Shown: in pieces, positions 1 to 64,000 of the stretch
Layout: every line of letters starts with the position of its first letter
How positions within the stretch are numbered: the stretch's first letter is position 1
Origin: Exiguobacterium artemiae 255-15
GTDB lineage: Bacteria; Bacillota; Bacilli; Exiguobacteriales; Exiguobacteriaceae
Length of the DNA stretch: 64,000 nucleotides
Direction of reading: 5' to 3'
NCBI RefSeq assembly: GCF_000019905.1
Contig: NC_010556.1
Location: 1,638,001 to 1,702,000 of the forward strand
Notes under the pieces: model-generated
Seen by the model: the letters and a program-made list of their open reading frames with translations, nothing else
What the model was told of the DNA's origin: nothing
Database searches by the model: none
Program-made: the position numbers and the translations under genes

Positions 1-725
1 TACCAACCCGAGACATACTTTGTGTGATACCCGCCACGCGTGTCATGTGACGAAACGTATGCGAAGTATATTGAAATCCTCGATCACTATGAAGTAAGGG
101 ACGGCTTCCGGGTGCGCCTTTCAAGGCGAGTTCGAGTGTATCGAACACGAGCTGATTATTGTTTGAGTGCCCAAGAACGAAGGCACGGATAGATCCATCA
201 TGTAGGTCTAGAATAGCGCTCAAATACGCCTTCTGAGAGGCGCCATACTTCAATTCCGTGACATCCGTTACCCATTTTTGATTCGGTCCTGCCGCGTTGA
301 AATCACGGTTCAGAATGTTCTCTGCGGTCTGTTGAGGACGATTACGAATGTACAAAGGACGTTTCCGGCGTATGACGCAATGAATACGAGCGACATGCAT
401 CAGACGACGGACACGCTTCGCGTTAACGTTTCTTCCGAAACGGCGTTTTAAGTTTAATGTCATTCGTCGATAGCCATAGATTCCGTTCACCGCAAGGTGA
501 ATCTCGTTCATCTCTTCGGTGATTTTCATGTTCTCCGTCTCACGTGCTTTCGGCATATCTATCCGACGTAACCACTTGTAGTAGGCAGCGCGCGAGACAC
601 AAGCGAGGTGGCATAGGGCAATGATTGGATAACCAAATTGCTCTACCGATGATTGGATGGCTTCATATTTATCTTGAAGTCGAATTTGATTTAACGTGAC
701 CTCCTCTCGATCTCCTCTAACTTTT
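1..725 (-). CDS. IS3-family transposase OrfB (DDE integrase domain), partial
   Basis: Reading the minus strand in the -1 frame relative to OrfA gives an open frame without stops to the window edge. It carries an HTH_21-like segment (SRAAYYKW, then GIYGYRRM), followed by the rve integrase core: WVTDVTEL supplies the first Asp and LLHSDRGFQYTS the second Asp. The final Glu of the DDE triad falls outside the window. The frame has no good own start, and it joins OrfA through an A AAA AAG slippery heptamer at 721-727, so the active product is expected to be an OrfAB fusion. Intactness cannot be judged because the C-terminus is missing. Confidence 0.85.
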
Positions 726-1368
726 TTAAGAAATCGTTCTCCATACGTAGACGCTCATTTTCTCGCTCGAGTCGTTTCAGCTCCAGCGCGAAACGTTCTG
801 TATCCGTCAATTCTTCTACTGGCTTCTGACGACCGCGACGGTCTATCAGTGAGTCGATTCCATCCTTCTCGAACTTTCTTACCCAACTATAGATTTGTTG
901 GTACGAGACCCGATGGGTCTCCATGATGCGTTGATAGTCTTTTCCGTTTTGTATACAGTCCATAACTGCCTGGACACGCTCTTCGAATGTAGTGGTTCTA
1001 CCTCTAGTCATAATGAATCGCTCCTTCAATGGTTTCCCTTGAGTACTATGACTAGTATACTTCTCGATCCACTTCGCAAGTACGCTTATGTTCGAAATAT
1101 CAAACCGTACCGAAGCGCTAGTGAGCGATTCTTCTTGGTCGAGTACTGCGCGCACAGCTTTCATCTTTAGGTCTTCGGGATAGCGGGTCCACTTTGATCG
1201 ACTCCGAAGTGCGGAGGGACCGCCCGTACGATATTTTGCTCTCCATCTATTCAAGGTTGTGACTGAAAGCTCGAAGAGCGAGGCGATCGACTTGATTGAG
1301 TCGATTCCGTCCTCACACATCTGAATGATGTGTAGTTTTTGATCCATCGAAAATCTAGATGTAGCCAT
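691..1368 (-). CDS. IS3-family transposase OrfA (multi-HTH)
   Basis: This 225-residue protein contains three successive helix-turn-helix units (about residues 10-55, 60-105 and 130-175) and ends in a leucine-zipper-like stretch (LELKRLERENERLRMENDFL) just before the frameshift site. OrfA binds the IS ends. It is longer than the usual 100-170 residues, as in IS150/IS1296-like members. I chose the ATG at 1368 because AAGGGAG lies 8 nt upstream; the open frame could extend to a TTG at 1386, but that overlaps the ribosome site. Confidence 0.85.
   Translation of the reverse strand: MATSRFSMDQKLHIIQMCEDGIDSIKSIASLFELSVTTLNRWRAKYRTGGPSALRSRSKWTRYPEDLKMKAVRAVLDQEESLTSASVRFDISNISVLAKWIEKYTSHSTQGKPLKERFIMTRGRTTTFEERVQAVMDCIQNGKDYQRIMETHRVSYQQIYSWVRKFEKDGIDSLIDRRGRQKPVEELTDTERFALELKRLERENERLRMENDFLKKLEEIERRSR
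721..727 (-). promoter_or_regulatory. Programmed -1 frameshift site (A AAA AAG)
   Basis: On the minus strand the OrfA frame reads TTA AAA AAG, the canonical A6G slippery heptamer of IS3-family elements. Slipping one base back enters the OrfB frame, which is open from there to the window edge. The zero frame ends 30 nt further on. Confidence 0.8.
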
Positions 1369-1480
1369 AGAAAAAGCTCCCTTCAAAGTAGACAGTTTTT
1401 GTTATTTCAACTGTCTACTTTTTGGGGAGCATATCAGATGCGCAATTCCCTCTTTTTTCGTTTACGAACGGAAAGATAAG

Positions 1481-2443
1481 TCAGACCCGTGTTTTTTCCA
1501 AGTAGTGCACGCTGAAATGATGCTGCGGATCCGTGAAACATCTGATTGGTGTAAATCCGTTTTGCTTGGCCAACCATTGAAACTCTTCCTGACTGTACTT
1601 ATAAGAATTTTCCGTATGAATTGTTTCGTCCTTTTTAAAGGTAAACCGCTGATCGGCAATCGTGACGATTTGATCGATTCGACTTTTCAGATGCATTTCA
1701 ATCCGTCCCTGCTGTTCATTATAAAAAGCGACATCCTCGAATAGGTCGACGTCAAACGTTCCATTGAGCGATCCGTTGATATGCCGTAAAATGTTTAAGT
1801 TAAACTGAGCCGTGATGCCTGCTTGATCGTTATAAGCCGCATGAAGCACACTGGCTTCTTTTTTTGTATCAATTCCAATCAGGAAGCCGTCTCCCTTCTC
1901 CAGTAATTGACTGGACTGTTGTAAAAAGTCGGCTGCTTCCTGCGGATGGAAGTTCCCGATGGTCGAACCGGGAAAGAAAATTACCTTTTTCTGTTTTTCC
2001 TCGACGGGTAGAAGTAAAGGCGCGGAATAATCGCCGCAAACCGCTTTAATCCGGAGTGACGGATAATCTTTCGACAATTGATGCGCGGATTGAATTAAAA
2101 AATCTTTGGAAATATCAATCGGCATATATTGTTCCAACTGATGAAGGGAGCTGAGTAAACTTTTGATTTTACGGCTGCTGCCGCTCCCATACTCAATCAA
2201 TGTATGAACGGGTCCGATACAATCTGCGATAGCGGATTGGTACTCGGATAAAATGTCGATTTCCGTCCGTGTCAAATAATATTCCGGCTGTTGTGTAATC
2301 TGTTCGAACAATTCGGAACCGGTTTGGTCATAAAAATATTTTGCCTGCAATACCTTTTGAGGTTGTGCCAAACCGTGCAACACTTCCTGCAGCATGTTCT
2401 GCTGATCCGTATACATATCAAAACTTTCAACCTGTTGCCGCAT
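1481..2443 (-). CDS. egtD: L-histidine N-alpha-methyltransferase EgtD
   Basis: This 320-residue protein matches EgtD, which trimethylates the amino group of histidine with SAM to make hercynine, the first step of ergothioneine synthesis. Visible family marks are YFYDQTGSELFEQIT and QPEYYLTRTEIDIL near the N-terminus, the SAM-binding LIEYGSGSSRKI (about 83-94), FFPGSTIGNF in the middle, and ENSYKYS near the C-terminus. Its ATG directly follows the egtB stop (TAAATG), with GGCGGGTGA as ribosome site inside the egtB end, so the two are translationally coupled. An IS3 element begins 45 bp downstream. Ergothioneine genes are uncommon in Bacillota. Confidence 0.9.
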   Translation of the reverse strand: MRQQVESFDMYTDQQNMLQEVLHGLAQPQKVLQAKYFYDQTGSELFEQITQQPEYYLTRTEIDILSEYQSAIADCIGPVHTLIEYGSGSSRKIKSLLSSLHQLEQYMPIDISKDFLIQSAHQLSKDYPSLRIKAVCGDYSAPLLLPVEEKQKKVIFFPGSTIGNFHPQEAADFLQQSSQLLEKGDGFLIGIDTKKEASVLHAAYNDQAGITAQFNLNILRHINGSLNGTFDVDLFEDVAFYNEQQGRIEMHLKSRIDQIVTIADQRFTFKKDETIHTENSYKYSQEEFQWLAKQNGFTPIRCFTDPQHHFSVHYLEKTRV

Positions 2444-3715
2444 TTAAAGATCACCCGCCAATCGGAAGCCGCTGAACTGCCAACGTTTATCAGGCGGGAA
2501 GAAGTTCCGGTACGTCGCTCGGATATGGTTACCCGGGGTCACACACGCTCCGCCCCGAAGAACCATTTGGTTACACATGAACTTGGCATTGTATTCTCCA
2601 AGCGCGCCTTCAAGCGGGCGGCTTTTCGGATACGGGGCATAGGCACTCGCCGTCCATTCCCAGACGTCACCAAACATACCGTGCATCGCGTGGTCCGCAT
2701 CCGAAACCGAACGCGGATGGAAGGATCCCTGTTCCATGAAGTTTCCTTGTTGAGCGACTTGCCGTCCGACATATTCCCATTCGGCTTCTGTCGGCAGACG
2801 TTTACCGCACCACCGGCTGTATGCATCCGCTTCATAAAAACTGACATGGCACACCGGTTCATCCCACTGCAACGGCTCAACGCCGTTTAATGTAAAGATC
2901 GACCAGTCTCCCTGTTGATCTTTCATCCAGTACAGAGGTGCCTTCCATTGTTGTTGCTTGACGACTTGGAAACCGTCCGACAGCCAATATTCGGACTGTT
3001 CATATCCTCCCGCCTCGATGAAGGCTAAAAACTCACGATTGGTGACGGGGCGTGTCCCCAATTCAAAGGGTTCGAGCCAGACTTTATGCACCGGACTTTC
3101 ATTATCAAAAGCAAATCCGCGACCGTCATGACCAATTTCAACGAGTCCACCCTCAAATCGTGTAAACTCAAGTGACAGAGAATGATCAGTTTCAGTACGC
3201 TCGACTTGTCGCGTCTGATAAGCCGGTAACAACGGATTGGTAAAGAAATTATATTTTACATCCATCAGAATCAACTCTTGATGCTGCTGTTCATGTTGCA
3301 ACCCCATTTCAATCAATTGCTCGATCTTCTGTTGAAGCGATGTGTCCCGTTCTTCCTGTAAAAATGTCAGGACAGCCTGATCGACGTGTTTACGATAAGC
3401 AATGACATCCTTAACTGTCGGACGGGACAACATACCCCGCTGGTGACGGGGTTGATAAGGATCAATTGAATTATAGTATGAGTTAAATAAATAGTTATAT
3501 GCGGGATGAAACACTTGATACGTATCAGCATATTCTTGAAGAATCATTCGTTCAAAGAACCAAGTCGTATGGGCAATATGCCATTTTGGCGGACTGACGT
3601 CAGAACTTGCCTGAATCACAAAATCCTCTTGCTCTAACGGTTCAATCAACGTAAGTGTCTGGTTCCTGACTGTATAAAATTTGTCTGCTAAGTAGGTTGT
3701 TGTTTCCTGACTCAA
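2444..3715 (-). CDS. egtB: Hercynine oxygenase / sulfoxide synthase EgtB
   Basis: EgtB is a non-heme iron enzyme that joins a thiol donor to hercynine with O2. The N-terminal DinB-like domain shows WHIAHTTWFFE and HEQQHQE, which give the three-His iron site (about H49, H141 and H145 with this start). The C-terminal formylglycine-generating-enzyme-like domain has FGDVWEWT, VLRGGAC and a GFRLA end. The total of about 423 residues is normal. TTG at 3715 is preferred, since AAGGGAG lies 8 nt upstream; a GTG at 3724 would touch the ribosome site. No egtA or egtC lies nearby, so the sulfur donor (cysteine or gamma-glutamylcysteine) cannot be told from context. Confidence 0.9.
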   Translation of the reverse strand: MSQETTTYLADKFYTVRNQTLTLIEPLEQEDFVIQASSDVSPPKWHIAHTTWFFERMILQEYADTYQVFHPAYNYLFNSYYNSIDPYQPRHQRGMLSRPTVKDVIAYRKHVDQAVLTFLQEERDTSLQQKIEQLIEMGLQHEQQHQELILMDVKYNFFTNPLLPAYQTRQVERTETDHSLSLEFTRFEGGLVEIGHDGRGFAFDNESPVHKVWLEPFELGTRPVTNREFLAFIEAGGYEQSEYWLSDGFQVVKQQQWKAPLYWMKDQQGDWSIFTLNGVEPLQWDEPVCHVSFYEADAYSRWCGKRLPTEAEWEYVGRQVAQQGNFMEQGSFHPRSVSDADHAMHGMFGDVWEWTASAYAPYPKSRPLEGALGEYNAKFMCNQMVLRGGACVTPGNHIRATYRNFFPPDKRWQFSGFRLAGDL

Positions 3716-3803
3716 CGCCTTCACTCCCTTTATTATGAAATATTCTGAAAATATACACTATTATCTTTACCGCGTATCAGTCAAAGTAAGCGCTCTCATA
3801 AAT

Positions 3804-3846
3804 ATAAAAAAATCGGAACAAGACCTTGGATAGGCCTTACTCCGAT
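3804..3846 (-). terminator. Intrinsic terminator of guaC
   Basis: A 15-bp stem (G-U pairs included) with a 5-nt loop is followed on the minus strand by a run of T, just past the guaC stop. Confidence 0.85.
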
Positions 3847-3850
3847 CTCT

Positions 3851-4834
3851 TTAGTAAACTTTATCACCATTAAAGATTGAATTTTTAACCACTACATAAT
3901 CAACTGTTCGAATGGCTTGCAATTTATTACCGCCGGCATATGAAATCGCCGATTGTAAATCTTGTTCCATCTCAGTTAACGTATCAGATAAACTGCCTTT
4001 AAATTCAATGAACATTTTTTTACCTTCAACGTTTTTCTTTTCACCTTTTTGAAATTCCGAAGCCGAACCAAAATATTCTTTCACTTGAAGACCGTCAACT
4101 TCCTGCATTTCACCCGGTGACTCTTCGTGTCCGGCAAATAAGGAACCGATCATCACCATCGTTGCCCCGAACCGGACTGATTTGGCAATATCTCCATGTG
4201 TCCGGATTCCACCATCTGCGATGATTGGTTTGCTGGCGGCCTTTGCACACCATCTTAATGCGGCTAATTGCCAGCCGCCGGTACCGAAACCTGTTTTGAT
4301 TTTCGTAATACAGACTTTCCCCGGTCCGATCCCGACTTTTGTAGCGTCTGCGCCGGCATGTTCCAGTTCGCGGACCGCTTCCGGAGTACCGACATTACCT
4401 GCGATGACAAAACTTTCCGGTAGTATTTGTTTGATATGTTGAATCATCCGGATGACTGCTTCTGAGTGTCCGTGGGCAATATCAATCGTGATATATTCCG
4501 GTGTCAATCCTTCTTGCGCCAACGTTTCGATGAACGTATATTCTTCTGTTTTCACACCGACACTGATCGAAGCAATCAATCCCCGCTGTTGCATCTCGCG
4601 AACGAAGTTCAGTCGCGTTTCCGGCTCGAACCGGTGCATGATATAAAAATAGCCGTTTTCAGCCAGAAAAGTTGCGATTTTTTCATCGATGATCGTTTGC
4701 ATATTGGCTGGAACGACAGGTAATTTAAAGCGTCGTCCTCCAAATTCAACCGTCGTATCACACTCTGAACGACTTCCGACGATCGATTTAGCTGGAATCA
4801 ATTGAATATCTTCATAATCAAATACTACATCCAT
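3851..4834 (-). CDS. guaC: GMP reductase GuaC
   Basis: GuaC reduces GMP to IMP with NADPH in purine salvage. The roughly 327-residue protein opens with [14 protein letters not shown], has [13 protein letters not shown], and carries the catalytic Cys in [17 protein letters not shown] (near residue 170), followed by [12 protein letters not shown] for phosphate binding. The second of two consecutive ATG codons (4834) is chosen because GGGGTG lies 6 nt upstream. A sigma-A promoter and PurR-type boxes lie upstream, which fits guaC as a PurR regulon member. It is monocistronic with its own terminator. Confidence 0.93.
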
Positions 4835-4877
4835 CATTAACACCCCAAATAACGAATATTTTTTTATAAATAGCTTC

Positions 4878-4913
4878 TTAATGTTCGGACTATAATACTA
4901 TAACGAACGATTA
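4878..4913. promoter_or_regulatory. Paired PurR-type boxes at the guaC promoter
   Basis: The PurBox core CGAAC(A/G)(W)T occurs on the minus strand at 4887-4880 (CCGAACATT) and on the plus strand at 4904-4911 (CGAACGAT), with 16 nt between the two CGAAC cores. One lies inside the promoter spacer and the other at the start site. A third core is at 4977-4970 (CGAACATT, minus strand) and a degenerate CGAATATT lies at 4853. Bacillus PurR binds paired inverted PurBoxes, and guaC belongs to that regulon. The assignment rests on motif match only. Confidence 0.65.
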
Positions 4914-4925
4914 AAGGTTTGTCAA
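4897..4925 (-). promoter_or_regulatory. guaC sigma-A promoter
   Basis: On the minus strand TTGACA (4925-4920), a 17-nt spacer and TATAGT (4902-4897) form a near-consensus promoter. Transcription would start near 4890, giving a leader of about 55 nt. Confidence 0.8.
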
Positions 4926-4988
4926 AAATATTTTGCTAAAAAACATACTTTTTACCTTTAATTTTATTTAATGTTCGTCTTTTAAATC

Positions 4989-5020
4989 AAAAAAACCCTC
5001 AGAGAACAATTTCAGAGGAA
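4989..5020 (-). terminator. Probable terminator of the GNAT gene
   Basis: An imperfect stem of CCTC(T)GA against TCTGAGG precedes a T run on the minus strand, about 70 nt past the acetyltransferase stop. The stem is short. Confidence 0.5.
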
Positions 5021-5088
5021 TTTTTTATAAAAATAGAATCTACTCCTTTTTTTCAACATGTTCAGAAAAAAGCTTAACCGATATTGGT

Positions 5089-5631
5089 TCAATCGAATAG
5101 AAATTCTTCTTTCAACAATGCAAATAAAATAAAATCTTCCCATGCTCCGTTAATATACAAACTTTTTTTAGCAAGGCCTTCTCTTCTGAACCCTACTTTT
5201 TCCAACACACGGATGGAACCAATATTTTCCGGCATGACCTCTGCCCGCAACCGGTGAAACTGATGCGTCTCGAACAAAATTCTTGCGGCTTGCCGGACCG
5301 CTTCTGCCATGATCCCTTTCCCGTTATGTTCCCGGTCCAATTGGTATCCGATCATACAGGTCTCTGCCGGAAACCGTTCGACGAATACAGCAGATACATC
5401 ACCGATCAGTTGATTGTTTTCCGTTAAAAACACTCCAAAGGCATACGAGCGGTCTGACAAGCTGTTTTCCATCATCTGTTCGATTCGTTCTTGTTGTTTT
5501 GTCAACGTGTAAGCATTTGCTTGCGGTTTCACCGGCATCCAGTATTCAAAATGTAATTGATTTTTTACGTTTAACTCGAGCAGCTGTTCTGCATCAGACA
5601 GCTGGTACGGGCGAAGAAAAATAGTTCCCAT
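5089..5631 (-). CDS. RimJ/RimL-type GNAT N-acetyltransferase
   Basis: This 180-residue acetyl-CoA-dependent acetyltransferase is of the type that modifies ribosomal protein or other N-termini. It begins IFLRPYQLSDAEQL, as RimJ/RimL relatives do. The acetyl-CoA loop is in EHNGKGIMAEAVR (about 107-119), and the typical end NIGSIRVLEKVGFRREG follows near residue 140. The ATG at 5631 has GGAGGA 8 nt upstream. The substrate is unknown. It stands alone between guaC and the divergent sigma-like gene. Confidence 0.85.
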   Translation of the reverse strand: MGTIFLRPYQLSDAEQLLELNVKNQLHFEYWMPVKPQANAYTLTKQQERIEQMMENSLSDRSYAFGVFLTENNQLIGDVSAVFVERFPAETCMIGYQLDREHNGKGIMAEAVRQAARILFETHQFHRLRAEVMPENIGSIRVLEKVGFRREGLAKKSLYINGAWEDFILFALLKEEFLFD

Positions 5632-5697
5632 GATTAATTTCCTCCATTAAAAAATAGTATGAATTCATAATTCTTCAACTTTAGACAGTTAAAGCGT

Positions 5698-5728
5698 TTG
5701 ACAATTCGTTTTTCGGGAAAAATATAAA
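5698..5728 (+). promoter_or_regulatory. Candidate promoter of the sigma-2 gene
   Basis: TTGACA at 5698 and TATAAA at 5723 are separated by 19 nt. Both hexamers are good but the spacer is long. Confidence 0.45.
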
Positions 5729-5788
5729 AACCTGAATAAGTAACAAAGTGTTTACAGAGGGGATGTAAACCATCAAAAGGAGGAGAGC

Positions 5789-6043
5789 ATGCGTACAGAT
5801 ACAGAATTATTCAAACAAATCGAATTAAAAAATAAGCAAGCTCTCGAAGCGTTGTACGACCGTTACGAGAAATCCTTATACTTATTCCTTACACGTATGT
5901 TAAATGACGAAAACAGAGTCCAACTTACTTTAAGACAAATCTTTCAGGATGTCTGGACAAGTCCTAATCAATACCCATCCATTCACGGTTATTTGATCAA
6001 AGCCGTGAAACAAGTTCGATCGCAACGCGAACCGATTCATTAA
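5789..6043 (+). CDS. Stand-alone sigma-70 region-2-like protein
   Basis: This 84-residue protein starts after a strong GGAGG 5 nt before the ATG. It aligns with region 2 of ECF-type sigma factors: EALYDRYEKSLYLFLTRML corresponds to regions 2.1-2.2, QIFQDVWTSPNQYP to the core-binding 2.2 helix and start of 2.3, and YLIKAVKQVRSQ to the end of the domain. Region 4, the -35-binding half, is absent, and the AT-rich sequence after the stop codes for no remnant in any frame. The usual aspartate-rich AEDLVQ stretch is changed to VQLTLRQ. It could be a core-polymerase-binding regulator or a decayed sigma factor. It lies just upstream of the csp array. Confidence 0.65.
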   Translation: MRTDTELFKQIELKNKQALEALYDRYEKSLYLFLTRMLNDENRVQLTLRQIFQDVWTSPNQYPSIHGYLIKAVKQVRSQREPIH

Positions 6044-6207
6044 TTCTTCTTTTTACGATGTATTTCTTCTATAGAAGAAGATGATTGATGTTATAGATAT
6101 TCGAAAAATTTAAATTAATCCCTTTATCTTTTAAAGATCAGTTTGATAATTTTAGGGAGAACTTCTACTTTTTTTGTTTATTACTTCCTTTTTCTATTTA
6201 GTTATGG

Positions 6208-6327
6208 TACACTATAATCAATTATTGTTGTTCGGTGGAGATGCAAAGTTTACACTTTCGACTCGATGAAATTGATCACAGTAGTAATAATTTAGTGTGA
6301 CTTAGTCATACGCAGGAGGCAACACAC
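6208..6327 (+). promoter_or_regulatory. csp copy 1 promoter and long cold-shock leader
   Basis: An extended -10 (TGG TACACT, with an overlapping TATAAT at 6213) precedes a leader of about 110 nt. The leader carries the block ATTATTGTTGTTCGGTGGAG, shared by all four copies, and a hairpin (GTGTGAC TTA GTCATAC) ending 2 nt before GCAGGAGG. Long structured leaders are usual in csp mRNAs. Confidence 0.7.
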
Positions 6328-6528
6328 ATGGAACAAGGTAAAGTAAAATGGTTTAACGCAGAAAAAGGTTTTGGCTTCATCGAACGTGAAAGCGGCGACG
6401 ACGTTTTCGTTCACTTCTCAGCTATCCAAACAGACGGTTTCAAATCACTTGACGAAGGTCAAGAAGTTTCGTTTGAAGTTGAAGAAGGTCAACGCGGACC
6501 GCAAGCAACTAACGTTACTAAACTTTAA
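6328..6528 (+). CDS. csp: Cold-shock protein, copy 1 (type A: Lys5/Ser22)
   Basis: This 66-residue single cold-shock domain protein is an RNA and single-stranded DNA chaperone. RNP1 is KGFGFIE (about residues 13-19) and RNP2 is VFVHFS (about 26-31); WFN lies at 8-10. It is the first of four tandem copies, identical in protein to copy 3 and differing from copies 2 and 4 at residue 5 (Lys or Thr) and residue 22 (Ser or Asn). GGAGG precedes the ATG by 8 nt. It has its own promoter, leader and terminator. Confidence 0.97.
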
Positions 6529-6535
6529 TTTTCTT

Positions 6536-6568
6536 AGAGGATTCGCTGATGCGGATCCTCTTTTTTTT
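6536..6568 (+). terminator. Terminator of csp copy 1
   Basis: Eleven-nt arms AGAGGATTCGC and GCGGATCCTCT (one G-U pair) are followed by eight T. The IS605-type remnant begins right after this T run. Confidence 0.9.
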
Positions 6569-6570
6569 AT

Positions 6571-6746
6571 CAAAATTTGACGAGAATACTCCCACTTTTT
6601 AACATTCAGGCCGAAGTCCTCGTGCGAGTGGGAGTATTCTCGTCTTCGGGCAAAGCGTGTCTTGCGACACGTCAATTTTCGACCGCTCGGTTGGATAACT
6701 CAGGAATCTACTACCTCTTAATGAAGCGTATGTAGAGTTAATTCAA
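6571..6746 (+). mobile_element. 176-bp IS200/IS605-type non-autonomous element (copy A)
   Basis: The segment shares its left part (from CAAAATT, including CGAGAATACTC and a CGTGTC-TTGC-GACACG hairpin) and right part (GGATAACTCAGGAATC to TTCAA) with the 410-bp element at 50807. It starts with a perfect 17-bp inverted repeat at 6579-6595/6628-6644 and ends in TCAA, the cleavage motif known for IS608. Without it, the spacing of csp copies 1 and 2 falls from 579 to exactly 403 bp, the period of the other copies, so insertion added 176 bp and no target duplication, as IS200/IS605 transposition does. No transposase or TnpB is coded. Confidence 0.7.
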
Positions 6747-6784
6747 TCTTTTTTTGCCTATCCCTATCTTTTTATATCTCGTCA

Positions 6785-6906
6785 TGGTATATTATGAACA
6801 ATTATTGTTGTTCGGTGGAGATATGAAGGTTACACTTTTGACTCGATGAAATTGATCACGGTAGTAATAATCAGTGTGACTTAGTCATACGCAGGAGGCA
6901 ACACAC
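6785..6906 (+). promoter_or_regulatory. csp copy 2 promoter and leader
   Basis: Extended -10 TGG TATATT at 6788-6793 with no clear -35. The roughly 105-nt leader has the same conserved block as the other copies and the ribosome-site-proximal hairpin GTGTGAC TTA GTCATAC. Confidence 0.7.
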
Positions 6907-7107
6907 ATGGAACAAGGTACAGTAAAATGGTTTAACGCAGAAAAAGGTTTTGGCTTCATCGAACGTGAAAACGGCGACGACGTTTTCGTTCACTTCTCAG
7001 CTATTCAAACAGACGGTTTCAAATCACTTGACGAAGGTCAAGAAGTTTCGTTTGAAGTTGAAGAAGGTCAACGCGGACCACAAGCAACTAACGTTACTAA
7101 ACTTTAA
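6907..7107 (+). CDS. csp: Cold-shock protein, copy 2 (type B: Thr5/Asn22)
   Basis: A 66-residue cold-shock domain protein, identical to copy 4. It has the same RNP1 and RNP2 motifs as copy 1 and differs only by Thr5 and Asn22. It is preceded by its own leader with GGAGG and followed by its own terminator. The IS605-type remnant lies between copy 1 and this promoter and does not touch the -10 element, so expression should persist, though readthrough from copy 1 would now cross the insert. Confidence 0.97.
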
Positions 7108-7115
7108 TTTTCCTG

Positions 7116-7147
7116 AGAGGAAGCGCAGCCGCGTTTCCTCTTTTTTT
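7116..7147 (+). terminator. Terminator of csp copy 2
   Basis: Arms AGAGGAAGCGC and GCGTTTCCTCT (one G-U pair) with a 4-nt loop, then seven T. Confidence 0.9.
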
Positions 7148-7186
7148 AATTCTTTTCAATCTCCCCTATCTTTTTCAAACCGGACA

Positions 7187-7309
7187 TGGTATATTATTAA
7201 GTAATTATTGTTGTTCGGTGGAGATACAAAGGTTACACTTTTGACTCGATGAAATTGATCACGGTAGTAATAATCAGTATGACTCAGTCATACGCAGGAG
7301 GCAACACAC
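7187..7309 (+). promoter_or_regulatory. csp copy 3 promoter and leader
   Basis: Extended -10 TGG TATATT at 7190-7195. The leader hairpin is GTATGAC TCA GTCATAC. Compared with copies 1 and 2 a G-U pair has become A-U, so pairing is kept while the sequence changes. Confidence 0.7.
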
Positions 7310-7510
7310 ATGGAACAAGGTAAAGTGAAATGGTTTAACGCAGAAAAAGGTTTTGGCTTCATCGAACGTGAAAGCGGCGACGACGTTTTCGTTCACTTCT
7401 CAGCTATTCAAACAGACGGTTTCAAATCACTTGACGAAGGTCAAGAAGTTTCGTTTGAAGTTGAAGAAGGCCAACGCGGACCACAAGCAACTAACGTTAC
7501 TAAACTTTAA
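7310..7510 (+). CDS. csp: Cold-shock protein, copy 3 (type A: Lys5/Ser22)
   Basis: A 66-residue cold-shock domain protein with the same amino-acid sequence as copy 1. It lies 403 bp after copy 2 and 403 bp before copy 4, and its promoter, leader and downstream region are nearly identical to theirs. Together with copy 4 it repeats the A-B order of copies 1 and 2, which points to duplication of a two-gene block. Confidence 0.97.
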
Positions 7511-7518
7511 TTTTCCTG

Positions 7519-7550
7519 AGAGGAAGCGCAGCCGCGTTTCCTCTTTTTTT
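7519..7550 (+). terminator. Terminator of csp copy 3
   Basis: The same hairpin as after copy 2, exactly 403 bp further on, then seven T. Confidence 0.9.
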
Positions 7551-7589
7551 AATTTTTTTCAATCTCCACTATCTTTTTCAAACCGGACA

Positions 7590-7712
7590 TGGTATATTAT
7601 TAAGTAATTATTGTTGTTCGGTGGAGATACAAAGGTTACACTTTTGACTCGATGAAATTGATCACGGTAGTAATAATCAGTATGACTCAGTCATACGCAG
7701 GAGGCAACACAC
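7590..7712 (+). promoter_or_regulatory. csp copy 4 promoter and leader
   Basis: Extended -10 TGG TATATT at 7593-7598. The leader is virtually identical to that of copy 3, including hairpin GTATGAC TCA GTCATAC next to GCAGGAGG. Confidence 0.7.
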
Positions 7713-7913
7713 ATGGAACAAGGTACAGTAAAATGGTTTAACGCAGAAAAAGGTTTTGGCTTCATCGAACGTGAAAACGGCGACGACGTTTTCGTTCACT
7801 TCTCAGCTATTCAAACAGACGGTTTCAAATCACTTGACGAAGGTCAAGAAGTTTCGTTTGAAGTTGAAGAAGGCCAACGCGGACCACAAGCAACTAACGT
7901 TACTAAACTTTAA
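7713..7913 (+). CDS. csp: Cold-shock protein, copy 4 (type B: Thr5/Asn22)
   Basis: A 66-residue cold-shock domain protein identical to copy 2 and the last of the array. Its upstream region copies that of copy 3, but its terminator differs from those of copies 1 to 3, which marks the end of the duplicated block. Confidence 0.97.
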
Positions 7914-7919
7914 TTTTCC

Positions 7920-7947
7920 AAGACTCTGCTGTTGCAGGGTCTTTTTT
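7920..7947 (+). terminator. Terminator of csp copy 4
   Basis: Arms AAGACTCTGC and GCAGGGTCTT (one G-U pair) with a 4-nt loop, then T6. Confidence 0.88.
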
Positions 7948-8001
7948 GTTTGATTTTTCTTTGAACTGACTGTTCATTCTAAGACCGAAAGGATGATATT
8001 C

Positions 8002-8388
8002 ATGGAACCATCAGCTAAACACCTTCAACTGCAAACACTCTTGAGCGAACGACATGCTTATTTGATGGAAGGAAACCGAGAAGCGATGCATCAGCTGCTT
8101 TCAAGTGATTTCTCATTCATTGACGGTCAGGGACGGCAGTTTGATGCTGAGACGTATCTCGATCATTATGTCGATCCGGACCAAATTCAATGGAGTAATC
8201 AAATCAGTGAATCGATGGTGGTTGAAGTCTTCGAGACGACGGCTCTCGTCCAGGAAATCGTCGAAGATCATTTTTCATACGGTCGTAGCATGTACATCGG
8301 CCGTTTCCGAAGTGTTTCACTTTATCACTGGGCAAACGAAGGATGGAAATGGCATTTTCACCAACTGACACCTCTTGATCCTTCTTAA
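8002..8388 (+). CDS. NTF2-like (SnoaL/DUF4440-type) protein
   Basis: This protein of about 128 residues has the pattern of small NTF2-fold proteins: an N-terminal helix pair (LQTLLSERHAYLMEGNREAMHQLLSSDFSFIDGQG), then strands with VVEVFETTALVQEIVED, and a Trp-rich end (YHWANEGWKWHFHQLTPL) typical of DUF4440. Such proteins may be enzymes or ligand binders, and no active site can be assigned. ATG at 8002 is chosen because AAAGGA lies 7 nt upstream; the in-frame ATG at 7993 overlaps that site. A terminator follows. Confidence 0.75.
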   Translation: MEPSAKHLQLQTLLSERHAYLMEGNREAMHQLLSSDFSFIDGQGRQFDAETYLDHYVDPDQIQWSNQISESMVVEVFETTALVQEIVEDHFSYGRSMYIGRFRSVSLYHWANEGWKWHFHQLTPLDPS

Positions 8389-8418
8389 GAACAATAAGCT
8401 GTACGGATTTCCCGATCG

Positions 8419-8452
8419 GACCAGTCACTCTTCAGGAGGGTTGGTCTTTTTT
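8419..8452 (+). terminator. Terminator after the NTF2-like gene
   Basis: Arms GACCAGTCACTC and GAGGGTTGGTC (one bulged A, wobble pairs) with a 5-nt loop, then T6. Confidence 0.75.
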
Positions 8453-8510
8453 AATGCACGGATTGATTCGCCCTCCTCTTTCAGAAACTTCATCATACTC
8501 GAAATGAAGT

Positions 8511-8539
8511 TTGATAAACTGTTTTCATTCCGTTACACT
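8511..8539 (+). promoter_or_regulatory. serC-serA operon promoter
   Basis: TTGATA at 8511 and TACACT at 8534 with a 17-nt spacer, about 40 nt before the serC start. Confidence 0.65.
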
Positions 8540-8582
8540 TTAGTTGTGAATATTTTCTGAAAATTATTGGAGGCGGAATGCG

Positions 8583-9647
8583 ATGACTGTATTTAACTTT
8601 TCAGCCGGTCCGGCAGTCCTACCGGTACCGGTCTTACTTAAAGCTCAATCCGAGCTTCTGAATTATCAAGGATCTGGACAGTCTGTTTTAGAATTGAGTC
8701 ATCGTTCCGGCTTATTTGAACATATCATCGAGGAGACAGAGTCTCTGCTTCGGGAGCTTCTCCAAATTCCGGATCATTACCGTGTCTTGTTTTTACAAGG
8801 CGGTGCAACCCTTCAATTTTCTATGTTACCGCTTAATTTAGCGACTGTCCGTCAGCGTGTCGACTTTATCGATACCGGAAGTTGGTCACAAAAAGCGATG
8901 CAGGATGCCGAGGCTTTTATTCAGACCAATATCGTTGCTTCCTCAAAAGCGGACCGCTATCGTTCGATCCCGACCGATACAATCCGTTCTGACGCCGATT
9001 ACCTCCATATCACCTGGAATAATACACTCGAAGGAACCACGTTTACTTCGGTTCCAACAGTCGATGTCCCGTTAGTGGCAGATTTCTCCTCCTCCATCTT
9101 GTCGGAACCGATTGATGTCAGTCAGTTTGACGTGATATATGCCGGGGCTCAAAAAAATCTGGGATCGGCCGGTATGACGCTTGTCATCATAAAGGAGGAT
9201 CTGTTACAACGAACACCGGACCGTTTAGGATCCTATTTACGGTACGATACGCATGCTACTCATCATTCTTTATACAATACACCACCCACATACAGCATCT
9301 ATTTGACGAAACTGGTCCTCGAATGGATTAAAGAGCAGGGATTCGACACAATCGTCGAGCGTAACCGCAAGCAGGCCGCTTCCCTGTATGCTTATTTGGA
9401 CCAATCTACCTTATTCTCAAATCCTGTTGCTATACAGGATCGAAGCCGAATGAATATTCCTTTTACGACCAGTGAAACAGAGTTAGATGAACAATTCCTG
9501 CAATTTGCAGAACGTCATCAGCTCGTGAATTTAAAAGGACATCGTTCTGTCGGAGGAATGCGTGCCAGTCTTTATAACGCGATGCCAACGGCGGGCGTCG
9601 ATGCCCTGATTGCCGTATTAGAACGATTCGAACAGGGGGAACGGTAA
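8583..9647 (+). CDS. serC: Phosphoserine aminotransferase SerC
   Basis: SerC converts 3-phosphohydroxypyruvate and glutamate to phosphoserine with PLP. The 354-residue protein begins FNFSAGPAVLPVPVL, has LFLQGGATLQFSMLPLNL, and carries the PLP lysine in YAGAQKNLGSAGMTLV (about Lys193). The C-terminus has the usual GHRSVGGMRASLYNAM. GGAGG precedes the ATG. The stop directly abuts the serA start, making a serine operon with serA and DUF1015. No classic SerB phosphatase is in the operon. Confidence 0.95.
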   Translation: MTVFNFSAGPAVLPVPVLLKAQSELLNYQGSGQSVLELSHRSGLFEHIIEETESLLRELLQIPDHYRVLFLQGGATLQFSMLPLNLATVRQRVDFIDTGSWSQKAMQDAEAFIQTNIVASSKADRYRSIPTDTIRSDADYLHITWNNTLEGTTFTSVPTVDVPLVADFSSSILSEPIDVSQFDVIYAGAQKNLGSAGMTLVIIKEDLLQRTPDRLGSYLRYDTHATHHSLYNTPPTYSIYLTKLVLEWIKEQGFDTIVERNRKQAASLYAYLDQSTLFSNPVAIQDRSRMNIPFTTSETELDEQFLQFAERHQLVNLKGHRSVGGMRASLYNAMPTAGVDALIAVLERFEQGER

Positions 9648-10805
9648 ATGCATCATGTACAACTATGGAATGACGTGTCTGAAAAAGGGTTAAAACGCTT
9701 CACCGACCACTATGTCGTCAAACAAGACATCGAGGCCGCGGACGCTTTTCTCGTCCGCAGCAAAGATTTACACGGCATGAAGTTCCCGCCTTCCTTAAAA
9801 GCGGTCGCCCGCGCCGGTGTCGGCGTCAACAACATCCCGCTCGACCAATTGGCGAATCGGGGAATTCCGGTTTTCTCAACCCCCGGCGCAAATGCCAACG
9901 CTGTGAAAGAGCTGGTCATCGCAAGCTTATTCCTGACTGCCCGGAAATTAATCCCCAGTATCTTATGGACCAACAACCTGCGTGGACCGGACATCCCGGA
10001 ACGGATTGAAGCGAACAAAAAACAATTTGCCGGCACAGAGTTACTCGGAAAACGGATCGGTATCGTCGGACTCGGTGCGATTGGGGCCAGCTTAGCGAAT
10101 ACACTGCACGAACTCGGGATGACGGTTTCCGGATACGATCCGCATATGTCCGTCGAATCTGCATGGCGCGTCTCGAATCAGGTTCACCGCGTCACCAATC
10201 TTGAAGAATTGCTCACGACAAGTGATTACATTACACTCCACTTGCCGTTGATTGATTCCACCCAACATCTGCTCGATGAACGGTTACTCGGAAAAGTCAA
10301 ACAAGGAGCAACATTACTCAATTTTTCACGTGGTGAATTAATTGACGAACAGGCTTTGGCAACGGTGTTGAAATCAGGGCGGTTATCTAACTATGTCACT
10401 GATTTTCCGAATGCTTTCATTCTTTCTCTTCCTCGTGTCATTCCACTGCCGCATATCGGCGCGTCAACGGCGGAAGCAGAAGAAAATTGTGCCATCATGG
10501 CTGTCGATCAATTGAAGCTGTTCCTTGAGACCGGCAACATCCGGAACGCGGTGAACTTCCCATCGGTCGAATTACCGTATGCCGGTAAACGTCGCCTGAC
10601 AATCGCCCATCAAAATATTCCGAACATGGTCGGTCAAATCGCCTCGGTCCTCGCGACCGAACAAATCAATATTGCCAATATGATCAACGGCAGTAAGGAT
10701 GGTATCGCCTACACGATCATCGATATCGATAACCATCTGGATGAAACGATTTCACTGGAACAATTAAACGCCATTCCCGGTGTACTGAAAACAAGATTAC
10801 TTTAA
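9648..10805 (+). CDS. serA: D-3-phosphoglycerate dehydrogenase SerA (short type with ACT domain)
   Basis: SerA oxidises 3-phosphoglycerate with NAD+ as the first step of serine synthesis. The 385-residue protein has ARAGVGVNNIPLDQL, the Rossmann GIVGLGAIGASLAN (about 135-148), the catalytic Arg in NFSRGELIDEQAL and the His in LPHIGASTAEAEENCA. A C-terminal ACT-like domain (about 315-385, NIPNMVGQIASVLATEQINI) suggests serine feedback. Length fits the short SerA class. ATG follows GGGGGA by 7 nt and touches the serC stop. Confidence 0.93.
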   Translation: MHHVQLWNDVSEKGLKRFTDHYVVKQDIEAADAFLVRSKDLHGMKFPPSLKAVARAGVGVNNIPLDQLANRGIPVFSTPGANANAVKELVIASLFLTARKLIPSILWTNNLRGPDIPERIEANKKQFAGTELLGKRIGIVGLGAIGASLANTLHELGMTVSGYDPHMSVESAWRVSNQVHRVTNLEELLTTSDYITLHLPLIDSTQHLLDERLLGKVKQGATLLNFSRGELIDEQALATVLKSGRLSNYVTDFPNAFILSLPRVIPLPHIGASTAEAEENCAIMAVDQLKLFLETGNIRNAVNFPSVELPYAGKRRLTIAHQNIPNMVGQIASVLATEQINIANMINGSKDGIAYTIIDIDNHLDETISLEQLNAIPGVLKTRLL

Positions 10806-10817
10806 GGAGCGATGACT

Positions 10818-12020
10818 ATGCCTACGTTTGAACCTTTCCATGCCTTGCGACCTGATCCGAAATATGCAGAAGCGTTCTCGTCTCTCCCGTACGATGTCTT
10901 CAATCGCGCGGAGGGACGGTTGGAAGTCCGGCGCCGTCCGTTGTCTTTTTTACGAATCGATAAGGCCGAAGTGACATTACCGGACTTGATTGATGATCAT
11001 GATTCGCGTGTTTATCAGCAAGCAGTCCTTCATTTCAAAGAAGCGATTGAACGCGGGATTCTCCTGACCGATGACGTCGAAAGTTATTATCTCTATCGTC
11101 TGACCGACGGGACGCATACGCAGACCGGCTTTGTCGGTTGTGTCTCTGTCGCGGACTATGACCAAGGTATCATTCGGAAACACGAATTCACACGACCGGA
11201 TAAAGAACGGGACCGCGTCCGTCACGTTCAGTCGCTCGCTGCCCATACCGGTCCGATTTTACTGGCCCATCATCCGGATGATGAACTGAATCGCGTCGTC
11301 TCGGAACAGACGAGTCAATCCCCGCTTTATCAATTTACCGCTGAAGACGGGATTGAGCATACTATCTATAAAATTACGGACCGTGATGCGATGATGACGA
11401 TCGGCAGCCAGTTTGCCCGTCACGATCACCTGTATATTGCTGACGGTCATCATCGGGCTGAAGCCGCTTCACAAGTCGCCCGACTGAATCCTCATGAAGA
11501 TGCTGGTCTGTTTCTCGCCGTCTCTTTTTCAAGTGATCAATTAAACATTCAAGGCTACCATCGTGTCGTCGAAGATTTATACGGTCAGTCGGTTGATGAT
11601 TTGCTTGAAAGACTCAGCAGCCGGTTTAACGTGACCGAAGGACGTGCGACGGAAACCAAAAAACACCGTTTCGAAATGTATGTCAAACAAAAATGGTATA
11701 CACTGGATTACGAGAAAAATCGTGGATCCGTCAAGGAAGATCTCGATGTCGCCATTTTACAGGACGAATTATTGACGCCATTCCTCGGAATTGAAGACCC
11801 TCGAACAGATGCACGGATTCAGTTCGTCGGCGGTGTTCGCGGATATGATGGACTCGAGCAACTGGTTGACCAAGGCACGATGGCCGTCGCATTCCACCTT
11901 CATCCGACGAGCTTAACCGAATTGATGGCGGTCGCTGACTCCGGTGAAGTCATGCCGCCGAAATCGACCTGGTTTGAACCCAAACTAAGAAGCGGTTTGC
12001 TGATTCACCCGTTTTTCTGA
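10818..12020 (+). CDS. DUF1015 family protein in the serine operon
   Basis: This 400-residue protein belongs to DUF1015, often found beside serA and serC. Visible features are an N-terminal FHALRPDPKYAEAFSSLPYDVFN, and YIADGHHRAEAAS (DGHHR at about 209-213), which resembles the Srx/ParB-type phosphoryl-transfer motif of free-serine kinases such as SerK and SbnI. The C-terminal VMPPKSTWFEPKLRSGLL is typical. Its place suggests a role in serine or phosphoserine handling, but the function is not established. ATG at 10818 is preferred over 10812 because GGAG needs about 8 nt of spacing. Confidence 0.85.
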   Translation: MPTFEPFHALRPDPKYAEAFSSLPYDVFNRAEGRLEVRRRPLSFLRIDKAEVTLPDLIDDHDSRVYQQAVLHFKEAIERGILLTDDVESYYLYRLTDGTHTQTGFVGCVSVADYDQGIIRKHEFTRPDKERDRVRHVQSLAAHTGPILLAHHPDDELNRVVSEQTSQSPLYQFTAEDGIEHTIYKITDRDAMMTIGSQFARHDHLYIADGHHRAEAASQVARLNPHEDAGLFLAVSFSSDQLNIQGYHRVVEDLYGQSVDDLLERLSSRFNVTEGRATETKKHRFEMYVKQKWYTLDYEKNRGSVKEDLDVAILQDELLTPFLGIEDPRTDARIQFVGGVRGYDGLEQLVDQGTMAVAFHLHPTSLTELMAVADSGEVMPPKSTWFEPKLRSGLLIHPFF

Positions 12021-12035
12021 TCGTTTTTAGACAAC

Positions 12036-12079
12036 AAAACATCCGTTCAAGAAATTAATTTTTCCTGAACGGATGTTTT
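12036..12079. terminator. Bidirectional terminator between DUF1015 and the GH13 gene
   Basis: AAAACATCCGTTCA and TGAACGGATGTTTT arms with an AT-rich loop serve both converging genes. Confidence 0.9.
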
Positions 12080-12086
12080 AGTTTGG

Positions 12087-13871
12087 TTATGTTGTTTCCA
12101 CCCGGAGAATTTTTCCGGACAACGGACGTACGGTGACGGTTCCCAAATACCGTTGTCCGTCCATTAAATCAACCGCTGCTTTGTCCAAGTCAAAGCGGAT
12201 TTCTTCTGAACCATTGTTAAATCCAATCAAATAGGTCGCTTCATCAGACTGACGACGAACGAGGAAACTTGCCGTCTCATCATCCATTTGTTCGAATTGA
12301 TAGCCGCTCGCGTTGGCGAGAGCGGGGTGCGATTTCCGTAAATCAACCAACTTTGTGATATACGCCAAGAGATCCCTGTCCTGTTCCGCCTGATCCCAGA
12401 CCATACACTTCCGGTTATCCGGATCCTGACCGCCTGTCATACCGATTTCATCTCCGTAATAGATGACCGGACTTCCCGTGAATGTCAGCAGTGACAGCAT
12501 CAACAGTTTCATCCGATCACGGTCCCCATTCGCCCGCGTCAAGGCACGGGGTGTATCATGCGAATCCACCAGATTGAACATCACTTCGTTGACATTCATC
12601 GTATTGCTGTTCAGATTCCTGACGATTGCATGACTGAATTCAGACGCCGTACTTTCATTCGTCGCAAAAAATGTTAAGAAAGCTTCCGTCAATCCGTAGT
12701 TCATGACCGCATCAAACTGATCGCCGAGCAACCACGGTTGTGAATCTGTCCAACACTCGCCGACAATATAGGCTTCCGGATTCGCTGCCCGGACTTCACG
12801 CCGGAACTCACGCCAAAAAGCATGATCCACTTCACTCGCGACATCCAGTCGCCATCCGTCGACGTGGAACTCTTCCACCCAGTAACGCCCAACTTTTAAC
12901 AAGTACTCTTTTACATCAGGATGCGCCGTATTAAGTTTCGGCATATTCCCTTCAAAGGCAAAAACTTCATAGTTCGGCACTGGTGTCGATTGGACCGGGA
13001 ACGAGTCCATCATAAACCAATTCGCATACTGCGACTCATTGCCATGCGCAATGACGTCTTGGAAGGCCGGATGATCAACGCTGACGTGATTAAAGACGGC
13101 GTCCAGTAAAATCCGAATCCCATTTTGATGGAGCAAATGAATCATTTCCCGGAACGTCTCTTCTGTTCCAAAGGCCGGATCGAGTCGTAAATAATCTAAC
13201 GTATCGTATTTATGATTCGACGGTGCGACAAAGACCGGACAAAAATAAATTCCGGTAATCCCCAGCTCTTTTAAGTAATCGATATGATCAATCACTCCTT
13301 GAAAATCGCCCCCGAAATGATTGTCAAACGCCGGTGCTTCGGCACCCCAGGCGATGGTACCCGGACGATCATTCGTCAAATCCCCGTTCGCGAACCGATC
13401 GGGAAAAATTTGATACCAGACGGTGTCTTTGACCCATGACGGCGCATCAAATACATCGACCGCATTCATATATGGGACGGCAAAGTAGTAGCCCGGATGA
13501 TCGAGCGGTACTTCATCGTACCAGCCGCGTTCCGTATAGACGGCCGATTCACCGTTAGCATGAACGTTAAAGCCGTAGCGGACCCGCTTCTTTGGGGGCC
13601 GGATGGCAACGAACCAAAAATCATGTGTCGCATCCGATCCGGCAAACGTCATGTCTGTCGTCTCCGTTTTCCAAAATTTTTCTTTATCCGGATCAAAGTT
13701 CCAGTCCCGATCTTCCTCTTTTTCTGCATCCCATTCATAAGGATCCCCGTGGATCAGTTCAATACGGTCCAGGTCCCCTTTGGCTGACATCAAGCGGATA
13801 TGAACCGCTTCTTGATCGTATGTATAGACATACGGAGACAGGGCCCGGTGAAACACAGCTGCTTTATTCAT
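12087..13871 (-). CDS. GH13 cyclomaltodextrinase / neopullulanase-type alpha-glycosidase
   Basis: This 594-residue enzyme has an N-terminal CBM34-like domain (about 1-125), then WYQIFPDRFANGD opening the barrel. The catalytic Asp is in GWRLDVASEVDH, the acid/base Glu in YIVGECW, and the transition-state Asp in LVDSHDTPRAL; LDAVFNHVS is conserved region I. There is no signal peptide, so it likely acts in the cytoplasm on imported cyclodextrins or maltodextrins. ATG at 13871 has GGGGAGG 5 nt upstream. No maltodextrin transporter lies next to it. Confidence 0.92.
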   Translation of the reverse strand: MNKAAVFHRALSPYVYTYDQEAVHIRLMSAKGDLDRIELIHGDPYEWDAEKEEDRDWNFDPDKEKFWKTETTDMTFAGSDATHDFWFVAIRPPKKRVRYGFNVHANGESAVYTERGWYDEVPLDHPGYYFAVPYMNAVDVFDAPSWVKDTVWYQIFPDRFANGDLTNDRPGTIAWGAEAPAFDNHFGGDFQGVIDHIDYLKELGITGIYFCPVFVAPSNHKYDTLDYLRLDPAFGTEETFREMIHLLHQNGIRILLDAVFNHVSVDHPAFQDVIAHGNESQYANWFMMDSFPVQSTPVPNYEVFAFEGNMPKLNTAHPDVKEYLLKVGRYWVEEFHVDGWRLDVASEVDHAFWREFRREVRAANPEAYIVGECWTDSQPWLLGDQFDAVMNYGLTEAFLTFFATNESTASEFSHAIVRNLNSNTMNVNEVMFNLVDSHDTPRALTRANGDRDRMKLLMLSLLTFTGSPVIYYGDEIGMTGGQDPDNRKCMVWDQAEQDRDLLAYITKLVDLRKSHPALANASGYQFEQMDDETASFLVRRQSDEATYLIGFNNGSEEIRFDLDKAAVDLMDGQRYLGTVTVRPLSGKILRVETT

Positions 13872-13979
13872 AAGTCCCTCCCCTTTCATCCTCTTCATTT
13901 CATCTTCTTTTACTTCCCGATTTCAGACTGTATGTAAACGTCAATCACGAAAAAACAGCGGATTTGCTATCTTTTCAGT

Positions 13980-14008
13980 TTAGCAATCAACAGCTTATGC
14001 GGTATACT
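13980..14008 (+). promoter_or_regulatory. Promoter of the YeeI-type gene
   Basis: TTAGCA at 13980 and TATACT at 14003 with a 17-nt spacer, giving a leader of about 60 nt. Confidence 0.55.
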
Positions 14009-14074
14009 GATGAAGCAGAAGGAACCAAGCAGTTCCTAACTAATTCGAAGTCATGTGAAAGCGAGTGGATTCTG

Positions 14075-14788
14075 ATGGGTCGTAAATGGAATAACATTAA
14101 AGAAAAAAAGGCGTCGAAAGACAAAAATACTAGTCGCGTCTATGCGAAGTTCGGCCGGGAGATTTATGTGGCCGCTAAACAAGGTGAGCCGGATCCGGAA
14201 TCCAACCAGGCATTAAAAGTCGTTCTCGAGCGTGCGAAGACGTATAGCGTTCCTCGCGCCATCGTCGATCGTGCCATCGAAAAAGCAAAAGGCGGCGCGG
14301 AAGAAAACTTTGACGTCTTACGTTATGAAGGGTTTGGACCAAGCGGTTCGATGGTCATCGTCGAGACATTGACGAACAATGTTAACCGGACAGCGTCTGA
14401 CGTCCGGGCTGCATTTGGTAAAAACGGCGGGAATATGGGAGTCAGCGGATCGGTCGCTTACATGTTTGATGCAACAGCGATCTTTGCTTTTGAAGGCAAA
14501 ACGGCAGACGATATTTTGGAATTAATGATGGAAGCGGACATCGATGTCCGTGACATCTTGGAAGAAGAGGAATCGGTCATCATCTATGCCGAGCCGGAAC
14601 AGTTCCATGCCGTTCAAGAGACGTTGAAAGAGGCAGGAATCACTGACTTCTCAGTCGCTGAACTCGTCATGCTTGCGCAAAACGAAGTGACGCTGTCTGA
14701 CGAAGACGTGCAACAGTTTGAAAAAATGATTGATGCGCTCGAAGACCTCGAAGACGTCCAACAAGTCTATCACAACGTCGAACTTTGA
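14075..14788 (+). CDS. yeeI: YebC/PmpR family protein (YeeI type)
   Basis: This 237-residue protein begins [20 protein letters not shown], as B. subtilis YeeI does. The family was named as DNA-binding regulators (PmpR), and recent work links YebC proteins to translation of difficult motifs on the ribosome. Conserved blocks include [35 protein letters not shown] and [16 protein letters not shown]. An upstream in-frame ATG would add 37 residues, but the family start is at 14075. Monocistronic. Confidence 0.93.
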
Positions 14789-14834
14789 TCGTCGTTTTAT
14801 CCATCAGCCGGTTCTCATACCGGCTTTGATACAC

Positions 14835-14869
14835 AAAAAGGAGTCGGATCTACGTCCGACTCCTTTTTG
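14835..14869. terminator. Strong terminator after yeeI
   Basis: AAAAAGGAGTCGGA and TCCGACTCCTTTTT form a 14-bp stem with a 6-nt loop. Confidence 0.92.
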
Positions 14870-14979
14870 TTTAGCTTCCGTTCGTCTGTGCAAAAAAAAA
14901 CCAGATTCTTTCAAATGTTCTAACTCAGCTGACGCCCATCATCCGGATAGTCACGCGCTGTCAGGATTAATGATAAAGT

Positions 14980-14995
14980 ATGAAACGCGTTTCAT
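14980..14995. promoter_or_regulatory. 16-bp perfect palindrome ATGAAACGCGTTTCAT
   Basis: The palindrome lies about 125 bp before the 15120 gene, in an otherwise gene-free stretch (14870-15119). It resembles LacI-family operators, but the central ACGCGT is out of register with a cre box. It is placed to act on the promoter near 15026. Confidence 0.4.
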
Positions 14996-15025
14996 ATCAA
15001 CACAAAAAAAAGATTCTTTTTGGAG

Positions 15026-15051
15026 GTTTAATTTTTGAATATAATGGGAAA
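15026..15051 (+). promoter_or_regulatory. Candidate sigma-B-like promoter of the 15120 gene
   Basis: GTTTAA at 15026, 14 nt, then GGGAAA approximates the sigma-B consensus GTTTAA-N14-GGGTAT. An overlapping TATAAT at 15040 could be a sigma-A -10, but there is no good -35. Confidence 0.3.
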
Positions 15052-15119
15052 AGACATATTCGATACTGATAGGTGATATATTTTTAGGTCACGTGCTTTT
15101 CACATAAGGAGGAAATGGT

Positions 15120-15413
15120 ATGTCTTATTCATTGATTGAAACTTTTAAACGAATCGTAAGTGAAGCTAATCGCTTTAACCGGGTTGATTTCGGCGGTTAC
15201 GATATCTATATGCAAGCAAATGACGGACGAACGATCACAGCAAAAATTCGTTTCGACGGTGGTGGTCAGGATCAAAACGAAGCGTACCTGTTCCTTGAAT
15301 CGAGTACCGGTCACAGTCGGATGACGACACTGACTCTACATCAATTCGAACATCTCTCTTCTTATACTGCACACAGCGAGCGGATTCAAGCGCTCGTTTC
15401 AACCAGTGCTTAA
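15120..15413 (+). CDS. Hypothetical small protein
   Basis: This 97-residue protein matches no family I know. A strong AAGGAGG 7 nt before the ATG and a terminator behind the stop argue that it is real. It starts with a helix (SLIETFKRIVSEANRFNRVDF) followed by beta-rich sequence (YDIYMQANDGRTITAKIRF) with a GGG turn. There is no signal or membrane segment. It converges with the 15457 gene, and the two share a terminator. Confidence 0.65.
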   Translation: MSYSLIETFKRIVSEANRFNRVDFGGYDIYMQANDGRTITAKIRFDGGGQDQNEAYLFLESSTGHSRMTTLTLHQFEHLSSYTAHSERIQALVSTSA

Positions 15414-15427
15414 TTCCTTATATGACA

Positions 15428-15458
15428 ACACGCCCTCCAATGGAGAGCGTGTTTTTTT
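15428..15458. terminator. Terminator shared by converging small genes
   Basis: ACACGC and GCGTGT outer arms with inner CTCC/GGAG pairs and a T7 run on the plus strand. Confidence 0.85.
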
Positions 15459-15729
15459 ACTGATTTTCTTCCTTTTCAAGACGTTCCAGTTCAGCGTGTG
15501 TTTGCGGGAAACCATTGGCTTGCCAATCCGCGCGATGAATGGAATCGAGTTGTGTTAATCCAACTTCCGTTTCATCTTTTTTTGCATCGACACTCTGCTG
15601 ACGGTCGAGTGCAGTCGGATCACTGAATCCTTGCGACGAATTCCCTGCTTGCTTATAACGTTTGATAGCTAACGCAGATAAGGCTGCGAGCCCCCCAATG
15701 ACTAAACCTTGTTTAAATGACTTTTTCAT
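15457..15729 (-). CDS. Hypothetical small membrane-anchored protein
   Basis: A 90-residue protein with one N-terminal hydrophobic segment after a basic start (MKKSFKQGLVIGGLAALSAL), then a polar, Gln- and Glu-rich tail (DPTALDRQQSVDAKKDETE). Topology suggests a single membrane anchor or uncleaved signal. AGAGGTG lies 5 nt before the ATG. I do not recognise the family. Confidence 0.6.
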   Translation of the reverse strand: MKKSFKQGLVIGGLAALSALAIKRYKQAGNSSQGFSDPTALDRQQSVDAKKDETEVGLTQLDSIHRADWQANGFPQTHAELERLEKEENQ

Positions 15730-15986
15730 GACGACACCTCTGTTCGCTGAATTTTTAGACTTTATTGGTTTTCCCTGAAAAAGACTATTGTAATCAAATT
15801 TCCGCCGTCTTCAAAAATTTTTTCGAACTTTTTTTCAAGTTTTTCTGCCGTGTTCCTACATATTTAATAATTTATTCAAAAACCGCTTTTCTGCACTACC
15901 TCAAGAAGGTTCGGGTCATGCAGAGAGCCGAAATCTACGTTATACTTTTAACAGATGCTTCATAAGAATCGAATGATTGGATAAAA
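15730..15986. other. Gene-free AT-rich stretch before the mrp leader
   Basis: No gene with family support is seen. TATACT at 15941-15946 is a possible mrp -10 element without a good -35. An open frame at 15765 has no ribosome site and looks like chance. Confidence 0.4.
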
Positions 15987-16044
15987 AAGGACTCGTCACA
16001 AGCACGACTGCTCGCTTGCGTACTGTGTCCTTCTTTCATTTTTT
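15987..16044 (+). promoter_or_regulatory. Terminator-like hairpin in the mrpA leader
   Basis: AAGGAC (15987) pairs with GTCCTT (16027-16032), with inner CAAGC/GCTTG pairing, followed by a T-rich run ending at 16044, only 36 nt before the mrpA start. It is either a terminator separating upstream transcription or an attenuator of mrp. Confidence 0.5.
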
Positions 16045-16079
16045 CGATGAAATGAACGATATGAAAAGGAGGGAATCAT

Positions 16080-18485
16080 GTGTCATTGCTTCATTTGGCA
16101 ATCTTGTTGCCGTTACTCGTCAGTCTCTTCATTCCATTGTTGTATAAAAAAATTCGATCGGTGCACACAGGCTGGTTCGTCCTGCTTGTTCCGCTGACGC
16201 TCGTCGCTTACTTCAGTCAATTTCTCAGCCAGACGATGGCCGGAAAAACAGTCGTTGCGACGATGAAATGGATTCCTTCGCTCGATATCAATTTCGTGGC
16301 TTACGTCGACGGGCTTGGTTTACTATTTGCGTTATTGATTACCGGAATCGGTTCGCTCGTCGTGCTGTATTCGATTTATTATCTCGATGCCAAAAAAGAA
16401 GCACTTCATAATTTTTATGTGTATCTGCTCCTGTTCATGACGGCGATGCTCGGAATCGTCTTGTCCGACAATATGATCGTCATGTATCTGTTCTGGGAAT
16501 TGACATCGATTTCGTCTTTCCTGTTGATCGGCTATTGGTACGAACGGGAACGCTCCCGTTATGGTGCCCAAAAATCAATGCTCATCACTGTTTTTGGTGG
16601 TCTGTCGATGCTCGGCGGGATTTCCCTGCTGTCGCTCTTGTCCGGCTCATTCAGCATCCGTGAATCGCTTGCGACGGTCGGCACCTATTCCGGTGATCCG
16701 CTCTTCACCGTATCGCTTGTCCTGTTTTTACTGGCGGCTTTTACGAAATCCGCCCAGTTCCCGTTTCACATCTGGTTACCGGACGCAATGGAGGCACCGA
16801 CTCCGGTCAGCGCCTATCTCCACTCGGCTACGATGGTCAAGGCCGGTCTCTACCTCGTAGCCCGGATGAGTCCGATCTTTGCGGAAACACCGCTCTGGTT
16901 TTATCTAGTGTCGTCTGTCGGAATGTTCACACTCTTCTGGGGATCATTGAACGCCGTCAAACAGGTTGATTTAAAAGCGATTTTAGCCTATTCAACCATT
17001 TCACAACTCGGTCTGATCATGTCATTGCTCGGACTCGGAGCAGCTGCATTGCAGGTCGACATCATACCGGACAGCCTCTATACAGTCGCAACCGTCGCTG
17101 CCGTCTTCCATTTGATTAACCATGCCACGTTCAAAGGAAGTCTGTTCATGATGGCAGGAATCGTCGATCATGAGACCGGCACACGGGATATCCGGAAACT
17201 CAGCGGTTTATCGCAACTGATGCCGGTGACGTTCACAATTGCGACGATCGGCACGTTGTCGATGGCGGGTGTACCGCCGTTCAACGGTTTCTTAAGTAAG
17301 GAAATGTTTTTGACCGGTGTTCTTCAAGTATCAGAGTCCGGCTTATTCCATCTCGATACATTTGGTCTGTTGTTCCCGTTCTTCGCCGTCGTCGGTAGTA
17401 TCTTTACGTTCGTCTACAGCATTTTAATCGTCTACCGGACATTCCTTGGTCCGAAGCAACTCGACAAGTTGCCGAAAAAACCGCATGAAGCACCGATTGG
17501 CATGCTGATTCCGCCGCTCGTTCTTGTTTCATTGGTCATCTTGATCGGCTTGTTCCCGAACCTGTTGTCAAACACCTTGATTCGTCCGGCGGCGGAAGCG
17601 ATTTTACCGAAAGTCATCGCAAACGGCGGTACGATTCCGGTCGAGATCAAGCTCTGGCATGGATTTAATCTGGAACTGTTCTTAACCGTCCTGATCATCT
17701 CAGCCGGAACCGTTTTATTCCTGACCTTGCCAAAATGGCGCTCCCTGTATCACCGGATGCCGAAGCAGGTCTCGCTCAATCATCAATATGATGCCCTGTT
17801 GCGTCGCGGTGAGCGGACCTCGACCGCTATCCATGACACGGTCATGACCGGCTATATGCGTTCCTACCTCGTGTATATCTTTGGTTTCATCGTCGTCCTG
17901 GTATTATCGAGCCTTTATTTCCTCGATGCCTTCCGGTTTGATGTGAACCCACTCAGTACGGTTCATGCCTATGAAGTCGTCTTGGTCCTGGTCCTTGTCG
18001 GCAGTGCCTTATCAATTACCTTTGCCCGGTCGCGTTTGACATCGATCATCTTACTTGGTGTCGTTGGTTATACGGTCGCTCTGTTCTTCGTCTTATTCCG
18101 GGCACCTGACTTGGCTTTGACCCAACTCGTCATCGAAACCGTCTCCGTCGCTTTATTCCTGCTTGTGTTTTATCACATGCCGGAAATCAGCCGGAAAGAG
18201 GAACGGATTAAATTTAAACTCGGAAACGCAGCAATTTCCGCACTTGTCGGCTTAAGTGTCACACTCGTTGCACTCGCTTCGCTCAGCCAACGGTCATTTG
18301 CTTCGATTGCCCAGTATTATATCGACAACGTAGCGGACCTTGCTGCCGGCGGGAACATGGTCAACGTCATTCTCGTCGACTTCCGTGGTTTTGATACGTT
18401 GTTTGAAATCAGTGTGCTCGCGATTGCCGGACTCGGGATTTACGCGATGATCAATTTCCGCAAGACAGGAGGAATCGACAAATGA
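16080..18485 (+). CDS. mrpA: Na+/H+ antiporter subunit MrpA
   Basis: MrpA is the large subunit of the multisubunit Mrp cation/proton antiporter, related to complex I NuoL. The 801-residue membrane protein carries the key Glu140 in LFWELTS and proton-path motifs such as FHIWLPDAMEAPTPVSAYLHSATMV (about 230-255). The C-terminal third holds the MbhD- and MbhE-like domains (about 590-800) found in full-length MrpA. The start is GTG with GGAGGG 6 nt upstream. Its stop overlaps mrpB by 4 nt. Confidence 0.95.
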   Translation: MSLLHLAILLPLLVSLFIPLLYKKIRSVHTGWFVLLVPLTLVAYFSQFLSQTMAGKTVVATMKWIPSLDINFVAYVDGLGLLFALLITGIGSLVVLYSIYYLDAKKEALHNFYVYLLLFMTAMLGIVLSDNMIVMYLFWELTSISSFLLIGYWYERERSRYGAQKSMLITVFGGLSMLGGISLLSLLSGSFSIRESLATVGTYSGDPLFTVSLVLFLLAAFTKSAQFPFHIWLPDAMEAPTPVSAYLHSATMVKAGLYLVARMSPIFAETPLWFYLVSSVGMFTLFWGSLNAVKQVDLKAILAYSTISQLGLIMSLLGLGAAALQVDIIPDSLYTVATVAAVFHLINHATFKGSLFMMAGIVDHETGTRDIRKLSGLSQLMPVTFTIATIGTLSMAGVPPFNGFLSKEMFLTGVLQVSESGLFHLDTFGLLFPFFAVVGSIFTFVYSILIVYRTFLGPKQLDKLPKKPHEAPIGMLIPPLVLVSLVILIGLFPNLLSNTLIRPAAEAILPKVIANGGTIPVEIKLWHGFNLELFLTVLIISAGTVLFLTLPKWRSLYHRMPKQVSLNHQYDALLRRGERTSTAIHDTVMTGYMRSYLVYIFGFIVVLVLSSLYFLDAFRFDVNPLSTVHAYEVVLVLVLVGSALSITFARSRLTSIILLGVVGYTVALFFVLFRAPDLALTQLVIETVSVALFLLVFYHMPEISRKEERIKFKLGNAAISALVGLSVTLVALASLSQRSFASIAQYYIDNVADLAAGGNMVNVILVDFRGFDTLFEISVLAIAGLGIYAMINFRKTGGIDK

Positions 18486-18922
18486 AAAACCCGATCAAAA
18501 AGCATACGAATGACGTCATATTGGAATCTTCGACGACATTCATCACTTTTATCATCTTTTTGTTTGCCGTCTACCTGTTTTTCGCCGGTCACTACACACC
18601 GGGCGGCGGATTTATCGGCGGTCTTGTGACCGCCTCGGCACTGGTTCTCGTCCTATTGGCTTTTGACATCAAGACACTTCGGCAGATTCTTCCGATTGAT
18701 TACAAACAGATGACGGCAGTCGGCATGTTGATTTCCGTGCTGACAGCGTCTGGTGCCCTGCTGTTCAACAAACCGTTTTTCACACATGCCCACGGTTACT
18801 TCAATTTACCGCTGTTTGGAAAAACATCTTTGCATACAGCGATGTTATTCGATTTAGGTGTTTATCTTGTGGTCGTTGGTGTGACAATGACAATTATTCA
18901 AACGATTGGGGAGAGTGATTAA
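18482..18922 (+). CDS. mrpB: Na+/H+ antiporter subunit MrpB
   Basis: A 146-residue membrane subunit with the MnhB pattern: an N-terminal helix, then GHYTPGGGFIGGLVTASALVL and further helices. It starts in an ATGA overlap with mrpA and lies 3 nt before mrpC. All seven Mrp subunits are needed for antiport in studied bacilli. Confidence 0.93.
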   Translation: MKNPIKKHTNDVILESSTTFITFIIFLFAVYLFFAGHYTPGGGFIGGLVTASALVLVLLAFDIKTLRQILPIDYKQMTAVGMLISVLTASGALLFNKPFFTHAHGYFNLPLFGKTSLHTAMLFDLGVYLVVVGVTMTIIQTIGESD

Positions 18923-18925
18923 CGC

Positions 18926-19267
18926 ATGGAAATCATCATGGCGATTGCAGCAGGCATCTTGACAATGTGTGCCGTCTATCTCATTCTTTCAAAAAGTGTC
19001 TTACGAATCATCATCGGAACCGGTTTACTCAGTCATGCTGCTCATCTGCTCGTCATGACGATGGGTGGTCTGAAGACCGGTGCCGCTCCTGTCATCAAGG
19101 ACGGCATCACCCAGTATACGGATCCGCTGCCACAAGCCTTAGTCTTGACAGCGATCGTCATCAGCTTTGGTGTGACTGCATTTTTCCTTGTACTTGCTTA
19201 TCGGGCTTATCAGGAACTGGGAACAGATAATCTGGAGGAAATGAAAGGAACCGATACGCATGATTAA
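18926..19267 (+). CDS. mrpC: Na+/H+ antiporter subunit MrpC (NuoK-like)
   Basis: A 113-residue protein with three membrane helices, the NuoK-like core [18 protein letters not shown] and ending [16 protein letters not shown], which is diagnostic of MrpC/MnhC. The end overlaps mrpD by 8 nt. Confidence 0.93.
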
Positions 19268-20744
19268 TTTACCATTACTACCGCTGTTAATTCCGCTGAT
19301 TACCGGAGTCATCTTGATGCTGTTTCCAAACCGACTCCGCCTGCAACGATCGGTGTCGCTTGTTTCGACTTTCTTGACGATCGTTGCAACAATCTATCTC
19401 GTGTACAGTGTCCGAAAAGACGGCATTCTGACCGTGACACTCGGCAGCTGGCCGGCTCCGTTTGGTATTACGCTCGTGTCGGACATGTTGTCCGCCCTGC
19501 TTGTCTTAACGACCAGTCTGCTCGTCTTTTTTGTCATCTGGTATTCAATGTATTATTTGTCCGACTTGCACCAACGGTTTTATTATTACATCGCCGTCCA
19601 ATTTTTATTGCTCGGTGTCAACGGTGCCTTCACGACAGGTGATATTTTCAACATGTTCGTCTTTTTCGAAGTATTTCTGATCTCGTCTTACGTCCTGATT
19701 GTTCTCGGCGGCAAGCCGGCTCAACTTCGGGAGTCGTTGAAGTATTTGTTGATTAACGTCATTTCGTCCGCCTTGTTCGTCATGACCGTCGCCTTTTTAT
19801 ACGGGGTCATCGGTTCACTCAGCATGGCTGATATTTCACAAAAGATCACTGAAATCAATCAACCCGGTATCCTAAGCGTCATCGCGGTTCTGTTTTTAAT
19901 TGTCTTTGGCTTAAAGGGCGCCATCTTCCCGTTGTACTTTTGGCTTCCCGGTTCGTATCAAGTGCCGCCGACACCTGTTCTTGCCCTGTTTGGTGCCTTG
20001 CTGACAAAAGTTGGTGTCTACGGTATCTTACGGACATACAGTCTGTTCTTCTCGCACCAGCAACAGTTCACGCATCAACTGCTCGGTTGGCTGGCGCTCG
20101 CAACGATCGTCATCGGTGTCATCGGGGCACTTGCCACACGTGATGTGAAACAGATTCTGATTTACAACATCATCGTTGCGGTGGGTGTCATCTTGTACGG
20201 CGTCTCTGTCATGACCCGGCAGTCGCTTGAAGGTGCCGTCTTCTACCTGATTCACGACATGCTGATCAAAGCTGCGTTATTCCTGTTGATCGGTGTGATG
20301 ATTGGTATTGCCGGATCCAGCCGCTTAAAAGATATGGGTGGTATGATCAAGGACTATCCGTTGCTTGGCTGGACGTATTTCATTGCGGCATTATCACTTG
20401 CCGGCATTCCACCGCTCAGCGGATTCATCGGGAAACTGTTGATCGTCCGCGGTGGTTTTGAAGCCGGCGATCTCGTTGGTCCGTTCGTCGTCTTGATTTC
20501 GAGTCTGCTTGTGCTTTATTCCGTGATGCAGATTTTCATCCGCGGCTTCTGGGGGACACCGAAAACTTACAGCGGTCCAAAACGCCATCTGACCAAACAG
20601 TTGCTGGCTCCTGCACTCGCTTTAGTCGCAATGACCGTTTTATATGGAATCGGAACGGAAGCCGTCCGTCCGCTCATCTCGCAAGCTGTCGATCCGCTAG
20701 TTGATCCGACACTCTATATCCAAGCTGTACTGAGGGAGGATTAA
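19260..20744 (+). CDS. mrpD: Na+/H+ antiporter subunit MrpD (NuoM/N-like)
   Basis: A 494-residue NuoM/N-like subunit. Glu137 in MFVFFEVFL matches the residue shown to be essential in Bacillus MrpD, and [22 protein letters not shown] (about 222-243) holds the proton-channel lysine-helix region. Translation is coupled to mrpC. MrpA and MrpD together form the ion-moving core. Confidence 0.94.
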
Positions 20745-20747
20745 CCT

Positions 20748-21224
20748 ATGCCGTTTCAGTTATTACTCAATATCTTGCTTGCATTCCTCTGGATGTTTCT
20801 TGCTAACTCCTTCTCCGCCTCATCGTTCATCATCGGCTACTTACTCGGTTTGATTGCGATGTTCGCGATGCGGCGAGGGTTCAGCACCCGGTTTTATATT
20901 GGACCGTTCATCGCCTTGATCCGATTGTTCATTCGGTTTTTGTATGAACTGGTCGTCGCGAATTTGGAAGTGTTGTCCATCATTTTAAAGCCACGCCTCG
21001 ACATTAAACCGGGGATTTTCGCCTATGAGACAGAACTCGAACACAATTGGCAGATTACATTGCTGTCACTGTTGATTACGTTGACCCCCGGAACGTTGGT
21101 CGTCGATATCTCGGACGATAACAAGACATTGTACATCCATGCTCTGCACATGCCGGAAGCGGATGATGCAGTGGCCTCGATCCGAAACAGTTTTGAGAAA
21201 GCCATCCTGGAGGTGAGCCGCTGA
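20748..21224 (+). CDS. mrpE: Na+/H+ antiporter subunit MrpE
   Basis: A 158-residue protein with two to three N-terminal helices and the MnhE signatures FIRFLYELVVANLEV and ITLTPGTLVVDISDD. The stop overlaps mrpF by one base. MrpE is less strictly conserved but required for full complex activity. Confidence 0.93.
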   Translation: MPFQLLLNILLAFLWMFLANSFSASSFIIGYLLGLIAMFAMRRGFSTRFYIGPFIALIRLFIRFLYELVVANLEVLSIILKPRLDIKPGIFAYETELEHNWQITLLSLLITLTPGTLVVDISDDNKTLYIHALHMPEADDAVASIRNSFEKAILEVSR

Positions 21225-21508
21225 TGTTAGAGACGATTTTATTCATTGCCTTAGGAGGCGTCTTCCTATCCATGCTCGGTTTATTTTACCGGGTCATTAA
21301 AGGACCGTCCGTAGCCGACCGGGTCATCGCCCTTGACTCGATCGGAATCAGCCTGATTTCCGTCGTCGGTCTCGTCTCAATTATTCTTCGGACGAGTAAC
21401 TACCTCGAAGTCATTTTGTTGATCGGGATTTTAGCCTTTATCGGGACGGTCGCCTTCTCGAAATTCATCGAGAAAGGAGAGATCATCGAACGTGACCGCA
21501 ATCAGTGA
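21224..21508 (+). CDS. mrpF: Na+/H+ antiporter subunit MrpF
   Basis: A 94-residue protein with three helices and the MnhF core KGPSVADRVIALDSIG (about residues 25-40). It overlaps mrpG by 17 nt. Confidence 0.92.
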   Translation: MLETILFIALGGVFLSMLGLFYRVIKGPSVADRVIALDSIGISLISVVGLVSIILRTSNYLEVILLIGILAFIGTVAFSKFIEKGEIIERDRNQ

Positions 21509-21872
21509 TTTTTTTGTAGCTGCCTTTGCATTGATCGGAGCATTTTTTAGCCTCGTGACGGCACTTGGTCTTATCCGGTTACCTGACCTCTATACACGTG
21601 CGCATGCCGCCTCCAAGAGTGCAACACTCGGCGTCATGAGTATTCTTATCAGCGTCATCATCTATTTCGTCGCTGAAGACGGATTTTTCTCGTCCCGAGT
21701 CGTACTCGGCATCCTGTTTGTCTTAATCACAGCACCGATTGGCGGACATTTAATTGCCCGTGCCGCCTATTACAGTGATGTTCCGCTTTGGAAAGGTTCG
21801 GTTCAGGATGACCTTGCCAAAAATCCGGAGCATGTCACCCCTAAAAAACGACCTGCTCCTAAATTAAAATGA
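21492..21872 (+). CDS. mrpG: Na+/H+ antiporter subunit MrpG
   Basis: A 126-residue final subunit with the MnhG motifs LGLIRLPDLYTRAHAASKSATLG and TAPIGGHLIARAAY. It starts with GTG within the mrpF end and is followed by a long bidirectional terminator, closing the operon. Confidence 0.93.
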   Translation: MTAISDFFVAAFALIGAFFSLVTALGLIRLPDLYTRAHAASKSATLGVMSILISVIIYFVAEDGFFSSRVVLGILFVLITAPIGGHLIARAAYYSDVPLWKGSVQDDLAKNPEHVTPKKRPAPKLK

Positions 21873-21898
21873 GCCCAGTTCTTTTTCTCTACGAGCAC

Positions 21899-21950
21899 AA
21901 AAAAACGGATGCGACCGTTCACTTAACGTGAAGGGTTCGCATCCGTTTTT
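21899..21950. terminator. Bidirectional terminator between mrpG and nsrR
   Basis: AAAAACGGATGCGA and TCGCATCCGTTTTT arms enclose a second TTCAC/GTGAA stem. Confidence 0.93.
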
Positions 21951-22369
21951 GCGAATAACAAATTCAGTTCATATGGATTTTTGAGTAATTCGGCTAATGT
22001 ATGTTGTTCCAGTTCCCGAATGAAAGCACGCAAGGCACGGGCAAGAATCCCTTTGAGCTGACACTGGGGTTCAATGACACAATGACCATCTGCCGCAAAA
22101 CATTCGACGATATCCATCGGCTCCATCTCGCGAACGACTTTTCCGATATTGATTTCTTCCGGATCACGGATCAGCCGAAGTCCCCCGGTCCGCCCGCGTG
22201 TCGACTCCACGTATCCGAGTTTCGTCAATTGTTGTGTCACTTTCATCAAGTGATTGGAAGAAATACCGTAGTGATTGGCAATCGCCGGCATCGGTGTTAC
22301 TTCATCTCGGTGAAGACCTAAATAAATCAGGACGCGAAGTCCATAGTCTGTATATTGAGTGATTCGCAT
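21923..22369 (-). CDS. nsrR: Rrf2-family regulator, NsrR type
   Basis: NsrR is a Fe-S repressor that senses nitric oxide. The 148-residue protein has the winged HTH (ITQYTDYGLRVLIYL, then NHYGISSNHLMKVTQQL) and three cysteines in ECFAADGHCVIEPQCQLK (about 93-110), spaced as in NsrR cluster ligands. RGRTGGLRL is the wing. The ATG at 22369 follows AGAGG by 6 nt; an upstream GTG is less likely. No NO-detoxifying gene lies adjacent, so its targets are elsewhere. Confidence 0.88.
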   Translation of the reverse strand: MRITQYTDYGLRVLIYLGLHRDEVTPMPAIANHYGISSNHLMKVTQQLTKLGYVESTRGRTGGLRLIRDPEEINIGKVVREMEPMDIVECFAADGHCVIEPQCQLKGILARALRAFIRELEQHTLAELLKNPYELNLLFAKTDANPSR

Positions 22370-22515
22370 GTTTTTCCTCTCTTTCTGTTCATGGAACCCA
22401 TTTAAATCCCACTTCACACTGCTGTTTCATCGTATCATGTTCGATCCTAATCGAAAATAAAGGATGTGCTTTTAACAGTATACGTAACGGAAAGAGATTT
22501 GGATGCCATCCGAAC

Positions 22516-22552
22516 AAAAAAGTCAGTTTCCGGATCCGGAAACTGACTTTTT
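22516..22552. terminator. Terminator of glpQ
   Basis: A perfect palindromic hairpin, AAAAAGTCAGTTTCCGG mirrored, functional on the minus strand after glpQ. Confidence 0.92.
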
Positions 22553-22558
22553 AAGGAA

Positions 22559-23449
22559 TCATTTCTTTTTTGTATGTTTCAGAACTTCATTGAACCGGTC
22601 GGCGAAGTTCGTAAAGACGCCGGTCACACCGTAATCGAGCATCCGTTGCATATCTACTTTTTCATTGACTGTATACGGATGAAGCAACAATCCAGCATTC
22701 CGGATTTGTTTCGTATTTTGTCGTGTCAACGATTTAAATGATGGTCCGACACCGACAGCATACGATTTAATCGTCTTTAATTCCTGGTTCGTAACATCCG
22801 TCATTTGCGGTGCCTCAAGAAGTTGAACGAGCGGAAGTTTCGGATCTAACTGCTTGACCTTCAGTAAACTGTCCCGGCTGAACGATTGAATCATGACTTG
22901 TCCCGGTTTAATCCGATTGCTCGATAATCCGTGACGTCGTAACGTATCCAACAGTTTTTTCTCCATCCCCGGGTAAACTTCCGGAGATTTCGTTTCGATA
23001 TAGTAGTTTGCCTGTTTGCCGTACCGGTCGAAAATTTCATTTAATGTCGGTACTTTCAGTCCTTTATACTTCGCGTTGGCATATGCCGGATAGGTTTCGT
23101 TAAACCAGCTGCCCGCATCGAGACGCTTGATTTGCGCAAGCGTTTTATCCTTGACGGCTCCGGTACCATTCGTCGTCCGGTCAACCGTCTCGTCGTGCAT
23201 CGCAATCAGTTGACCGTCCTTCGTCATTTGTAAATCAATTTCAATATAATCCGCTTTAAACTTTTTATGGCTCATATCGTAGGCAAGCATCGTATGTTCC
23301 GGTGCATAACCGGATGCTCCGCGGTGAGCGATGTTGACAACTCGATTTGGATCAAGCAACCCTTTCGCTTTCCCCGCTGCTTCAATACTCGTTGTACCGC
23401 TTGCGACGATCATTCCTGCGACTACCGTGACACCGATTTGTTTCAACAT
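22559..23449 (-). CDS. glpQ: Secreted glycerophosphodiester phosphodiesterase GlpQ
   Basis: GlpQ hydrolyses glycerophosphodiesters to glycerol-3-phosphate and an alcohol. The 296-residue protein has a Sec-type signal peptide (MLKQIGVTVVAGMIVASG, possible cut after SIEA). Catalytic blocks are NIAHRGASGYAPEHT, IEIDLQMTKDG and AMHDETVDRTTNG, giving the two His and the metal-binding acidic residues. The ATG at 23449 has AAGGGGG 8 nt upstream. It probably acts outside the cell on teichoic-acid or lipid-derived diesters. Confidence 0.92.
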   Translation of the reverse strand: MLKQIGVTVVAGMIVASGTTSIEAAGKAKGLLDPNRVVNIAHRGASGYAPEHTMLAYDMSHKKFKADYIEIDLQMTKDGQLIAMHDETVDRTTNGTGAVKDKTLAQIKRLDAGSWFNETYPAYANAKYKGLKVPTLNEIFDRYGKQANYYIETKSPEVYPGMEKKLLDTLRRHGLSSNRIKPGQVMIQSFSRDSLLKVKQLDPKLPLVQLLEAPQMTDVTNQELKTIKSYAVGVGPSFKSLTRQNTKQIRNAGLLLHPYTVNEKVDMQRMLDYGVTGVFTNFADRFNEVLKHTKKK

Positions 23450-23576
23450 TTCTAGTTCCCCCTTCGAAGTAACGTACAGATGTATCTTATAGGCTGTTGA
23501 TGAAGGATTTATGAACTCCATGTAATCTTCCGTATAGATTCCGTGACAAAGTTGTCACATCCACTTGAACAGATGC

Positions 23577-23613
23577 ATAAAAACTCCCTGCTTCCGCGAC
23601 GGAAACAGGGAGT
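23577..23613 (-). terminator. Terminator of odhAB
   Basis: ACTCCCTG..TTCCG and CGGAA..CAGGGAGT arms, followed by T5 on the minus strand. Confidence 0.9.
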
Positions 23614-23626
23614 AAAAATGATTGAA

Positions 23627-24877
23627 TCAAGCTTCAAAAATCAATGACTCCGGATCTTCAAGCAAGTCTTTGATGTGCTTCAGGAACGTGACGGCTTCTT
23701 TCCCGTCAACGATTCGGTGGTCATAGGAAAGTGCAACGTACATCATTGGACGATTTTCCATCCGCTCGGCGTCGATGGCGACCGGACGCAGGTTAATCGC
23801 ATGCATCCCGAGAATCGCGACTTGCGGTCCGTTCAGGATTGGTGTCGACATCAATGATCCAAACGTTCCGCCGTTTGTGATCGTAAATGTCCCACCTGTC
23901 AAATCAGATAAGCCGAGTTTGTTGTCCCGGGCTTTGACAGCCAGATTGATGATATCTTTTTCAATTTCACCGAAGTTCTTTTTGTCGGCGTCACGAACGA
24001 CTGGTACAACCAAGCCGTCTGGAGCAGAAACTGCGATTCCGATATCGTAGAATTTCTTGAGAACGATTTCGTCCCCTTGAATTTCTGCGTTCAAATACGG
24101 CATTTTTTTCAATGCGGCAACAGCTGCTTTCGTGAAGAATGACATGAAGCCGAGCTTAACTTCATTGTCCTTGACGAACTTTTCCTGGCGGCGCTTCCGT
24201 AATGACATGACAGCCGACATATCGATTTCGTTGAACGTCGTCAACATCGCTGCCGTTTGTTGAACCTCTACTAAACGGTTGGCAATCGTTTTACGGCGAC
24301 GTGACATTTTAATCCGTTCTTCCGGTTTACCCGGAGCTGCAGACGGTGTTGCTTGTGGTGCCGGCGCTTGCGGTGCTTTTGCTTGTTCACGTGGCGCGAC
24401 TTCAAACGTCGCGACATCCTGTACACGAATCCGTCCGAGTGGATCTTGTGTCGCGACTTGTGCTAAATCGATTCCTTTTTCACGTGCCATTTTCCGAGCA
24501 GCCGGTGATGCGATCGGACGATCGGCAACCGACGTCGCTTCTGTCGCAGCAACAGGTGCCGGCTGTTCTTTTTTCGCTTCCTGTGCAACCGGTGCTTCTT
24601 TTTGCTCCGGTGCCGGCGTTGTTGCTGCCTGTTGTGCCGCTTCTCCGCCTGCCGTGATGATGGCAATCGTCTCTCCGACACGGACTGTATCCCCTTCGGC
24701 TGCCATTACTTCGGACAGGATGCCCGCTTCATCAGATGGGACTTCGATGTTAACTTTATCTGTCTCCAGCTCGACGATGGCTTCCCCTTTTTCTACCTGA
24801 TCGCCGGGTTGTTTTAACCACGATGCGACCGTACCTTCTGTAATCGATTCTGCAAGTTCTGGCACTTTGATTTCCAT
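23627..24877 (-). CDS. odhB: 2-oxoglutarate dehydrogenase E2 (dihydrolipoyl succinyltransferase)
   Basis: OdhB moves succinyl groups to CoA in the 2-oxoglutarate dehydrogenase complex. The 416-residue protein has a lipoyl domain with Lys in [13 protein letters not shown] (about residues 37-49), an Ala/Pro/Gln-rich linker (about 80-120), the E1/E3-binding domain ([19 protein letters not shown]) and a catalytic domain ending [16 protein letters not shown], which holds the active His. It is downstream of odhA by about 50 nt, in one operon. Confidence 0.95.
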
Positions 24878-24928
24878 GTTAATTCGTCCCCCTAAGACTT
24901 TTCGTGTTTGACCCCACTTGATTTTAGC

Positions 24929-27769
24929 TTAGACATTTGTTTCGGAAGTAGCTGATGTGCTCGGTTGATCGACTGTCGTCCGTGTTAAGGCATCTGTCAG
25001 AATCCGCGCCTGTTCGACTTTATGTCCTGTCGGATCACCTTCCGCCGTACTCGAACGTCGACGACGGCCGATATAACGGACCGTTGTAATGCCATTAACG
25101 GCAACCGATTCAAGACGCGGCTCGATGTATGTCCAAGCCCCCATGTTTTTCGGTTCTTCCTGAACCCAGACAAACTCACTGACATTCGGATAACGTTCAA
25201 GCAAAGCATTTAACTGTTTGGCCGGGAATGGATAAATTTCTTCAATCCGGACAATGTGCAACCAGTTGAAATCATCATCTGATTTCGAAACGGCTTCCGC
25301 CAAATCAATGGCCACTTTTCCGCTACAGAAGACGATTCGTTCCACTTGTTCCGGTGATTGCCCGAGACCGTCCTGTTCGACAATCCGTTTAAATGAACCG
25401 TCTGTCAGTTCCGACAAATCGGACGTCGCCAGTGGATGGCGGAGTAAACTTTTTGGTGTCATGACGACAAGCGGACGTACTTCTTCTTTTCCAAGAATCG
25501 CAGCTTGACGGCGTAGCAGATGGAAATACTGGGCCGCACTCGATACATTGGCGACCGTCCAGTTCTTTTCGCCTGACAGGGTCAGAAAACGTTCCAGGCG
25601 GGCACTCGAGTGCTCCGGTCCTTGTCCTTCATATCCGTGAGGTAACAGCATGACAAGTCCGGACGTCTGCCCCCATTTAGCACGGCTTGCCGAAATGAAC
25701 TGGTCAAAGATGACTTGACCCGAGTTGGCAAAGTCGCCGTATTGGGCTTCCCACAGCACCAGTGTTTCCGGTGCGAAAACATTATAGCCGTATTCGAATC
25801 CGAGAACGCCTGCTTCCGACAACGGACTGTTGTAGACAGCAAATGATGCTGTTGCTGACTTCAAGCTGTGCATCGGTGAAAACGCTTTGCCTGTCTTCAC
25901 GTCATTTAAATTGATGTTCCGCTGGGCAAATGTTCCCCGTTCTGAATCCTGACCACTGAGTCGAATCGGTGTACCGTCGGAAAGAATCGAGGCGAATGCC
26001 AACGTTTCCGCATGTCCCCAGTCGATGCCGTTTTTAGTCGTCAACGCGTCGGTCCGGCGTTTCAACACTTTTTCAAGTTTGTGGAAGACATTGAATCCGC
26101 TTGGCCATTCGAGCAACTGCTCATTGTAAGCCGTCAATTTTTCAACTGCGACACCGGTCTCGATGTGCGGGACACCTTTGAAGACAACATCCGGCATGAT
26201 GCCGCCGTATTCTTTTTCGACATTCGGAACTTTCTCGCGAGCCGCTTTCATCATGTCATTGATGTCCGTTTCAATCGTCGTGACATCTTCTTTCGTGACA
26301 TCATTTTGTTCCACCAGTTGCTTCGCATATAAGACACGGGCTGAGTCATGTTTATGGATCAAATCGTAAAGGACAGGATTCGTATTCATCGGCTCGTCCA
26401 TCTCGTTATGTCCGAAACGACGGTATCCGATCAAATCAATCAAGACGTCTTTGTTGAATGTCGCGCGGTATTCGCTGGCAAGCAAGGCGACTGCCAAACA
26501 ACTTTCCGGCTCATCTGCATTGACGTGGAAAATCGGAATTTCATACCCTTTTGCCAAGTCACTTGAATAACGGGTCGAACGGGAATCCGTCGGTTCCGTC
26601 GTAAAGCCGATTGTGTTATTGGCAATGATATGAATCGTTCCGCCTGTGTTATAACCTTTCAAATTCGTCAGGTTCAACGTTTCAGCAACAATTCCTTGTC
26701 CGGGGAAAGCAGCATCTCCATGAATGAGGATAGCGGCAGCCTTCCCTTGTTCCTGACGTGGTGCCCCTTTTTGTGAACGGTCATCTTGCGCTGCCCGTGT
26801 GAATCCTTCGACAACAGGATCGACGAACTCGAGGTGAGACGGATTGTTGGCAAGCGTCATCCGGACGTTACTTGACTGTTGTTCCATTTTTCGGTTTAAC
26901 CCTAAATGATACTTCACATCACCCGTCCAACCGTACGTGATGCCGATTGATCCTTCGGAAGGGACAAGATCATGGTTCGGTGCATGCTGGAATTCCGCGA
27001 AAATCATTTCATACGGTTTGCCTAATACATGTGCCAAGACGTTTAATCGTCCCCGGTGCGCCATTCCGATATTGATTGTTTCCGACCCATTGGCAATCAG
27101 ATGTCCAACGATCGTGTCGAGCAATGGAACCATCGCGTCAAGACCTTCAATCGAGAACCGCTTCTGTCCGACGTACGTTTTATGAAGATATTTTTCGAAT
27201 AACTCCGTCTCGGCGAGCCGTTTGAATAACTGCTTTTTCTGTTCGACTGATAAACGTGCCGTCAATGCACCTTGTTCAATTTTTTGGCGTAACCATTTCT
27301 TTTCTTCCAAATCATCGACGTGTTGGAATTCAACGGCTGCGGCACCTGTATACTGTGCTTTTAAATGTTCGATCCCTTCATAGGCATCCTTCAGATGTCC
27401 CGGCGGTTCCGGACAAACAAGCGTGACCGGCATGCCGCGTAAATCGGCTTCCGTCAATCCGAACTGACGAAGCTCCAGCAATTCCGTTTCCCGCGGATGA
27501 TCTTTCAGCGGATAGATGTCAGCCGCAAGGTGACCTTTCGCTCGAATTTGATCCGCTAAGCGACTCGCTGCCAAGTACTTTTCGAAATCTCCCGTTTCGA
27601 TCGGTTGCTGAGTTACTGATTCTGCGACCGGAGCACCATTTTGTTCGAAATAGGCCCGTGTTTCTTCATCAACAGAAGAAGCATCTTCTAAAAAGCGTTC
27701 ATACAATTCAATGATGTATCCAAGGTTTGGTCCATAAAATGTTTGCTGTTCCTGTTCCCGGCTTGCCAT
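24929..27769 (-). CDS. odhA: 2-oxoglutarate dehydrogenase E1
   Basis: OdhA is the thiamine-diphosphate-dependent decarboxylase of the TCA-cycle 2-oxoglutarate dehydrogenase. The 946-residue length matches the Bacillus protein. It shows [14 protein letters not shown] at the N-terminus, [19 protein letters not shown], the ThDP-binding [17 protein letters not shown] with later [10 protein letters not shown], and [21 protein letters not shown]. The ATG at 27769 has GGGGGG 8 nt upstream. A perfect cre site lies about 70 bp upstream, so CcpA repression in sugar-rich conditions is likely. Confidence 0.95.
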
Positions 27770-27803
27770 GTACGGTTCCCCCCGTTTCATTCATTCCACT
27801 CAA

Positions 27804-27822
27804 TGTACTGAAAATCAGTACA
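27804..27822. promoter_or_regulatory. Inverted repeat TGTACTGA-AAA-TCAGTACA in the odhA leader
   Basis: A perfect 8-bp inverted repeat with a 3-nt centre lies about 35 bp before the odhA start and downstream of the cre. It could be an operator or a small leader hairpin. I do not recognise its regulator. Confidence 0.45.
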
Positions 27823-27838
27823 TTTCCAGCTCTCTACC

Positions 27839-27853
27839 TGTTAGCGCTTTCAA
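27839..27853 (-). promoter_or_regulatory. CcpA cre site of odhAB
   Basis: On the minus strand TTGAAAGCGCTAACA fits the cre consensus WTGNAANCGNWNNCA at every position. It directly follows a TATGAT (27859-27854) that could be the -10, so CcpA binding would block transcription start. Another -35-like TTGACA is at 27936-27931. Confidence 0.8.
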
Positions 27854-27859
27854 ATCATA

Positions 27860-28091
27860 TGACATAAAAATTCGATAATCGTCATGTTCCTTGCAACGAG
27901 GCCGAACATAACCCTTAACGATGGCCTGTATGTCAAAAGTGTTTGCCTTAGTTATTATATTACTACTTCTTTTAGGTCAGTGCGTTTCGAATTCCCAATT
28001 TCTCAGTCATAAATGTATAAGTTTTTCTTATGACTGTACCCTGTGTTGTTTATGAATGAAACCTCTCTAGGGGAAAACAGCTGTATTCGTC
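27860..28091. other. Gene-free stretch upstream of odhA
   Basis: No gene is seen. It holds a minus-strand TTGACA at 27936-27931 whose best -10 (GGTTAT, 17 nt on) is weak, so the odhA promoter is either this or the TATGAT beside the cre. The rest is AT-rich. Confidence 0.4.
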
Positions 28092-28134
28092 AAAAAAAGA
28101 GCAGAAACGACCTCCCTGAAGGCCATTCCTGCTC
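28092..28134 (-). terminator. Terminator of the glutamine ABC operon
   Basis: GAGCAG..GG(C/A)CC arms with a T7 run on the minus strand, right behind glnQ. Confidence 0.85.
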
Positions 28135-28145
28135 AATGTCTTGTG

Positions 28146-28874
28146 TTATAACACTTTACTTAAAAACGATTGTGTCCGTTCGTGTTGTGGAGAATCAAAC
28201 AATAAACTCGGAATGTTTTCTTCGACGATGAAACCACCATCCATAAAAAGAACCCGATCCCCGACTTCACGCGCAAATCCCATCTCGTGCGTGACGACAA
28301 TCATCGTCATCCCTTCAAGTGCCAACTGTTTCATGACAGCAAGGACATCGCCGACCATTTCCGGGTCGAGCGCGGATGTCGGCTCGTCGAACAACATGAT
28401 TTTCGGATTCATGGCCAGGGCACGGGCAATGGCAACCCGTTGTTTTTGACCGCCGGACAGTTCCCCCGGATAGTTATCGGCTTTCTCCCGCAATCCGACT
28501 TTATCCAACAATTCGAGCGCCCGCTGTTTCGCTTGCGTTTTGTCCGTTTTCCGGACTTTCATCGGTGCAAGTGTGACGTTCTCAAGCACAGTCTTGTGGG
28601 GAAACAAGTTGAAATGTTGAAACACCATTCCGACTTCTTCACGGACTTTATTGATATCGACTTTCGGATCTGTGATGTCATGGGTATCGACGATTACTGT
28701 ACCGCCCGTGATATCTTCGAGCCGGTTCAAGCAACGGAGAAACGTACTTTTCCCCGATCCCGAAGGTCCAATGACACACACGACTTCTTTTTCTTCAATC
28801 TCGACCGAAATATCCTTTAAGACTTCGTTCGAACCAAATGATTTTTTTAATTGTTTGACTTCAATGATACTCAT
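28146..28874 (-). CDS. glnQ: Polar amino-acid (glutamine-type) ABC transporter ATPase
   Basis: A 242-residue ATPase with Walker [16 protein letters not shown] (about 35-49), Q-loop [10 protein letters not shown], signature [15 protein letters not shown], Walker [15 protein letters not shown] and the switch His in [12 protein letters not shown]. It closely matches GlnQ-type ATPases of polar amino-acid importers. Its start overlaps the permease stop. It is the last gene of a three-gene operon with binding protein and permease. Confidence 0.93.
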
Positions 28875-29515
28875 CGCAGTGTAAACCTCCGCTCCAAGAA
28901 TTTCCCTAATAGTGAAAGGAGATAGATGACGACGAAGTACATCAGACCGACGACCGTCCAGACGATGAACGGTTCAAATGTCGTTGCTTGTTGCACTTGT
29001 CCCTGTTGCGTCAAATCCGCGATACCGATGATCGATAGCAACGACGTATCTTTTAAACTGATGATCGATTGGTTCGTAATCGTCGGCAGCATACGGCGGA
29101 AGGCTTGCGGTAAAACGATTTGTGTCATCGTTTGACGCCCCGTCATACCGAGAGAACGTGCCGCTTCTGTCTGCCCTTTATCAATCGATTGAATCCCGGC
29201 CCGGATGATCTCGGCGAAATAGGCTCCGGCATTGATGGCGACAGTGAGAATCCCGGCATACATCCGGTCCATCGACAGCCACTCAAGTGAATTGAGTCCA
29301 AAATAAATGAAGAACAATTGGACGATAAAGGGCGTTCCCCGGATGACATCGATGTAGACGATGGCAATCCCGTTTAAAATCTTAAGTGGTGATAAACGCA
29401 TCAAGGCGACGATCAAGCCGATTAAAAATCCGACGATGACCGCGATGATAAAGATATAGAGGGTGATCTGTAACCCTTCTAGAAAAAACGGAAACGCCGT
29501 TTTTGCGACTTCCAT
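28871..29515 (-). CDS. glnP: Polar amino-acid ABC transporter permease
   Basis: A 214-residue HisM/GlnP-type permease with about five helices. The EAA loop is [28 protein letters not shown] (about 125-152), and [20 protein letters not shown] is typical. It overlaps glnQ by 4 nt and follows the binding protein by 36 nt. It probably forms a homodimer, since one permease gene is present. Confidence 0.92.
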
Positions 29516-29551
29516 CAGTGACTCAACTCCCTTGTCATTCGTTCAAATGGC

Positions 29552-30316
29552 TTATTTTAAATACGTATCGACGATTTTGTCGTACTCCCCGTTTTCTTTC
29601 AGGTTTGCGAGTCCTTTGTTGATTTTTTTCATCAACTCTTCGTTTTCACCTTTGAGGACGGCAATTCCGTAATTATCACCATTCAAACGGTCTCCGACAA
29701 GTTTCAGACCAAGGTTTTGCTGTTTGTTTGCATAGGAGATGACCGGATAATCTTCAATCAATGCGGCAGCATTTCCGTTTTTGACTTCCTGGAACATGGC
29801 CGGGCTGTCATTGAATTGAGTGACGGTGATTCCGAGTTTGTCTGCATTGTCAGTTGCATATTTTGCACCTGTTGTTCCCTTTTTAACCGCAACTTTCTTG
29901 CCTTTCAAATCATCGACTGATTTGATTTTGTTTTCATCTTCTTTGACGACCAGGATCAGCCCGGCTTTAAAGTACGGGGCTGAGAACGTAACAACCTTTT
30001 TCCGTTCCGGTGTGATACTCATTCCGGCAATCGCTACATCCAGTTGGTTCGCTTGAAGAGCGGGAATGATTCCGCTGAAATCCATCGCTTCAAACTTGAT
30101 TTTAAATCCTTGATCTTTGGCAATCGCTTTGATGAGGTCGATATCGATTCCCTTGTATGTGTCCCCGTCTTTATATTCGAACGGCGGATACGTAACATCG
30201 ATGCCAACCTTGTACGTCTTGTCTTTTGAGACCTCGTCCTGTGAACCGATACTACATGCGCTTAATACCACGAGACAGCTGAGCAATAAAAATAATACCG
30301 ATAAATGCTTTTTCAT
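29552..30316 (-). CDS. glnH: Glutamine-type substrate-binding lipoprotein
   Basis: A 254-residue lipoprotein with lipobox LSAC (Cys near residue 21 in LLSCLVVLSACSIG), anchored outside the membrane. The SBP family 3 fold is shown by YPPFEYKDGDTYKGIDIDLIKAIA and IAGMSITPERKKVVTFSAPYF. The closest pattern is glutamine-binding GlnH, but the exact ligand is inferred. The ATG at 30316 has AGAGGAG 7 nt upstream. Confidence 0.9.
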   Translation of the reverse strand: MKKHLSVLFLLLSCLVVLSACSIGSQDEVSKDKTYKVGIDVTYPPFEYKDGDTYKGIDIDLIKAIAKDQGFKIKFEAMDFSGIIPALQANQLDVAIAGMSITPERKKVVTFSAPYFKAGLILVVKEDENKIKSVDDLKGKKVAVKKGTTGAKYATDNADKLGITVTQFNDSPAMFQEVKNGNAAALIEDYPVISYANKQQNLGLKLVGDRLNGDNYGIAVLKGENEELMKKINKGLANLKENGEYDKIVDTYLK

Positions 30317-30453
30317 GTTGTTACTCCTCTCTTGAAGACAAATGCCTTCTTTCATGTATTTTCCTCAAAAACTTTTCCTTAGCACATATTTTATCAGAAA
30401 AATTCAAATTTTACGAACAAACTTGTTAAGAGCATGAATCAAAATTTTTCAAA

Positions 30454-30496
30454 ATAAAAAAATAGGAGCACCCTTCTGACGAAGAGTACTCCTATT
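30454..30496 (-). terminator. Terminator after tRNA-Leu
   Basis: AATAGGAG..CTCTTC and GAAGGG..CTCCTATT arms, followed by T7 on the minus strand. Confidence 0.88.
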
Positions 30497-30508
30497 TTCA
30501 CTTTAAAA

Positions 30509-30592
30509 TGCCGCCGAGAGGACTTGAACCTCCACGGTGTTGCCACCACTAGATTCTGAGTCTAGCGCGTCTACCAGTTCCGCCACGACGAC
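30509..30592 (-). tRNA. tRNA-Leu (anticodon CAG)
   Basis: A full cloverleaf on the minus strand: a 7-bp acceptor with two G-U pairs, D-arm GGCGGAACTGGTAGACGC, anticodon stem CTAGA/TCTAG with loop CTCAGAA, a long variable arm (class II) and GGTTCAAGTCC. CCA is not encoded. It reads CUG codons. A terminator follows. Confidence 0.95.
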
Positions 30593-30654
30593 TTCTATTT
30601 ATGTTATTAGAATACTAAATAGTTTTTTTCGTGTCAACGGTTTCATGCATTTTT

Positions 30655-31599
30655 TTATACTTTTTCTGTCGGTTCGTCTAAAATCCGCCGGACGAATCGT
30701 TCCACGACCGTATCGTATGTGTCCGGATCCTCGAAATAAGCCATCGCGTGGGCTGCATTCGGAATGACCACCAATTCTTTTTCCGTCGGACAGGCTTGAT
30801 ACAATTCATAGACCATTGAAGTCGGAACAAATGTATCGGCTTCGCCGTGAATAAACAGAATCGGAACCGTCGCCCGCTGGACTTGCTTAATGGCCGAGGC
30901 TTCACTGAAAAAATAGCCCGCTTTTAATTTCGTCAAGATACTTGTCATCGTCAGGAACGGGAAATGCGGCAGACGATACATCCGCTTCATTTGATAGGCG
31001 AGAACGGCGTTGACCGACGTATACGCACAATCGGAAATGATGCCTTTGATTTGCGGCGGCAACAGTTCCCCACTGGTCATCAGAACGGTTGCTCCTCCCA
31101 TCGAAACACCGTGCAAAAAGATTGCACTTTCTCGGCCAAGACGAGCTACCAGATATTCGGTCCACCGGAGACAATCTTCCCGGTCATGCCATCCGAAACC
31201 AATATAGTTCCCGTCACTTTTTCCGTGTCCACGGTTATCCGGCATCATGACGTGGAAACCGGCTTGGTGATACAGATACGCAAATCCGGCCAAATCCGTT
31301 CCGACACCGCCGTATCCATGCACTAAAATCACAATCCGATCCGATGGTACAAGCGGCGGCAAGTAATGCCCGCGTAACATTAATCCGTCATGCGCCTTGA
31401 CTTCAATCAATTCCAGCGGCTGTTCTTTAATCCACGTCTGCCCCGGTTGCATCAGACGGACCATTTCGTCACTCAAATCACGGTTATTGGATAAAAAGGG
31501 TTTCGGATTGGTTGCGATCGCCATTTCATAAAAGTAATAACTCGCTGCAAGCATCCCGGAACCGATTACACCTAAACCGATTTTCGTTCGTGTTCGCAT
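30655..31599 (-). CDS. Membrane-anchored alpha/beta hydrolase
   Basis: A 314-residue hydrolase with an N-terminal membrane helix (TKIGLGVIGSGMLAASYYF). Catalytic residues are visible: Ser in FLHGVSMGGATVL (GxSxG), Asp in FIHGEADTFVP and His in NAAHAMAYF; the oxyanion HGYGG lies near residue 92. The family covers esterases and lipases, and the substrate is unknown. The ATG at 31599 has GAGGAG 8 nt upstream. It precedes an AbrB-like gene in reverse order. Confidence 0.85.
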   Translation of the reverse strand: MRTRTKIGLGVIGSGMLAASYYFYEMAIATNPKPFLSNNRDLSDEMVRLMQPGQTWIKEQPLELIEVKAHDGLMLRGHYLPPLVPSDRIVILVHGYGGVGTDLAGFAYLYHQAGFHVMMPDNRGHGKSDGNYIGFGWHDREDCLRWTEYLVARLGRESAIFLHGVSMGGATVLMTSGELLPPQIKGIISDCAYTSVNAVLAYQMKRMYRLPHFPFLTMTSILTKLKAGYFFSEASAIKQVQRATVPILFIHGEADTFVPTSMVYELYQACPTEKELVVIPNAAHAMAYFEDPDTYDTVVERFVRRILDEPTEKV

Positions 31600-31621
31600 T
31601 GCTCCCACTCCTCATCTGCTC

Positions 31622-31963
31622 TTAAAGATCAATTTGTAGTTGTGCTGAGGACTCGGCATCCTCTTCTTGTAAAATTTGTTGCCGCAGACGATGTTCGTGT
31701 TGTGCCTTTCGGTAAGCAAATTCCTGAACCAATTCTTGTCCCGTGAACTCTTCTTCGACGATGTCCGACAGCAAATCCGTTTCCGTCGTGACGATTTCCT
31801 GTGGGTTCCGAATAATCAGCACTTGACCGACCTGTGCTAACATCAGTTCATCTTTTACCTGTAACGCATCATAAAACGGTTCAGGCAGGGTCATCCGCCG
31901 TGTTTCCGGATTGATGTGCACCCGCTTGTACGCTGCTAACGATTGAAACTTCCGACTCGCCAT
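31622..31963 (-). CDS. Small protein with AbrB/SpoVT-like N-terminal half
   Basis: A 113-residue protein. RVHINPETRRMTLPEPFYDALQVKDELMLAQVGQVLIIRNP (about 14-53) has the strand-loop pattern of swapped-hairpin AbrB domains; the rest is a charged helix. It could be a DNA-binding regulator or an antitoxin without a toxin partner. AGGAGG precedes the ATG. It lies 20 nt after the S66 peptidase gene. Confidence 0.55.
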   Translation of the reverse strand: MASRKFQSLAAYKRVHINPETRRMTLPEPFYDALQVKDELMLAQVGQVLIIRNPQEIVTTETDLLSDIVEEEFTGQELVQEFAYRKAQHEHRLRQQILQEEDAESSAQLQIDL

Positions 31964-31983
31964 ATCTGTCCTCCTCTTCTAGA

Positions 31984-33000
31984 TTACTGAAATGTCATGT
32001 CTAATCTAGAATCTTTTCCTTGAATCATGATAGTTGCTGATGCTCCGTTGACGAGTGTCATTTGCGGCGGTTGGTGACCGATATCGAGATCGTAAAACAC
32101 CGGAATGTCCAGCAGTTCATTAAATGTCTCATACACGTCGAGGATGGTATACTCCTCAACTGTCCGCCCGCCGGCTGTTCGTCCGAACACGATGCCCGAT
32201 GCCCGCTCGAACCACCCCGCGAGATACATCTGCATCAGCGAACGGTGAACGTCGGTGGCACTCGCTTCCGATACTTCAAAGTACCAAAGAATCGGTTCTT
32301 CATTCAGCTGATCCGTCTGAAACGTGACCACATCTCCGTACGGTGTTCCGATGAGATGACGAATCGTTTCAAGACATCCGCCAAGCAACCGGCCGGATAC
32401 CTGTTTTTGGGCCGGATCGATTGTTTTCCACTCTGTTGCCGCGTCGAGGTGGTACATATAACGTTCGGGCCGTTCCGCATGATTCCAATTCGTCTGATAC
32501 AAATCAGATGTCCACTGCGTCACGGTTGCTCCGGCAGGCGTCGCGAGAACTCGTCGCCAAGCTGTCGTCGTTTCATCCCATTCTTCACTGCGCATGTCGA
32601 CGAAGTTTGGTCCGTGCGCCGTCGCAATGCCGGTCTTGAGCGTAATCGCAAACAGTAATGTACTGATATCCGAATACCCGAGCAACCACTTTGCCGGAAT
32701 TCGTTCAAAATCCAGGAATGGTAACACATCAATCGCCCGTTCCCCTCCAAATGGTGGAATGATTGCATCAATTTCCGGATTTTGCAGCATTGCATTCAGC
32801 TCGTCCGCCCGCGTTTGAACCGGCGCACTTGCCGCCTGCTGTTGTGTCCAAACGGTTTGTCCGACTTGAACAGTCATTTGCCGATCCCGTAATCGATTCG
32901 TCGCCTCTTCAATCATCGGATGCAGTTCTTCCGATAATCCGGAAGACGGAGCCGTCACACCGATTGTTTGTCCGGTCCAACCTAAATAAGGATAACGCAT
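31984..33000 (-). CDS. S66 peptidase, LD-carboxypeptidase / MccF-like
   Basis: A 338-residue S66-family serine peptidase. The nucleophile lies in WLLGYSDISTLL (about Ser110), PPFGGERAIDVLPFLDF precedes it, and the Glu and His of the triad are in YFEVSEAS and LDIGHQPPQMTL. The family includes LD-carboxypeptidases in murein recycling and MccF, which cleaves peptide-nucleotide antibiotics. The absence of a signal peptide and MccF-like length fit a cytoplasmic, MccF-type enzyme. Confidence 0.85.
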   Translation of the reverse strand: MRYPYLGWTGQTIGVTAPSSGLSEELHPMIEEATNRLRDRQMTVQVGQTVWTQQQAASAPVQTRADELNAMLQNPEIDAIIPPFGGERAIDVLPFLDFERIPAKWLLGYSDISTLLFAITLKTGIATAHGPNFVDMRSEEWDETTTAWRRVLATPAGATVTQWTSDLYQTNWNHAERPERYMYHLDAATEWKTIDPAQKQVSGRLLGGCLETIRHLIGTPYGDVVTFQTDQLNEEPILWYFEVSEASATDVHRSLMQMYLAGWFERASGIVFGRTAGGRTVEEYTILDVYETFNELLDIPVFYDLDIGHQPPQMTLVNGASATIMIQGKDSRLDMTFQ

Positions 33001-33029
33001 GTCTGTTTCCTCCTGACGATGTGATATTG

Positions 33030-33371
33030 TTAATCGAGTGATGCCACCAATCGGCTGAGCTGTTCGACTTTTTTAGTAAACGGTTCAATGGGAACGATTC
33101 GTACTTCCCGGTGAATTTCTTTCCCGTTCGCAAAAAACAGCAAAGCCGGAGCAGTAAACACGGAAAATTCTCCGGCAATTTCCGGGACGCTTCCTAAATC
33201 GACATGTCCCGACCGAAATTCGGGATGACTCGCTAATATCGGTTCAATCTGCGGAAACAACGAAGCGCAGACACCGCAGCCCGGACTCGAAACATAAATA
33301 AAACTCGCCCGCTGCCCGAGATAAAAATCCCTCACGGCTTCAATGGACGTCAACTCTTGAAAAGTCGCCAT
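33030..33371 (-). CDS. Thioredoxin-like protein (CGVC)
   Basis: A 113-residue thioredoxin-fold protein with active site SSPGCGVCASLFPQ (CGVC, about residues 31-34) and the cis-Pro in FTAPALLFF. There is no signal peptide, so it acts in the cytoplasm. The ATG at 33371 follows GAGGAGG by 7 nt. It lies upstream of the S66 peptidase with a 29-nt gap, likely one operon. Confidence 0.85.
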   Translation of the reverse strand: MATFQELTSIEAVRDFYLGQRASFIYVSSPGCGVCASLFPQIEPILASHPEFRSGHVDLGSVPEIAGEFSVFTAPALLFFANGKEIHREVRIVPIEPFTKKVEQLSRLVASLD

Positions 33372-33423
33372 GTTTCGTCCTCCTCTTTTTGTAAAATATC
33401 TTTTAATTATAACGTGATGCCAC

Positions 33424-33489
33424 AAAAAAAACACCTTCCACCCGGTGTATCTAAGTCATAAGCACTTAAATACTCGGGCGAGGTGTCTT
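33424..33489 (-). terminator. Terminator after the DUF779 gene
   Basis: ACACCTCGCCCG and CGGGTGGAAGGTGT arms with a long loop, then T8 on the minus strand. Confidence 0.75.
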
Positions 33490-33501
33490 CTTTTGATTGT
33501 T

Positions 33502-33870
33502 CTATGGTTTGGCAGTAGCTGTGAGCTCCGCATATTCTTCAGACGTAAAAGCACGAGAACGTGTTAAAAACCGTTTCCCCTCGACGCCTTCCAAGGAAAA
33601 CATTCCGCCTCGACCATCAACGACATCAATGATCAGTTGCGTATGTTTCCAGTAGGCGTATTGATCCTCATGAATATAAAACGGACAGCCGCCGATTGTA
33701 CCGATCAATAAATCTTGATCGCCTAAAAATAAATCGCCTTCCGCAAAACACATCGGGGAACTGCCGTCACAACATCCACCCGATTGATGAAACATTAACG
33801 GTCCGTGTTTTGCTTTTAGCAGTTCAATCAATTCCAAGCCGGCATCGGTCGCAAGTACACGTTCGACCAT
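33502..33870 (-). CDS. DUF779 family protein
   Basis: A 122-residue DUF779 protein, a family regularly next to aldehyde dehydrogenases. It has the conserved HQSGGCCDGSSPMCF cluster with three Cys, and GGCPFYIHEDQYAYW. A role in dehydrogenase maturation or metal or thiol chemistry is plausible but not shown. It follows the aldehyde dehydrogenase by 21 nt and shares its operon and cre control. Confidence 0.88.
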   Translation of the reverse strand: MVERVLATDAGLELIELLKAKHGPLMFHQSGGCCDGSSPMCFAEGDLFLGDQDLLIGTIGGCPFYIHEDQYAYWKHTQLIIDVVDGRGGMFSLEGVEGKRFLTRSRAFTSEEYAELTATAKP

Positions 33871-33891
33871 GTCGCCACATCCTTTCTTCGA

Positions 33892-35412
33892 TTAGAAGAA
33901 ACCAAGTTTATCCGGGCTGTAGCTGACGAGAAGATTTTTTGTCCGCTGGTAATGGTTAAGCATCATTTTATGATTTTCACGGCCGATTCCCGACATTTTG
34001 TAACCGCCGAACGCAGCATGTGCCGGATATTGGTGGTAACAGTTTGTCCAGACGCGTCCTGCTTCAATCGCGCGTCCGAAGCGGTATGCCCGGTTCATGT
34101 CACGCGTCCAGACACCGGCACCTAAGCCGTACAGCGTGTCATTGGCAATTTGCAGTGCTTCTTCTTCTGTTTTAAATGTCGTGACGGACAGGACTGGCCC
34201 AAAAATCTCTTCTTGGAAAATCCGCATCTTGTTGTTTCCTTTGAAAATCGTTGGTTGAATGTAATAACCATCCGCGAGGTCACCGTCAAGATGGTTCCGT
34301 TCGCCGCCAATCAGACACTCGGCCCCTTCCGATTTTCCGATTTCGAGATACGACAAAATTTTCTCCATTTGTTCACTCGATGCTTGAGCACCCATCATTA
34401 CATCAGCATCCAGCGGATTACCAAGTTTGATCGCTTTGACACGTTCGAGGACCCGTTCCATGAATGGCTCGTAGATGGATTCTTCAATCAAGGCACGTGA
34501 TGGACACGTACAGACCTCCCCTTGGTTCAAGGCAAACATCAATAATCCTTCGATTGCTTTATCGAAAAAGGCATCATCGGCATCCATGATATCAGCAAAG
34601 AAGATGTTTGGTGATTTCCCGCCGAGCTCGAGTGTAACCGGAATGATGTTTTGCGACGCATACTGCATGATGAGTCGTCCCGTCGTTGTTTCACCCGTAA
34701 AGGCGATTTTCGCAATCCGCTTGCTTGAGGCGAGCGGTTTTCCGGCTTCCAGTCCGAAACCGTTGACGATATTCAGGACACCCGGAGGTAATAAGTCTTC
34801 AATCAGTTCCGTCATCAGTAAAATACTTGCCGGTGTTTGTTCCGCCGGTTTCAAGACGACACAGTTTCCTGCCGCGAGTGCCGGTGCGAGTTTCCAGACA
34901 GCCATTAAAATCGGGAAGTTCCACGGGATGATCTGACCGACGACTCCAAGTGGCTCATGGAAATGATAAGCGACTGTATCGTTGTCGAGTTCCCCGATTG
35001 AACCTTCTTGGGCCCGGATGACACCTGCAAAGTACCGGAAGTGATCGATGGCAAGCGGAAGATCGGCATTCAGTGTCTCACGGACTGCTTTCCCATTTTC
35101 GAGCGTTTCCGCATAGGCGAGCATCTCAAGATTTTCTTCCATCCGATTCGCAATTTTATTTAAGATGTTTGACCGCTCTGCGACTGATGTCTTGCCCCAG
35201 GCATCTTTTGCCGCATGTGCCGCATCCAGTGCCAACTCGACATCTTCTTTCCCTGAACGGGCTACTTGACATAATACTTTCCCGGTAATCGGCGTCACGT
35301 TATCAAAATATTCTCCACCGACCGGTGCCGTCCATTTTCCGTTAATGAAATTTTCATAACGATCCTTGTATTGTACCTTTGACCCTTGCGTGTTTGGAAT
35401 CTCATAAATCAT
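33892..35412 (-). CDS. NAD(P)+-dependent aldehyde dehydrogenase (ExaC/AldA-like)
   Basis: A 506-residue class I aldehyde dehydrogenase. [15 protein letters not shown] and [14 protein letters not shown] bind the cofactor, [12 protein letters not shown] carries the catalytic Glu, and [16 protein letters not shown] the nucleophilic Cys (first Cys, about residue 302). The close pattern is the acetaldehyde dehydrogenase of the ExaC/AcoD group, which also pairs with DUF779. A perfect cre box and an extended -10 promoter lie upstream, so expression should fall when preferred sugars are present. Confidence 0.92.
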
Positions 35413-35463
35413 CTGATTGTTCCTCCCTCAAATAAAATGGTCAACCGACGAGAAGGTACCTCA

Positions 35464-35478
35464 TGTATGCGCTTTCAT
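35464..35478 (-). promoter_or_regulatory. CcpA cre site of the aldehyde dehydrogenase operon
   Basis: ATGAAAGCGCATACA on the minus strand fits WTGNAANCGNWNNCA at all positions. It lies about 30 bp downstream of the likely start point and 52 bp before the ATG, where CcpA acts as a roadblock. Confidence 0.8.
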
Positions 35479-35509
35479 TTTACCCCTATCGAAATGTCTT
35501 CTTGTTTCT

Positions 35510-35537
35510 ATCGTACCAAATGTTTTATAAAAGTCAA
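35510..35537 (-). promoter_or_regulatory. Aldehyde dehydrogenase promoter
   Basis: TTGACT, a 16-nt spacer, and TACGAT with an extended TGG just before it, on the minus strand. Confidence 0.6.
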
Positions 35538-35571
35538 AATTTTCCGATATTTTTTAAAGATTTTTTTTCAC

Positions 35572-35610
35572 AAAAAAAACACGTCATCTCCAAAAAAAGG
35601 ATTGACGTGT
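35572..35610 (-). terminator. Terminator of the DksA-like gene
   Basis: ACACGTCA and TGACGTGT arms with inner TCC/GGA, then T8 on the minus strand. Confidence 0.8.
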
Positions 35611-35622
35611 GGATTGGTCGAA

Positions 35623-36144
35623 TCAGCGTGTCGGATCGATGCCGTCCTCTTTATCAGAAGGTGTATCCGAGTTTCCGAACTCACCGACTTTACTGAATCC
35701 GTCAGTTGCCCCGTCGATGTCTTTACCGGTTGCCGTAACGGATGGATCAAGGACCGCCTCTTCACTCGGGCGCGATGTCGGATCGTTTCCAAGCTGCTCT
35801 TCTTCTTTTTTCGCGTCTTCGATACATAATAACGTTTCCGGAATGATATCAAGACGTTCGATTTCAATCTCTTTGCCACAGACTTTACAGATTCCGTACG
35901 TGCCATCTTCAATTGCTTTTAACGCGACATCGACGTCCGATAACATTTCTTCCTGCATGTCTGTCATTGCTTGATCGCGTTCCCGTAAAAACAATTCGTC
36001 TCCCGAATCGCCCGGGTGGTTGTCGTAGCTCGACAGTTCCCCTGTATCATAGTCGACTTCGCGATTTTCAATATTTGTTTCCGTTTTATTTTTTTCCTTT
36101 AACAAACGTGTTTTGAATGTCTCAATTTGCTTTTCTGATAACAT
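35623..36144 (-). CDS. TraR/DksA-family (YteA-like) protein
   Basis: A 173-residue protein with an N-terminal helical part (LSEKQIETFKTRLLKEK), the YDTGELSSYDNHPGDSGDELFLRERDQ segment typical of Bacillus YteA, and a zinc-finger-like YGICKVCGKEIEIERLDIIPETLLC. Only three Cys are present, as in other YteA proteins. The C-terminal 60 residues are acidic and disordered. The family is linked to RNA polymerase binding and stress. The ATG at 36144 is preferred, with GGAG 9 nt upstream. Confidence 0.82.
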   Translation of the reverse strand: MLSEKQIETFKTRLLKEKNKTETNIENREVDYDTGELSSYDNHPGDSGDELFLRERDQAMTDMQEEMLSDVDVALKAIEDGTYGICKVCGKEIEIERLDIIPETLLCIEDAKKEEEQLGNDPTSRPSEEAVLDPSVTATGKDIDGATDGFSKVGEFGNSDTPSDKEDGIDPTR

Positions 36145-36229
36145 AGCCTTCATCTCCAATTCTTTAGCTTCAGCTTCTTCTCTAAAGGATTTAACCGAAA
36201 TGAAACTATGTTAAACGTTAAAGACTGTC

Positions 36230-37027
36230 TTAAGAGCATTTATAGGAGCGGATCGAGCCGTGTAAATCACAGATGACCGTCATGAATTCTTGACCATCCT
36301 TGAAGCAGATTTGATGGCTTCTGCCGTTTTTAGAAGTCGTAATATCATCGATCCACAGCCGGGTAGCGTCAGCGGAGGATAACATCGCCACTTTGTCACG
36401 AATCAAGAACAGATCAAACGGCAACAGATTCAAGGACTGGATGACTAAACCGAATTTCCGGAACAGCGGATCCAGCTGGTAATGCGAGAGACTGTATAAA
36501 CTCTTCTCCATCCCGCCTATCAACAATTGAATCGAGTGACACGGTTCTCGGCTGTCGATCCGCTCTTTTTGCAGGATGATTCGCCCTTGAACGCCGGATC
36601 CATCAAAGACATGTTGCATTTTCTCTTGATCGACGCGAAGAGCTCCCGGTTTGACATGCAGGACCAGATGCGCAAATTCGGCGTAATCCGGTTTTCCGAT
36701 TTCAAGTGCCTGGATATGTCTCACTTCTTCCCGTTCAATCAATTCAATCAGTCCGCGTTCCACCGTGTCCGATACGTCCTCTTCAGAGGAAAGACGGACA
36801 TCAATCACGTATTGGTCGACGACAGTATTGACTTCGAGTGTATACATCAAGTGCGGGTTCTGTTCTTGTTCGAGGGTCAGGCGGTTCAACAGCAATTGAT
36901 GAATCAGTTCGACCGGTGTATGAGATGAAAATTGACTCGTGTAAATCAAGTGTTTTGCTGCCATCGAATGGTTTGATTTTAATCGTGTTCCTTTAGCCAT
37001 ATATACGTTCACTTTATAATTCAGCAT
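36230..37027 (-). CDS. Hypothetical protein, 265 residues
   Basis: I do not recognise this protein. It shows no signal peptide or membrane helix. The sequence alternates helices and strands, e.g. VELIHQLLLNRLTLEQEQNP and YVIDVRLSSEEDVSDTVERGLIELIE, and ends with two Cys (ICDLHGSIRSYKCS). AAGGTGG lies 4 nt before the ATG. It stands alone between the DksA-like gene and the mannitol locus, all on the minus strand. The 240 bp upstream are AT-rich without a clear promoter. Confidence 0.6.
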   Translation of the reverse strand: MLNYKVNVYMAKGTRLKSNHSMAAKHLIYTSQFSSHTPVELIHQLLLNRLTLEQEQNPHLMYTLEVNTVVDQYVIDVRLSSEEDVSDTVERGLIELIEREEVRHIQALEIGKPDYAEFAHLVLHVKPGALRVDQEKMQHVFDGSGVQGRIILQKERIDSREPCHSIQLLIGGMEKSLYSLSHYQLDPLFRKFGLVIQSLNLLPFDLFLIRDKVAMLSSADATRLWIDDITTSKNGRSHQICFKDGQEFMTVICDLHGSIRSYKCS

Positions 37028-37220
37028 AATTCCACCTTCTCTTAACTAAGAATCGGATCGGAGAATAGTTCCGTTTCTATAGCGTACATCGCAAAAACCG
37101 TTAAAAATATTCGATAACGAATATTCTAAATCTGTTATACACAAGACTATGAATTTATGTTAAAGATTTGGAAATTAGAAAACTTGGGTGCTTTTCCTAA
37201 AACAATTGGATTTAAAGACA

Positions 37221-37255
37221 AAAAAACCAGTCTCCGGCAAACACCGGAACTGGTT
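37221..37255 (-). terminator. Terminator of the mtlAFD operon
   Basis: AACCAGT..CCGG and CCGG..ACTGGTT arms, then T7 on the minus strand. Confidence 0.9.
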
Positions 37256-37269
37256 CAGGTCAAACGGGA

Positions 37270-38415
37270 TCAGGCAATGGAATCACTCATCGGGTGCATC
37301 TGTTCATACTGACTGACAATCAGTTGACTGAGACGTTCGTCTGCTTCCAGTCCCAGATAAGTCGCGACGGTTTCTTGGATGCCGTTTTGTTCAATAAAGG
37401 TATTTAATTCAGAATATTCTGAATAATTTGGATCGGAGTAGGTTAAAGCCGCAGCAATCCCCAGAGCTAATCCATTCGCCTCGATACCACGGTCCATTAA
37501 TTCGCGGGCCGGTTTGACCAACCGGTCGCGTGGCCCGAGCTTTCGGATCGGTGAACGGGCAACACGGACGATTTCATCATGAATCCGCGGATTTTCAAAT
37601 CGTTTAATGTTTTTTTGAATATAGGCGCTGTGATCTTTCGGATCAAAGCCATATTTTTCAAGCAGTAACCATCCGGTTTCATACAAGGCACTTTGTACGC
37701 CGCGCCGGACACGGACATCCTGCAGACTTTCAGCAATCGTCTCTTTTCCAAACAATGCACCGAGGTAAGAGGCGATCGCATGTCCGGTGTTGACGGTGAA
37801 TAATTTCCGTTCGATGAACGGTGTGATGTCTGCCACGTATGTCACACCTTCGAACACCGGATAATCATCCGGTAACGCCTTTGTCTCAATAACCCACTCG
37901 AAAAACGGTTCGACTTCGACGTATAACGGATCTTCATGGTGTTGCAACGGGACAATCCGGTCGACGGCGGCATTCGGGAAAAAGACATTGCCTGGCGTTG
38001 ACTCAAGATAATGCATCACTTCTTGCTGCAAATGACTGGATCCTTCGATCATGTTTTCACATGCGATCACAAAGACGTTTTGGGTTGTCGTCCGTTGTTT
38101 GAGTCCTTCCGCAAGCAAGGGAGCAATTCTCGCAAGCAACGTCGGTCCGACAGCTGTCGTCACGACATCGGCTGTCGCGATGGCTTCGACTACCCGCTCG
38201 GCTTCAGTCTGACTGTTCAATGCTGTGACGCGCGACACCTCTTCCACCGCTGCTTCTTCCGCCGCATAACCGACCGTATACGCCCCGCGCGTTTTCAACG
38301 CTTCGACGACTTCGGCATTCACGTCAATGAAACAGACATCATAACCTGATTTAACCAATTGTAAGCCGATGAAGCCCCGACCGATATTTCCTGCACCAAA
38401 ATGAACGGCTTTCAT
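37270..38415 (-). CDS. mtlD: Mannitol-1-phosphate 5-dehydrogenase MtlD
   Basis: MtlD oxidises mannitol-1-phosphate to fructose-6-phosphate with NAD+. The 381-residue protein starts AVHFGAGNIGRGFIGLQL (Rossmann loop), has PNAAVDRIVPLQ and the catalytic-region LFTVNTGHAIASYLG (about 205-219). It is intact, unlike mtlA and mtlR in the same locus. GGAGG precedes the ATG by 8 nt. It is the last gene of the operon. Confidence 0.94.
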   Translation of the reverse strand: MKAVHFGAGNIGRGFIGLQLVKSGYDVCFIDVNAEVVEALKTRGAYTVGYAAEEAAVEEVSRVTALNSQTEAERVVEAIATADVVTTAVGPTLLARIAPLLAEGLKQRTTTQNVFVIACENMIEGSSHLQQEVMHYLESTPGNVFFPNAAVDRIVPLQHHEDPLYVEVEPFFEWVIETKALPDDYPVFEGVTYVADITPFIERKLFTVNTGHAIASYLGALFGKETIAESLQDVRVRRGVQSALYETGWLLLEKYGFDPKDHSAYIQKNIKRFENPRIHDEIVRVARSPIRKLGPRDRLVKPARELMDRGIEANGLALGIAAALTYSDPNYSEYSELNTFIEQNGIQETVATYLGLEADERLSQLIVSQYEQMHPMSDSIA

Positions 38416-38418
38416 AGC

Positions 38419-38856
38419 TTACACCTCCACAGATAACAGCTGAATAATGTCTTCGGCTGTTTGCGCTTTGACCAACTGCTCGACATTCTCTTCATCCGAA
38501 CAAATAATGGCAATGTGCGACAGCAGTTCCAGGTGTTCGTCACCGATGCCGGCAATCCCGATGATCAGCTTTGCCTGTTCGGTTCCGAACGACACACCGT
38601 TCGGAACCTGTAGAATGGATAATCCTGTTTTTAAGACTTCTTCTTTTGACTCTTCCGTCCCATGAGGAATCGCGACATGGTTTCCGATGTAGACCGTCGA
38701 TAACCGGTGACGGGTTTTCATCGATTCGATATAGTTCGGACGGACATATCCATGATCGACGAGCAATGTTCCTGCTGCTTCAATCGCTTCCTCGTCCGTA
38801 TTAAACTGTTGATTCAGTAACACCATTTCTTTTTCCAGTTTCATCGCAGTTGCCAT
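38419..38856 (-). CDS. mtlF: Mannitol PTS EIIA (MtlF)
   Basis: A 145-residue EIIA of the mannitol/fructose class. The phosphorylated His is in VAIPHGTEESKEEV (about His65). It passes phosphate from HPr to the EIIB domain of MtlA. It lies between mtlA and mtlD with gaps of 24 and 3 nt, in one operon, and is intact. Confidence 0.93.
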   Translation of the reverse strand: MATAMKLEKEMVLLNQQFNTDEEAIEAAGTLLVDHGYVRPNYIESMKTRHRLSTVYIGNHVAIPHGTEESKEEVLKTGLSILQVPNGVSFGTEQAKLIIGIAGIGDEHLELLSHIAIICSDEENVEQLVKAQTAEDIIQLLSVEV

Positions 38857-38880
38857 CCTTCATTCACTCCTGTCTATTTT

Positions 38881-40315
38881 TTAAGAAATTTTATTGCGTG
38901 CTGTTTCGATTTCGTGAACCAGTTGATCATAGTAACCTGCATTCAAGAAGTTTTCGACGGACCGATGTTCAGCTTGCGGTACTCGTTCCTTCGCCCGTTG
39001 CGTCAAATCCTGGTGCGTGATGATGAATTCGGCATCTGTCGGGAGTTGACTGATCGACGTGTTCGTTACTTTAATCGGCAGTCCGGCTTTATTAATTTTG
39101 TTGCGTAAGACGGATGCGCCCATTGCACTCGATCCCATTCCGGCGTCGCAGGCAAAAATGATGTGTTCGACTTCTGCTAATGAAGTTGCAGATTCCGCTG
39201 AAACAAGCGAGGAAGCAATCGAATTTTTACCTTTCATCGCGCTGACATTAGCCGTTGCTTCTTCAAGCGATGTCTCTTTTGCTTTACTCGTTTTGAGCAA
39301 GACAGACGAAACAACAAACGTAACGGATGCAGAAATTAGGATACCGGCAACAAGACCGACATATGAACCGCGAGATGCCATCGCAAGGACAGCAATGATA
39401 CTTCCTGGTGAAGCCGGTGCGACCAGACCGACATCAAATAAGACGAAAGTGAGGATACCGCTCATACCGCCGGCAATCATGGCGAGCAAGAGAACCGGTT
39501 TCATCAGCACATACGGGAAGTAGATTTCATGAATCCCGCTGATGAACTGGATAAAGGCTGCCCCTGGTGCTGTCTTTTTCGCTGCACCTGAACCGAAGAC
39601 CGAATAAGCGAGTAACAAGCCGAGACCCGGTCCCGGATTCGCTTCGAGTAAAAACAGAACCGATTTTCCGGCTTCACTAACTTGGTCCAAACCGAGCGGA
39701 CTTAAGATTCCGTGGTTAATGGCATTGTTGAGGAACAAGATTTTAGCCGGTTCGATGAACAGACTCGCAAGTGGCAGCAAATGAGCACTGACGATCGCTC
39801 CAACAGCCGCTGCCATGATATCGTCCAGTCCCGTCATCAGCGGACCAAACAGTTTAAAGCCACCGATCATCAACAAACCACCGATAATCCCGACCGAGAA
39901 ATTGTTAACGAGCATCTCAAGACCCGGTTTAACTTTGCCTTCAATTAGTTGATCAAATTTCTTGATGGTAAATCCGCCGAGTGGTCCCATGAACATTGCG
40001 CCGAGGAACATCGGAATTTCTGTTCCGACGATGACCCCCATCGTCGCCAGTGCCCCGACGACTCCTACGCGAACGTCATGCATCAATTTCCCGCCGGTAA
40101 ACCCAATCAGTAGCGGCAACAGATACGTAATCGTCGGACCGACTAACTCCGCCAGACTTTTATTCGATGCCCACCCGGTCGGAATGAATAACGCCGTGAT
40201 GATCCCCCCAGGCGATGAATGCACCGATGTTCGGCATGACCATCCCGCTGAGGAAACTTCCAAACCGTTGTACCTGGACACGGAGTCCACGTTTTCCTTC
40301 TTGTGTTGTTGTCAT
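38881..40315 (-). pseudogene. mtlA: Mannitol PTS EIICB (MtlA), apparent +1 frameshift
   Basis: MtlA imports and phosphorylates mannitol. The N-terminus [33 protein letters not shown] lies in one frame (40315 to about 40209), and the rest, from [12 protein letters not shown] to the end, in the next. The break is a run of six C at 40204-40209 (G6 on the coding strand); five would restore the normal 477-residue protein. Beyond it the gene is intact: EIIC helices, GGIHEIYFPYVLM, and EIIB Cys in FACDAGMGSSAMGA (about residue 385). This may be true decay or a homopolymer sequencing error. GGAGG lies 8 nt before the ATG. Confidence 0.85.
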
Positions 40316-40369
40316 TGGTGTACCCTCCATTTCGTTTGCATTGTATGATAAGTGCTTTGCTATGCCCTT

Positions 40370-40399
40370 ATTGTATGCGCTATGGAAACGCTTACTCAA
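40370..40399 (-). promoter_or_regulatory. mtlA promoter with embedded cre site
   Basis: On the minus strand TTGAGT (40399-40394), an 18-nt spacer, and TACAAT (40375-40370). The plus strand carries ATGGAAACGCTTACT at 40382-40396, matching cre at 14 of 15 positions, inside the spacer. CcpA would block polymerase directly. Confidence 0.7.
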
Positions 40400-40441
40400 T
40401 CTTTCCTAGTTCACGTTTTGTCAGATTACTTGGACAAGACC

Positions 40442-40474
40442 AAAAGAACCATCCGTATCAACGAATGGTTCTTC
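40442..40474 (-). terminator. Terminator of mtlR
   Basis: AAGAACCAT..CG and CG..ATGGTTCTT arms, followed by TTTT on the minus strand. Confidence 0.8.
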
Positions 40475-40487
40475 TGATTTGTTGTCC

Positions 40488-42522
40488 TCATGAGAAATTA
40501 ATCGGTTGCTCGACCGCCTCGAGCTCTCTTTCGATGACCTTCCGGAATGTCCGGTTCAAAATCTGTTGCAGTTGATGAACATCCCCGTATTCAAATTGAT
40601 GGGTTTGTTCATCATTTTCGATGATCGCACCACTGATTGAGCTGAGCAGTTGCAGCAGTTGATCCGTCGCTTCTTCTGGTGCCGCGAGTACTAAAATCCG
40701 TTCGACCGGTTGAATGAGCTGATCCATCCCCAAAAGATCAATCGGTTGATCCAGCTCATAGATGAAGAACCCTCCACGATGAATCGATTCGTCGCGACCA
40801 TGGAATAAAGCCAACCGTGTCCCGGGAATGCCGAGTCCAGACATCTCGTGACGCCGTAACAATTGCGCCGATAATTGGACGGCCGACGAGGTGACGTTTT
40901 TTTCGACCAGTCCATTGCTGATTTCAAGAAGGATTTCTTCTAACCCTTCCGTTTGCGAAGCAATCGTTTCAATGGAAAACGCGTCACTCAATTGGCGGGC
41001 CGTCTTGACCAATTCTTCCAATCGAACTAAATCCAGCCATCCCGATGACTCCTGACGGACGGGAGATTGGAACGATTTCGGTAGGGAGACAAGTAATTTC
41101 CGGATTCGGTCAACTTCTTCTTTCGGCAGTAACGGATTGACGAGCAGATGCGGTTGACTAATGTCCGGCAACGGCACCGTCGATAACACAAAGTCATAAT
41201 CCTTCAGTTGGAGACGTCCAATGCCAAAGAGAGACGAACTTTCGACTTGCTCGAGTTCGGTAAATTCATGCCGTAACCGGTTCATCAGTAATTTCGACGA
41301 TCCGAGTCCCGCCGAACAGACGACGAGTACACGGTAGGGTGTTTTCGGCAACGGTTTACTTAAAACAGCGCCAAAGTGCATCACCCAAAAGGCTAAGTCA
41401 TAATCCACAAACGTTTGATCGTTGAAGACGAATTCAGCGGCTTGTTTAACAGCGTCAAACAAACGCGGGTACTCCCGTTCGATCTGTTTAATGACATAAG
41501 ACGGATTCACGATGTTTTGTTTCGTATATGACATGATGTGACTGACCAACCCGTGTTCGAGCGCCCGGTCCTCTGTGAAACCTTCTCCGTACAATAAGGA
41601 GACCTGTTCGATCAGTCGTTTGACACGCAGACGAATAACCAGTTCTTCGCCGGTCTCCAGCTGATCTTGTTGAAAATTCCGCAACTCTTCAGAAATCCAT
41701 TGCCGCTCGGCAATCGATAAGGGGTACGGCAACCGTTGCTGTAGCGTATCGACGTGATGCAAGACTTCGAGCGGATATGCTTTTAATTCATAGACCATCG
41801 GAAACTGGTCCATCCGAATCGCTTGAACGGCTAAACTCAGCGTCGCCCGCATGAGAAGTCGATCACTGATATCCTGCTGTTTCGTCAAAGGAGCAATCAC
41901 GGCATACGATTGGTTAATCGCTTCAATCCACTCCCGCTGCTGAATCTGAAGCAGATGCGGCAGTTGATCGACATGACCTTGCAGGAACCGGTAAAAGGAC
42001 AAGGACATCCCATTGCGTAAAAATCAACGAGACCAGCAACCGTCGTTTGTTGATTTCTTCGCCGATGACTTCAGCCCCTAACCCCTTTTTACGTTTTAAT
42101 TCCAGTGCATACTGACAGAACCATTCATCAATCCGTTCTAAATCTTGACTGATCGTACTTGGCGCGATGTACATGGCATGTGCCAAAGCCTGCAGTTTGA
42201 TCATTCCTTGTTCCTGCAAAAGGCGGTATGCGAGTTCGACTTGCCGGTCTTCCGCTGAGGGTAACTGACGATGGGATAACAATAGCGCTTCACGCAGTTC
42301 CCGCTTCTGTCCCTCATCCCCATTCAGCTGTAAACCGCGCCCCCGTACATAAACCAGTTCCAACTGAAACGGTGCTACGGTTTGCCCAAGCCGGTCTCGT
42401 TCCCGTTGAATCGTCCGTTCCGAAGTTTCGAGTGCTTCTGCGATTTCCTGAATCTGAACCGGTTCTGATTTCGTCAGTAAATAAAACAAGATTTCTCGCT
42501 CACGGGCCGTAAAATCAGTCAC
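40488..42522 (-). pseudogene. mtlR: Mannitol operon activator MtlR, apparent +1 frameshift
   Basis: MtlR is a PRD-containing PTS-controlled activator of mtl genes. Residues 1 to about 172 (HTH: FTAREREILFYLLTKSE and ALETSERTIQRERDRL, then the start of PRD1) end in one frame at LLVSLIFTQW, and the protein continues in the next frame from MSLSFYRFLQGHV. Losing one G from the GGG at 42009-42011 joins them. The remainder keeps PRD1, PRD2, an EIIB-like domain (VLVVCSAGLGSSKLLMNRL) and an EIIA-like end. The rejoined length of about 677 residues is typical of MtlR. This is the second frameshift of the locus. Confidence 0.82.
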
Positions 42523-42808
42523 TTTGCATCAACTCATTTCTAATGGTCTCAATTAAAAAATCATAGGATGCCGTTGCCAACAAATGATCAATGGCAAATA
42601 CCCGACACGAGGCATTAACCGGAAGATTTACAACGATTTGCCGGGGACCGACCAAAAAGCTGACATCTGCCGGAATTTCTTTGGCCCGACACGTTTCAAC
42701 CGTGACAGATAATCGCTCTTTTTGTAATCGATCCCGTAAGACTTTTGCCCCCATGACACTGCTGACTAGGCCCGAGTCGCAGACAAAGATAATGGTCATC
42801 ATATCCAT
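42515..42808 (-). CDS. Stand-alone mannitol-type PTS EIIB
   Basis: A 97-residue EIIB-like domain with the phosphorylatable Cys in IIFVCDSGLVSSVMGAKVLRDRL (about Cys9), like the C-terminal domain of MtlA. It overlaps the mtlR start by 8 nt and shares its transcript. As MtlA already has an EIIB domain, this copy may serve in phospho-signalling to MtlR. The ATG at 42808 has AAGGGG 8 nt upstream. Confidence 0.8.
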   Translation of the reverse strand: MDMMTIIFVCDSGLVSSVMGAKVLRDRLQKERLSVTVETCRAKEIPADVSFLVGPRQIVVNLPVNASCRVFAIDHLLATASYDFLIETIRNELMQSD

Positions 42809-42920
42809 CCTATTCACCCCTTCCCTTTTATCCTATCTGAGAGCGCTTAAAAACGGGGCGATGATAAACCGGTTTATTTAATTTCTTTTTTTAATCTTGT
42901 CCAAAATTCCTGACAGATCA

Positions 42921-42963
42921 AAAAAACGTTCGAATCTCCCGCCTGAGGAGGTTCGAACGTTTT
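42921..42963. terminator. Bidirectional terminator after gltD
   Basis: AAAACGTTCGAA and TTCGAACGTTTT arms with an inner CTCC/GGAG stem. Confidence 0.9.
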
Positions 42964-42979
42964 CCATGTCTAATCCGGG

Positions 42980-44449
42980 TCACCCGGTTTGTTTATGCAC
43001 GGTTAAAAGATGTTGTTCGACTTTTTCAGCGACTTCCCGTCCTTCGCGGATCGCCCAAACAATCAAGGACTGACCACGACGGGCGTCGCCGGCGGCAAAG
43101 ACCCCCGGTCGGTCGGTCGCATATGCCATCGTTTTAATCTTACCGTTTTGTGACGCAACCGGTAGGTGCCGCAGAACATCCTGCTCGACGCCGCTGAAGC
43201 CGATGGCAATCAACATTGTATCAACCGGATAATATTTTTCGGTTCCGGGAAGCTTCTGAAACTCCACCCGTCCGTCGGCATGACGGATTTTGTCATTATA
43301 AATCGTCCAGACACCGGTCAATCGGCCTGCTTCATCCGTCGTATAACGCTCGATTGCAATCAAGTATTCCCGGGGATCGCGACCAAACTGCACGTGTGCT
43401 TCCTCATACCCGTAATCGAGAGTGAACAGGTTCGGTGTATCCGGCCACATATTGTCCGCTGTCCGTGTTGAGCCCGGCATCTGGTGTTTGCCGAACTGAA
43501 CGACGGAGCGGCAACCTTGCCGCAGTGCCGTCGCCACACAGTCGGCGCCTGTATCTCCGCCTCCGATGACAAGGACATCTTTCCCCCGTGTATCATGCAG
43601 GTCAATCAAAGATTGTCCGGTCAGGAGTTGCCGTGTCACACTCGTCAAATAGTCCATCGCGTATCCGACGCCCTGACCCGGTGCGTCCGGTATTTTGCGG
43701 GGCTCGGTTGCACCGACACAGAGGATGACGGCATCGTAATCGGCTTCCAGTTGATCCAGTGAGACATCAAGACCAATCGTGACACCGGTTTTAAATGTGA
43801 TGCCTTCCGTTTCAAGCAATCGGACACGGCGGGCGACGATATCTTTTGAAAGCTTCATCGCCGGAATCCCGTACGTCAACAGACCGCCGACTTGATCTTC
43901 CCGTTCAAAGACGGTCACGTGATGCCCTGCTTGATTCAATTGATCGGCTGCCGCTAAGCCTGCCGGACCAGAACCGACAATCGCAATCCGGTGCTGGCTT
44001 CTGACTGACGGAATACGCGGTTGGACCCACCCGTTCTCAAAACCGATATCGATAATGGTCCGTTCGATCTGTTTAATGGTGACAGCAGGTTCATTGATGG
44101 ACAGCGTACACGATCCTTCACAGGGCGCGGGACAGACCCGGCCCGTGAATTCAGGAAAATTATTCGTTTCCTGCAGCCGTTCAAGGGCTTCCTGGAAGTT
44201 GCCCTGTTCGACCAGTACGTTCCACTCGGGAATTAAGTTGTAGACCGGACAACCGATTTTGACTTGACTATATGTCTCACCGACATGGCAAAACGGTGTC
44301 CCGCAATCCATACAACGGCTCGCCTGTTCCGAAGCTTCCGTTTCAGAAAAACGTTCTTTATACTCGTTAAAATCACCAATTCGTTCACTGCTGTCACGTT
44401 CCTTGCCTGCCTGGCGGGGAACGTTCATGAATTGATCCCGTCTCTTCAT
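42980..44449 (-). CDS. gltD: Glutamate synthase small subunit GltD
   Basis: GltD oxidises NADPH and passes electrons to GltB. The 489-residue protein has the N-terminal Fe-S Cys pattern CMDCGTPFCH...CPVYN and CPAPCEGSC, the FAD loop IAIVGSGPAGLAAADQL (about 146-162) and the NADPH loop VLVIGGGDTGADCVATAL. The end VFAAGDARRGQSLIVWAI is typical. It overlaps gltB by 4 nt (ATGA). Confidence 0.95.
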   Translation of the reverse strand: MKRRDQFMNVPRQAGKERDSSERIGDFNEYKERFSETEASEQASRCMDCGTPFCHVGETYSQVKIGCPVYNLIPEWNVLVEQGNFQEALERLQETNNFPEFTGRVCPAPCEGSCTLSINEPAVTIKQIERTIIDIGFENGWVQPRIPSVRSQHRIAIVGSGPAGLAAADQLNQAGHHVTVFEREDQVGGLLTYGIPAMKLSKDIVARRVRLLETEGITFKTGVTIGLDVSLDQLEADYDAVILCVGATEPRKIPDAPGQGVGYAMDYLTSVTRQLLTGQSLIDLHDTRGKDVLVIGGGDTGADCVATALRQGCRSVVQFGKHQMPGSTRTADNMWPDTPNLFTLDYGYEEAHVQFGRDPREYLIAIERYTTDEAGRLTGVWTIYNDKIRHADGRVEFQKLPGTEKYYPVDTMLIAIGFSGVEQDVLRHLPVASQNGKIKTMAYATDRPGVFAAGDARRGQSLIVWAIREGREVAEKVEQHLLTVHKQTG

Positions 44450-47400
44450 TGTTTCCCTCCTGTTCCGCGTCCGATATGCGTTTCAAATGCCAACAGCATC
44501 GCTTCTTCCGTATTGTGTCCCTGTTGCGCATATCCCGCCATTAAAGTCGTCACCGCTTGATATGTCGACGGAATGACACGAATGAATGAGCTGAGGACAT
44601 GATCCCAGTTTGCTAAAATCGCATGACCTTGTTCACTGTTCGTCCGGGCGACATGCCGCTCGATGAATGTTTTTAAGCGGGTTGCCTCTTCAGGGTCCGA
44701 AACGGCTCCCGTTACGACAAGCTCCCGGTTGATCCGGGCCTCAAAACGGGTGACATCTTTCGGTAAGACGTACGCGACGCCGCCGGACATTCCGGCGGCA
44801 AAGTTCAGTCCGACATCTCCTAATATGACGACACTTCCGCCCGTCATATACTCGAGACCGTGGTTGCCGATTCCTTCGACGACTGCTGTCGCTCCGCTGT
44901 TCCGGACAGCGAATCGTTCCCCGGCCTGACCGTTGACGTAAAGCTCTCCACTCGTTGCCCCGTACAGTGCCACATTTCCGATGATGACCTGATCCGAGGA
45001 GACGAAACTGGATTTTGCCTGCGGGCGCACGGCAATGACCCCGCCGGATAATCCTTTACCGACATAATCGTTGGCATCTCCCGACACATTTAATGTCATA
45101 CCACGCGGGATATATGCACCAAGACTTTGACCGGCTGAACCCGTCAGATTGAGCGTTAACCGATCCGTCGGAAGCCCCATCGCTCCATACAGCCGTGTCA
45201 AACGGGATCCGGTATTCGTTCCGATTGCCCGGTCCGTATTGGTGACCGGGAAGGTAAAGGTTTGTTGTTCTGTAAACGATTGATCCGTGATGAGCGTTTC
45301 CAGTTCACGCCCGTCAAAAGAAGCTGAGACGTGATGCTCCTGGTACTGCCGGTTTTCGGGTGAATATCCCGGCATGACGAACAGGCGGGATAAATCGAGA
45401 CTGGCTGCTTTCCAGTGCGTCTTTAACCGGTCCGATGATTGCAACAGATCCGTCCGGCCGACTAAATCGGCTAACCGTCTTACACCGAGTTGCGCTAAAT
45501 ATTCGCGGACTTCTTCGGCGACAAATTCCATGAAGTGAACGACATGATCCGCTGACCCTGTAAATTTCTCACGAAGCTTCGGATCTTGTGTTGCCACGCC
45601 GACCGGACATGTATCGAGATGGCAGGCCCGCATCATGATGCAACCGACGGCAATTAACGGTGCCGTTGCAAAGCCGTATTCATTGGCACCGAGCATCGCA
45701 GCGATGACGACATCGCGTCCCGTCAATAACTTTCCGTCCGTTTCCAAAACGACACGGTCCCGTAATCCGTTTAAGGCCAGTGTTTGATGGGTTTCGGCCA
45801 AGCCCAGTTCCCACGGTAATCCCGTATGCTGAATGCTGGTCTTCGGTGAAGCACCGGTTCCCCCGTCATGACCGCTGATGACGATGACATCGGCCAGTCC
45901 TTTGGCGACGCCGGCAGCAATCGTTCCGACACCGCCTTTTGCGACCAGTTTGACACTGATCCGCGCCCGGTCATTCGCGCGTTTCAAGTCATGAATCAGC
46001 TGCGCCAAATCCTCGATTGAATAAATATCATGGTGCGGCGGAGGTGAAATCAATCCGACACCCGGTGTCGAGGCACGGACACGCGCAATCCACGGATAAA
46101 CTTTTTCACCCGGCAGCTGTCCGCCTTCTCCCGGCTTCGCCCCTTGCGCCACCTTAATTTGCAATTCGTCGGCATGAACAAGGTAGTCACTCGTGACACC
46201 GAATCGTCCGGATGCAATCTGTTTGATCCGGCTCATCCGGGAATCCCCGTTTTCATCTAACTGGTATCGTTCCTCTTCTTCGCCGCCCTCACCGCTGTTA
46301 CTTTTACCGCCGAGCCGGTTCATCGCGATGGCTAACGTCTCGTGCGCTTCTTTCGACAACGAGCCGTAAGACATCGCTCCCGTCTTGAAATATTTGACGA
46401 TTTCACTGACCGGTTCCACTTCGGCAAGCGGAATCGGGGTTGTTTCCCGGAAAGACATCAGGTGACGTAAAAACGTCGCCGGTTCTTCCTGGATCCGCGA
46501 AGAATAGGTTTTAAACAAATCATACCGTCCGGTCCGGCAGGCATGTTGCAACAGATGAATCGTTGCCGGGTTGAAGGCATGATGTTCGCCGTCATGGCGA
46601 TAGCGGAAAACGCTGCCGGACTCAAGCCGTGTCCGCTTGACTCCTTCTTCATGTTGACGAAGTGCTTCTTGTTCAATCAATGCCAAGGTCAAACCGTCGA
46701 GTTGCGAGACGGTTCCCGTGAAGTACCGGTCGATGACCTCTTCGGAAATACCGACCGCTTCGAAAATTTGAGCCCCGCGGTAACTGAAGACCGTCGAAAT
46801 GCCCATCTTTGACATGACTTTGACCACACCCTCCGTCACTGCCGACCGGTATCGTTCGGCATAATCCGGCATCGTTTCGTCAACCGCATCCTGTAACGTC
46901 GCATAGACGAGATACGGATGAATGGCATCGGCTCCGTATCCGACTAAGGCGGCAAAATGATGGACTTCCCGGACTTCGCCGCCTTCGATGATCAAACTGG
47001 CCTTCGTCCGTAACCCTTCCCGGATCAAATGGTGATGAATGGCGCTCGTGACAAGTAGAATCGGCATTGGTACAGCACCCGGCCGGACATTCCGGTCAGA
47101 AAGAATCAACAGTTCACAGCCTCCCCGGACCGCATGGACAGCTTGCTCGAGTAACGCTTCGAGTGCTTCCTCCAGTTGACCGTCAAACACTGTCGAAAGT
47201 GTCTTGTGGGCAAGTTTCGTCTGTTTGAGCGCCGCTGCTTCCGCTGGCGTAAGAACCGGTGAGGCGAGACGAATTCGACGGCAATTCTGCCGGTTCGGTG
47301 TCAACAATTCCCCTTGCTGACCAAGCCAGGTCATCGTCGACGTGACAATTTGTTCCCGCAATGCATCAATCGGCGGATTCGTCACTTGTGCGAATAACTG

Positions 47401-48924
47401 TTTGAAGTAGCGGAATAAGGATTGCGGCCGCTCACTGAGGACAGCAAGCGGGATATCCGTTCCCATCGCCCCTAACGGATCTTTTTTCTCTTCCACGAGC
47501 GGAATCAAGTATTGGTCGATGTCTTCCCGTGTATAACCGAATAAACGTTGTAACGTTCCGAGATTCGAGACCTCTTCCGTTCTGACGTCTGCCGGTAAGG
47601 TAATCATTTCTTCTGCCAACCATTCGGCATACGGATGACGCATCGCCAGTTCACGCTTAACCTCTTCATCTGAAATCAATTGACCGGATGCAAAATCAAG
47701 CAGTAGCAGCTCTCCCGGAACAAGGCGTTTCTTAAATAAAATATCGTGTTCTGCAATTGGTAAGACACCGGATTCGGAAGACAACATAAAATGACCATCC
47801 CGCATCATCATATACCGCGCAGGTCGCAGACCATTCCGGTCGAGTGTCGCGCCGATCTGTTTCCCATTCGTGAAGACAATCGCCGACGGTCCATCCCACG
47901 GCTCCATCATGCTACTGTGGTATTCGTAATAGGCCCGTTTTGCCGGTCGCACCTCTGCGTGTTCAAACGGTTCCGGTACTAGCATCAAGGCAGTTTCCGC
48001 AAGCGTCAATCCGGACAGATATAAAAACTCGAACGCATTATCCAGCATCGAGGAATCGCTGCCCGATTCGTCCAGAATCGGCAGGACATCTTTCCCTCGA
48101 CGGCCGTACGTCGTCTTGGCCAACCCGTTTTCACGGCTCCGCATCGCCCGGACGTTTCCTTGTAGTGTATTGATTTCACCGTTATGGATTAAATAACGGT
48201 TTGGATGGGCACGTTTCCAGCTCGGAAACGTGTTCGTACTGAATCTCGAGTGAACGATCGCAAAGCCGGACTGATACCGTTCATCCTGTAAATCATCAAA
48301 ATATAAACCAAGCTGATCGGTTGTCACAAGTCCTTTGTAAACGATCGTTTCGCTTGAGCTGCTTAAGACGTATTGTTCAATGCCAAGCTGCTCCGCTTCC
48401 CGTTCAAATAAGCGGCGAATCAGGAACAATGCCCGTTCGAACGCCAGTCCTTCCACTTTGTTTGCTTCAATGAAGCATTGCCGGATAACAGGTTCCGTTT
48501 GACGGGCTTTTTCTCCAATCACAGTGTTCGTGACCGGGACCGTCCGCCATTCGATCAAGCGTTGTCCTTCTGATAAAATGATGGATTCCAAAGCCCGTTC
48601 CAACCGTTGACGCAACCGGTCTTCCCGCGGTAAAAACATCATCATGACCCCGTAGTCCCCACTGCGCGGCAGATGGACATTTCGTAAGGCTTGACGGAAG
48701 AGACGATCTGGTATTTGCGTGAGGATGCCGGCTCCGTCGCCGGTTTTCGCATCACTTCCTTGTCCTCCCCGATGTTCCATCTGACACAACATATTCAAGG
48801 CGTTTTGAACGATTTCATGACTGGCTCGTCCCGTCCGATGAGCATAAACCCCGATTCCACACGCATCGTGTTCTTGTCTCGGATCATAAAGTCCTTGCCG
48901 CTGCGGTATTTGATGAAATGACAT
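44446..48924 (-). CDS. gltB: Glutamate synthase large subunit GltB
   Basis: GltB makes glutamate from glutamine and 2-oxoglutarate. The 1492-residue protein begins with a short pro-peptide followed by the catalytic Cys in HDACGIGVYAH, the glutaminase domain (NGEINTLQGN), the central and FMN domains (GGEGGEEEERY, KPGEGGQLPGEKV, ISGHDGGTGASP), the 3Fe-4S Cys cluster MMRACHLDTCPVGVATQ and a C-terminal beta-helix rich in Gly. AGGAG lies 9 nt before the ATG. No gltC regulator lies alongside, unlike in B. subtilis. Confidence 0.96.
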   Translation of the reverse strand: MSFHQIPQRQGLYDPRQEHDACGIGVYAHRTGRASHEIVQNALNMLCQMEHRGGQGSDAKTGDGAGILTQIPDRLFRQALRNVHLPRSGDYGVMMMFLPREDRLRQRLERALESIILSEGQRLIEWRTVPVTNTVIGEKARQTEPVIRQCFIEANKVEGLAFERALFLIRRLFEREAEQLGIEQYVLSSSSETIVYKGLVTTDQLGLYFDDLQDERYQSGFAIVHSRFSTNTFPSWKRAHPNRYLIHNGEINTLQGNVRAMRSRENGLAKTTYGRRGKDVLPILDESGSDSSMLDNAFEFLYLSGLTLAETALMLVPEPFEHAEVRPAKRAYYEYHSSMMEPWDGPSAIVFTNGKQIGATLDRNGLRPARYMMMRDGHFMLSSESGVLPIAEHDILFKKRLVPGELLLLDFASGQLISDEEVKRELAMRHPYAEWLAEEMITLPADVRTEEVSNLGTLQRLFGYTREDIDQYLIPLVEEKKDPLGAMGTDIPLAVLSERPQSLFRYFKQLFAQVTNPPIDALREQIVTSTMTWLGQQGELLTPNRQNCRRIRLASPVLTPAEAAALKQTKLAHKTLSTVFDGQLEEALEALLEQAVHAVRGGCELLILSDRNVRPGAVPMPILLVTSAIHHHLIREGLRTKASLIIEGGEVREVHHFAALVGYGADAIHPYLVYATLQDAVDETMPDYAERYRSAVTEGVVKVMSKMGISTVFSYRGAQIFEAVGISEEVIDRYFTGTVSQLDGLTLALIEQEALRQHEEGVKRTRLESGSVFRYRHDGEHHAFNPATIHLLQHACRTGRYDLFKTYSSRIQEEPATFLRHLMSFRETTPIPLAEVEPVSEIVKYFKTGAMSYGSLSKEAHETLAIAMNRLGGKSNSGEGGEEEERYQLDENGDSRMSRIKQIASGRFGVTSDYLVHADELQIKVAQGAKPGEGGQLPGEKVYPWIARVRASTPGVGLISPPPHHDIYSIEDLAQLIHDLKRANDRARISVKLVAKGGVGTIAAGVAKGLADVIVISGHDGGTGASPKTSIQHTGLPWELGLAETHQTLALNGLRDRVVLETDGKLLTGRDVVIAAMLGANEYGFATAPLIAVGCIMMRACHLDTCPVGVATQDPKLREKFTGSADHVVHFMEFVAEEVREYLAQLGVRRLADLVGRTDLLQSSDRLKTHWKAASLDLSRLFVMPGYSPENRQYQEHHVSASFDGRELETLITDQSFTEQQTFTFPVTNTDRAIGTNTGSRLTRLYGAMGLPTDRLTLNLTGSAGQSLGAYIPRGMTLNVSGDANDYVGKGLSGGVIAVRPQAKSSFVSSDQVIIGNVALYGATSGELYVNGQAGERFAVRNSGATAVVEGIGNHGLEYMTGGSVVILGDVGLNFAAGMSGGVAYVLPKDVTRFEARINRELVVTGAVSDPEEATRLKTFIERHVARTNSEQGHAILANWDHVLSSFIRVIPSTYQAVTTLMAGYAQQGHNTEEAMLLAFETHIGRGTGGKQ

Positions 48925-49061
48925 GTTACCACGCTCCTAACCGTTCTAAATTTTCTGTATATTCTGTTAAAATATACTTTACACTCTTTTATGTTTATTC
49001 GCTACCATGTATATTTCCAAAATTTGAGTTCTCCCATCCCTTGATAGACCGTCTCATCGTG

Positions 49062-49076
49062 ATGATAACGCTTACA
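49062..49076 (+). promoter_or_regulatory. cre-like site between gltB and the ABC binding protein
   Basis: ATGATAACGCTTACA matches the cre consensus at 14 of 15 positions (fifth base T instead of A). It lies about 140 bp from each divergent gene, so its target is unclear. Confidence 0.5.
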
Positions 49077-49208
49077 TATAGATGAATAATTTTTTTGAAT
49101 AAAATATTTTTTAAGAGGCTGTTCATTTTTGCCGTAATTCCTTTTTCCGTGGTATTTTTAAATAGAAAATAAATTATCAGTGCTTGTTTGGAAAAGGAGA
49201 ATATTAAA

Positions 49209-50051
49209 ATGAAAAACTCTGTAAAATGGACGGGTCTCTTGATTGCAGGAACGGCCCTGGTCCTTAGTGCATGTGGTCAGGAAGAAAAACAAATGACCGC
49301 ATACGATAAAATTAAAAAAGAAGGAACCTTGACCGTTGCAACAGCAGGTACCCTTTATCCGACATCTTTCCACGAAGAAAAAAGTAACAAATTGACCGGG
49401 TTTGATGTCGAAGTCGTCAAAGAAATCGCAAAACGTCTTGATTTAAAAGTCGCCTTCAAAGAAATGTCTTTCGACGGAATGCTGACAAGTGTGAACACCG
49501 GTCAAGTGGATTTAGCGGCCAACGATATTACGATTACGGAAGAACGTAAAGGAAAGTTTGCCTTCTCTAAACCTTACAAATATACGTACGGGACAGCGAT
49601 CGTCCGTAAAAGTGATTTATCCGGCATCAAGTCCCTCGAAGATTTAAAAGGGAAAAAAGCAGCTGGAGAAGCGACGACAACGTACATGCAAGTGGCCAAG
49701 AAATACGGTGCCAAGGAAGTCACATATGATAATGCCACGAATGATCAATATTTACGTGATGTCTCTAACGGACGGACGGACGTCATCTTAAACGATTATT
49801 ATCTCCAGAGCCTTGCCGTCGACTTCTTCAAAGATTTCGACATCACGATTCACCCTGATATTGCCTATAACCCAAGCCAAGTCGGACTCATCATGGACTT
49901 GGACAACAAAGAGTTACAGTCGAACATCAATGCTGAAATCGATGAAATGAAAGAAGACGGCACGCTCGCCAAATTGTCGAAGACATTTTATGCCAACAAA
50001 GACGTCTCGAAAATGCCTGATGTCAAGACGACGCTCGTCGACGTGAATTGA
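49209..50051 (+). CDS. Amino-acid (cystine-type) ABC transporter binding lipoprotein
   Basis: A 280-residue lipoprotein with lipobox LVLSACGQE (Cys near residue 22). The SBP family 3 features are TVATAGTLYPTSFHEEKSNKLTGFDVEVVKEIA and DLAANDITITEERKGKFAFSKPYKY. The pattern is nearest to the cystine and cysteine group (TcyA/TcyK), but ligand choice is inferred. The ATG at 49209 has AAAGGAG 9 nt upstream. The permease start overlaps its stop. Confidence 0.87.
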   Translation: MKNSVKWTGLLIAGTALVLSACGQEEKQMTAYDKIKKEGTLTVATAGTLYPTSFHEEKSNKLTGFDVEVVKEIAKRLDLKVAFKEMSFDGMLTSVNTGQVDLAANDITITEERKGKFAFSKPYKYTYGTAIVRKSDLSGIKSLEDLKGKKAAGEATTTYMQVAKKYGAKEVTYDNATNDQYLRDVSNGRTDVILNDYYLQSLAVDFFKDFDITIHPDIAYNPSQVGLIMDLDNKELQSNINAEIDEMKEDGTLAKLSKTFYANKDVSKMPDVKTTLVDVN

Positions 50052-50734
50052 ACAGTTTCTCTGAGATTGAATGGCGGTCTGTCTTTAACCCGGAATTAGC
50101 AAAAGAAGCGTTTCCCTACATCTTAGGAGGGCTCGGTCATACGCTTTGGATTTCGATACTCAGCATGTTGATTGGTCTTGGACTTGGCTTATTGCTTGCT
50201 TTGGCACGCTTATCTGCATCACGTCTGTTACGGACAGTCGCCACTCTCTACATCTCCTTCATGCGCGGTGTACCGATTCTCGTCTTATTATTCATGTTTT
50301 ACTTTGGTTTACCGGTCATCAACATTCAACTCGATGCCTTGACCGCTGCCATTGCCGGTTTCAGTCTGAACAGTGCTGCCTATATGGCTGAAATCATTCG
50401 TTCGTCACTTTTGTCCGTTGATCGCGGGCAACAAGAAGCGGCACAATCGCTCGGGCTTTCCAGATACCGTGTGTTCGTCGGCATTATCTTGCCGCAGGCC
50501 GTCCGCCTGGCAATCCCCCCGTTATCAAATGTCCTTCTTGATTTGGTAAAAGCCTCTTCGCTCGCTGCCATGATTACGGTGCCGGAGATTTTTCAACGGG
50601 CAAAAATCGTCGGCGGACGGGAGTTTGACTACATGACAGTTTATTTTGTCATCGCCTTCATCTACTGGGGAATCTGTGCCGTCATCGCCGCCGGACAAGA
50701 AATGCTCGAACGGCGTTTCGCCCGCTATCTATAA
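50048..50734 (+). CDS. Amino-acid (cystine-type) ABC transporter permease
   Basis: A 228-residue HisM-type permease with about five helices and the EAA loop EAAQSLGLSRYRVFVGIILPQAVRLAIP (about 128-155). YISFMRGVPILVLLFMFYFGLP is typical. It starts with TTG, overlapping the binding-protein stop (TTGA). The operon ends in a terminator with no ATPase gene, so it must borrow one; the glutamine-type ATPase in this window or a remote TcyC-like protein are candidates. Confidence 0.88.
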   Translation: MNSFSEIEWRSVFNPELAKEAFPYILGGLGHTLWISILSMLIGLGLGLLLALARLSASRLLRTVATLYISFMRGVPILVLLFMFYFGLPVINIQLDALTAAIAGFSLNSAAYMAEIIRSSLLSVDRGQQEAAQSLGLSRYRVFVGIILPQAVRLAIPPLSNVLLDLVKASSLAAMITVPEIFQRAKIVGGREFDYMTVYFVIAFIYWGICAVIAAGQEMLERRFARYL

Positions 50735-50736
50735 CG

Positions 50737-50804
50737 TAAAAAAGCTCAACCGTTTTTCACTTTCGTCACGAGGACGTCTGTAGAAAACAGGTTGAGCTTT
50801 TTTT
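50737..50804 (+). terminator. Terminator of the binding protein-permease operon
   Basis: AAAAAGCTCAACC and GGTTGAGCTTTTTT arms with a long loop. The IS605-type element begins right behind its T run. Confidence 0.75.
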
Positions 50805-50806
50805 AT

Positions 50807-51216
50807 CAAAATTAGGCGAGAATACTCTCACCTCTAAGTGTCTCGGACAAAGCCCAGCGTAGGTGGGAGATGAATCGCCTTCGGGCAAGGCGTGTCTTAC
50901 GACACGTCAATTGCCCGACGTTTTCGGTTTGAAAACACTTAAAACCAGGAAAAAAACAATACGTCGTGTTCTTTGAAAACTGAAGGTATAGGGTTGTGAC
51001 TGGAAGTTCGTCTGTCACGTAAAATCTTCAACGTTCACCTTGCAGATGACCGAAGTAGCGAAAACCAAGCAGAGTAAGCGTCCGCACAAAAGAAACTGAC
51101 AAGATTAAAATCCAACCGTCGGGACGACGGGGTTAGCCTGATAAATTTCAGACCAATAGGTCGGATAACTCAGGAATCCTTCACCTCTTAGCATAGCGTT
51201 GGTGGAGGTAGTTCAA
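50807..51216 (+). mobile_element. 410-bp IS200/IS605-type non-autonomous element (copy B)
   Basis: It shares both ends with the 176-bp copy at 6571: the left CAAAATT..CGAGAATACTC and hairpin CGTGTC-TTAC-GACACG (here inside an outer TCGGGCAA/TTGCCCGA stem, 50881-50918), and the right GGATAACTCAGGAATCC..TTCAA with a GGTGGAGG hairpin arm. Copy B alone has about 235 bp of interior (50919-51155) with no long open frame but several short stems such as CCGTCGG-GA-CGACGG at 51116. That layout fits a TnpB/IscB-type guide-RNA scaffold left after loss of the protein gene. Like copy A, it follows TTTTTTTAT in a terminator T run. Confidence 0.62.
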
Positions 51217-53045
51217 GCTTGTTGGTCGAGCAATGGTTCGACGGATAGTGCTTCCAATGGTTTATGGAACAAATAGCCTTGAAGCGTCTGGCACCCTAAC
51301 CCTGTCAAAAGTTCCGCTTCCACCATCGCTTCGATTCCTTCCGCGACAATCGTCATCTTCAACCGATCTCCTAATTGAATGATCATCTTGACGATGGCTC
51401 GTTTTTCTTCCGAGTCAATCGCCGCCCGGACAATCTCTTTCGGAATTTTCAACTGATCAAAAGGTAATTCGACGAGCGTCTGCATCGAAGAAAAGCCGGT
51501 TCCAAAATCGTCAAGCGCAATCCGGATCCCGTGGAGATGCAATTCATTTAATGTCTCGATTATTTGTGCCATTCCTTCGATAAAAATATGTTCTGTCATT
51601 TCGATTTCCAATAAGTAAGGCGGAAAACCGGTTGATCGTAAAATCTCCAATACCTTTTTGGTAAAGTCTTCTTGACGCAACTGCGAAGGCGAGACATTAA
51701 CGGCAATCGTGATTGGTTTTCGTCCTTGTTCCAACCATTGCTGACCTTGCAGGCAGGCTTTACGCATTACCCATCCTCCAAGTGTTTCGATGAATCGTGT
51801 CCGTTCTGCCAACGGAATGAATTCCAGCGGAGAAATCAACCCGTATTTCGGATGATTCCACCGGACTAGTGCTTCTGCACCCGTGATGCAGTGATTAGTT
51901 GCGCTGACTTGCGGTTGAAACAATACGAAAAAGTCCCGGTCAAGATCAGCATCATACAGATCACGTGTCAGTTGCATGGCTCGTTTGCGTTCATTTTGAG
52001 TCACCTGATCCGTGATCGCAAACGTATTTTTACGATTTGACTTTGCTGTAAATAAAGCAATCTCGGCATCATTGATGACATGATCAATCGATTCCCCGTT
52101 AACGAATGACACCCCGATGCTTGCCGTTACATTAATTTGCTTAAAATCGATTTGGACACGTTCAGAAATACTGGCTAAAATCTCATCGCATAACTGATCC
52201 GGTTGCGCGGACGTCGCATGTAATAAAAAGGCACTTCCACTCGCTTTAGCGACGATACAATCGGAAAAACGCGTCATCAACCGTTTTCCGATGATATGCA
52301 ACGTCCGGTCTCCCGTTCGGTAACCGAATGCATCATTGACTGTCTTGAAATCATCCAAATCAATCAGACAGATGATATCTCCCGCGACCGCTTTTTTTTC
52401 CGTTTCAATCACAAAAAAAGACCGGTTCGCCAGTTCCGTGACCGAATCAAAAAATGCTTGTTCCTTAAATCGAGCTAAGTAGTCGATGTTTCGTTCCAGC
52501 CGTGAAACATACTGTCTATGAATCAACAGACTGATCAGTGTAGCAATCAAAATCAGTCCGATCCGTGCGATATGATCCGTTGAACTGAAGTTTGACATGC
52601 CTGCCGGTGCTTTTAACCAGACGTACAGGAGTGATAAAACGCTGATTGCCGTCGCATACAGTAACATCGTCCGGTTAATGACGACCAGGGAGGCCAATAC
52701 AAATAACAACGATGCGGCCCACACAGTCTGTGCCCCATTGTTTATATACGGATAGTTGATGAACGGGATCAATAAGAAGACACTCGACATCATATGCGGT
52801 TTCCATCGGTCGCTAAGACTGCTTTTCCCAATCAGAAACTGTACACCACCCACAATAAAAATCAAAAAAGCACGCCACACTTCAGACCACTGCAATCCAG
52901 ACGAACTGATGTTGCTCGAGAAGATATATAAAATGGAACCACAGCTAGTCAGCACAAAAATAATCATTCCGAACAGCTGGTAATTGGCGTTTACTTCGCG
53001 ATGGTAGTGAAAATTCGTCGATGAAGGACGTTCATGTGCCTTCAT
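51213..53045 (-). CDS. Membrane GGDEF/EAL protein with degenerate GGDEF
   Basis: A 610-residue protein: five to six N-terminal helices (about 22-180), then a GGDEF-like domain with the active motif replaced by KASGSAF (about 277-283), so cyclase activity is unlikely. The EAL domain keeps EALVRW, the Asn of VNVSPSQL, the Glu of EIEMTE, DDFGTG, VAEGIE and LQGYLF, and so may hydrolyse c-di-GMP, although LKIPKE replaces the usual LKID. GGAAGGAG lies before the ATG. The stop codon is supplied by the end of the IS605-type element. Confidence 0.88.
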   Translation of the reverse strand: MKAHERPSSTNFHYHREVNANYQLFGMIIFVLTSCGSILYIFSSNISSSGLQWSEVWRAFLIFIVGGVQFLIGKSSLSDRWKPHMMSSVFLLIPFINYPYINNGAQTVWAASLLFVLASLVVINRTMLLYATAISVLSLLYVWLKAPAGMSNFSSTDHIARIGLILIATLISLLIHRQYVSRLERNIDYLARFKEQAFFDSVTELANRSFFVIETEKKAVAGDIICLIDLDDFKTVNDAFGYRTGDRTLHIIGKRLMTRFSDCIVAKASGSAFLLHATSAQPDQLCDEILASISERVQIDFKQINVTASIGVSFVNGESIDHVINDAEIALFTAKSNRKNTFAITDQVTQNERKRAMQLTRDLYDADLDRDFFVLFQPQVSATNHCITGAEALVRWNHPKYGLISPLEFIPLAERTRFIETLGGWVMRKACLQGQQWLEQGRKPITIAVNVSPSQLRQEDFTKKVLEILRSTGFPPYLLEIEMTEHIFIEGMAQIIETLNELHLHGIRIALDDFGTGFSSMQTLVELPFDQLKIPKEIVRAAIDSEEKRAIVKMIIQLGDRLKMTIVAEGIEAMVEAELLTGLGCQTLQGYLFHKPLEALSVEPLLDQQA

Positions 53046-53095
53046 AATCTTCTCTCCTTCCCGTGACTTCGTCCTCTTCTTTTCCTTATCGAGTT

Positions 53096-53137
53096 GGAAT
53101 TAAAACCTAATTCCTCCATTGATTTGGTTTTAATTCC
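53096..53137. promoter_or_regulatory. 12-bp inverted repeat between the GGDEF/EAL gene and azoR
   Basis: GGAATTAAAACC (53096-53107) is perfectly mirrored by GGTTTTAATTCC (53126-53137), with an 18-nt centre, midway between the two divergent genes. It could be a two-site operator or a hairpin in either leader. I do not recognise a known regulator for it. Confidence 0.45.
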
Positions 53138-53200
53138 TCACGTCTAAAGAAGTCTTCATTCGGGTAATTGACTAATAAAGATTGAAAGGAGTGTTAAATC

Positions 53201-53830
53201 ATGAGCCGTCTTTTATTTATCGAAGCCAATGACAGTACCCATCAAAAGAAAGGGATCAGCTCGCATATGAATGAAGCCTTTCTTTCAAGCTACCGGACAC
53301 ATCATCCGGAGGACGAAATCGTCGTTCTCAATTTATTTGAGGAACGGTTACCGTTTTTTGATTTACGCCTCGCATCCGCTGCCGCCAAACTGTTTCGCGG
53401 AGAATCGGTAGATCCCGATGACGATGTTCCGATCGGAAAATTACAAGAATACCTGACCGGATTTCTCGACTCGGACAAAATCGTCTTCTCTTTCCCGATG
53501 TGGAACTTGACCGTTCCGGCTCCCCTCCATAACTATATGGACTATCTGGCGCAAGCCGGTCAGACATTCCGTTATACCGCAGAAGGATCGATCGGATTGG
53601 TGAAAGGAAAACAAGTATTGTTGCTGCATTCACGCGGCGGTGACTATTCGACATCCGATAAAGCGGACTCCGAACATGCCGTTCGTTACATGCTCGACAT
53701 ACTCCGTTTCTTCGGCATTGAAGATGTTCAAACGATCATTTTGGAAGGCCACCAACAATATCCGGACCGCGCGGATGAACTCACTAAAAAAGCCCTCTCC
53801 GCATGTGAGAAGGCCGGGGAAACATTTTAA
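53201..53830 (+). CDS. azoR: FMN-dependent NADH:quinone oxidoreductase / azoreductase
   Basis: A 209-residue flavodoxin-fold AzoR. It reduces quinones and azo dyes in two-electron steps and protects against thiol-reactive electrophiles. FMN-binding motifs are FPMWNLTVPAPLHNYMDYL (about 100-118), with GQTFRYT and LLHSRGGDYS following. GAAAGGAG precedes the ATG. The stop overlaps the end of the converging HTH-TPR gene by 4 nt. Confidence 0.92.
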   Translation: MSRLLFIEANDSTHQKKGISSHMNEAFLSSYRTHHPEDEIVVLNLFEERLPFFDLRLASAAAKLFRGESVDPDDDVPIGKLQEYLTGFLDSDKIVFSFPMWNLTVPAPLHNYMDYLAQAGQTFRYTAEGSIGLVKGKQVLLLHSRGGDYSTSDKADSEHAVRYMLDILRFFGIEDVQTIILEGHQQYPDRADELTKKALSACEKAGETF

Positions 53831-54705
53831 AATGTAAACAGTAGAAATCGTTCTTTTCCTTTAAGAACGATTTCTTCATAGGTATGCAGATGAAAGGCAC
53901 GAAACAACGCATATGAAATTGTATAATCCCGTTGTGCCGGTGAACTGTCATCACCCAACATCACTTCATGATAATAACCACGTTGATAATAAAAATGAGC
54001 GATGAAAGAAGCATCATTCAAAGATAAACTGTAGCTTAGTCCTTTTTCTGTAATTTTCAAGCCGGCTTTGTATTTTTTCTCATAGGTCAACAATTGAGAA
54101 TGGTTGTAATAAACCTTAATCAATTGTTTTTTTAATTCTTCCGTGTCGTACGTCAGTTCTTCCAACTCTTCGTAAACTTTTTCCGCCAAATGATACTGTT
54201 CATTCTCTACGTGCAGATTTGATATTGCCATCTTGATCCGAATGAACATTTTAGGTGATTCGTACCAGATATCTTCTTGATCCGTCAGTCGTGATAACAA
54301 TGCTGAAGCAGTACGGTAATCAATTTTCTCCGTCTTTACCTCTAACAAAATCGTAAAATACGCTTTCAACAGCCGGATTTCATTGTGATGAATCGCGTCA
54401 GTTCGTAATAATTCTAGTCTCATCTCTTGATATTTCTGCTCACGAAACAGACTGGATAAATGATTATCGGCCTCCCGGAATGCGTCACTCTCCAATTGGT
54501 CCCGAAATAATAAAGAAAGTGGTACACGCAATCGTTTCGAGATTTGTTGCAATAAGTCAATCGTTGGCGAGTTGCGTCCATTTTCAATCTTACTGATTTC
54601 TGCCTGGCTACATATGCCGTCGCACAATTCTTTTTGTGTCATTTTCTTTTCTTTACGAATCCGTTTGATTTCATTTCCAATCATATGGGGTAACGATTTC
54701 ATCAT
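53827..54705 (-). CDS. HTH-TPR regulator 1 (RRNPP-like)
   Basis: A 292-residue protein with an N-terminal XRE-type HTH (IGNEIKRIRKEKKMTQKEL, then AEISKIENGRNSPTIDLL, about 8-65) followed by a TPR-like helical array to the end. This layout is shared by the PlcR/NprR/Rgg group of peptide-sensing regulators. The HTH is nearly the same as in the adjacent paralogue, while the TPR parts differ much more. No signal-peptide gene is visible next to it. It is 46 bp downstream of its paralogue. Confidence 0.8.
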   Translation of the reverse strand: MMKSLPHMIGNEIKRIRKEKKMTQKELCDGICSQAEISKIENGRNSPTIDLLQQISKRLRVPLSLLFRDQLESDAFREADNHLSSLFREQKYQEMRLELLRTDAIHHNEIRLLKAYFTILLEVKTEKIDYRTASALLSRLTDQEDIWYESPKMFIRIKMAISNLHVENEQYHLAEKVYEELEELTYDTEELKKQLIKVYYNHSQLLTYEKKYKAGLKITEKGLSYSLSLNDASFIAHFYYQRGYYHEVMLGDDSSPAQRDYTISYALFRAFHLHTYEEIVLKGKERFLLFTF

Positions 54706-54751
54706 AATTTACCTTTCTATTCTCTTCTGACTATTGTCTCATAACAGGTTT

Positions 54752-55636
54752 TTAAATTGATTTTAACGAAAAATACATCCTATCTGATAAATGAACTTCT
54801 AATATAGTCGCGAATGAAGTATTTCCGGTTGCCAAGAAGATACTATAGGCAAGTGTATAAGCTTCCTGAGTCCGCTCTGAAGGACTATTTAACTGCTCCA
54901 GTGCGTATCCCCGTTGATAGTAAAAGTGTCCTAGCAAACTTGTATCCTTTAACTGATTGCTTTCGGTAATTGCTGCCTCTGTTTTTTTTAAAATTAGAGA
55001 AAATTCCTTCTGTTTAATCAAGTTGCGGATGTAGTTGTATACAATTTTTAATTTAACTTCCTTGTATTCGATCGTATCATATTCAATCTCAAACAGCAGG
55101 GAGTAAATGGAGTCCGCACGACGATACTCGCCGTAATTCGTATATAAAATCGCAATCGACATTTGAATTCTTAAATACAGCAGAAACGACTCTTCAATCA
55201 ATTTTTCCTCTGCTGATACATTCAAAAGTTGTGAGATACACGTTCGGTAATCGATAATGTTCGTTTGTTCTTCAATAATCAATTTATGATAACGCAATAA
55301 AATGATGATTTCTTTGTCCGTTTCTTCCGCCAAATATTGATCAATGCGTTTAAATATTTCAGCATATTGATTCAGACGTGTAAGATGGATTATTTCTTGA
55401 TCGCGCATTCGAAAATTTGTTTTTTTCTCTTCATTGATAAAAAAGGACGAGACCGGAACATGAAAGCGTTCTGCAATTTGTTGCAACAAATCAACCGTGG
55501 GTGAGTTGCGTCCATTCTCGATTTTACTGATTTCTGCCTGACTGCAAATTCCCTGACATAGTTCGGATTGTGTCCAATTCCGCTCTTGCCGGATCCGTTT
55601 GATTTCGTTACCAATCGAAACATTTAATTGATTCAT
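54752..55636 (-). CDS. HTH-TPR regulator 2 (RRNPP-like)
   Basis: A 294-residue paralogue of the preceding gene with the HTH IGNEIKRIRQERNWTQSEL and AEISKIENGRNSPTVDLL, then a TPR-type helical region (e.g. GHFYYQRGYALEQL near 245). The ATG at 55636 is chosen because GAAGGAG lies 6 nt upstream; a GTG 15 nt earlier overlaps that site. Tandem copies with near-identical DNA-binding heads and divergent sensor parts suggest that both bind similar sites but sense different ligands. Confidence 0.8.
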   Translation of the reverse strand: MNQLNVSIGNEIKRIRQERNWTQSELCQGICSQAEISKIENGRNSPTVDLLQQIAERFHVPVSSFFINEEKKTNFRMRDQEIIHLTRLNQYAEIFKRIDQYLAEETDKEIIILLRYHKLIIEEQTNIIDYRTCISQLLNVSAEEKLIEESFLLYLRIQMSIAILYTNYGEYRRADSIYSLLFEIEYDTIEYKEVKLKIVYNYIRNLIKQKEFSLILKKTEAAITESNQLKDTSLLGHFYYQRGYALEQLNSPSERTQEAYTLAYSIFLATGNTSFATILEVHLSDRMYFSLKSI

Positions 55637-55671
55637 GGATGTCTCCTTCACAATCTGTTCCTGTTCTGGAC

Positions 55672-55723
55672 AAAAAAACAGGCCTCCCGTTCAAGTGATT
55701 GACTTGTGACGGAAGACCTGTTT
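55672..55723 (-). terminator. Terminator after tRNA-Thr
   Basis: AACAGG..CCGT..AAGT and ACTT..ACGG..CCTGTT arms, followed by T7 on the minus strand. Confidence 0.88.
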
Positions 55724-55730
55724 ATTTTGA

Positions 55731-55801
55731 TGCTTCCGGCGAGAATCGAACTCGCACTGCAGCATTACCATTGCTGAGGTCTGCCATTAACCTACGGAAG
55801 C
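55731..55801 (-). tRNA. tRNA-Thr (anticodon GGT)
   Basis: A 71-nt cloverleaf on the minus strand: acceptor GCTTCCG/CGGAAGC, D-arm GGTTAATGGCAGACC, anticodon stem CAGCA/TGCTG with loop ATGGTAA (GGT), a 4-nt variable loop, and GCGAG-TTCGATT-CTCGC. CCA is not encoded. It reads ACC/ACU. The short body with AATGG in the D-loop resembles the 71-nt glycine-tRNA frame. Confidence 0.88.
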
Positions 55802-55864
55802 CTGTTTTTTCTAATATTAGTATAACGTAACCCAATATGAAATTCAACTTTTTCACAAATATAG

Positions 55865-55904
55865 AAAAAAAGCGGTTAGAGGAACCCTTTCCCCTAACCG
55901 TTTT
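55865..55904 (-). terminator. Terminator of the Cse60-like gene
   Basis: CGGTTAG..GGA and TCC..CTAACCG arms, then T7 on the minus strand. Confidence 0.85.
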
Positions 55905-55913
55905 GATGATACA

Positions 55914-56111
55914 TTAAAGGACTGTTTTAGTTAATGAGTTATCAAAGACAATCAACACAGAATAATGTTCATCCGCTTTCGATGCGACGAATGTCGAGAA
56001 TTTGAGTGTGATGATTGAATTTGAACCGACACCGTTTTCCTCAAAGAATTGGTTAAGTCGTTCTTCGAGTTCTTCTGGTGATCGTCCTACTAACACTTTT
56101 GAATGTAACAT
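55914..56111 (-). CDS. Small protein resembling sporulation protein Cse60
   Basis: A 65-residue protein with VLVGRSPEELEERLNQFFEENG near the start and SVLIVFDNS near the end, a pattern like the small Cse60/DUF2758 proteins of bacilli. The function of that group is unclear. The ATG at 56111 has GGGGTG 6 nt upstream; a GTG three codons earlier overlaps that site. It has its own terminator. Confidence 0.6.
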   Translation of the reverse strand: MLHSKVLVGRSPEELEERLNQFFEENGVGSNSIITLKFSTFVASKADEHYSVLIVFDNSLTKTVL

Positions 56112-56259
56112 AAAATCCACCCCGTCCTTTTTTTGTGTACGATATTGAGTTTTCCCATGGGCTCATTTTTTAAAACCTCTATTTTTCCAGCTTGCCGAAA
56201 TAAGAGGCATTCGGTACTGTGAAGATATGGTAACTTTTTTAGAGAAAGGACTGATCAGA

Positions 56260-57438
56260 ATGAATGAGCATATGTTCGATGAAATTTTGGAAAAAAGACA
56301 AACCGGTTCCGTCAAATGGGATGGTTTGAAACAGTTGTTCGGATCAGATGAACTGATTCCGATGTGGGTTGCGGATATGGACGTCCGCCCTGCCGACTCC
56401 ATTACGAAAGCCTTGACGAAACGGGCTGCAAGCGGCAATTTCGGATATTCCCTGTTCGAAGAAGAAGCAAAATACGCGATTCAGCATTGGTTTAAAAAAC
56501 GATACAATCAATCGGTTGATCCGGCGACGATTCTTTATTCAAACGGTGTTGTGCCCGCCCTCGCGCACAGTGTATTGGCCTTGACCGAAGAAAACGACGA
56601 AATCATCATCCAGACTCCGGTCTATCCGCCTTTCCATCATGTCATCGAAGCAAATGGACGACGTTTAATTGAAAATCCGCTCCGCTTGCAAAATGACCGG
56701 TATGAGATCGACTTTTCTATGCTGGAAAAGCAAATGAAGACCGCCCGCATGATTATTTTATGTAATCCGCATAATCCGACCGGCCGTGTATTCAGTTACG
56801 ATGAATTGCAACGGTTGGTTGCACTCGCTAAAAAATACGGCGTTTATGTGTTATCGGATGAAATCCACGCTGACCTGCTGTTTTCCGAAGCGACCCATCA
56901 CCCGATCATTGCCTTTGATTATGATCAGGTGATATTAGTCAGTGCACCTTCTAAAACATTTAATATCCCGGGGCTGTATGCGTCTTATCTGATTGTACCG
57001 AATGCAGACTTGCGACTCAAAATCGAGCAGGTACAGCAAGCAAACTTTGTCCACCCGAATGCTTTTGCAACAACGGCCATCATTGCTGCTTATACCGATC
57101 CCAACAGTGAAGCGTGGTTACGGGAGTTGCTGCTTTATCTTGAGGAGAACCGAAACCATGCCGTCGAGCGGGTTCAAACAGAAATGCCACGTCTCACTGT
57201 CGTTGTACCGGACGCGACCTTTTTGCTTTGGATTGACTGCCGAGCACTTCCGTTTGATTCGAAGGAACGGGCGGAATGGTTAGTGGAACAGGCCGGTCTC
57301 GCCTTGACGCACGGACAACCATTTGGAAAAAATGCTTCAGCCTTTGAGCGATTGAACTTCGGATGTCCGCGCAGTCAATTGGATGAAGCACTCAATCGTC
57401 TTCGAACGGCTTATGAAGCGATTGTCTTTACGGATTAA
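56260..57438 (+). CDS. patB: PatB/MalY-type cystathionine beta-lyase (C-S lyase)
   Basis: A 392-residue fold-type I PLP enzyme that splits cystathionine or other cysteine conjugates. PMWVADMDVRPADSI lies near the N-terminus, LYSNGVVPAL and LCNPHNPTGRVF bind PLP, and the Schiff-base Lys is in VSAPSKTFNIPGLY (about 230). The C-terminal Arg lies in NFGCPRSQLDEAL. The ATG at 56260 has AAAGGA 9 nt upstream. C-S lyases of this fold also act as EgtE in ergothioneine synthesis, but distance from egtBD gives no direct link. Confidence 0.9.
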   Translation: MNEHMFDEILEKRQTGSVKWDGLKQLFGSDELIPMWVADMDVRPADSITKALTKRAASGNFGYSLFEEEAKYAIQHWFKKRYNQSVDPATILYSNGVVPALAHSVLALTEENDEIIIQTPVYPPFHHVIEANGRRLIENPLRLQNDRYEIDFSMLEKQMKTARMIILCNPHNPTGRVFSYDELQRLVALAKKYGVYVLSDEIHADLLFSEATHHPIIAFDYDQVILVSAPSKTFNIPGLYASYLIVPNADLRLKIEQVQQANFVHPNAFATTAIIAAYTDPNSEAWLRELLLYLEENRNHAVERVQTEMPRLTVVVPDATFLLWIDCRALPFDSKERAEWLVEQAGLALTHGQPFGKNASAFERLNFGCPRSQLDEALNRLRTAYEAIVFTD

Positions 57439-57679
57439 GAGTGATGAACCCCGCGATTCAAGTGACTTTCACGTCATTTGAATCGTTTTTTCATGCAAAC
57501 AAAGTTCCAATTGTATCGTTTTTTACACTGTTATTTATTTCAACGGTTTTTCTTTCATGTTACGTTCATAAGGCTGAATTCAGAAAGTTTAAACTTCAAC
57601 AGGGACGAAAACCGTCCCAACCCCTTGATGGACGAGGGCTGACGCCGCTTTTAACGACTTTGTGAAGACTTGCGTTGTT
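57439..57679. other. Gene-poor stretch between patB and putP
   Basis: A 74-codon frame from 57441 with one hydrophobic segment (FFTLLFISTVFLSCYV) lies here, but it has no convincing ribosome site and no recognised family; it is left uncalled. No strong terminator of patB is seen. Confidence 0.35.
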
Positions 57680-57705
57680 GTTTTAGACCTTGTAACGTGG
57701 GGAAC
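57680..57705 (+). promoter_or_regulatory. Candidate sigma-B-like promoter of putP
   Basis: GTTTTA, 14 nt, then GGGAAC resembles GTTTAA-N14-GGGTAT. The related B. subtilis proline transporter gene opuE is known to use a sigma-B promoter. Weak on sequence alone. Confidence 0.3.
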
Positions 57706-57776
57706 GAATCGATTGTGCTTATTTTGACGAAGATATGAACAGCGCAAAAAAAGTTGAAATTGGAGGATTTATTGTT

Positions 57777-59249
57777 ATGACGCAAGAATGGATTTCTATC
57801 AGCTTGTATCTGGTCATGATGCTTGCTATCGGTTACATTGCCTACAAGCGAACGACAAACACAGAAGATTATATGTTAGGCGGTCGGGATTTAGGACCCG
57901 GTGTTACGGCTCTATCCGCCGGAGCATCCGACATGAGTGGTTGGATGTTGATGGGATTACCTGGTGCCATGTATGCCACTGGCGTATCCGCTTTATGGCT
58001 TGCTTTAGGATTACTGATCGGATGTTACGTGAACTACCTGATTTTAGCGCCACGTTTTCGTCTCTACACGGAAATGGCAAATGACTCGATTACGATTCCC
58101 GATTTCTTAGAAAATCGTTTCAAAGATACATCATGTGTCTTACGGACGGTTTCAGCAGTCGTCATTATCGTATTCTTCACGTTCTACACATCAGCTGGTA
58201 TCGTATCCGGCGGGAAATTGTTTGAAAGCTCATTCGGCTTTGATTACCACTATGGTATGCTCTTGACGATTGCGGTCGTTGTCGCCTACACATTGTTTGG
58301 CGGTTTTCTCGCAGTCAGTTGGACCGACTTCGTCCAGGGTTGTATCATGTTCATCGCGCTTGTTCTAGTACCAGTCGTCGCGTTGACAGATGTCGGCGGG
58401 ATTGACGGGGCCTACAGCTACGCTGAAAACTTAGACCCTACTTTGTTTGATCCATTGAAAGGAACGACATTCCTCGGAATCATCGGATTCCTCGCATGGG
58501 GACTTGGTTACTTCGGACAACCGCACATCATTGTTCGTTTTATGGCCATTCGTTCAGTCAAAGACTTGAAAAATGCACGTCGGATCGGCATCGGTTGGAT
58601 GTTTATCTCGATTCTTGGTGCCATGATGACAGGACTTGTCGGAATTGCTTGTTTTAAAGGACAAGGCAACGGTCTAGGTGATCCGGAGACGGTCTTTATC
58701 CGCTTCTCTGACGTCCTGTTCCACCCGTATATCACTGGATTCCTGATGGCAGCGATTCTTGCTGCAATCATGTCGACGATTTCGTCCCAGTTGCTCGTCA
58801 CATCAAGTGCCTTAACAGAAGATTTTTATAAAACGTTCTTAAACAAAAAAGCGACGGATAAACAGTTAGTCTTAACAGGACGTATTGCCGTCCTAGTCAT
58901 CGCTGTCATCGGTTCCATATTAGCCTGGAACCCGTCAGCTACGATTTTATCACTCGTCGGTTATGCATGGGCCGGTTTTGGTTCGGCCTTTGGTCCAATC
59001 ATTCTGCTTTCGCTCTATTGGAAACGGATGACGAAACAAGGAGCACTTGCCGGTATGTTATCCGGTGCCATTACGGTTATTGCCTGGGTACAGCTCGGAC
59101 TCAGCGATACATTGTACGAAATGGTACCCGGTTTCTTTACCAGCTTACTCTTTACTGTCGTTGTCAGCCTCTTGACGAAGCAACCGGTTGAATCGGTTCA
59201 AGATACATTTGACGATATGGAAGAAGAATTAAAAGAAGCCATCGAATAA
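57777..59249 (+). CDS. putP: Sodium:proline symporter (PutP/OpuE type)
   Basis: A 490-residue SSS-family symporter with about 13 helices. Family marks are YMLGGRDLGPGVTALSAGASDMSGWMLMGLPG (about 35-66, with substrate and Na+ site residues), SWTDFVQGCIM and GFGSAFGPIILLSLYWKRMT. It takes up proline as nutrient or osmoprotectant. The ATG at 57777 has GGAGG 10 nt upstream; an in-frame ATG at 57735 lacks a ribosome site. Confidence 0.92.
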   Translation: MTQEWISISLYLVMMLAIGYIAYKRTTNTEDYMLGGRDLGPGVTALSAGASDMSGWMLMGLPGAMYATGVSALWLALGLLIGCYVNYLILAPRFRLYTEMANDSITIPDFLENRFKDTSCVLRTVSAVVIIVFFTFYTSAGIVSGGKLFESSFGFDYHYGMLLTIAVVVAYTLFGGFLAVSWTDFVQGCIMFIALVLVPVVALTDVGGIDGAYSYAENLDPTLFDPLKGTTFLGIIGFLAWGLGYFGQPHIIVRFMAIRSVKDLKNARRIGIGWMFISILGAMMTGLVGIACFKGQGNGLGDPETVFIRFSDVLFHPYITGFLMAAILAAIMSTISSQLLVTSSALTEDFYKTFLNKKATDKQLVLTGRIAVLVIAVIGSILAWNPSATILSLVGYAWAGFGSAFGPIILLSLYWKRMTKQGALAGMLSGAITVIAWVQLGLSDTLYEMVPGFFTSLLFTVVVSLLTKQPVESVQDTFDDMEEELKEAIE

Positions 59250-59265
59250 TTTGAAGCAACAGATA

Positions 59266-59297
59266 AAACCCCTTTGAGTCTGACTCAGAGGGGTTTC
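59266..59297. terminator. Bidirectional terminator after putP
   Basis: AAACCCCTTTGAGT and ACTCAGAGGGGTTT arms between the converging putP and methyltransferase genes. Confidence 0.9.
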
Positions 59298-59303
59298 TGG
59301 CCG

Positions 59304-60101
59304 TCATAATTCAAGAACACCATAGTGCAGCTTGGATGACTTTCGTTTCGTACGCTCAAATCCGTACCGTTCAAAGAGATCACTCTCAAAATGAGCTTTT
59401 AAGACGATTCTTTGTCGCGCGACACGCTTCGCTTCAGCTAACACATGTTCTGTCAACGGTTCATAGTTTGCCAATTGCCGTAATCCGTCTAGATGTGTGG
59501 ATTCCGAAATCGTTTTTTCAAACATCGGATCAAAATAAATCACATCCACCGAATTACTCGTGCATTGTTTGAGGTATGTGAAGTGTTCCGTCAGTTGAAC
59601 GTTAATCCGACGCATCGCCTCAACGATTGGCGAATATCCTTCAATCCACTGCCGCAACCCTTCCCGGACGATCAGTGCCGTGACCGGATTACTCTCTATA
59701 CCGGTGACCTGACCTGACCGGCCGACCGCATGACTCATGATGATTGCATCCGCTCCTAAACCTAACGTACAATCAAGGACTGTCATCCCCTCTTGCAATC
59801 GGGCAATCGCAATCAAGGGGTCATGACCGTCGCGGTCGAATTGTTTGATCCGAAAAACCGCACTGGACGGATGAAAGAAAAAGGAACTGTCCGTTCCTGA
59901 CGGATAGTACTCCAACCGGTTTTTATCCACGACAAGAACGGGTAGCTGATGTTGCTCGTGAAGTGCCGGCAGACTCATTTTTTTTCGTTCTACGACAGCA
60001 AAGTCGATGTTTTGTTCTGTTTCAAAAAGTTGTTGTCTTCTGATCTTCACATCCTCTGTCGGTCTTAAGCATGTCGTCAAGATCACTTTTTGTTTATCCA
60101 A
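59304..60101 (-). CDS. RsmJ-like SAM-dependent methyltransferase (YpiP type)
   Basis: A 265-residue class I methyltransferase. SAM motif I is MTVLDCTLGLGADAIIMSHAVG (about 105-126), the acidic loop is GIESNPVTA, and motif IV is DVIYFDPMFE (DPMF), the last matching the RsmJ/YpiP group, which methylates 16S rRNA G1516 in E. coli. The N-terminal 90 residues, with YYPSGTDSSFFFHPS, are also typical. It shares a direction with the coiled-coil gene upstream, but a terminator separates them. Confidence 0.82.
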   Translation of the reverse strand: MDKQKVILTTCLRPTEDVKIRRQQLFETEQNIDFAVVERKKMSLPALHEQHQLPVLVVDKNRLEYYPSGTDSSFFFHPSSAVFRIKQFDRDGHDPLIAIARLQEGMTVLDCTLGLGADAIIMSHAVGRSGQVTGIESNPVTALIVREGLRQWIEGYSPIVEAMRRINVQLTEHFTYLKQCTSNSVDVIYFDPMFEKTISESTHLDGLRQLANYEPLTEHVLAEAKRVARQRIVLKAHFESDLFERYGFERTKRKSSKLHYGVLEL

Positions 60102-60117
60102 TCCGTTTCACTCCCAG

Positions 60118-60148
60118 AAAAAAATAAGCTAGCCTGCGCCAGCTTATT
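60118..60148 (-). terminator. Terminator of the coiled-coil gene
   Basis: AATAAGCTGGC and GCTAGCTTATT arms (near perfect) overlapping the stop codon, then T run on the minus strand. Confidence 0.8.
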
Positions 60149-60458
60149 TCTTTTTCTTCAATAACCCTTCGATGTCTTCGATGAGTGCTTTTTTAGAAAT
60201 CAAATCTTCTTGTTTTTCTTGTTCGACTTTAGCATCGACAGTCGTCCGTTGTAATAACGCCTGCAACGTCTCGTCAATACTTGATTTCAAATGATCGCGA
60301 TCTTCTTTATTTAAGGCAAGATCGTGACGGACTTCGTCCCCTTGTTCGTCAAGTTGGCGTAACCGCTCCGTCAATTGTTTCGCTTCCCGATTCAAATCAG
60401 AATATAAGCGTTCGATTTGTTCTAAGCGTAATTTGATTCCATCGCGTTCTGTAAACAC
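60144..60458 (-). CDS. Hypothetical coiled-coil protein
   Basis: A roughly 104-residue, highly charged protein predicted to be almost all helix with heptad-like spacing (GIKLRLEQIERLYSDLNREAKQLTERL), ending in four Lys. No domain is recognised. GTG at 60458 is preferred, with AAGGGG 9 nt upstream; a TTG at 60467 lies too close to that site. The gene ends inside its own terminator stem. Confidence 0.6.
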   Translation of the reverse strand: MFTERDGIKLRLEQIERLYSDLNREAKQLTERLRQLDEQGDEVRHDLALNKEDRDHLKSSIDETLQALLQRTTVDAKVEQEKQEDLISKKALIEDIEGLLKKKK

Positions 60459-60673
60459 ATTTTCCAACCCCTTCCAGCATACAGATGTCTACATCATTAC
60501 TTTACCATATTCATCATGAAATGAAACAATCACAATCCGTTTACAACTTGCTTTTTCGCTCTTCCCGGTTTCTTCCGGGTGCGTGATTCCTTCCGGCTAT
60601 CTTTTGCAATTTGTTTCCTCAAGTCGCTATAATAAATGAGCAGAGTGAAATGCGATCAGAGGAGGACACCGTC

Positions 60674-61153
60674 ATGGATTTAAAACGTCGAACACTACGT
60701 CATGTAGATCAGACTGAATTCGAACATTTTTTAAAGTACGGCGAACAGGCTTACGGATTATCTCGTCAGGAAATTCAAGGATACGACCATGAGCTAGGAA
60801 CCGAACGTGCCTTCGATTCTGTCGAACACAGTTATGCCGAAGATTTCTACTATGATATTCTCGTCGACGAACAGTTGATCGGTCGCGTACTCTTATTAAA
60901 GATGGGGCATTATTTCCAACTTGATTTGATGGTATTCGATCCTTACAGTAGACAAGGTTTTGGAACAAAGGCGGTAAAACAGGCACTCGAGCAGTCAAAC
61001 GTATTGGCTCTTTACGAAGTGCGTGCCCGTATCCTGCCGACCTCTCCCCATCAAGAGATCGCTTCTCAGATTTTGAAGACGAACGGATTCGTCAAACAGG
61101 ACGATTACTTCAGTAAGGGTCGCCGTAAACGTTACGCCCTACAACGCCCTTGA
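60674..61153 (+). CDS. GNAT-family N-acetyltransferase
   Basis: A 159-residue protein with the acetyl-CoA loop DPYSRQGFGTKAVKQAL (about 93-109) after the strand FQLDLMVF, and a C-terminal ILKTNGFVKQDDYF. The substrate is unknown. The ATG at 60674 follows GAGGAGG by 8 nt. It is followed by a strong terminator and stands divergent from the coiled-coil gene. Confidence 0.78.
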   Translation: MDLKRRTLRHVDQTEFEHFLKYGEQAYGLSRQEIQGYDHELGTERAFDSVEHSYAEDFYYDILVDEQLIGRVLLLKMGHYFQLDLMVFDPYSRQGFGTKAVKQALEQSNVLALYEVRARILPTSPHQEIASQILKTNGFVKQDDYFSKGRRKRYALQRP

Positions 61154-61160
61154 AATTCGA

Positions 61161-61188
61161 CCGACGCAATCCGGCGTCGGTTTTTTTT
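61161..61188 (+). terminator. Terminator of the GNAT gene
   Basis: CCGACGC and GCGTCGG arms with a short loop, then T8. The T run overlaps the -35 of the next gene. Confidence 0.9.
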
Positions 61189-61215
61189 GACATCAAATCA
61201 AAAACAGCGTAGAAT
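61187..61215 (+). promoter_or_regulatory. Promoter of the queuosine-precursor transporter
   Basis: TTGACA at 61187 and TAGAAT at 61210 with a 17-nt spacer. The leader is only about 27 nt, so there is no room for a preQ1 riboswitch. Confidence 0.8.
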
Positions 61216-61248
61216 TTTGGTTTGTATGATTCAGAAAGGAGTTCTCAC

Positions 61249-61947
61249 ATGAACGAATGGTTATGGTTTCCTTCCATTTTAATTACGATGGGATTATTAT
61301 TACTAAGTTATCGTCTGTTTGGCAAAACCGGTCTGATGATGTGGATTGCCATCGCAACGATCATTGCCAATATCCAAGTCACACAACAAGTCGAACTTTA
61401 TTCTTATATTTTCACATTAGGTAACGTCGTGTACGGAAGCTGTTACTTGGCGACCGACATCTTAAATGAAAAGTACGGGAAGAAAGTCGCGCGTCAAGGC
61501 GTCTATATGGGCTTTTTCTCATTGATTACGACAACGTTATTGATGCAATACAGTTTACTGTATACGCCGCTCAATGACACACTCGCAAAAGACATGTCAA
61601 ACTCATTGAACCTTCTATTCGGGTTACTTCCTTGGATTGCGCTCGGCAGTTTGTCTGCCTACCTTGTCTCACAATTGTTTGATGTCTTTATCTATTCGAA
61701 AATCCGTCAGAAGACGGGGGAAAAGAAACTTTGGTTACGTACAACCGGTTCGACCGTCCTCAGTCAATTAATTGATACATTGACGTTTTGTGCGATCGCC
61801 TTTCACAATTTACCGTTTGATATCTGGTGGCAGATTTTCATCACCACTTATCTCGCTAAATTCGTCATTGCCTGGGTCGCGACTCCCTTCATGTATATTG
61901 CCAAACGGATTCATCCGACTGCTCCTTCGAAAGATTTGGCCGCATAA
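61249..61947 (+). CDS. Queuosine precursor transporter (YhhQ family)
   Basis: A 232-residue membrane protein with six helices. The family marks are the ASYLATDIL-like SCYLATDILNEKYGKK (about 71-86), QLFDVFIYSKIR and LRTTGSTVLSQLIDTLTFCAIAF. The YhhQ group imports preQ0 or preQ1 for queuosine tRNA modification. AAAGGAG lies 7 nt before the ATG. Confidence 0.88.
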   Translation: MNEWLWFPSILITMGLLLLSYRLFGKTGLMMWIAIATIIANIQVTQQVELYSYIFTLGNVVYGSCYLATDILNEKYGKKVARQGVYMGFFSLITTTLLMQYSLLYTPLNDTLAKDMSNSLNLLFGLLPWIALGSLSAYLVSQLFDVFIYSKIRQKTGEKKLWLRTTGSTVLSQLIDTLTFCAIAFHNLPFDIWWQIFITTYLAKFVIAWVATPFMYIAKRIHPTAPSKDLAA

Positions 61948-61951
61948 TGCA

Positions 61952-62025
61952 AACACCTTCCTGATTTTCTACATTTCGCTAGAAGATTGTTCTTTTTTAA
62001 CGGATAATGGGAATCAGGAGGTGTT
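61952..62025 (+). promoter_or_regulatory. Anti-SD/SD pairing in the pilZ leader
   Basis: AACACCTTCCTGATT (61952-61966) is complementary to AATCAGGAGGTGTT (62012-62025), 14 pairs with one bulged T. The second arm contains the whole ribosome site of the pilZ gene. If formed, the pairing would hide the SD. The 45-nt loop has a small AGAA/TTCT stem with T6. Confidence 0.55.
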
Positions 62026-62028
62026 CAT

Positions 62029-62385
62029 TTGAAAATCAAACGCAACGAATCGTTCCGGTATCAATTTGATCAACCGGTTTCCGGTGAATTCTATCTCGTC
62101 AAAGAGGGACGGCGGACACCGGTCGGATCGATGAAAATTCATAATCTCTCCCCGAGTGGTATGGCGATTGCAACACCGCTGAAACTGCCGATTGATCGTT
62201 CGATGTCAATCGTCGTTGAATTTTCTCTTTTACCCGGCCTTGAACCTTTGAAGCTGAACGGACGAATCTTACATGAAAAATGGCTTGATGACCAACGTTT
62301 GTACGGCATACTGCTCGAAACGATGAAAGAGGAACAACAGCAGATTATCGATATGATCAAACAATTCGTCAAAACGACGTCTTGA
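62029..62385 (+). CDS. PilZ-domain protein
   Basis: A 118-residue PilZ protein, the c-di-GMP receptor domain. The NxSxxG motif is seen in HNLSPSGMAIAT (about 38-49). The RxxxR motif is altered: KRNESFRY has Asn where the first Arg is expected, so binding may be weak or lost. The start is TTG with AGGAGG 7 nt upstream, and that site can be masked by an upstream complementary segment. Confidence 0.82.
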   Translation: MKIKRNESFRYQFDQPVSGEFYLVKEGRRTPVGSMKIHNLSPSGMAIATPLKLPIDRSMSIVVEFSLLPGLEPLKLNGRILHEKWLDDQRLYGILLETMKEEQQQIIDMIKQFVKTTS

Positions 62386-62455
62386 ATGACTCGTGTTTTA
62401 CTTAGAACGAGAAGGATCTGTTCTCTCTTTTGAGAAAGAACGGCCTTCAACGATT

Positions 62456-62497
62456 AAAAATCAGGGTGACGGACATGATGTCCGTCACCCTGATTTT
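62456..62497. terminator. Bidirectional terminator between pilZ and the GH13 gene
   Basis: AATCAGGGTGACGGAC and GTCCGTCACCCTGATT arms with a 5-nt loop and T5. Confidence 0.93.
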
Positions 62498-62516
62498 TAG
62501 TACTTGCATTTCATTT

Positions 62517-64000
62517 TTACCGCGTCGTCCGGTAGACGATTGCTTCATACGGTCGAAGAACCAATTCTTCTTTTGATCCTGCCGGTGATTCACTGTAATT
62601 TCCGATGACCGGATCAGAAGTATCGTGAGACAGCGGAACCGTTACTTCTTCCTGACTGAAGGAGCAGTAAATGTACCATGTTTCATTTTCATATGTTCTT
62701 GTGTACGCATAGATGTCCGTTTCCTCTTCTAAAATCAAGGCATATTCACCGTATACGATTACATCGTGCTGATGACGTAACGCAATCAGCTGTTTATAGT
62801 AATAGAAGATGGAATCCGGATCCTCCAAGGCCTGTTCGACATTGATGGTCGGATAGTTCGGATTAACTTTTAACCAGGGTGTACCCGTCGTAAATCCGGC
62901 ATGCTCCGTCGCATCCCATTGAATTGGTGTCCGGGCATTGTCCCGTCCCTTCACATGGACAGCACGCAATAACTCTGCCGGTGAAGCCCCTTGCTCGGTC
63001 CGTTCTTTCCACATATTACGGATTTCGATATCCTCATAGTCCTCAATCGATTCAAAGGCCACGTTCGTCATGCCGATTTCTTCCCCTTGATAAATGTAGG
63101 GAGTTCCTTTTAACAAGTGGAGCAGAGTCGCTAACATTTTAGCGGATTCGACGCGATACGTCGTATCATTTCCGAATCGGCTGACAACGCGTGGCTGGTC
63201 GTGATTATTCCAGTACAGCGAGTTCCACCCTTTTTCGTGTAAGGCGACTTGCCATTTCGTGAAGTTTTCTTTCAGTTTCTGAAGGTCAAATGGTTTTACA
63301 TCCCATTTCCCACCCGGACCGGAATCCAAGTCCATATGTTCGAACGTAAACACCATGTTGACTTCTTTGCGTTCTGGATCTGTATAAAGAATGGCGTCGT
63401 CAGTTGTCGCCCCCGGCATTTCACCAACCGTCAAGACATCATAATTACCAAAAGAAGCATCATTCATTTCTTTTAAAAACTCATGGATTCTTGGTCCGTT
63501 AATATAATGTTGTCCGCCGTCCCCGTATAGAGCACCGGGAGGAACCGTCGCATCCGGAAGACCGGGTGTCTTCGAGATTAAGTTGATGACGTCCATCCGG
63601 AAACCGTCAATCCCGCGATCCAACCAGCGCGTAATCATCTGATAGACTTCTTGACGCAGTTTTTCGTTTTCCCAGTTCAGATCAGGTTGCTTTTTAGAAA
63701 ACAGGTGCAAGTAATATTCGTTTGTCGCCTCATCCAGTTCCCAAGCCGGTCCGGAAAAAATCGAGCCCCAGTTGTTCGGGAGCGTCCCGTCTTCATTGGC
63801 GCTTCTCCAAATGTAATAGTCCCGGTATGGATTGTCCTTACTCTTTCGTGACTCTGCAAACCAGGCGTGCTCGTCCGACGAATGGTTGATGACCAAATCC
63901 ATTACGATTTTGATTCCCCGCTCATGCGCCTGATCGAGCAGACGATCAAAGTCCGCCATCGTTCCGAATTCGCTCATGATGGCTTCATAATCCCGAATAT
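62517..64000 (-). CDS. malL: GH13 oligo-1,6-glucosidase / alpha-glucosidase, partial at right edge
   Basis: The C-terminal 490 or so residues of a MalL-type enzyme that splits isomaltose-type and maltose-type oligosaccharides. LVINHSSDEHAWF is region I, the nucleophile is in GFRMDVINLISK, the acid/base in TVGEMPG, and the third Asp in NNHDQPRVVSRFG. The frame is open to the edge (YRDYEAIMSEFGTM), so the N-terminus with the first strands lies outside. Trehalose-6-phosphate hydrolase is a related alternative, but the MDVINLISK region fits MalL. Confidence 0.88.
   Translation of the reverse strand, partial: IRDYEAIMSEFGTMADFDRLLDQAHERGIKIVMDLVINHSSDEHAWFAESRKSKDNPYRDYYIWRSANEDGTLPNNWGSIFSGPAWELDEATNEYYLHLFSKKQPDLNWENEKLRQEVYQMITRWLDRGIDGFRMDVINLISKTPGLPDATVPPGALYGDGGQHYINGPRIHEFLKEMNDASFGNYDVLTVGEMPGATTDDAILYTDPERKEVNMVFTFEHMDLDSGPGGKWDVKPFDLQKLKENFTKWQVALHEKGWNSLYWNNHDQPRVVSRFGNDTTYRVESAKMLATLLHLLKGTPYIYQGEEIGMTNVAFESIEDYEDIEIRNMWKERTEQGASPAELLRAVHVKGRDNARTPIQWDATEHAGFTTGTPWLKVNPNYPTINVEQALEDPDSIFYYYKQLIALRHQHDVIVYGEYALILEEETDIYAYTRTYENETWYIYCSFSQEEVTVPLSHDTSDPVIGNYSESPAGSKEELVLRPYEAIVYRTTR

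Follow-up and report, generated by a model that had tools for sequence, protein, structure and literature searches.

The csp array and its spacing

The window, i.e. the whole stretch of 64,000 nucleotides of Exiguobacterium artemiae 255-15 that was analysed, carries an array of four csp genes on the forward strand, with a 176-bp insert between the first and the second gene. The four genes are located as follows:

6328..6528, + strand: csp copy 1, 201 bp including the stop codon (from direct reading, unit spacing and the lengths of coding sequences and gaps)
6907..7107, + strand: csp copy 2 (from unit spacing and the lengths of coding sequences and gaps)
7310..7510, + strand: csp copy 3 (from unit spacing and the lengths of coding sequences and gaps)
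7713..7913, + strand: csp copy 4 (from unit spacing)

A match to the cspA thermoregulator of Rfam spans positions 6118-6565, over csp copy 1. The units start 579, 403 and 403 bp apart, as a preliminary description of this DNA had stated, and the intergenic gaps measure 378, 202 and 202 bp, the first of which becomes exactly 202 bp when positions 6571-6746 are removed. The 176-bp difference therefore stands. The same description held that removal restores the exact period of 403 bp, which is right for the length, but the alignment of gap 1-2 with gap 2-3 contains at least three small indels with a net length of zero. Since these cancel, and since the spacings in relatives are 401, 402, 403 and once 392 bp, the exact value is partly luck. 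The insertion itself is sound despite this coincidence.

The csp loci of 11 relatives were fetched, of which six hold arrays of 2 to 5 copies and five a single unit. The spacings in the six arrays are 403 bp (G013), 403 and 403 bp (G014), four times 402 bp (G004), three times 401 bp (G007), 401 bp (G015), and 392 and 403 bp (G012), and the 176-bp insert is absent from every csp gap of these arrays. In the G004 array (L080), with its five units at a constant spacing of 402 bp, the intergenic sequences are identical by eye, i.e. strongly homogenised. The first gaps of the six arrays correspond to spacings of 403, 403, 402, 401, 401 and 392 bp. An empty first gap of 403 bp had been predicted for related strains: all six arrays are empty, but only two have 403 bp, and if any other length is to count against the prediction then four of the six disagree with it, three by 1-2 bp, like ordinary indels, and the fourth by 11 bp. 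The empty csp1-csp2 site is thus seen in other species with diverged gaps only.

The claim that the element entered after the array had formed goes too far, as all that follows from the insert is that csp1 and csp2 were neighbours by the time it arrived. Identity is 99.0% between gaps 2-3 and 3-4 but 81.4% between either of them and gap 1-2 with the element removed, so that insertion need not post-date the whole array and csp3 and csp4 may be younger than the insert. We consider the chances evenly balanced that the element entered between two csp copies before the array grew, csp3 and csp4 arising later by amplification of csp2. Gaps 2-3 and 3-4 also resemble the gaps of other species (up to 93.6%) more than gap 1-2 of their own array, and the variable size of the six arrays in relatives points the same way, but gene conversion among csp copies 2-4 would give the same pattern.

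Anatomy of the insert

The features of the insert, and of a full-length relative located further downstream in the window, are:

6566..6570, + strand: TTTAT left flank, the insertion target, which lies outside the element and is the analogue of a TAM or CL site (from flank counts at 76 copies)
6571..6746, + strand: 176-bp protein-less element, PATE-like (ends common to other places in its own genome and to 16 of 19 genomes of the genus)
6579..6596, + strand: 5' arm of the left-end hairpin, without mismatch against 6627-6644
6627..6644, + strand: 3' arm of the left-end hairpin, converted by quasi-palindrome correction into the exact reverse complement of its partner arm
6674..6679, + strand: joint of an internal deletion, with AATT microhomology (from the alignment with ~410-bp copies; joint read by eye)
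6703..6746, + strand: right end, consisting of GGAATC, an imperfect hairpin and the TTCAA terminus (GTTCAA or ATTCAA in 78 of 80 copies)
50802..50806, + strand: TTTAT to the left of the full-length relative, immediately 3' of a stem resembling an intrinsic terminator (stem read by eye)
50807..51216, + strand: ~410-bp protein-less element, the full-length form of the family (25 copies of 398-413 bp; empty sites in G008, G013, G014 and G018)

The insert is placed directly 3' of the csp1 terminator and 5' of the csp2 promoter. It starts with CAAAAT after TTTAT, and its TTCAA terminus occupies positions 6742-6746. A search of its own genome with the 176 bp returned 15 matches including itself. Three ~410-bp elements match the left end (approximately positions 1-107 of the element), of which the first 33 bases also match a tnpB element; the right end (from approximately 102/107 to 176) is matched by ~410-bp and tnpB elements alike. 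Apart from the insert itself, the best left end in this genome is found at E 1e-28, far beyond chance. The copy at 50807, with which the insert had been said to share its ends, is 73% identical to it at the left end and 74% at the right end.

Alignment with full-length copies shows the insert to be the ~410-bp form lacking ~230 bp of its interior, by one internal deletion. Three further short copies, all in G007, carry deletions that each differ from that of the insert, which means that shrinking has happened repeatedly.

The arms of the left hairpin have 5-8 mismatches over 19 bases, with an internal loop, in 72 of 80 copies, and only five copies, including the insert, have 0-2 mismatches. 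The arms of the insert pair without mismatch over 18 bp, the 3' arm having the sequence of the 5' arm in reverse complement. The opposite correction, where the 5' arm is made to match the 3' arm, is found in four copies (L093, L124, L130 and L099). Template switching on quasi-palindromes is a known source of such changes, according to the parts of two papers that were consulted (PMC7202029, PMC8604942), and the exact 3' arm is what polymerase template switching on a quasi-palindrome would give. Two near-identical elements of Aneurinibacillus danicus (L223 and L232) differ likewise, one having a perfect left palindrome and the other the usual imperfect one, which makes them a clean example of such correction.

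With the 5' domain of its RNA gone (see below) and the asymmetric loop of the hairpin lost, we infer that the 176-bp copy is now immobile, and that correction of the palindrome inactivates an end. The several copies in which the asymmetric left hairpin has turned into a perfect palindrome point to one particular route by which IS605 ends may die. The insert is not the clean fossil that it had been called: it is a rearranged copy, which has lost its interior and had its left hairpin made perfect.

The element family in the genus

Matches to the 176-bp query were found in 16 of 19 genomes of the genus. For a census of copies, most right ends of 10 genus genomes were taken with their flanks and both ends were required, giving 80 copies at 76 distinct sites. 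Four sites duplicated between species were counted once within the 76, and L100 and L102, which are one region, were also counted once. A further 15 of 95 right ends had no recognisable left end, some of them being located at the end of a contig, and stand outside the counts, as do the matches in G003, G005, G006, G009, G011 and G016 and some further right ends.

Two size classes account for most copies: 49 of the 80 measure 1.29-1.38 kb (~1.35 kb), and 25 measure ~410 bp (398-413 bp, at 22 distinct sites in 8 genomes). The remaining six are of 176, 186, 197/198, 263, 330 and 495 bp. The five bases 5' of the left end are TTTAT at 54 of the 76 sites, TCTAT at 10, TTTAC at 7 and others at 5, and 78 of the 80 copies end in GTTCAA or ATTCAA; in reading these counts it should be noted that the boundary scripts nudged the left end by up to 2 bases to TAT, TAC, CAT or CAC and the right end by up to 8 bases to TTCAA. 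Exact repeats of at least 5 bp between the left and right flanks occur at none of the 76 sites, and of 4 bp at one.

Empty sites agree with this. The site of the 50807 copy is empty in four species (G008, G013, G014 and G018), with the joint after the terminator-like stem, where small indels leave the joint uncertain by ~2 bases. An independent 400-bp copy is found in G012 (Exiguobacterium sp. KRL4) just upstream of csp1 of its array (C34:383517-383922, L077). G008 reads straight through this site, and the joint has no base duplicated or lost; G008 has TTCAT where G012 has TTTAT, plus a few extra bases further upstream.

The census of copies by flank and terminus, which had been proposed as a check, supports a protein-less insertion of IS200/IS605 type, 3' of TTTAT and without target duplication, in each of these respects. 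Subterminal imperfect hairpins are present at both ends, the left one of the insert being perfect, and insertion takes place 3' of a fixed short target without duplication, as seen both at the 76 sites and at the empty sites. A Y1 TnpA and/or TnpB of its own, the remaining mark of an IS200/IS605 element, is lacking: there is no room for either in 176 or 410 bp, and the genes are found on sister elements only. With regard to PATEs, the family is non-coding, has IS605-like ends, makes no target duplication and has, by reading, no terminal inverted repeats. A classical MITE was rejected on the missing target duplication (76 sites) and because the left and right ends are, by reading, not inverted repeats of each other.

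Base -4 of the flank is T at 66 of the 76 sites and C at 10. Column 18 of the left end is A with T at 60 sites and G with C at 9, and column 83 is A with T at 63 and G with C at 10. In IS608-type elements the flank is recognised by bases of the left end, and the changes from T-A to C-G would fit recognition of that kind here. The C sites look like one sub-lineage, and the covariation may therefore reflect shared ancestry.

Additionally, G007 and G015 (L185, L186) carry a left end plus truncated RNA near a full copy. A longer element as the source of the interior was considered for G007, where a left end and partial RNA stop short and no family right end follows, and was rejected; we read this as a truncated copy. 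Outside the genus, a left-end-like sequence (81% over 84 bp) occurs in nine Bacillus phage records (phiNIT1, SPG24, BSP9 and others), and the family or a relative of it travels on phages. Partial matches to the 410-bp element are present in four plasmid records (Brevibacillus, Peribacillus, Bacillus and Priestia), none of them in an annotated feature.

Transposase genes

The 49 elements of ~1.35 kb have the same ends as the insert and the size of tnpB elements. One intact protein of this class was scanned and matched OrfB_IS605, the Cas12f1-like TNB and HTH_OrfB_IS605. The E. artemiae genome has three Y1 TnpA genes, all of them on other IS605 elements. In two of these elements (L044, L045) the left hairpin is very similar and is preceded by TTAAC. 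The TnpA-bearing elements appear to be unlike the family in their flank, TTAAC (read in L189 and L190), and in their right end, TTCAC (read for one of them, L045/L190). A left-end-like sequence (84-86% over ~80 bp) is found just upstream of TnpA at 791627-791710 in the own genome (G000), and at the same strength in G012, both upstream of TnpA (C34, 45304-45384) and, on C1, with a TnpA fragment.

Of the 8 genus genomes with 410-bp copies 6 have an intact TnpA, compared with 1 of the 11 that lack such copies (Fisher p=0.006). Because of the similar left ends beside TnpA and this co-occurrence across the genus, TnpA is likely to have mobilised the family in trans. G013 and G015 have 410-bp copies and no Y1 hit, so that TnpA has been lost there or is not the mover.

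The conserved RNA of the 410-bp form

Positions 50958-51216 of the full-length relative hold a covarying RNA of ~250 nt, which is widespread in Bacillota as part of a protein-less element with IS605 ends. Its two parts are:

50966..51088, + strand: 5' domain of the conserved RNA (model R1), present neither in the tnpB elements of the genus nor in the 176-bp copy
51112..51216, + strand: 3' part of the 410-bp element, 82-92% identical over ~104 bp to the 3' end and right end of tnpB elements, among the matches listed

The interior of the 410-bp form gave 30 matches in 8 of 19 genus genomes, two of them truncated and each with at least one family end adjoining. The 3' half shared with the tnpB elements comprises a CCG..CGG hairpin, which in the tnpB elements lies within the end of the coding frame, a GCCTGA/TCAGG helix and the terminal hairpin. 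The first two of these covary too.

RNAalifold on 17 sequences predicted 42 pairs, 21 of which show two-sided changes. In the covariation test 38 of the 42 pairs were counted, two weak two-pair helices being omitted. For these 38 pairs 97.0% of the cells are paired, and two-sided changes occur at 19 pairs in 55 cells. None of 500 shuffles scored as high on any of five measures. When the structure was slid by 1-3 columns, 39-44% of the cells were paired. The slid control is biased towards the structure, which had been obtained from this very alignment, but the bias is too small to explain such a difference.

A covariance model of the 5' domain was built from 15 sequences, some of which come from genomes later counted as matches. 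It matched 42 of 299 genomes of the class, in 25 of 118 genera (E<=1e-3), and 31 of the 42 are outside the family of the window. In the phylum, five genomes besides the own one were matched among 398 (E<=1e-6). BLAST beyond the genus also placed the RNA in other families of the class, where the copies that were read are stand-alone elements, most of them with hairpin ends. A degenerate 33-base pattern was found in hosts including Lederbergia, Priestia, Heyndrickxia, Peribacillus, Neobacillus, Domibacillus, Sporosarcina, Geobacillus, Marininema, Aneurinibacillus and one Bacillus subtilis strain; several of these loci are in the same genomes as covariance-model matches and are not independent. 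The right end, AGGAAT or AAGAAT followed by a hairpin and TCAA, is present at 31 of 35 pattern places (one with AGGAAG; L278 is spurious) and absent at 4. By eye, the 5' domain stays recognisable in more distant Bacillota while the 3' part diverges.

A tblastn search with five TnpA/TnpB proteins gave no hit in 37 loci carrying the RNA. In 10 further loci it found one tnpB, at L313 (G224, 3086600-3090800). This gene has the orientation of the RNA element and begins ~80 nt beyond its downstream side; it may be a neighbour by chance or part of an autonomous form. A TATAAT-like box (0-1 mismatch) is located upstream in 24 of 37 copies versus 41% in shuffles, a modest excess. In six loci outside the class (L306-L310 and L312) a TGGTATAAT-like extended -10 box was seen by eye just 5' of the 5' domain, which suggests that the RNA has its own promoter. 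A short reading frame that terminates in the tnpB tail, seen by eye in one 410-bp copy, was rejected because other copies stop earlier and it is thus not conserved. In sequence layout, the 3' end of the RNA would be formed by the transposon right end as in an ωRNA or reRNA, the helices running into the right-end hairpin and TTCAA.

Searches for known RNA families

At gathering score, Rfam gave only cspA and tRNA matches in the whole window. A search of 50780-51300 at E<=5 gave a single sub-threshold match (Ref70, E 0.23). In sixteen loci the families above gathering score were T-box, SAM, tRNA and skipping-rope only, none of them on the RNA of the element, and in three loci searched at E<=2 only two sub-threshold microRNA models appeared. 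HEARO (RF02033), an RNA which we take to be linked to IscB, was rejected as a candidate, both for the element and for its 5' domain as a homologue of an IscB-type RNA: the model does not exceed the gathering score and misses the 410-bp loci of all six genomes searched. It does have a strong match elsewhere in the own genome (G000:C1:1392346-1392551, E 1e-25). A literature search, with most subscription journals outside its coverage, returned no description of the conserved RNA or of these Exiguobacterium elements. We regard the RNA as undescribed on the strength of the Rfam copy and the literature searched, and could be wrong in this.

Interpretation

Positions 6571-6746 are very probably a decayed protein-less member of the IS200/IS605 type (PATE), derived from the ~410-bp form. 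In this reading a Y1 (HUH) TnpA supplied in trans would have cut out a ~410-bp member, or one already shortened, in single-stranded form, and the excised DNA would have entered the csp1-csp2 gap 3' of TTTAT. The RNA of the 410-bp form may be an omegaRNA-like guide RNA which takes its guide from the right flank and would use the TnpB of sister elements to cut empty donor sites, whereby the element is copied back. This guide-RNA step might with about equal probability be right or wrong. An element made of a guide RNA only and served by TnpA and TnpB in trans would be the simplest reading, since the 3' half is homologous to the tnpB right end, which is the guide-RNA region in ISDra2.

Alternatively, the RNA could be an independent structured RNA (regulatory, a ribozyme, or a decoy of TnpA or TnpB) which has captured IS605 ends, its 3' likeness reflecting the shared right end only. 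The probability of this falls somewhat short of an even chance. The restriction of the 5' domain to the 410-bp class within the genus argues for it, together with the wide spread found with this domain, the 37 loci in which tblastn found no tnpA or tnpB, and the divergence of the 3' part by eye in distant Bacillota which keep the 5' domain. However, the shared half reaches beyond the terminal hairpin, to the CCG..CGG and GCCTGA/TCAGG helices that also covary, and one genome (L313) has the start of tnpB shortly downstream of the RNA element.

It is very improbable that the 410-bp element is a degenerate IStron (a group I intron with IS605 ends) or a HEARO/IscB ωRNA element. Group A IStrons do have TTGAT, ATTAT or TTTAT on the 5' side of their insertion site, and IStrons without an ORF are known, according to the part of the source consulted (PMC4227781), but neither a group I intron nor HEARO matched the 410-bp copy at E<=5, HEARO finds its copy elsewhere in the own genome and no 410-bp locus, and the right end is TTCAA in 78 of 80 copies instead of the TCAG given in that source. 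Finally, a chance repeat, an assembly artefact or an extra regulatory region of csp, for which the position between the csp1 terminator and the csp2 promoter might speak, can practically be dismissed, as the same ends recur at 75 other distinct sites and match in 16 of 19 genus genomes, and none of the csp gaps read in relatives has the insert.

Taken as a decayed mobile element, the insert is a well-resolved fossil of single-strand transposition and in itself ordinary; it leads, however, to a protein-less family bearing a conserved RNA with strong covariation. In a wider and tentative view, which we would sooner expect to fail than to hold, RNA-only elements with IS605 ends would form a large and old class in Bacillota, whose undescribed ~250-nt RNA, with its own 5' domain fused to an omegaRNA-like 3' half, recruits TnpB while the element recruits TnpA in trans, both from other elements, the csp insert being the corpse of one. 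If true, such an element would be selfish and consist of nothing but guide RNA, and the csp insert would be a copy that deletion and palindrome correction have inactivated. And if the RNA is a stand-alone guide RNA, then guide RNAs can be selfish cargo and TnpB a shared resource.

Comparison with known systems

HEARO resembles the RNA of the 410-bp form in being a structured RNA of a mobile element, and differs in that its model matches elsewhere in the genome and misses the 410-bp loci. Group A IStrons, as far as the consulted part of the source describes them (PMC4227781), have IS605 ends, a TTTAT-like target, a structured RNA and ORF-less copies in common with the family, but contain a group I intron and end in TCAG at the 3' end, neither of which was detected here.

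The reRNA or ωRNA of ISDra2 TnpB (PMC8612924, seen in part) is a right-end RNA with its guide from the flank and a 5' TAM equal to the insertion target, as the sequence layout suggests for the RNA of the 410-bp form. The ISDra2 RNA overlaps the 3' end of tnpB, whereas the RNA described here is stand-alone and has an extra 5' domain. The IS200/IS605 elements of IS1341 type (tnpB only) in the same genus have the same left and right hairpins, the TTTAT, TCTAT or TTTAC flank, the TTCAA end and a 3' ωRNA-like region. They differ by their size of ~1.35 kb, by encoding TnpB and by having no 5' RNA domain.

A PATE-like sequence of Halanaerobium hydrogeniformans (PMC7290912) is also bacterial, with a left-end hairpin, a tnpB end and the right end only. 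It is a single copy made of the ends and the last 58 nt of tnpB, and the part of that paper available to us describes no additional RNA domain. The PATEs of Haloquadratum walsbyi (PMC3119063, seen in part) come in homogeneous (multi-copy) and heterogeneous kinds. They agree with the family in having no terminal inverted repeats, palindromes near the termini that are related to IS605, no target duplication, a length too short for a transposase and frequent deletions of the core. In contrast to what the consulted part of that paper describes, the multi-copy form in Exiguobacterium contains a covarying RNA of ~250 nt that is conserved across Bacillota. The kind of element to which the insert belongs is thus already known, with a PATE-like copy from a bacterium in print (PMC7290912), and, relative to the portions of these sources that were seen, what is new is the conserved RNA in the full-length form.
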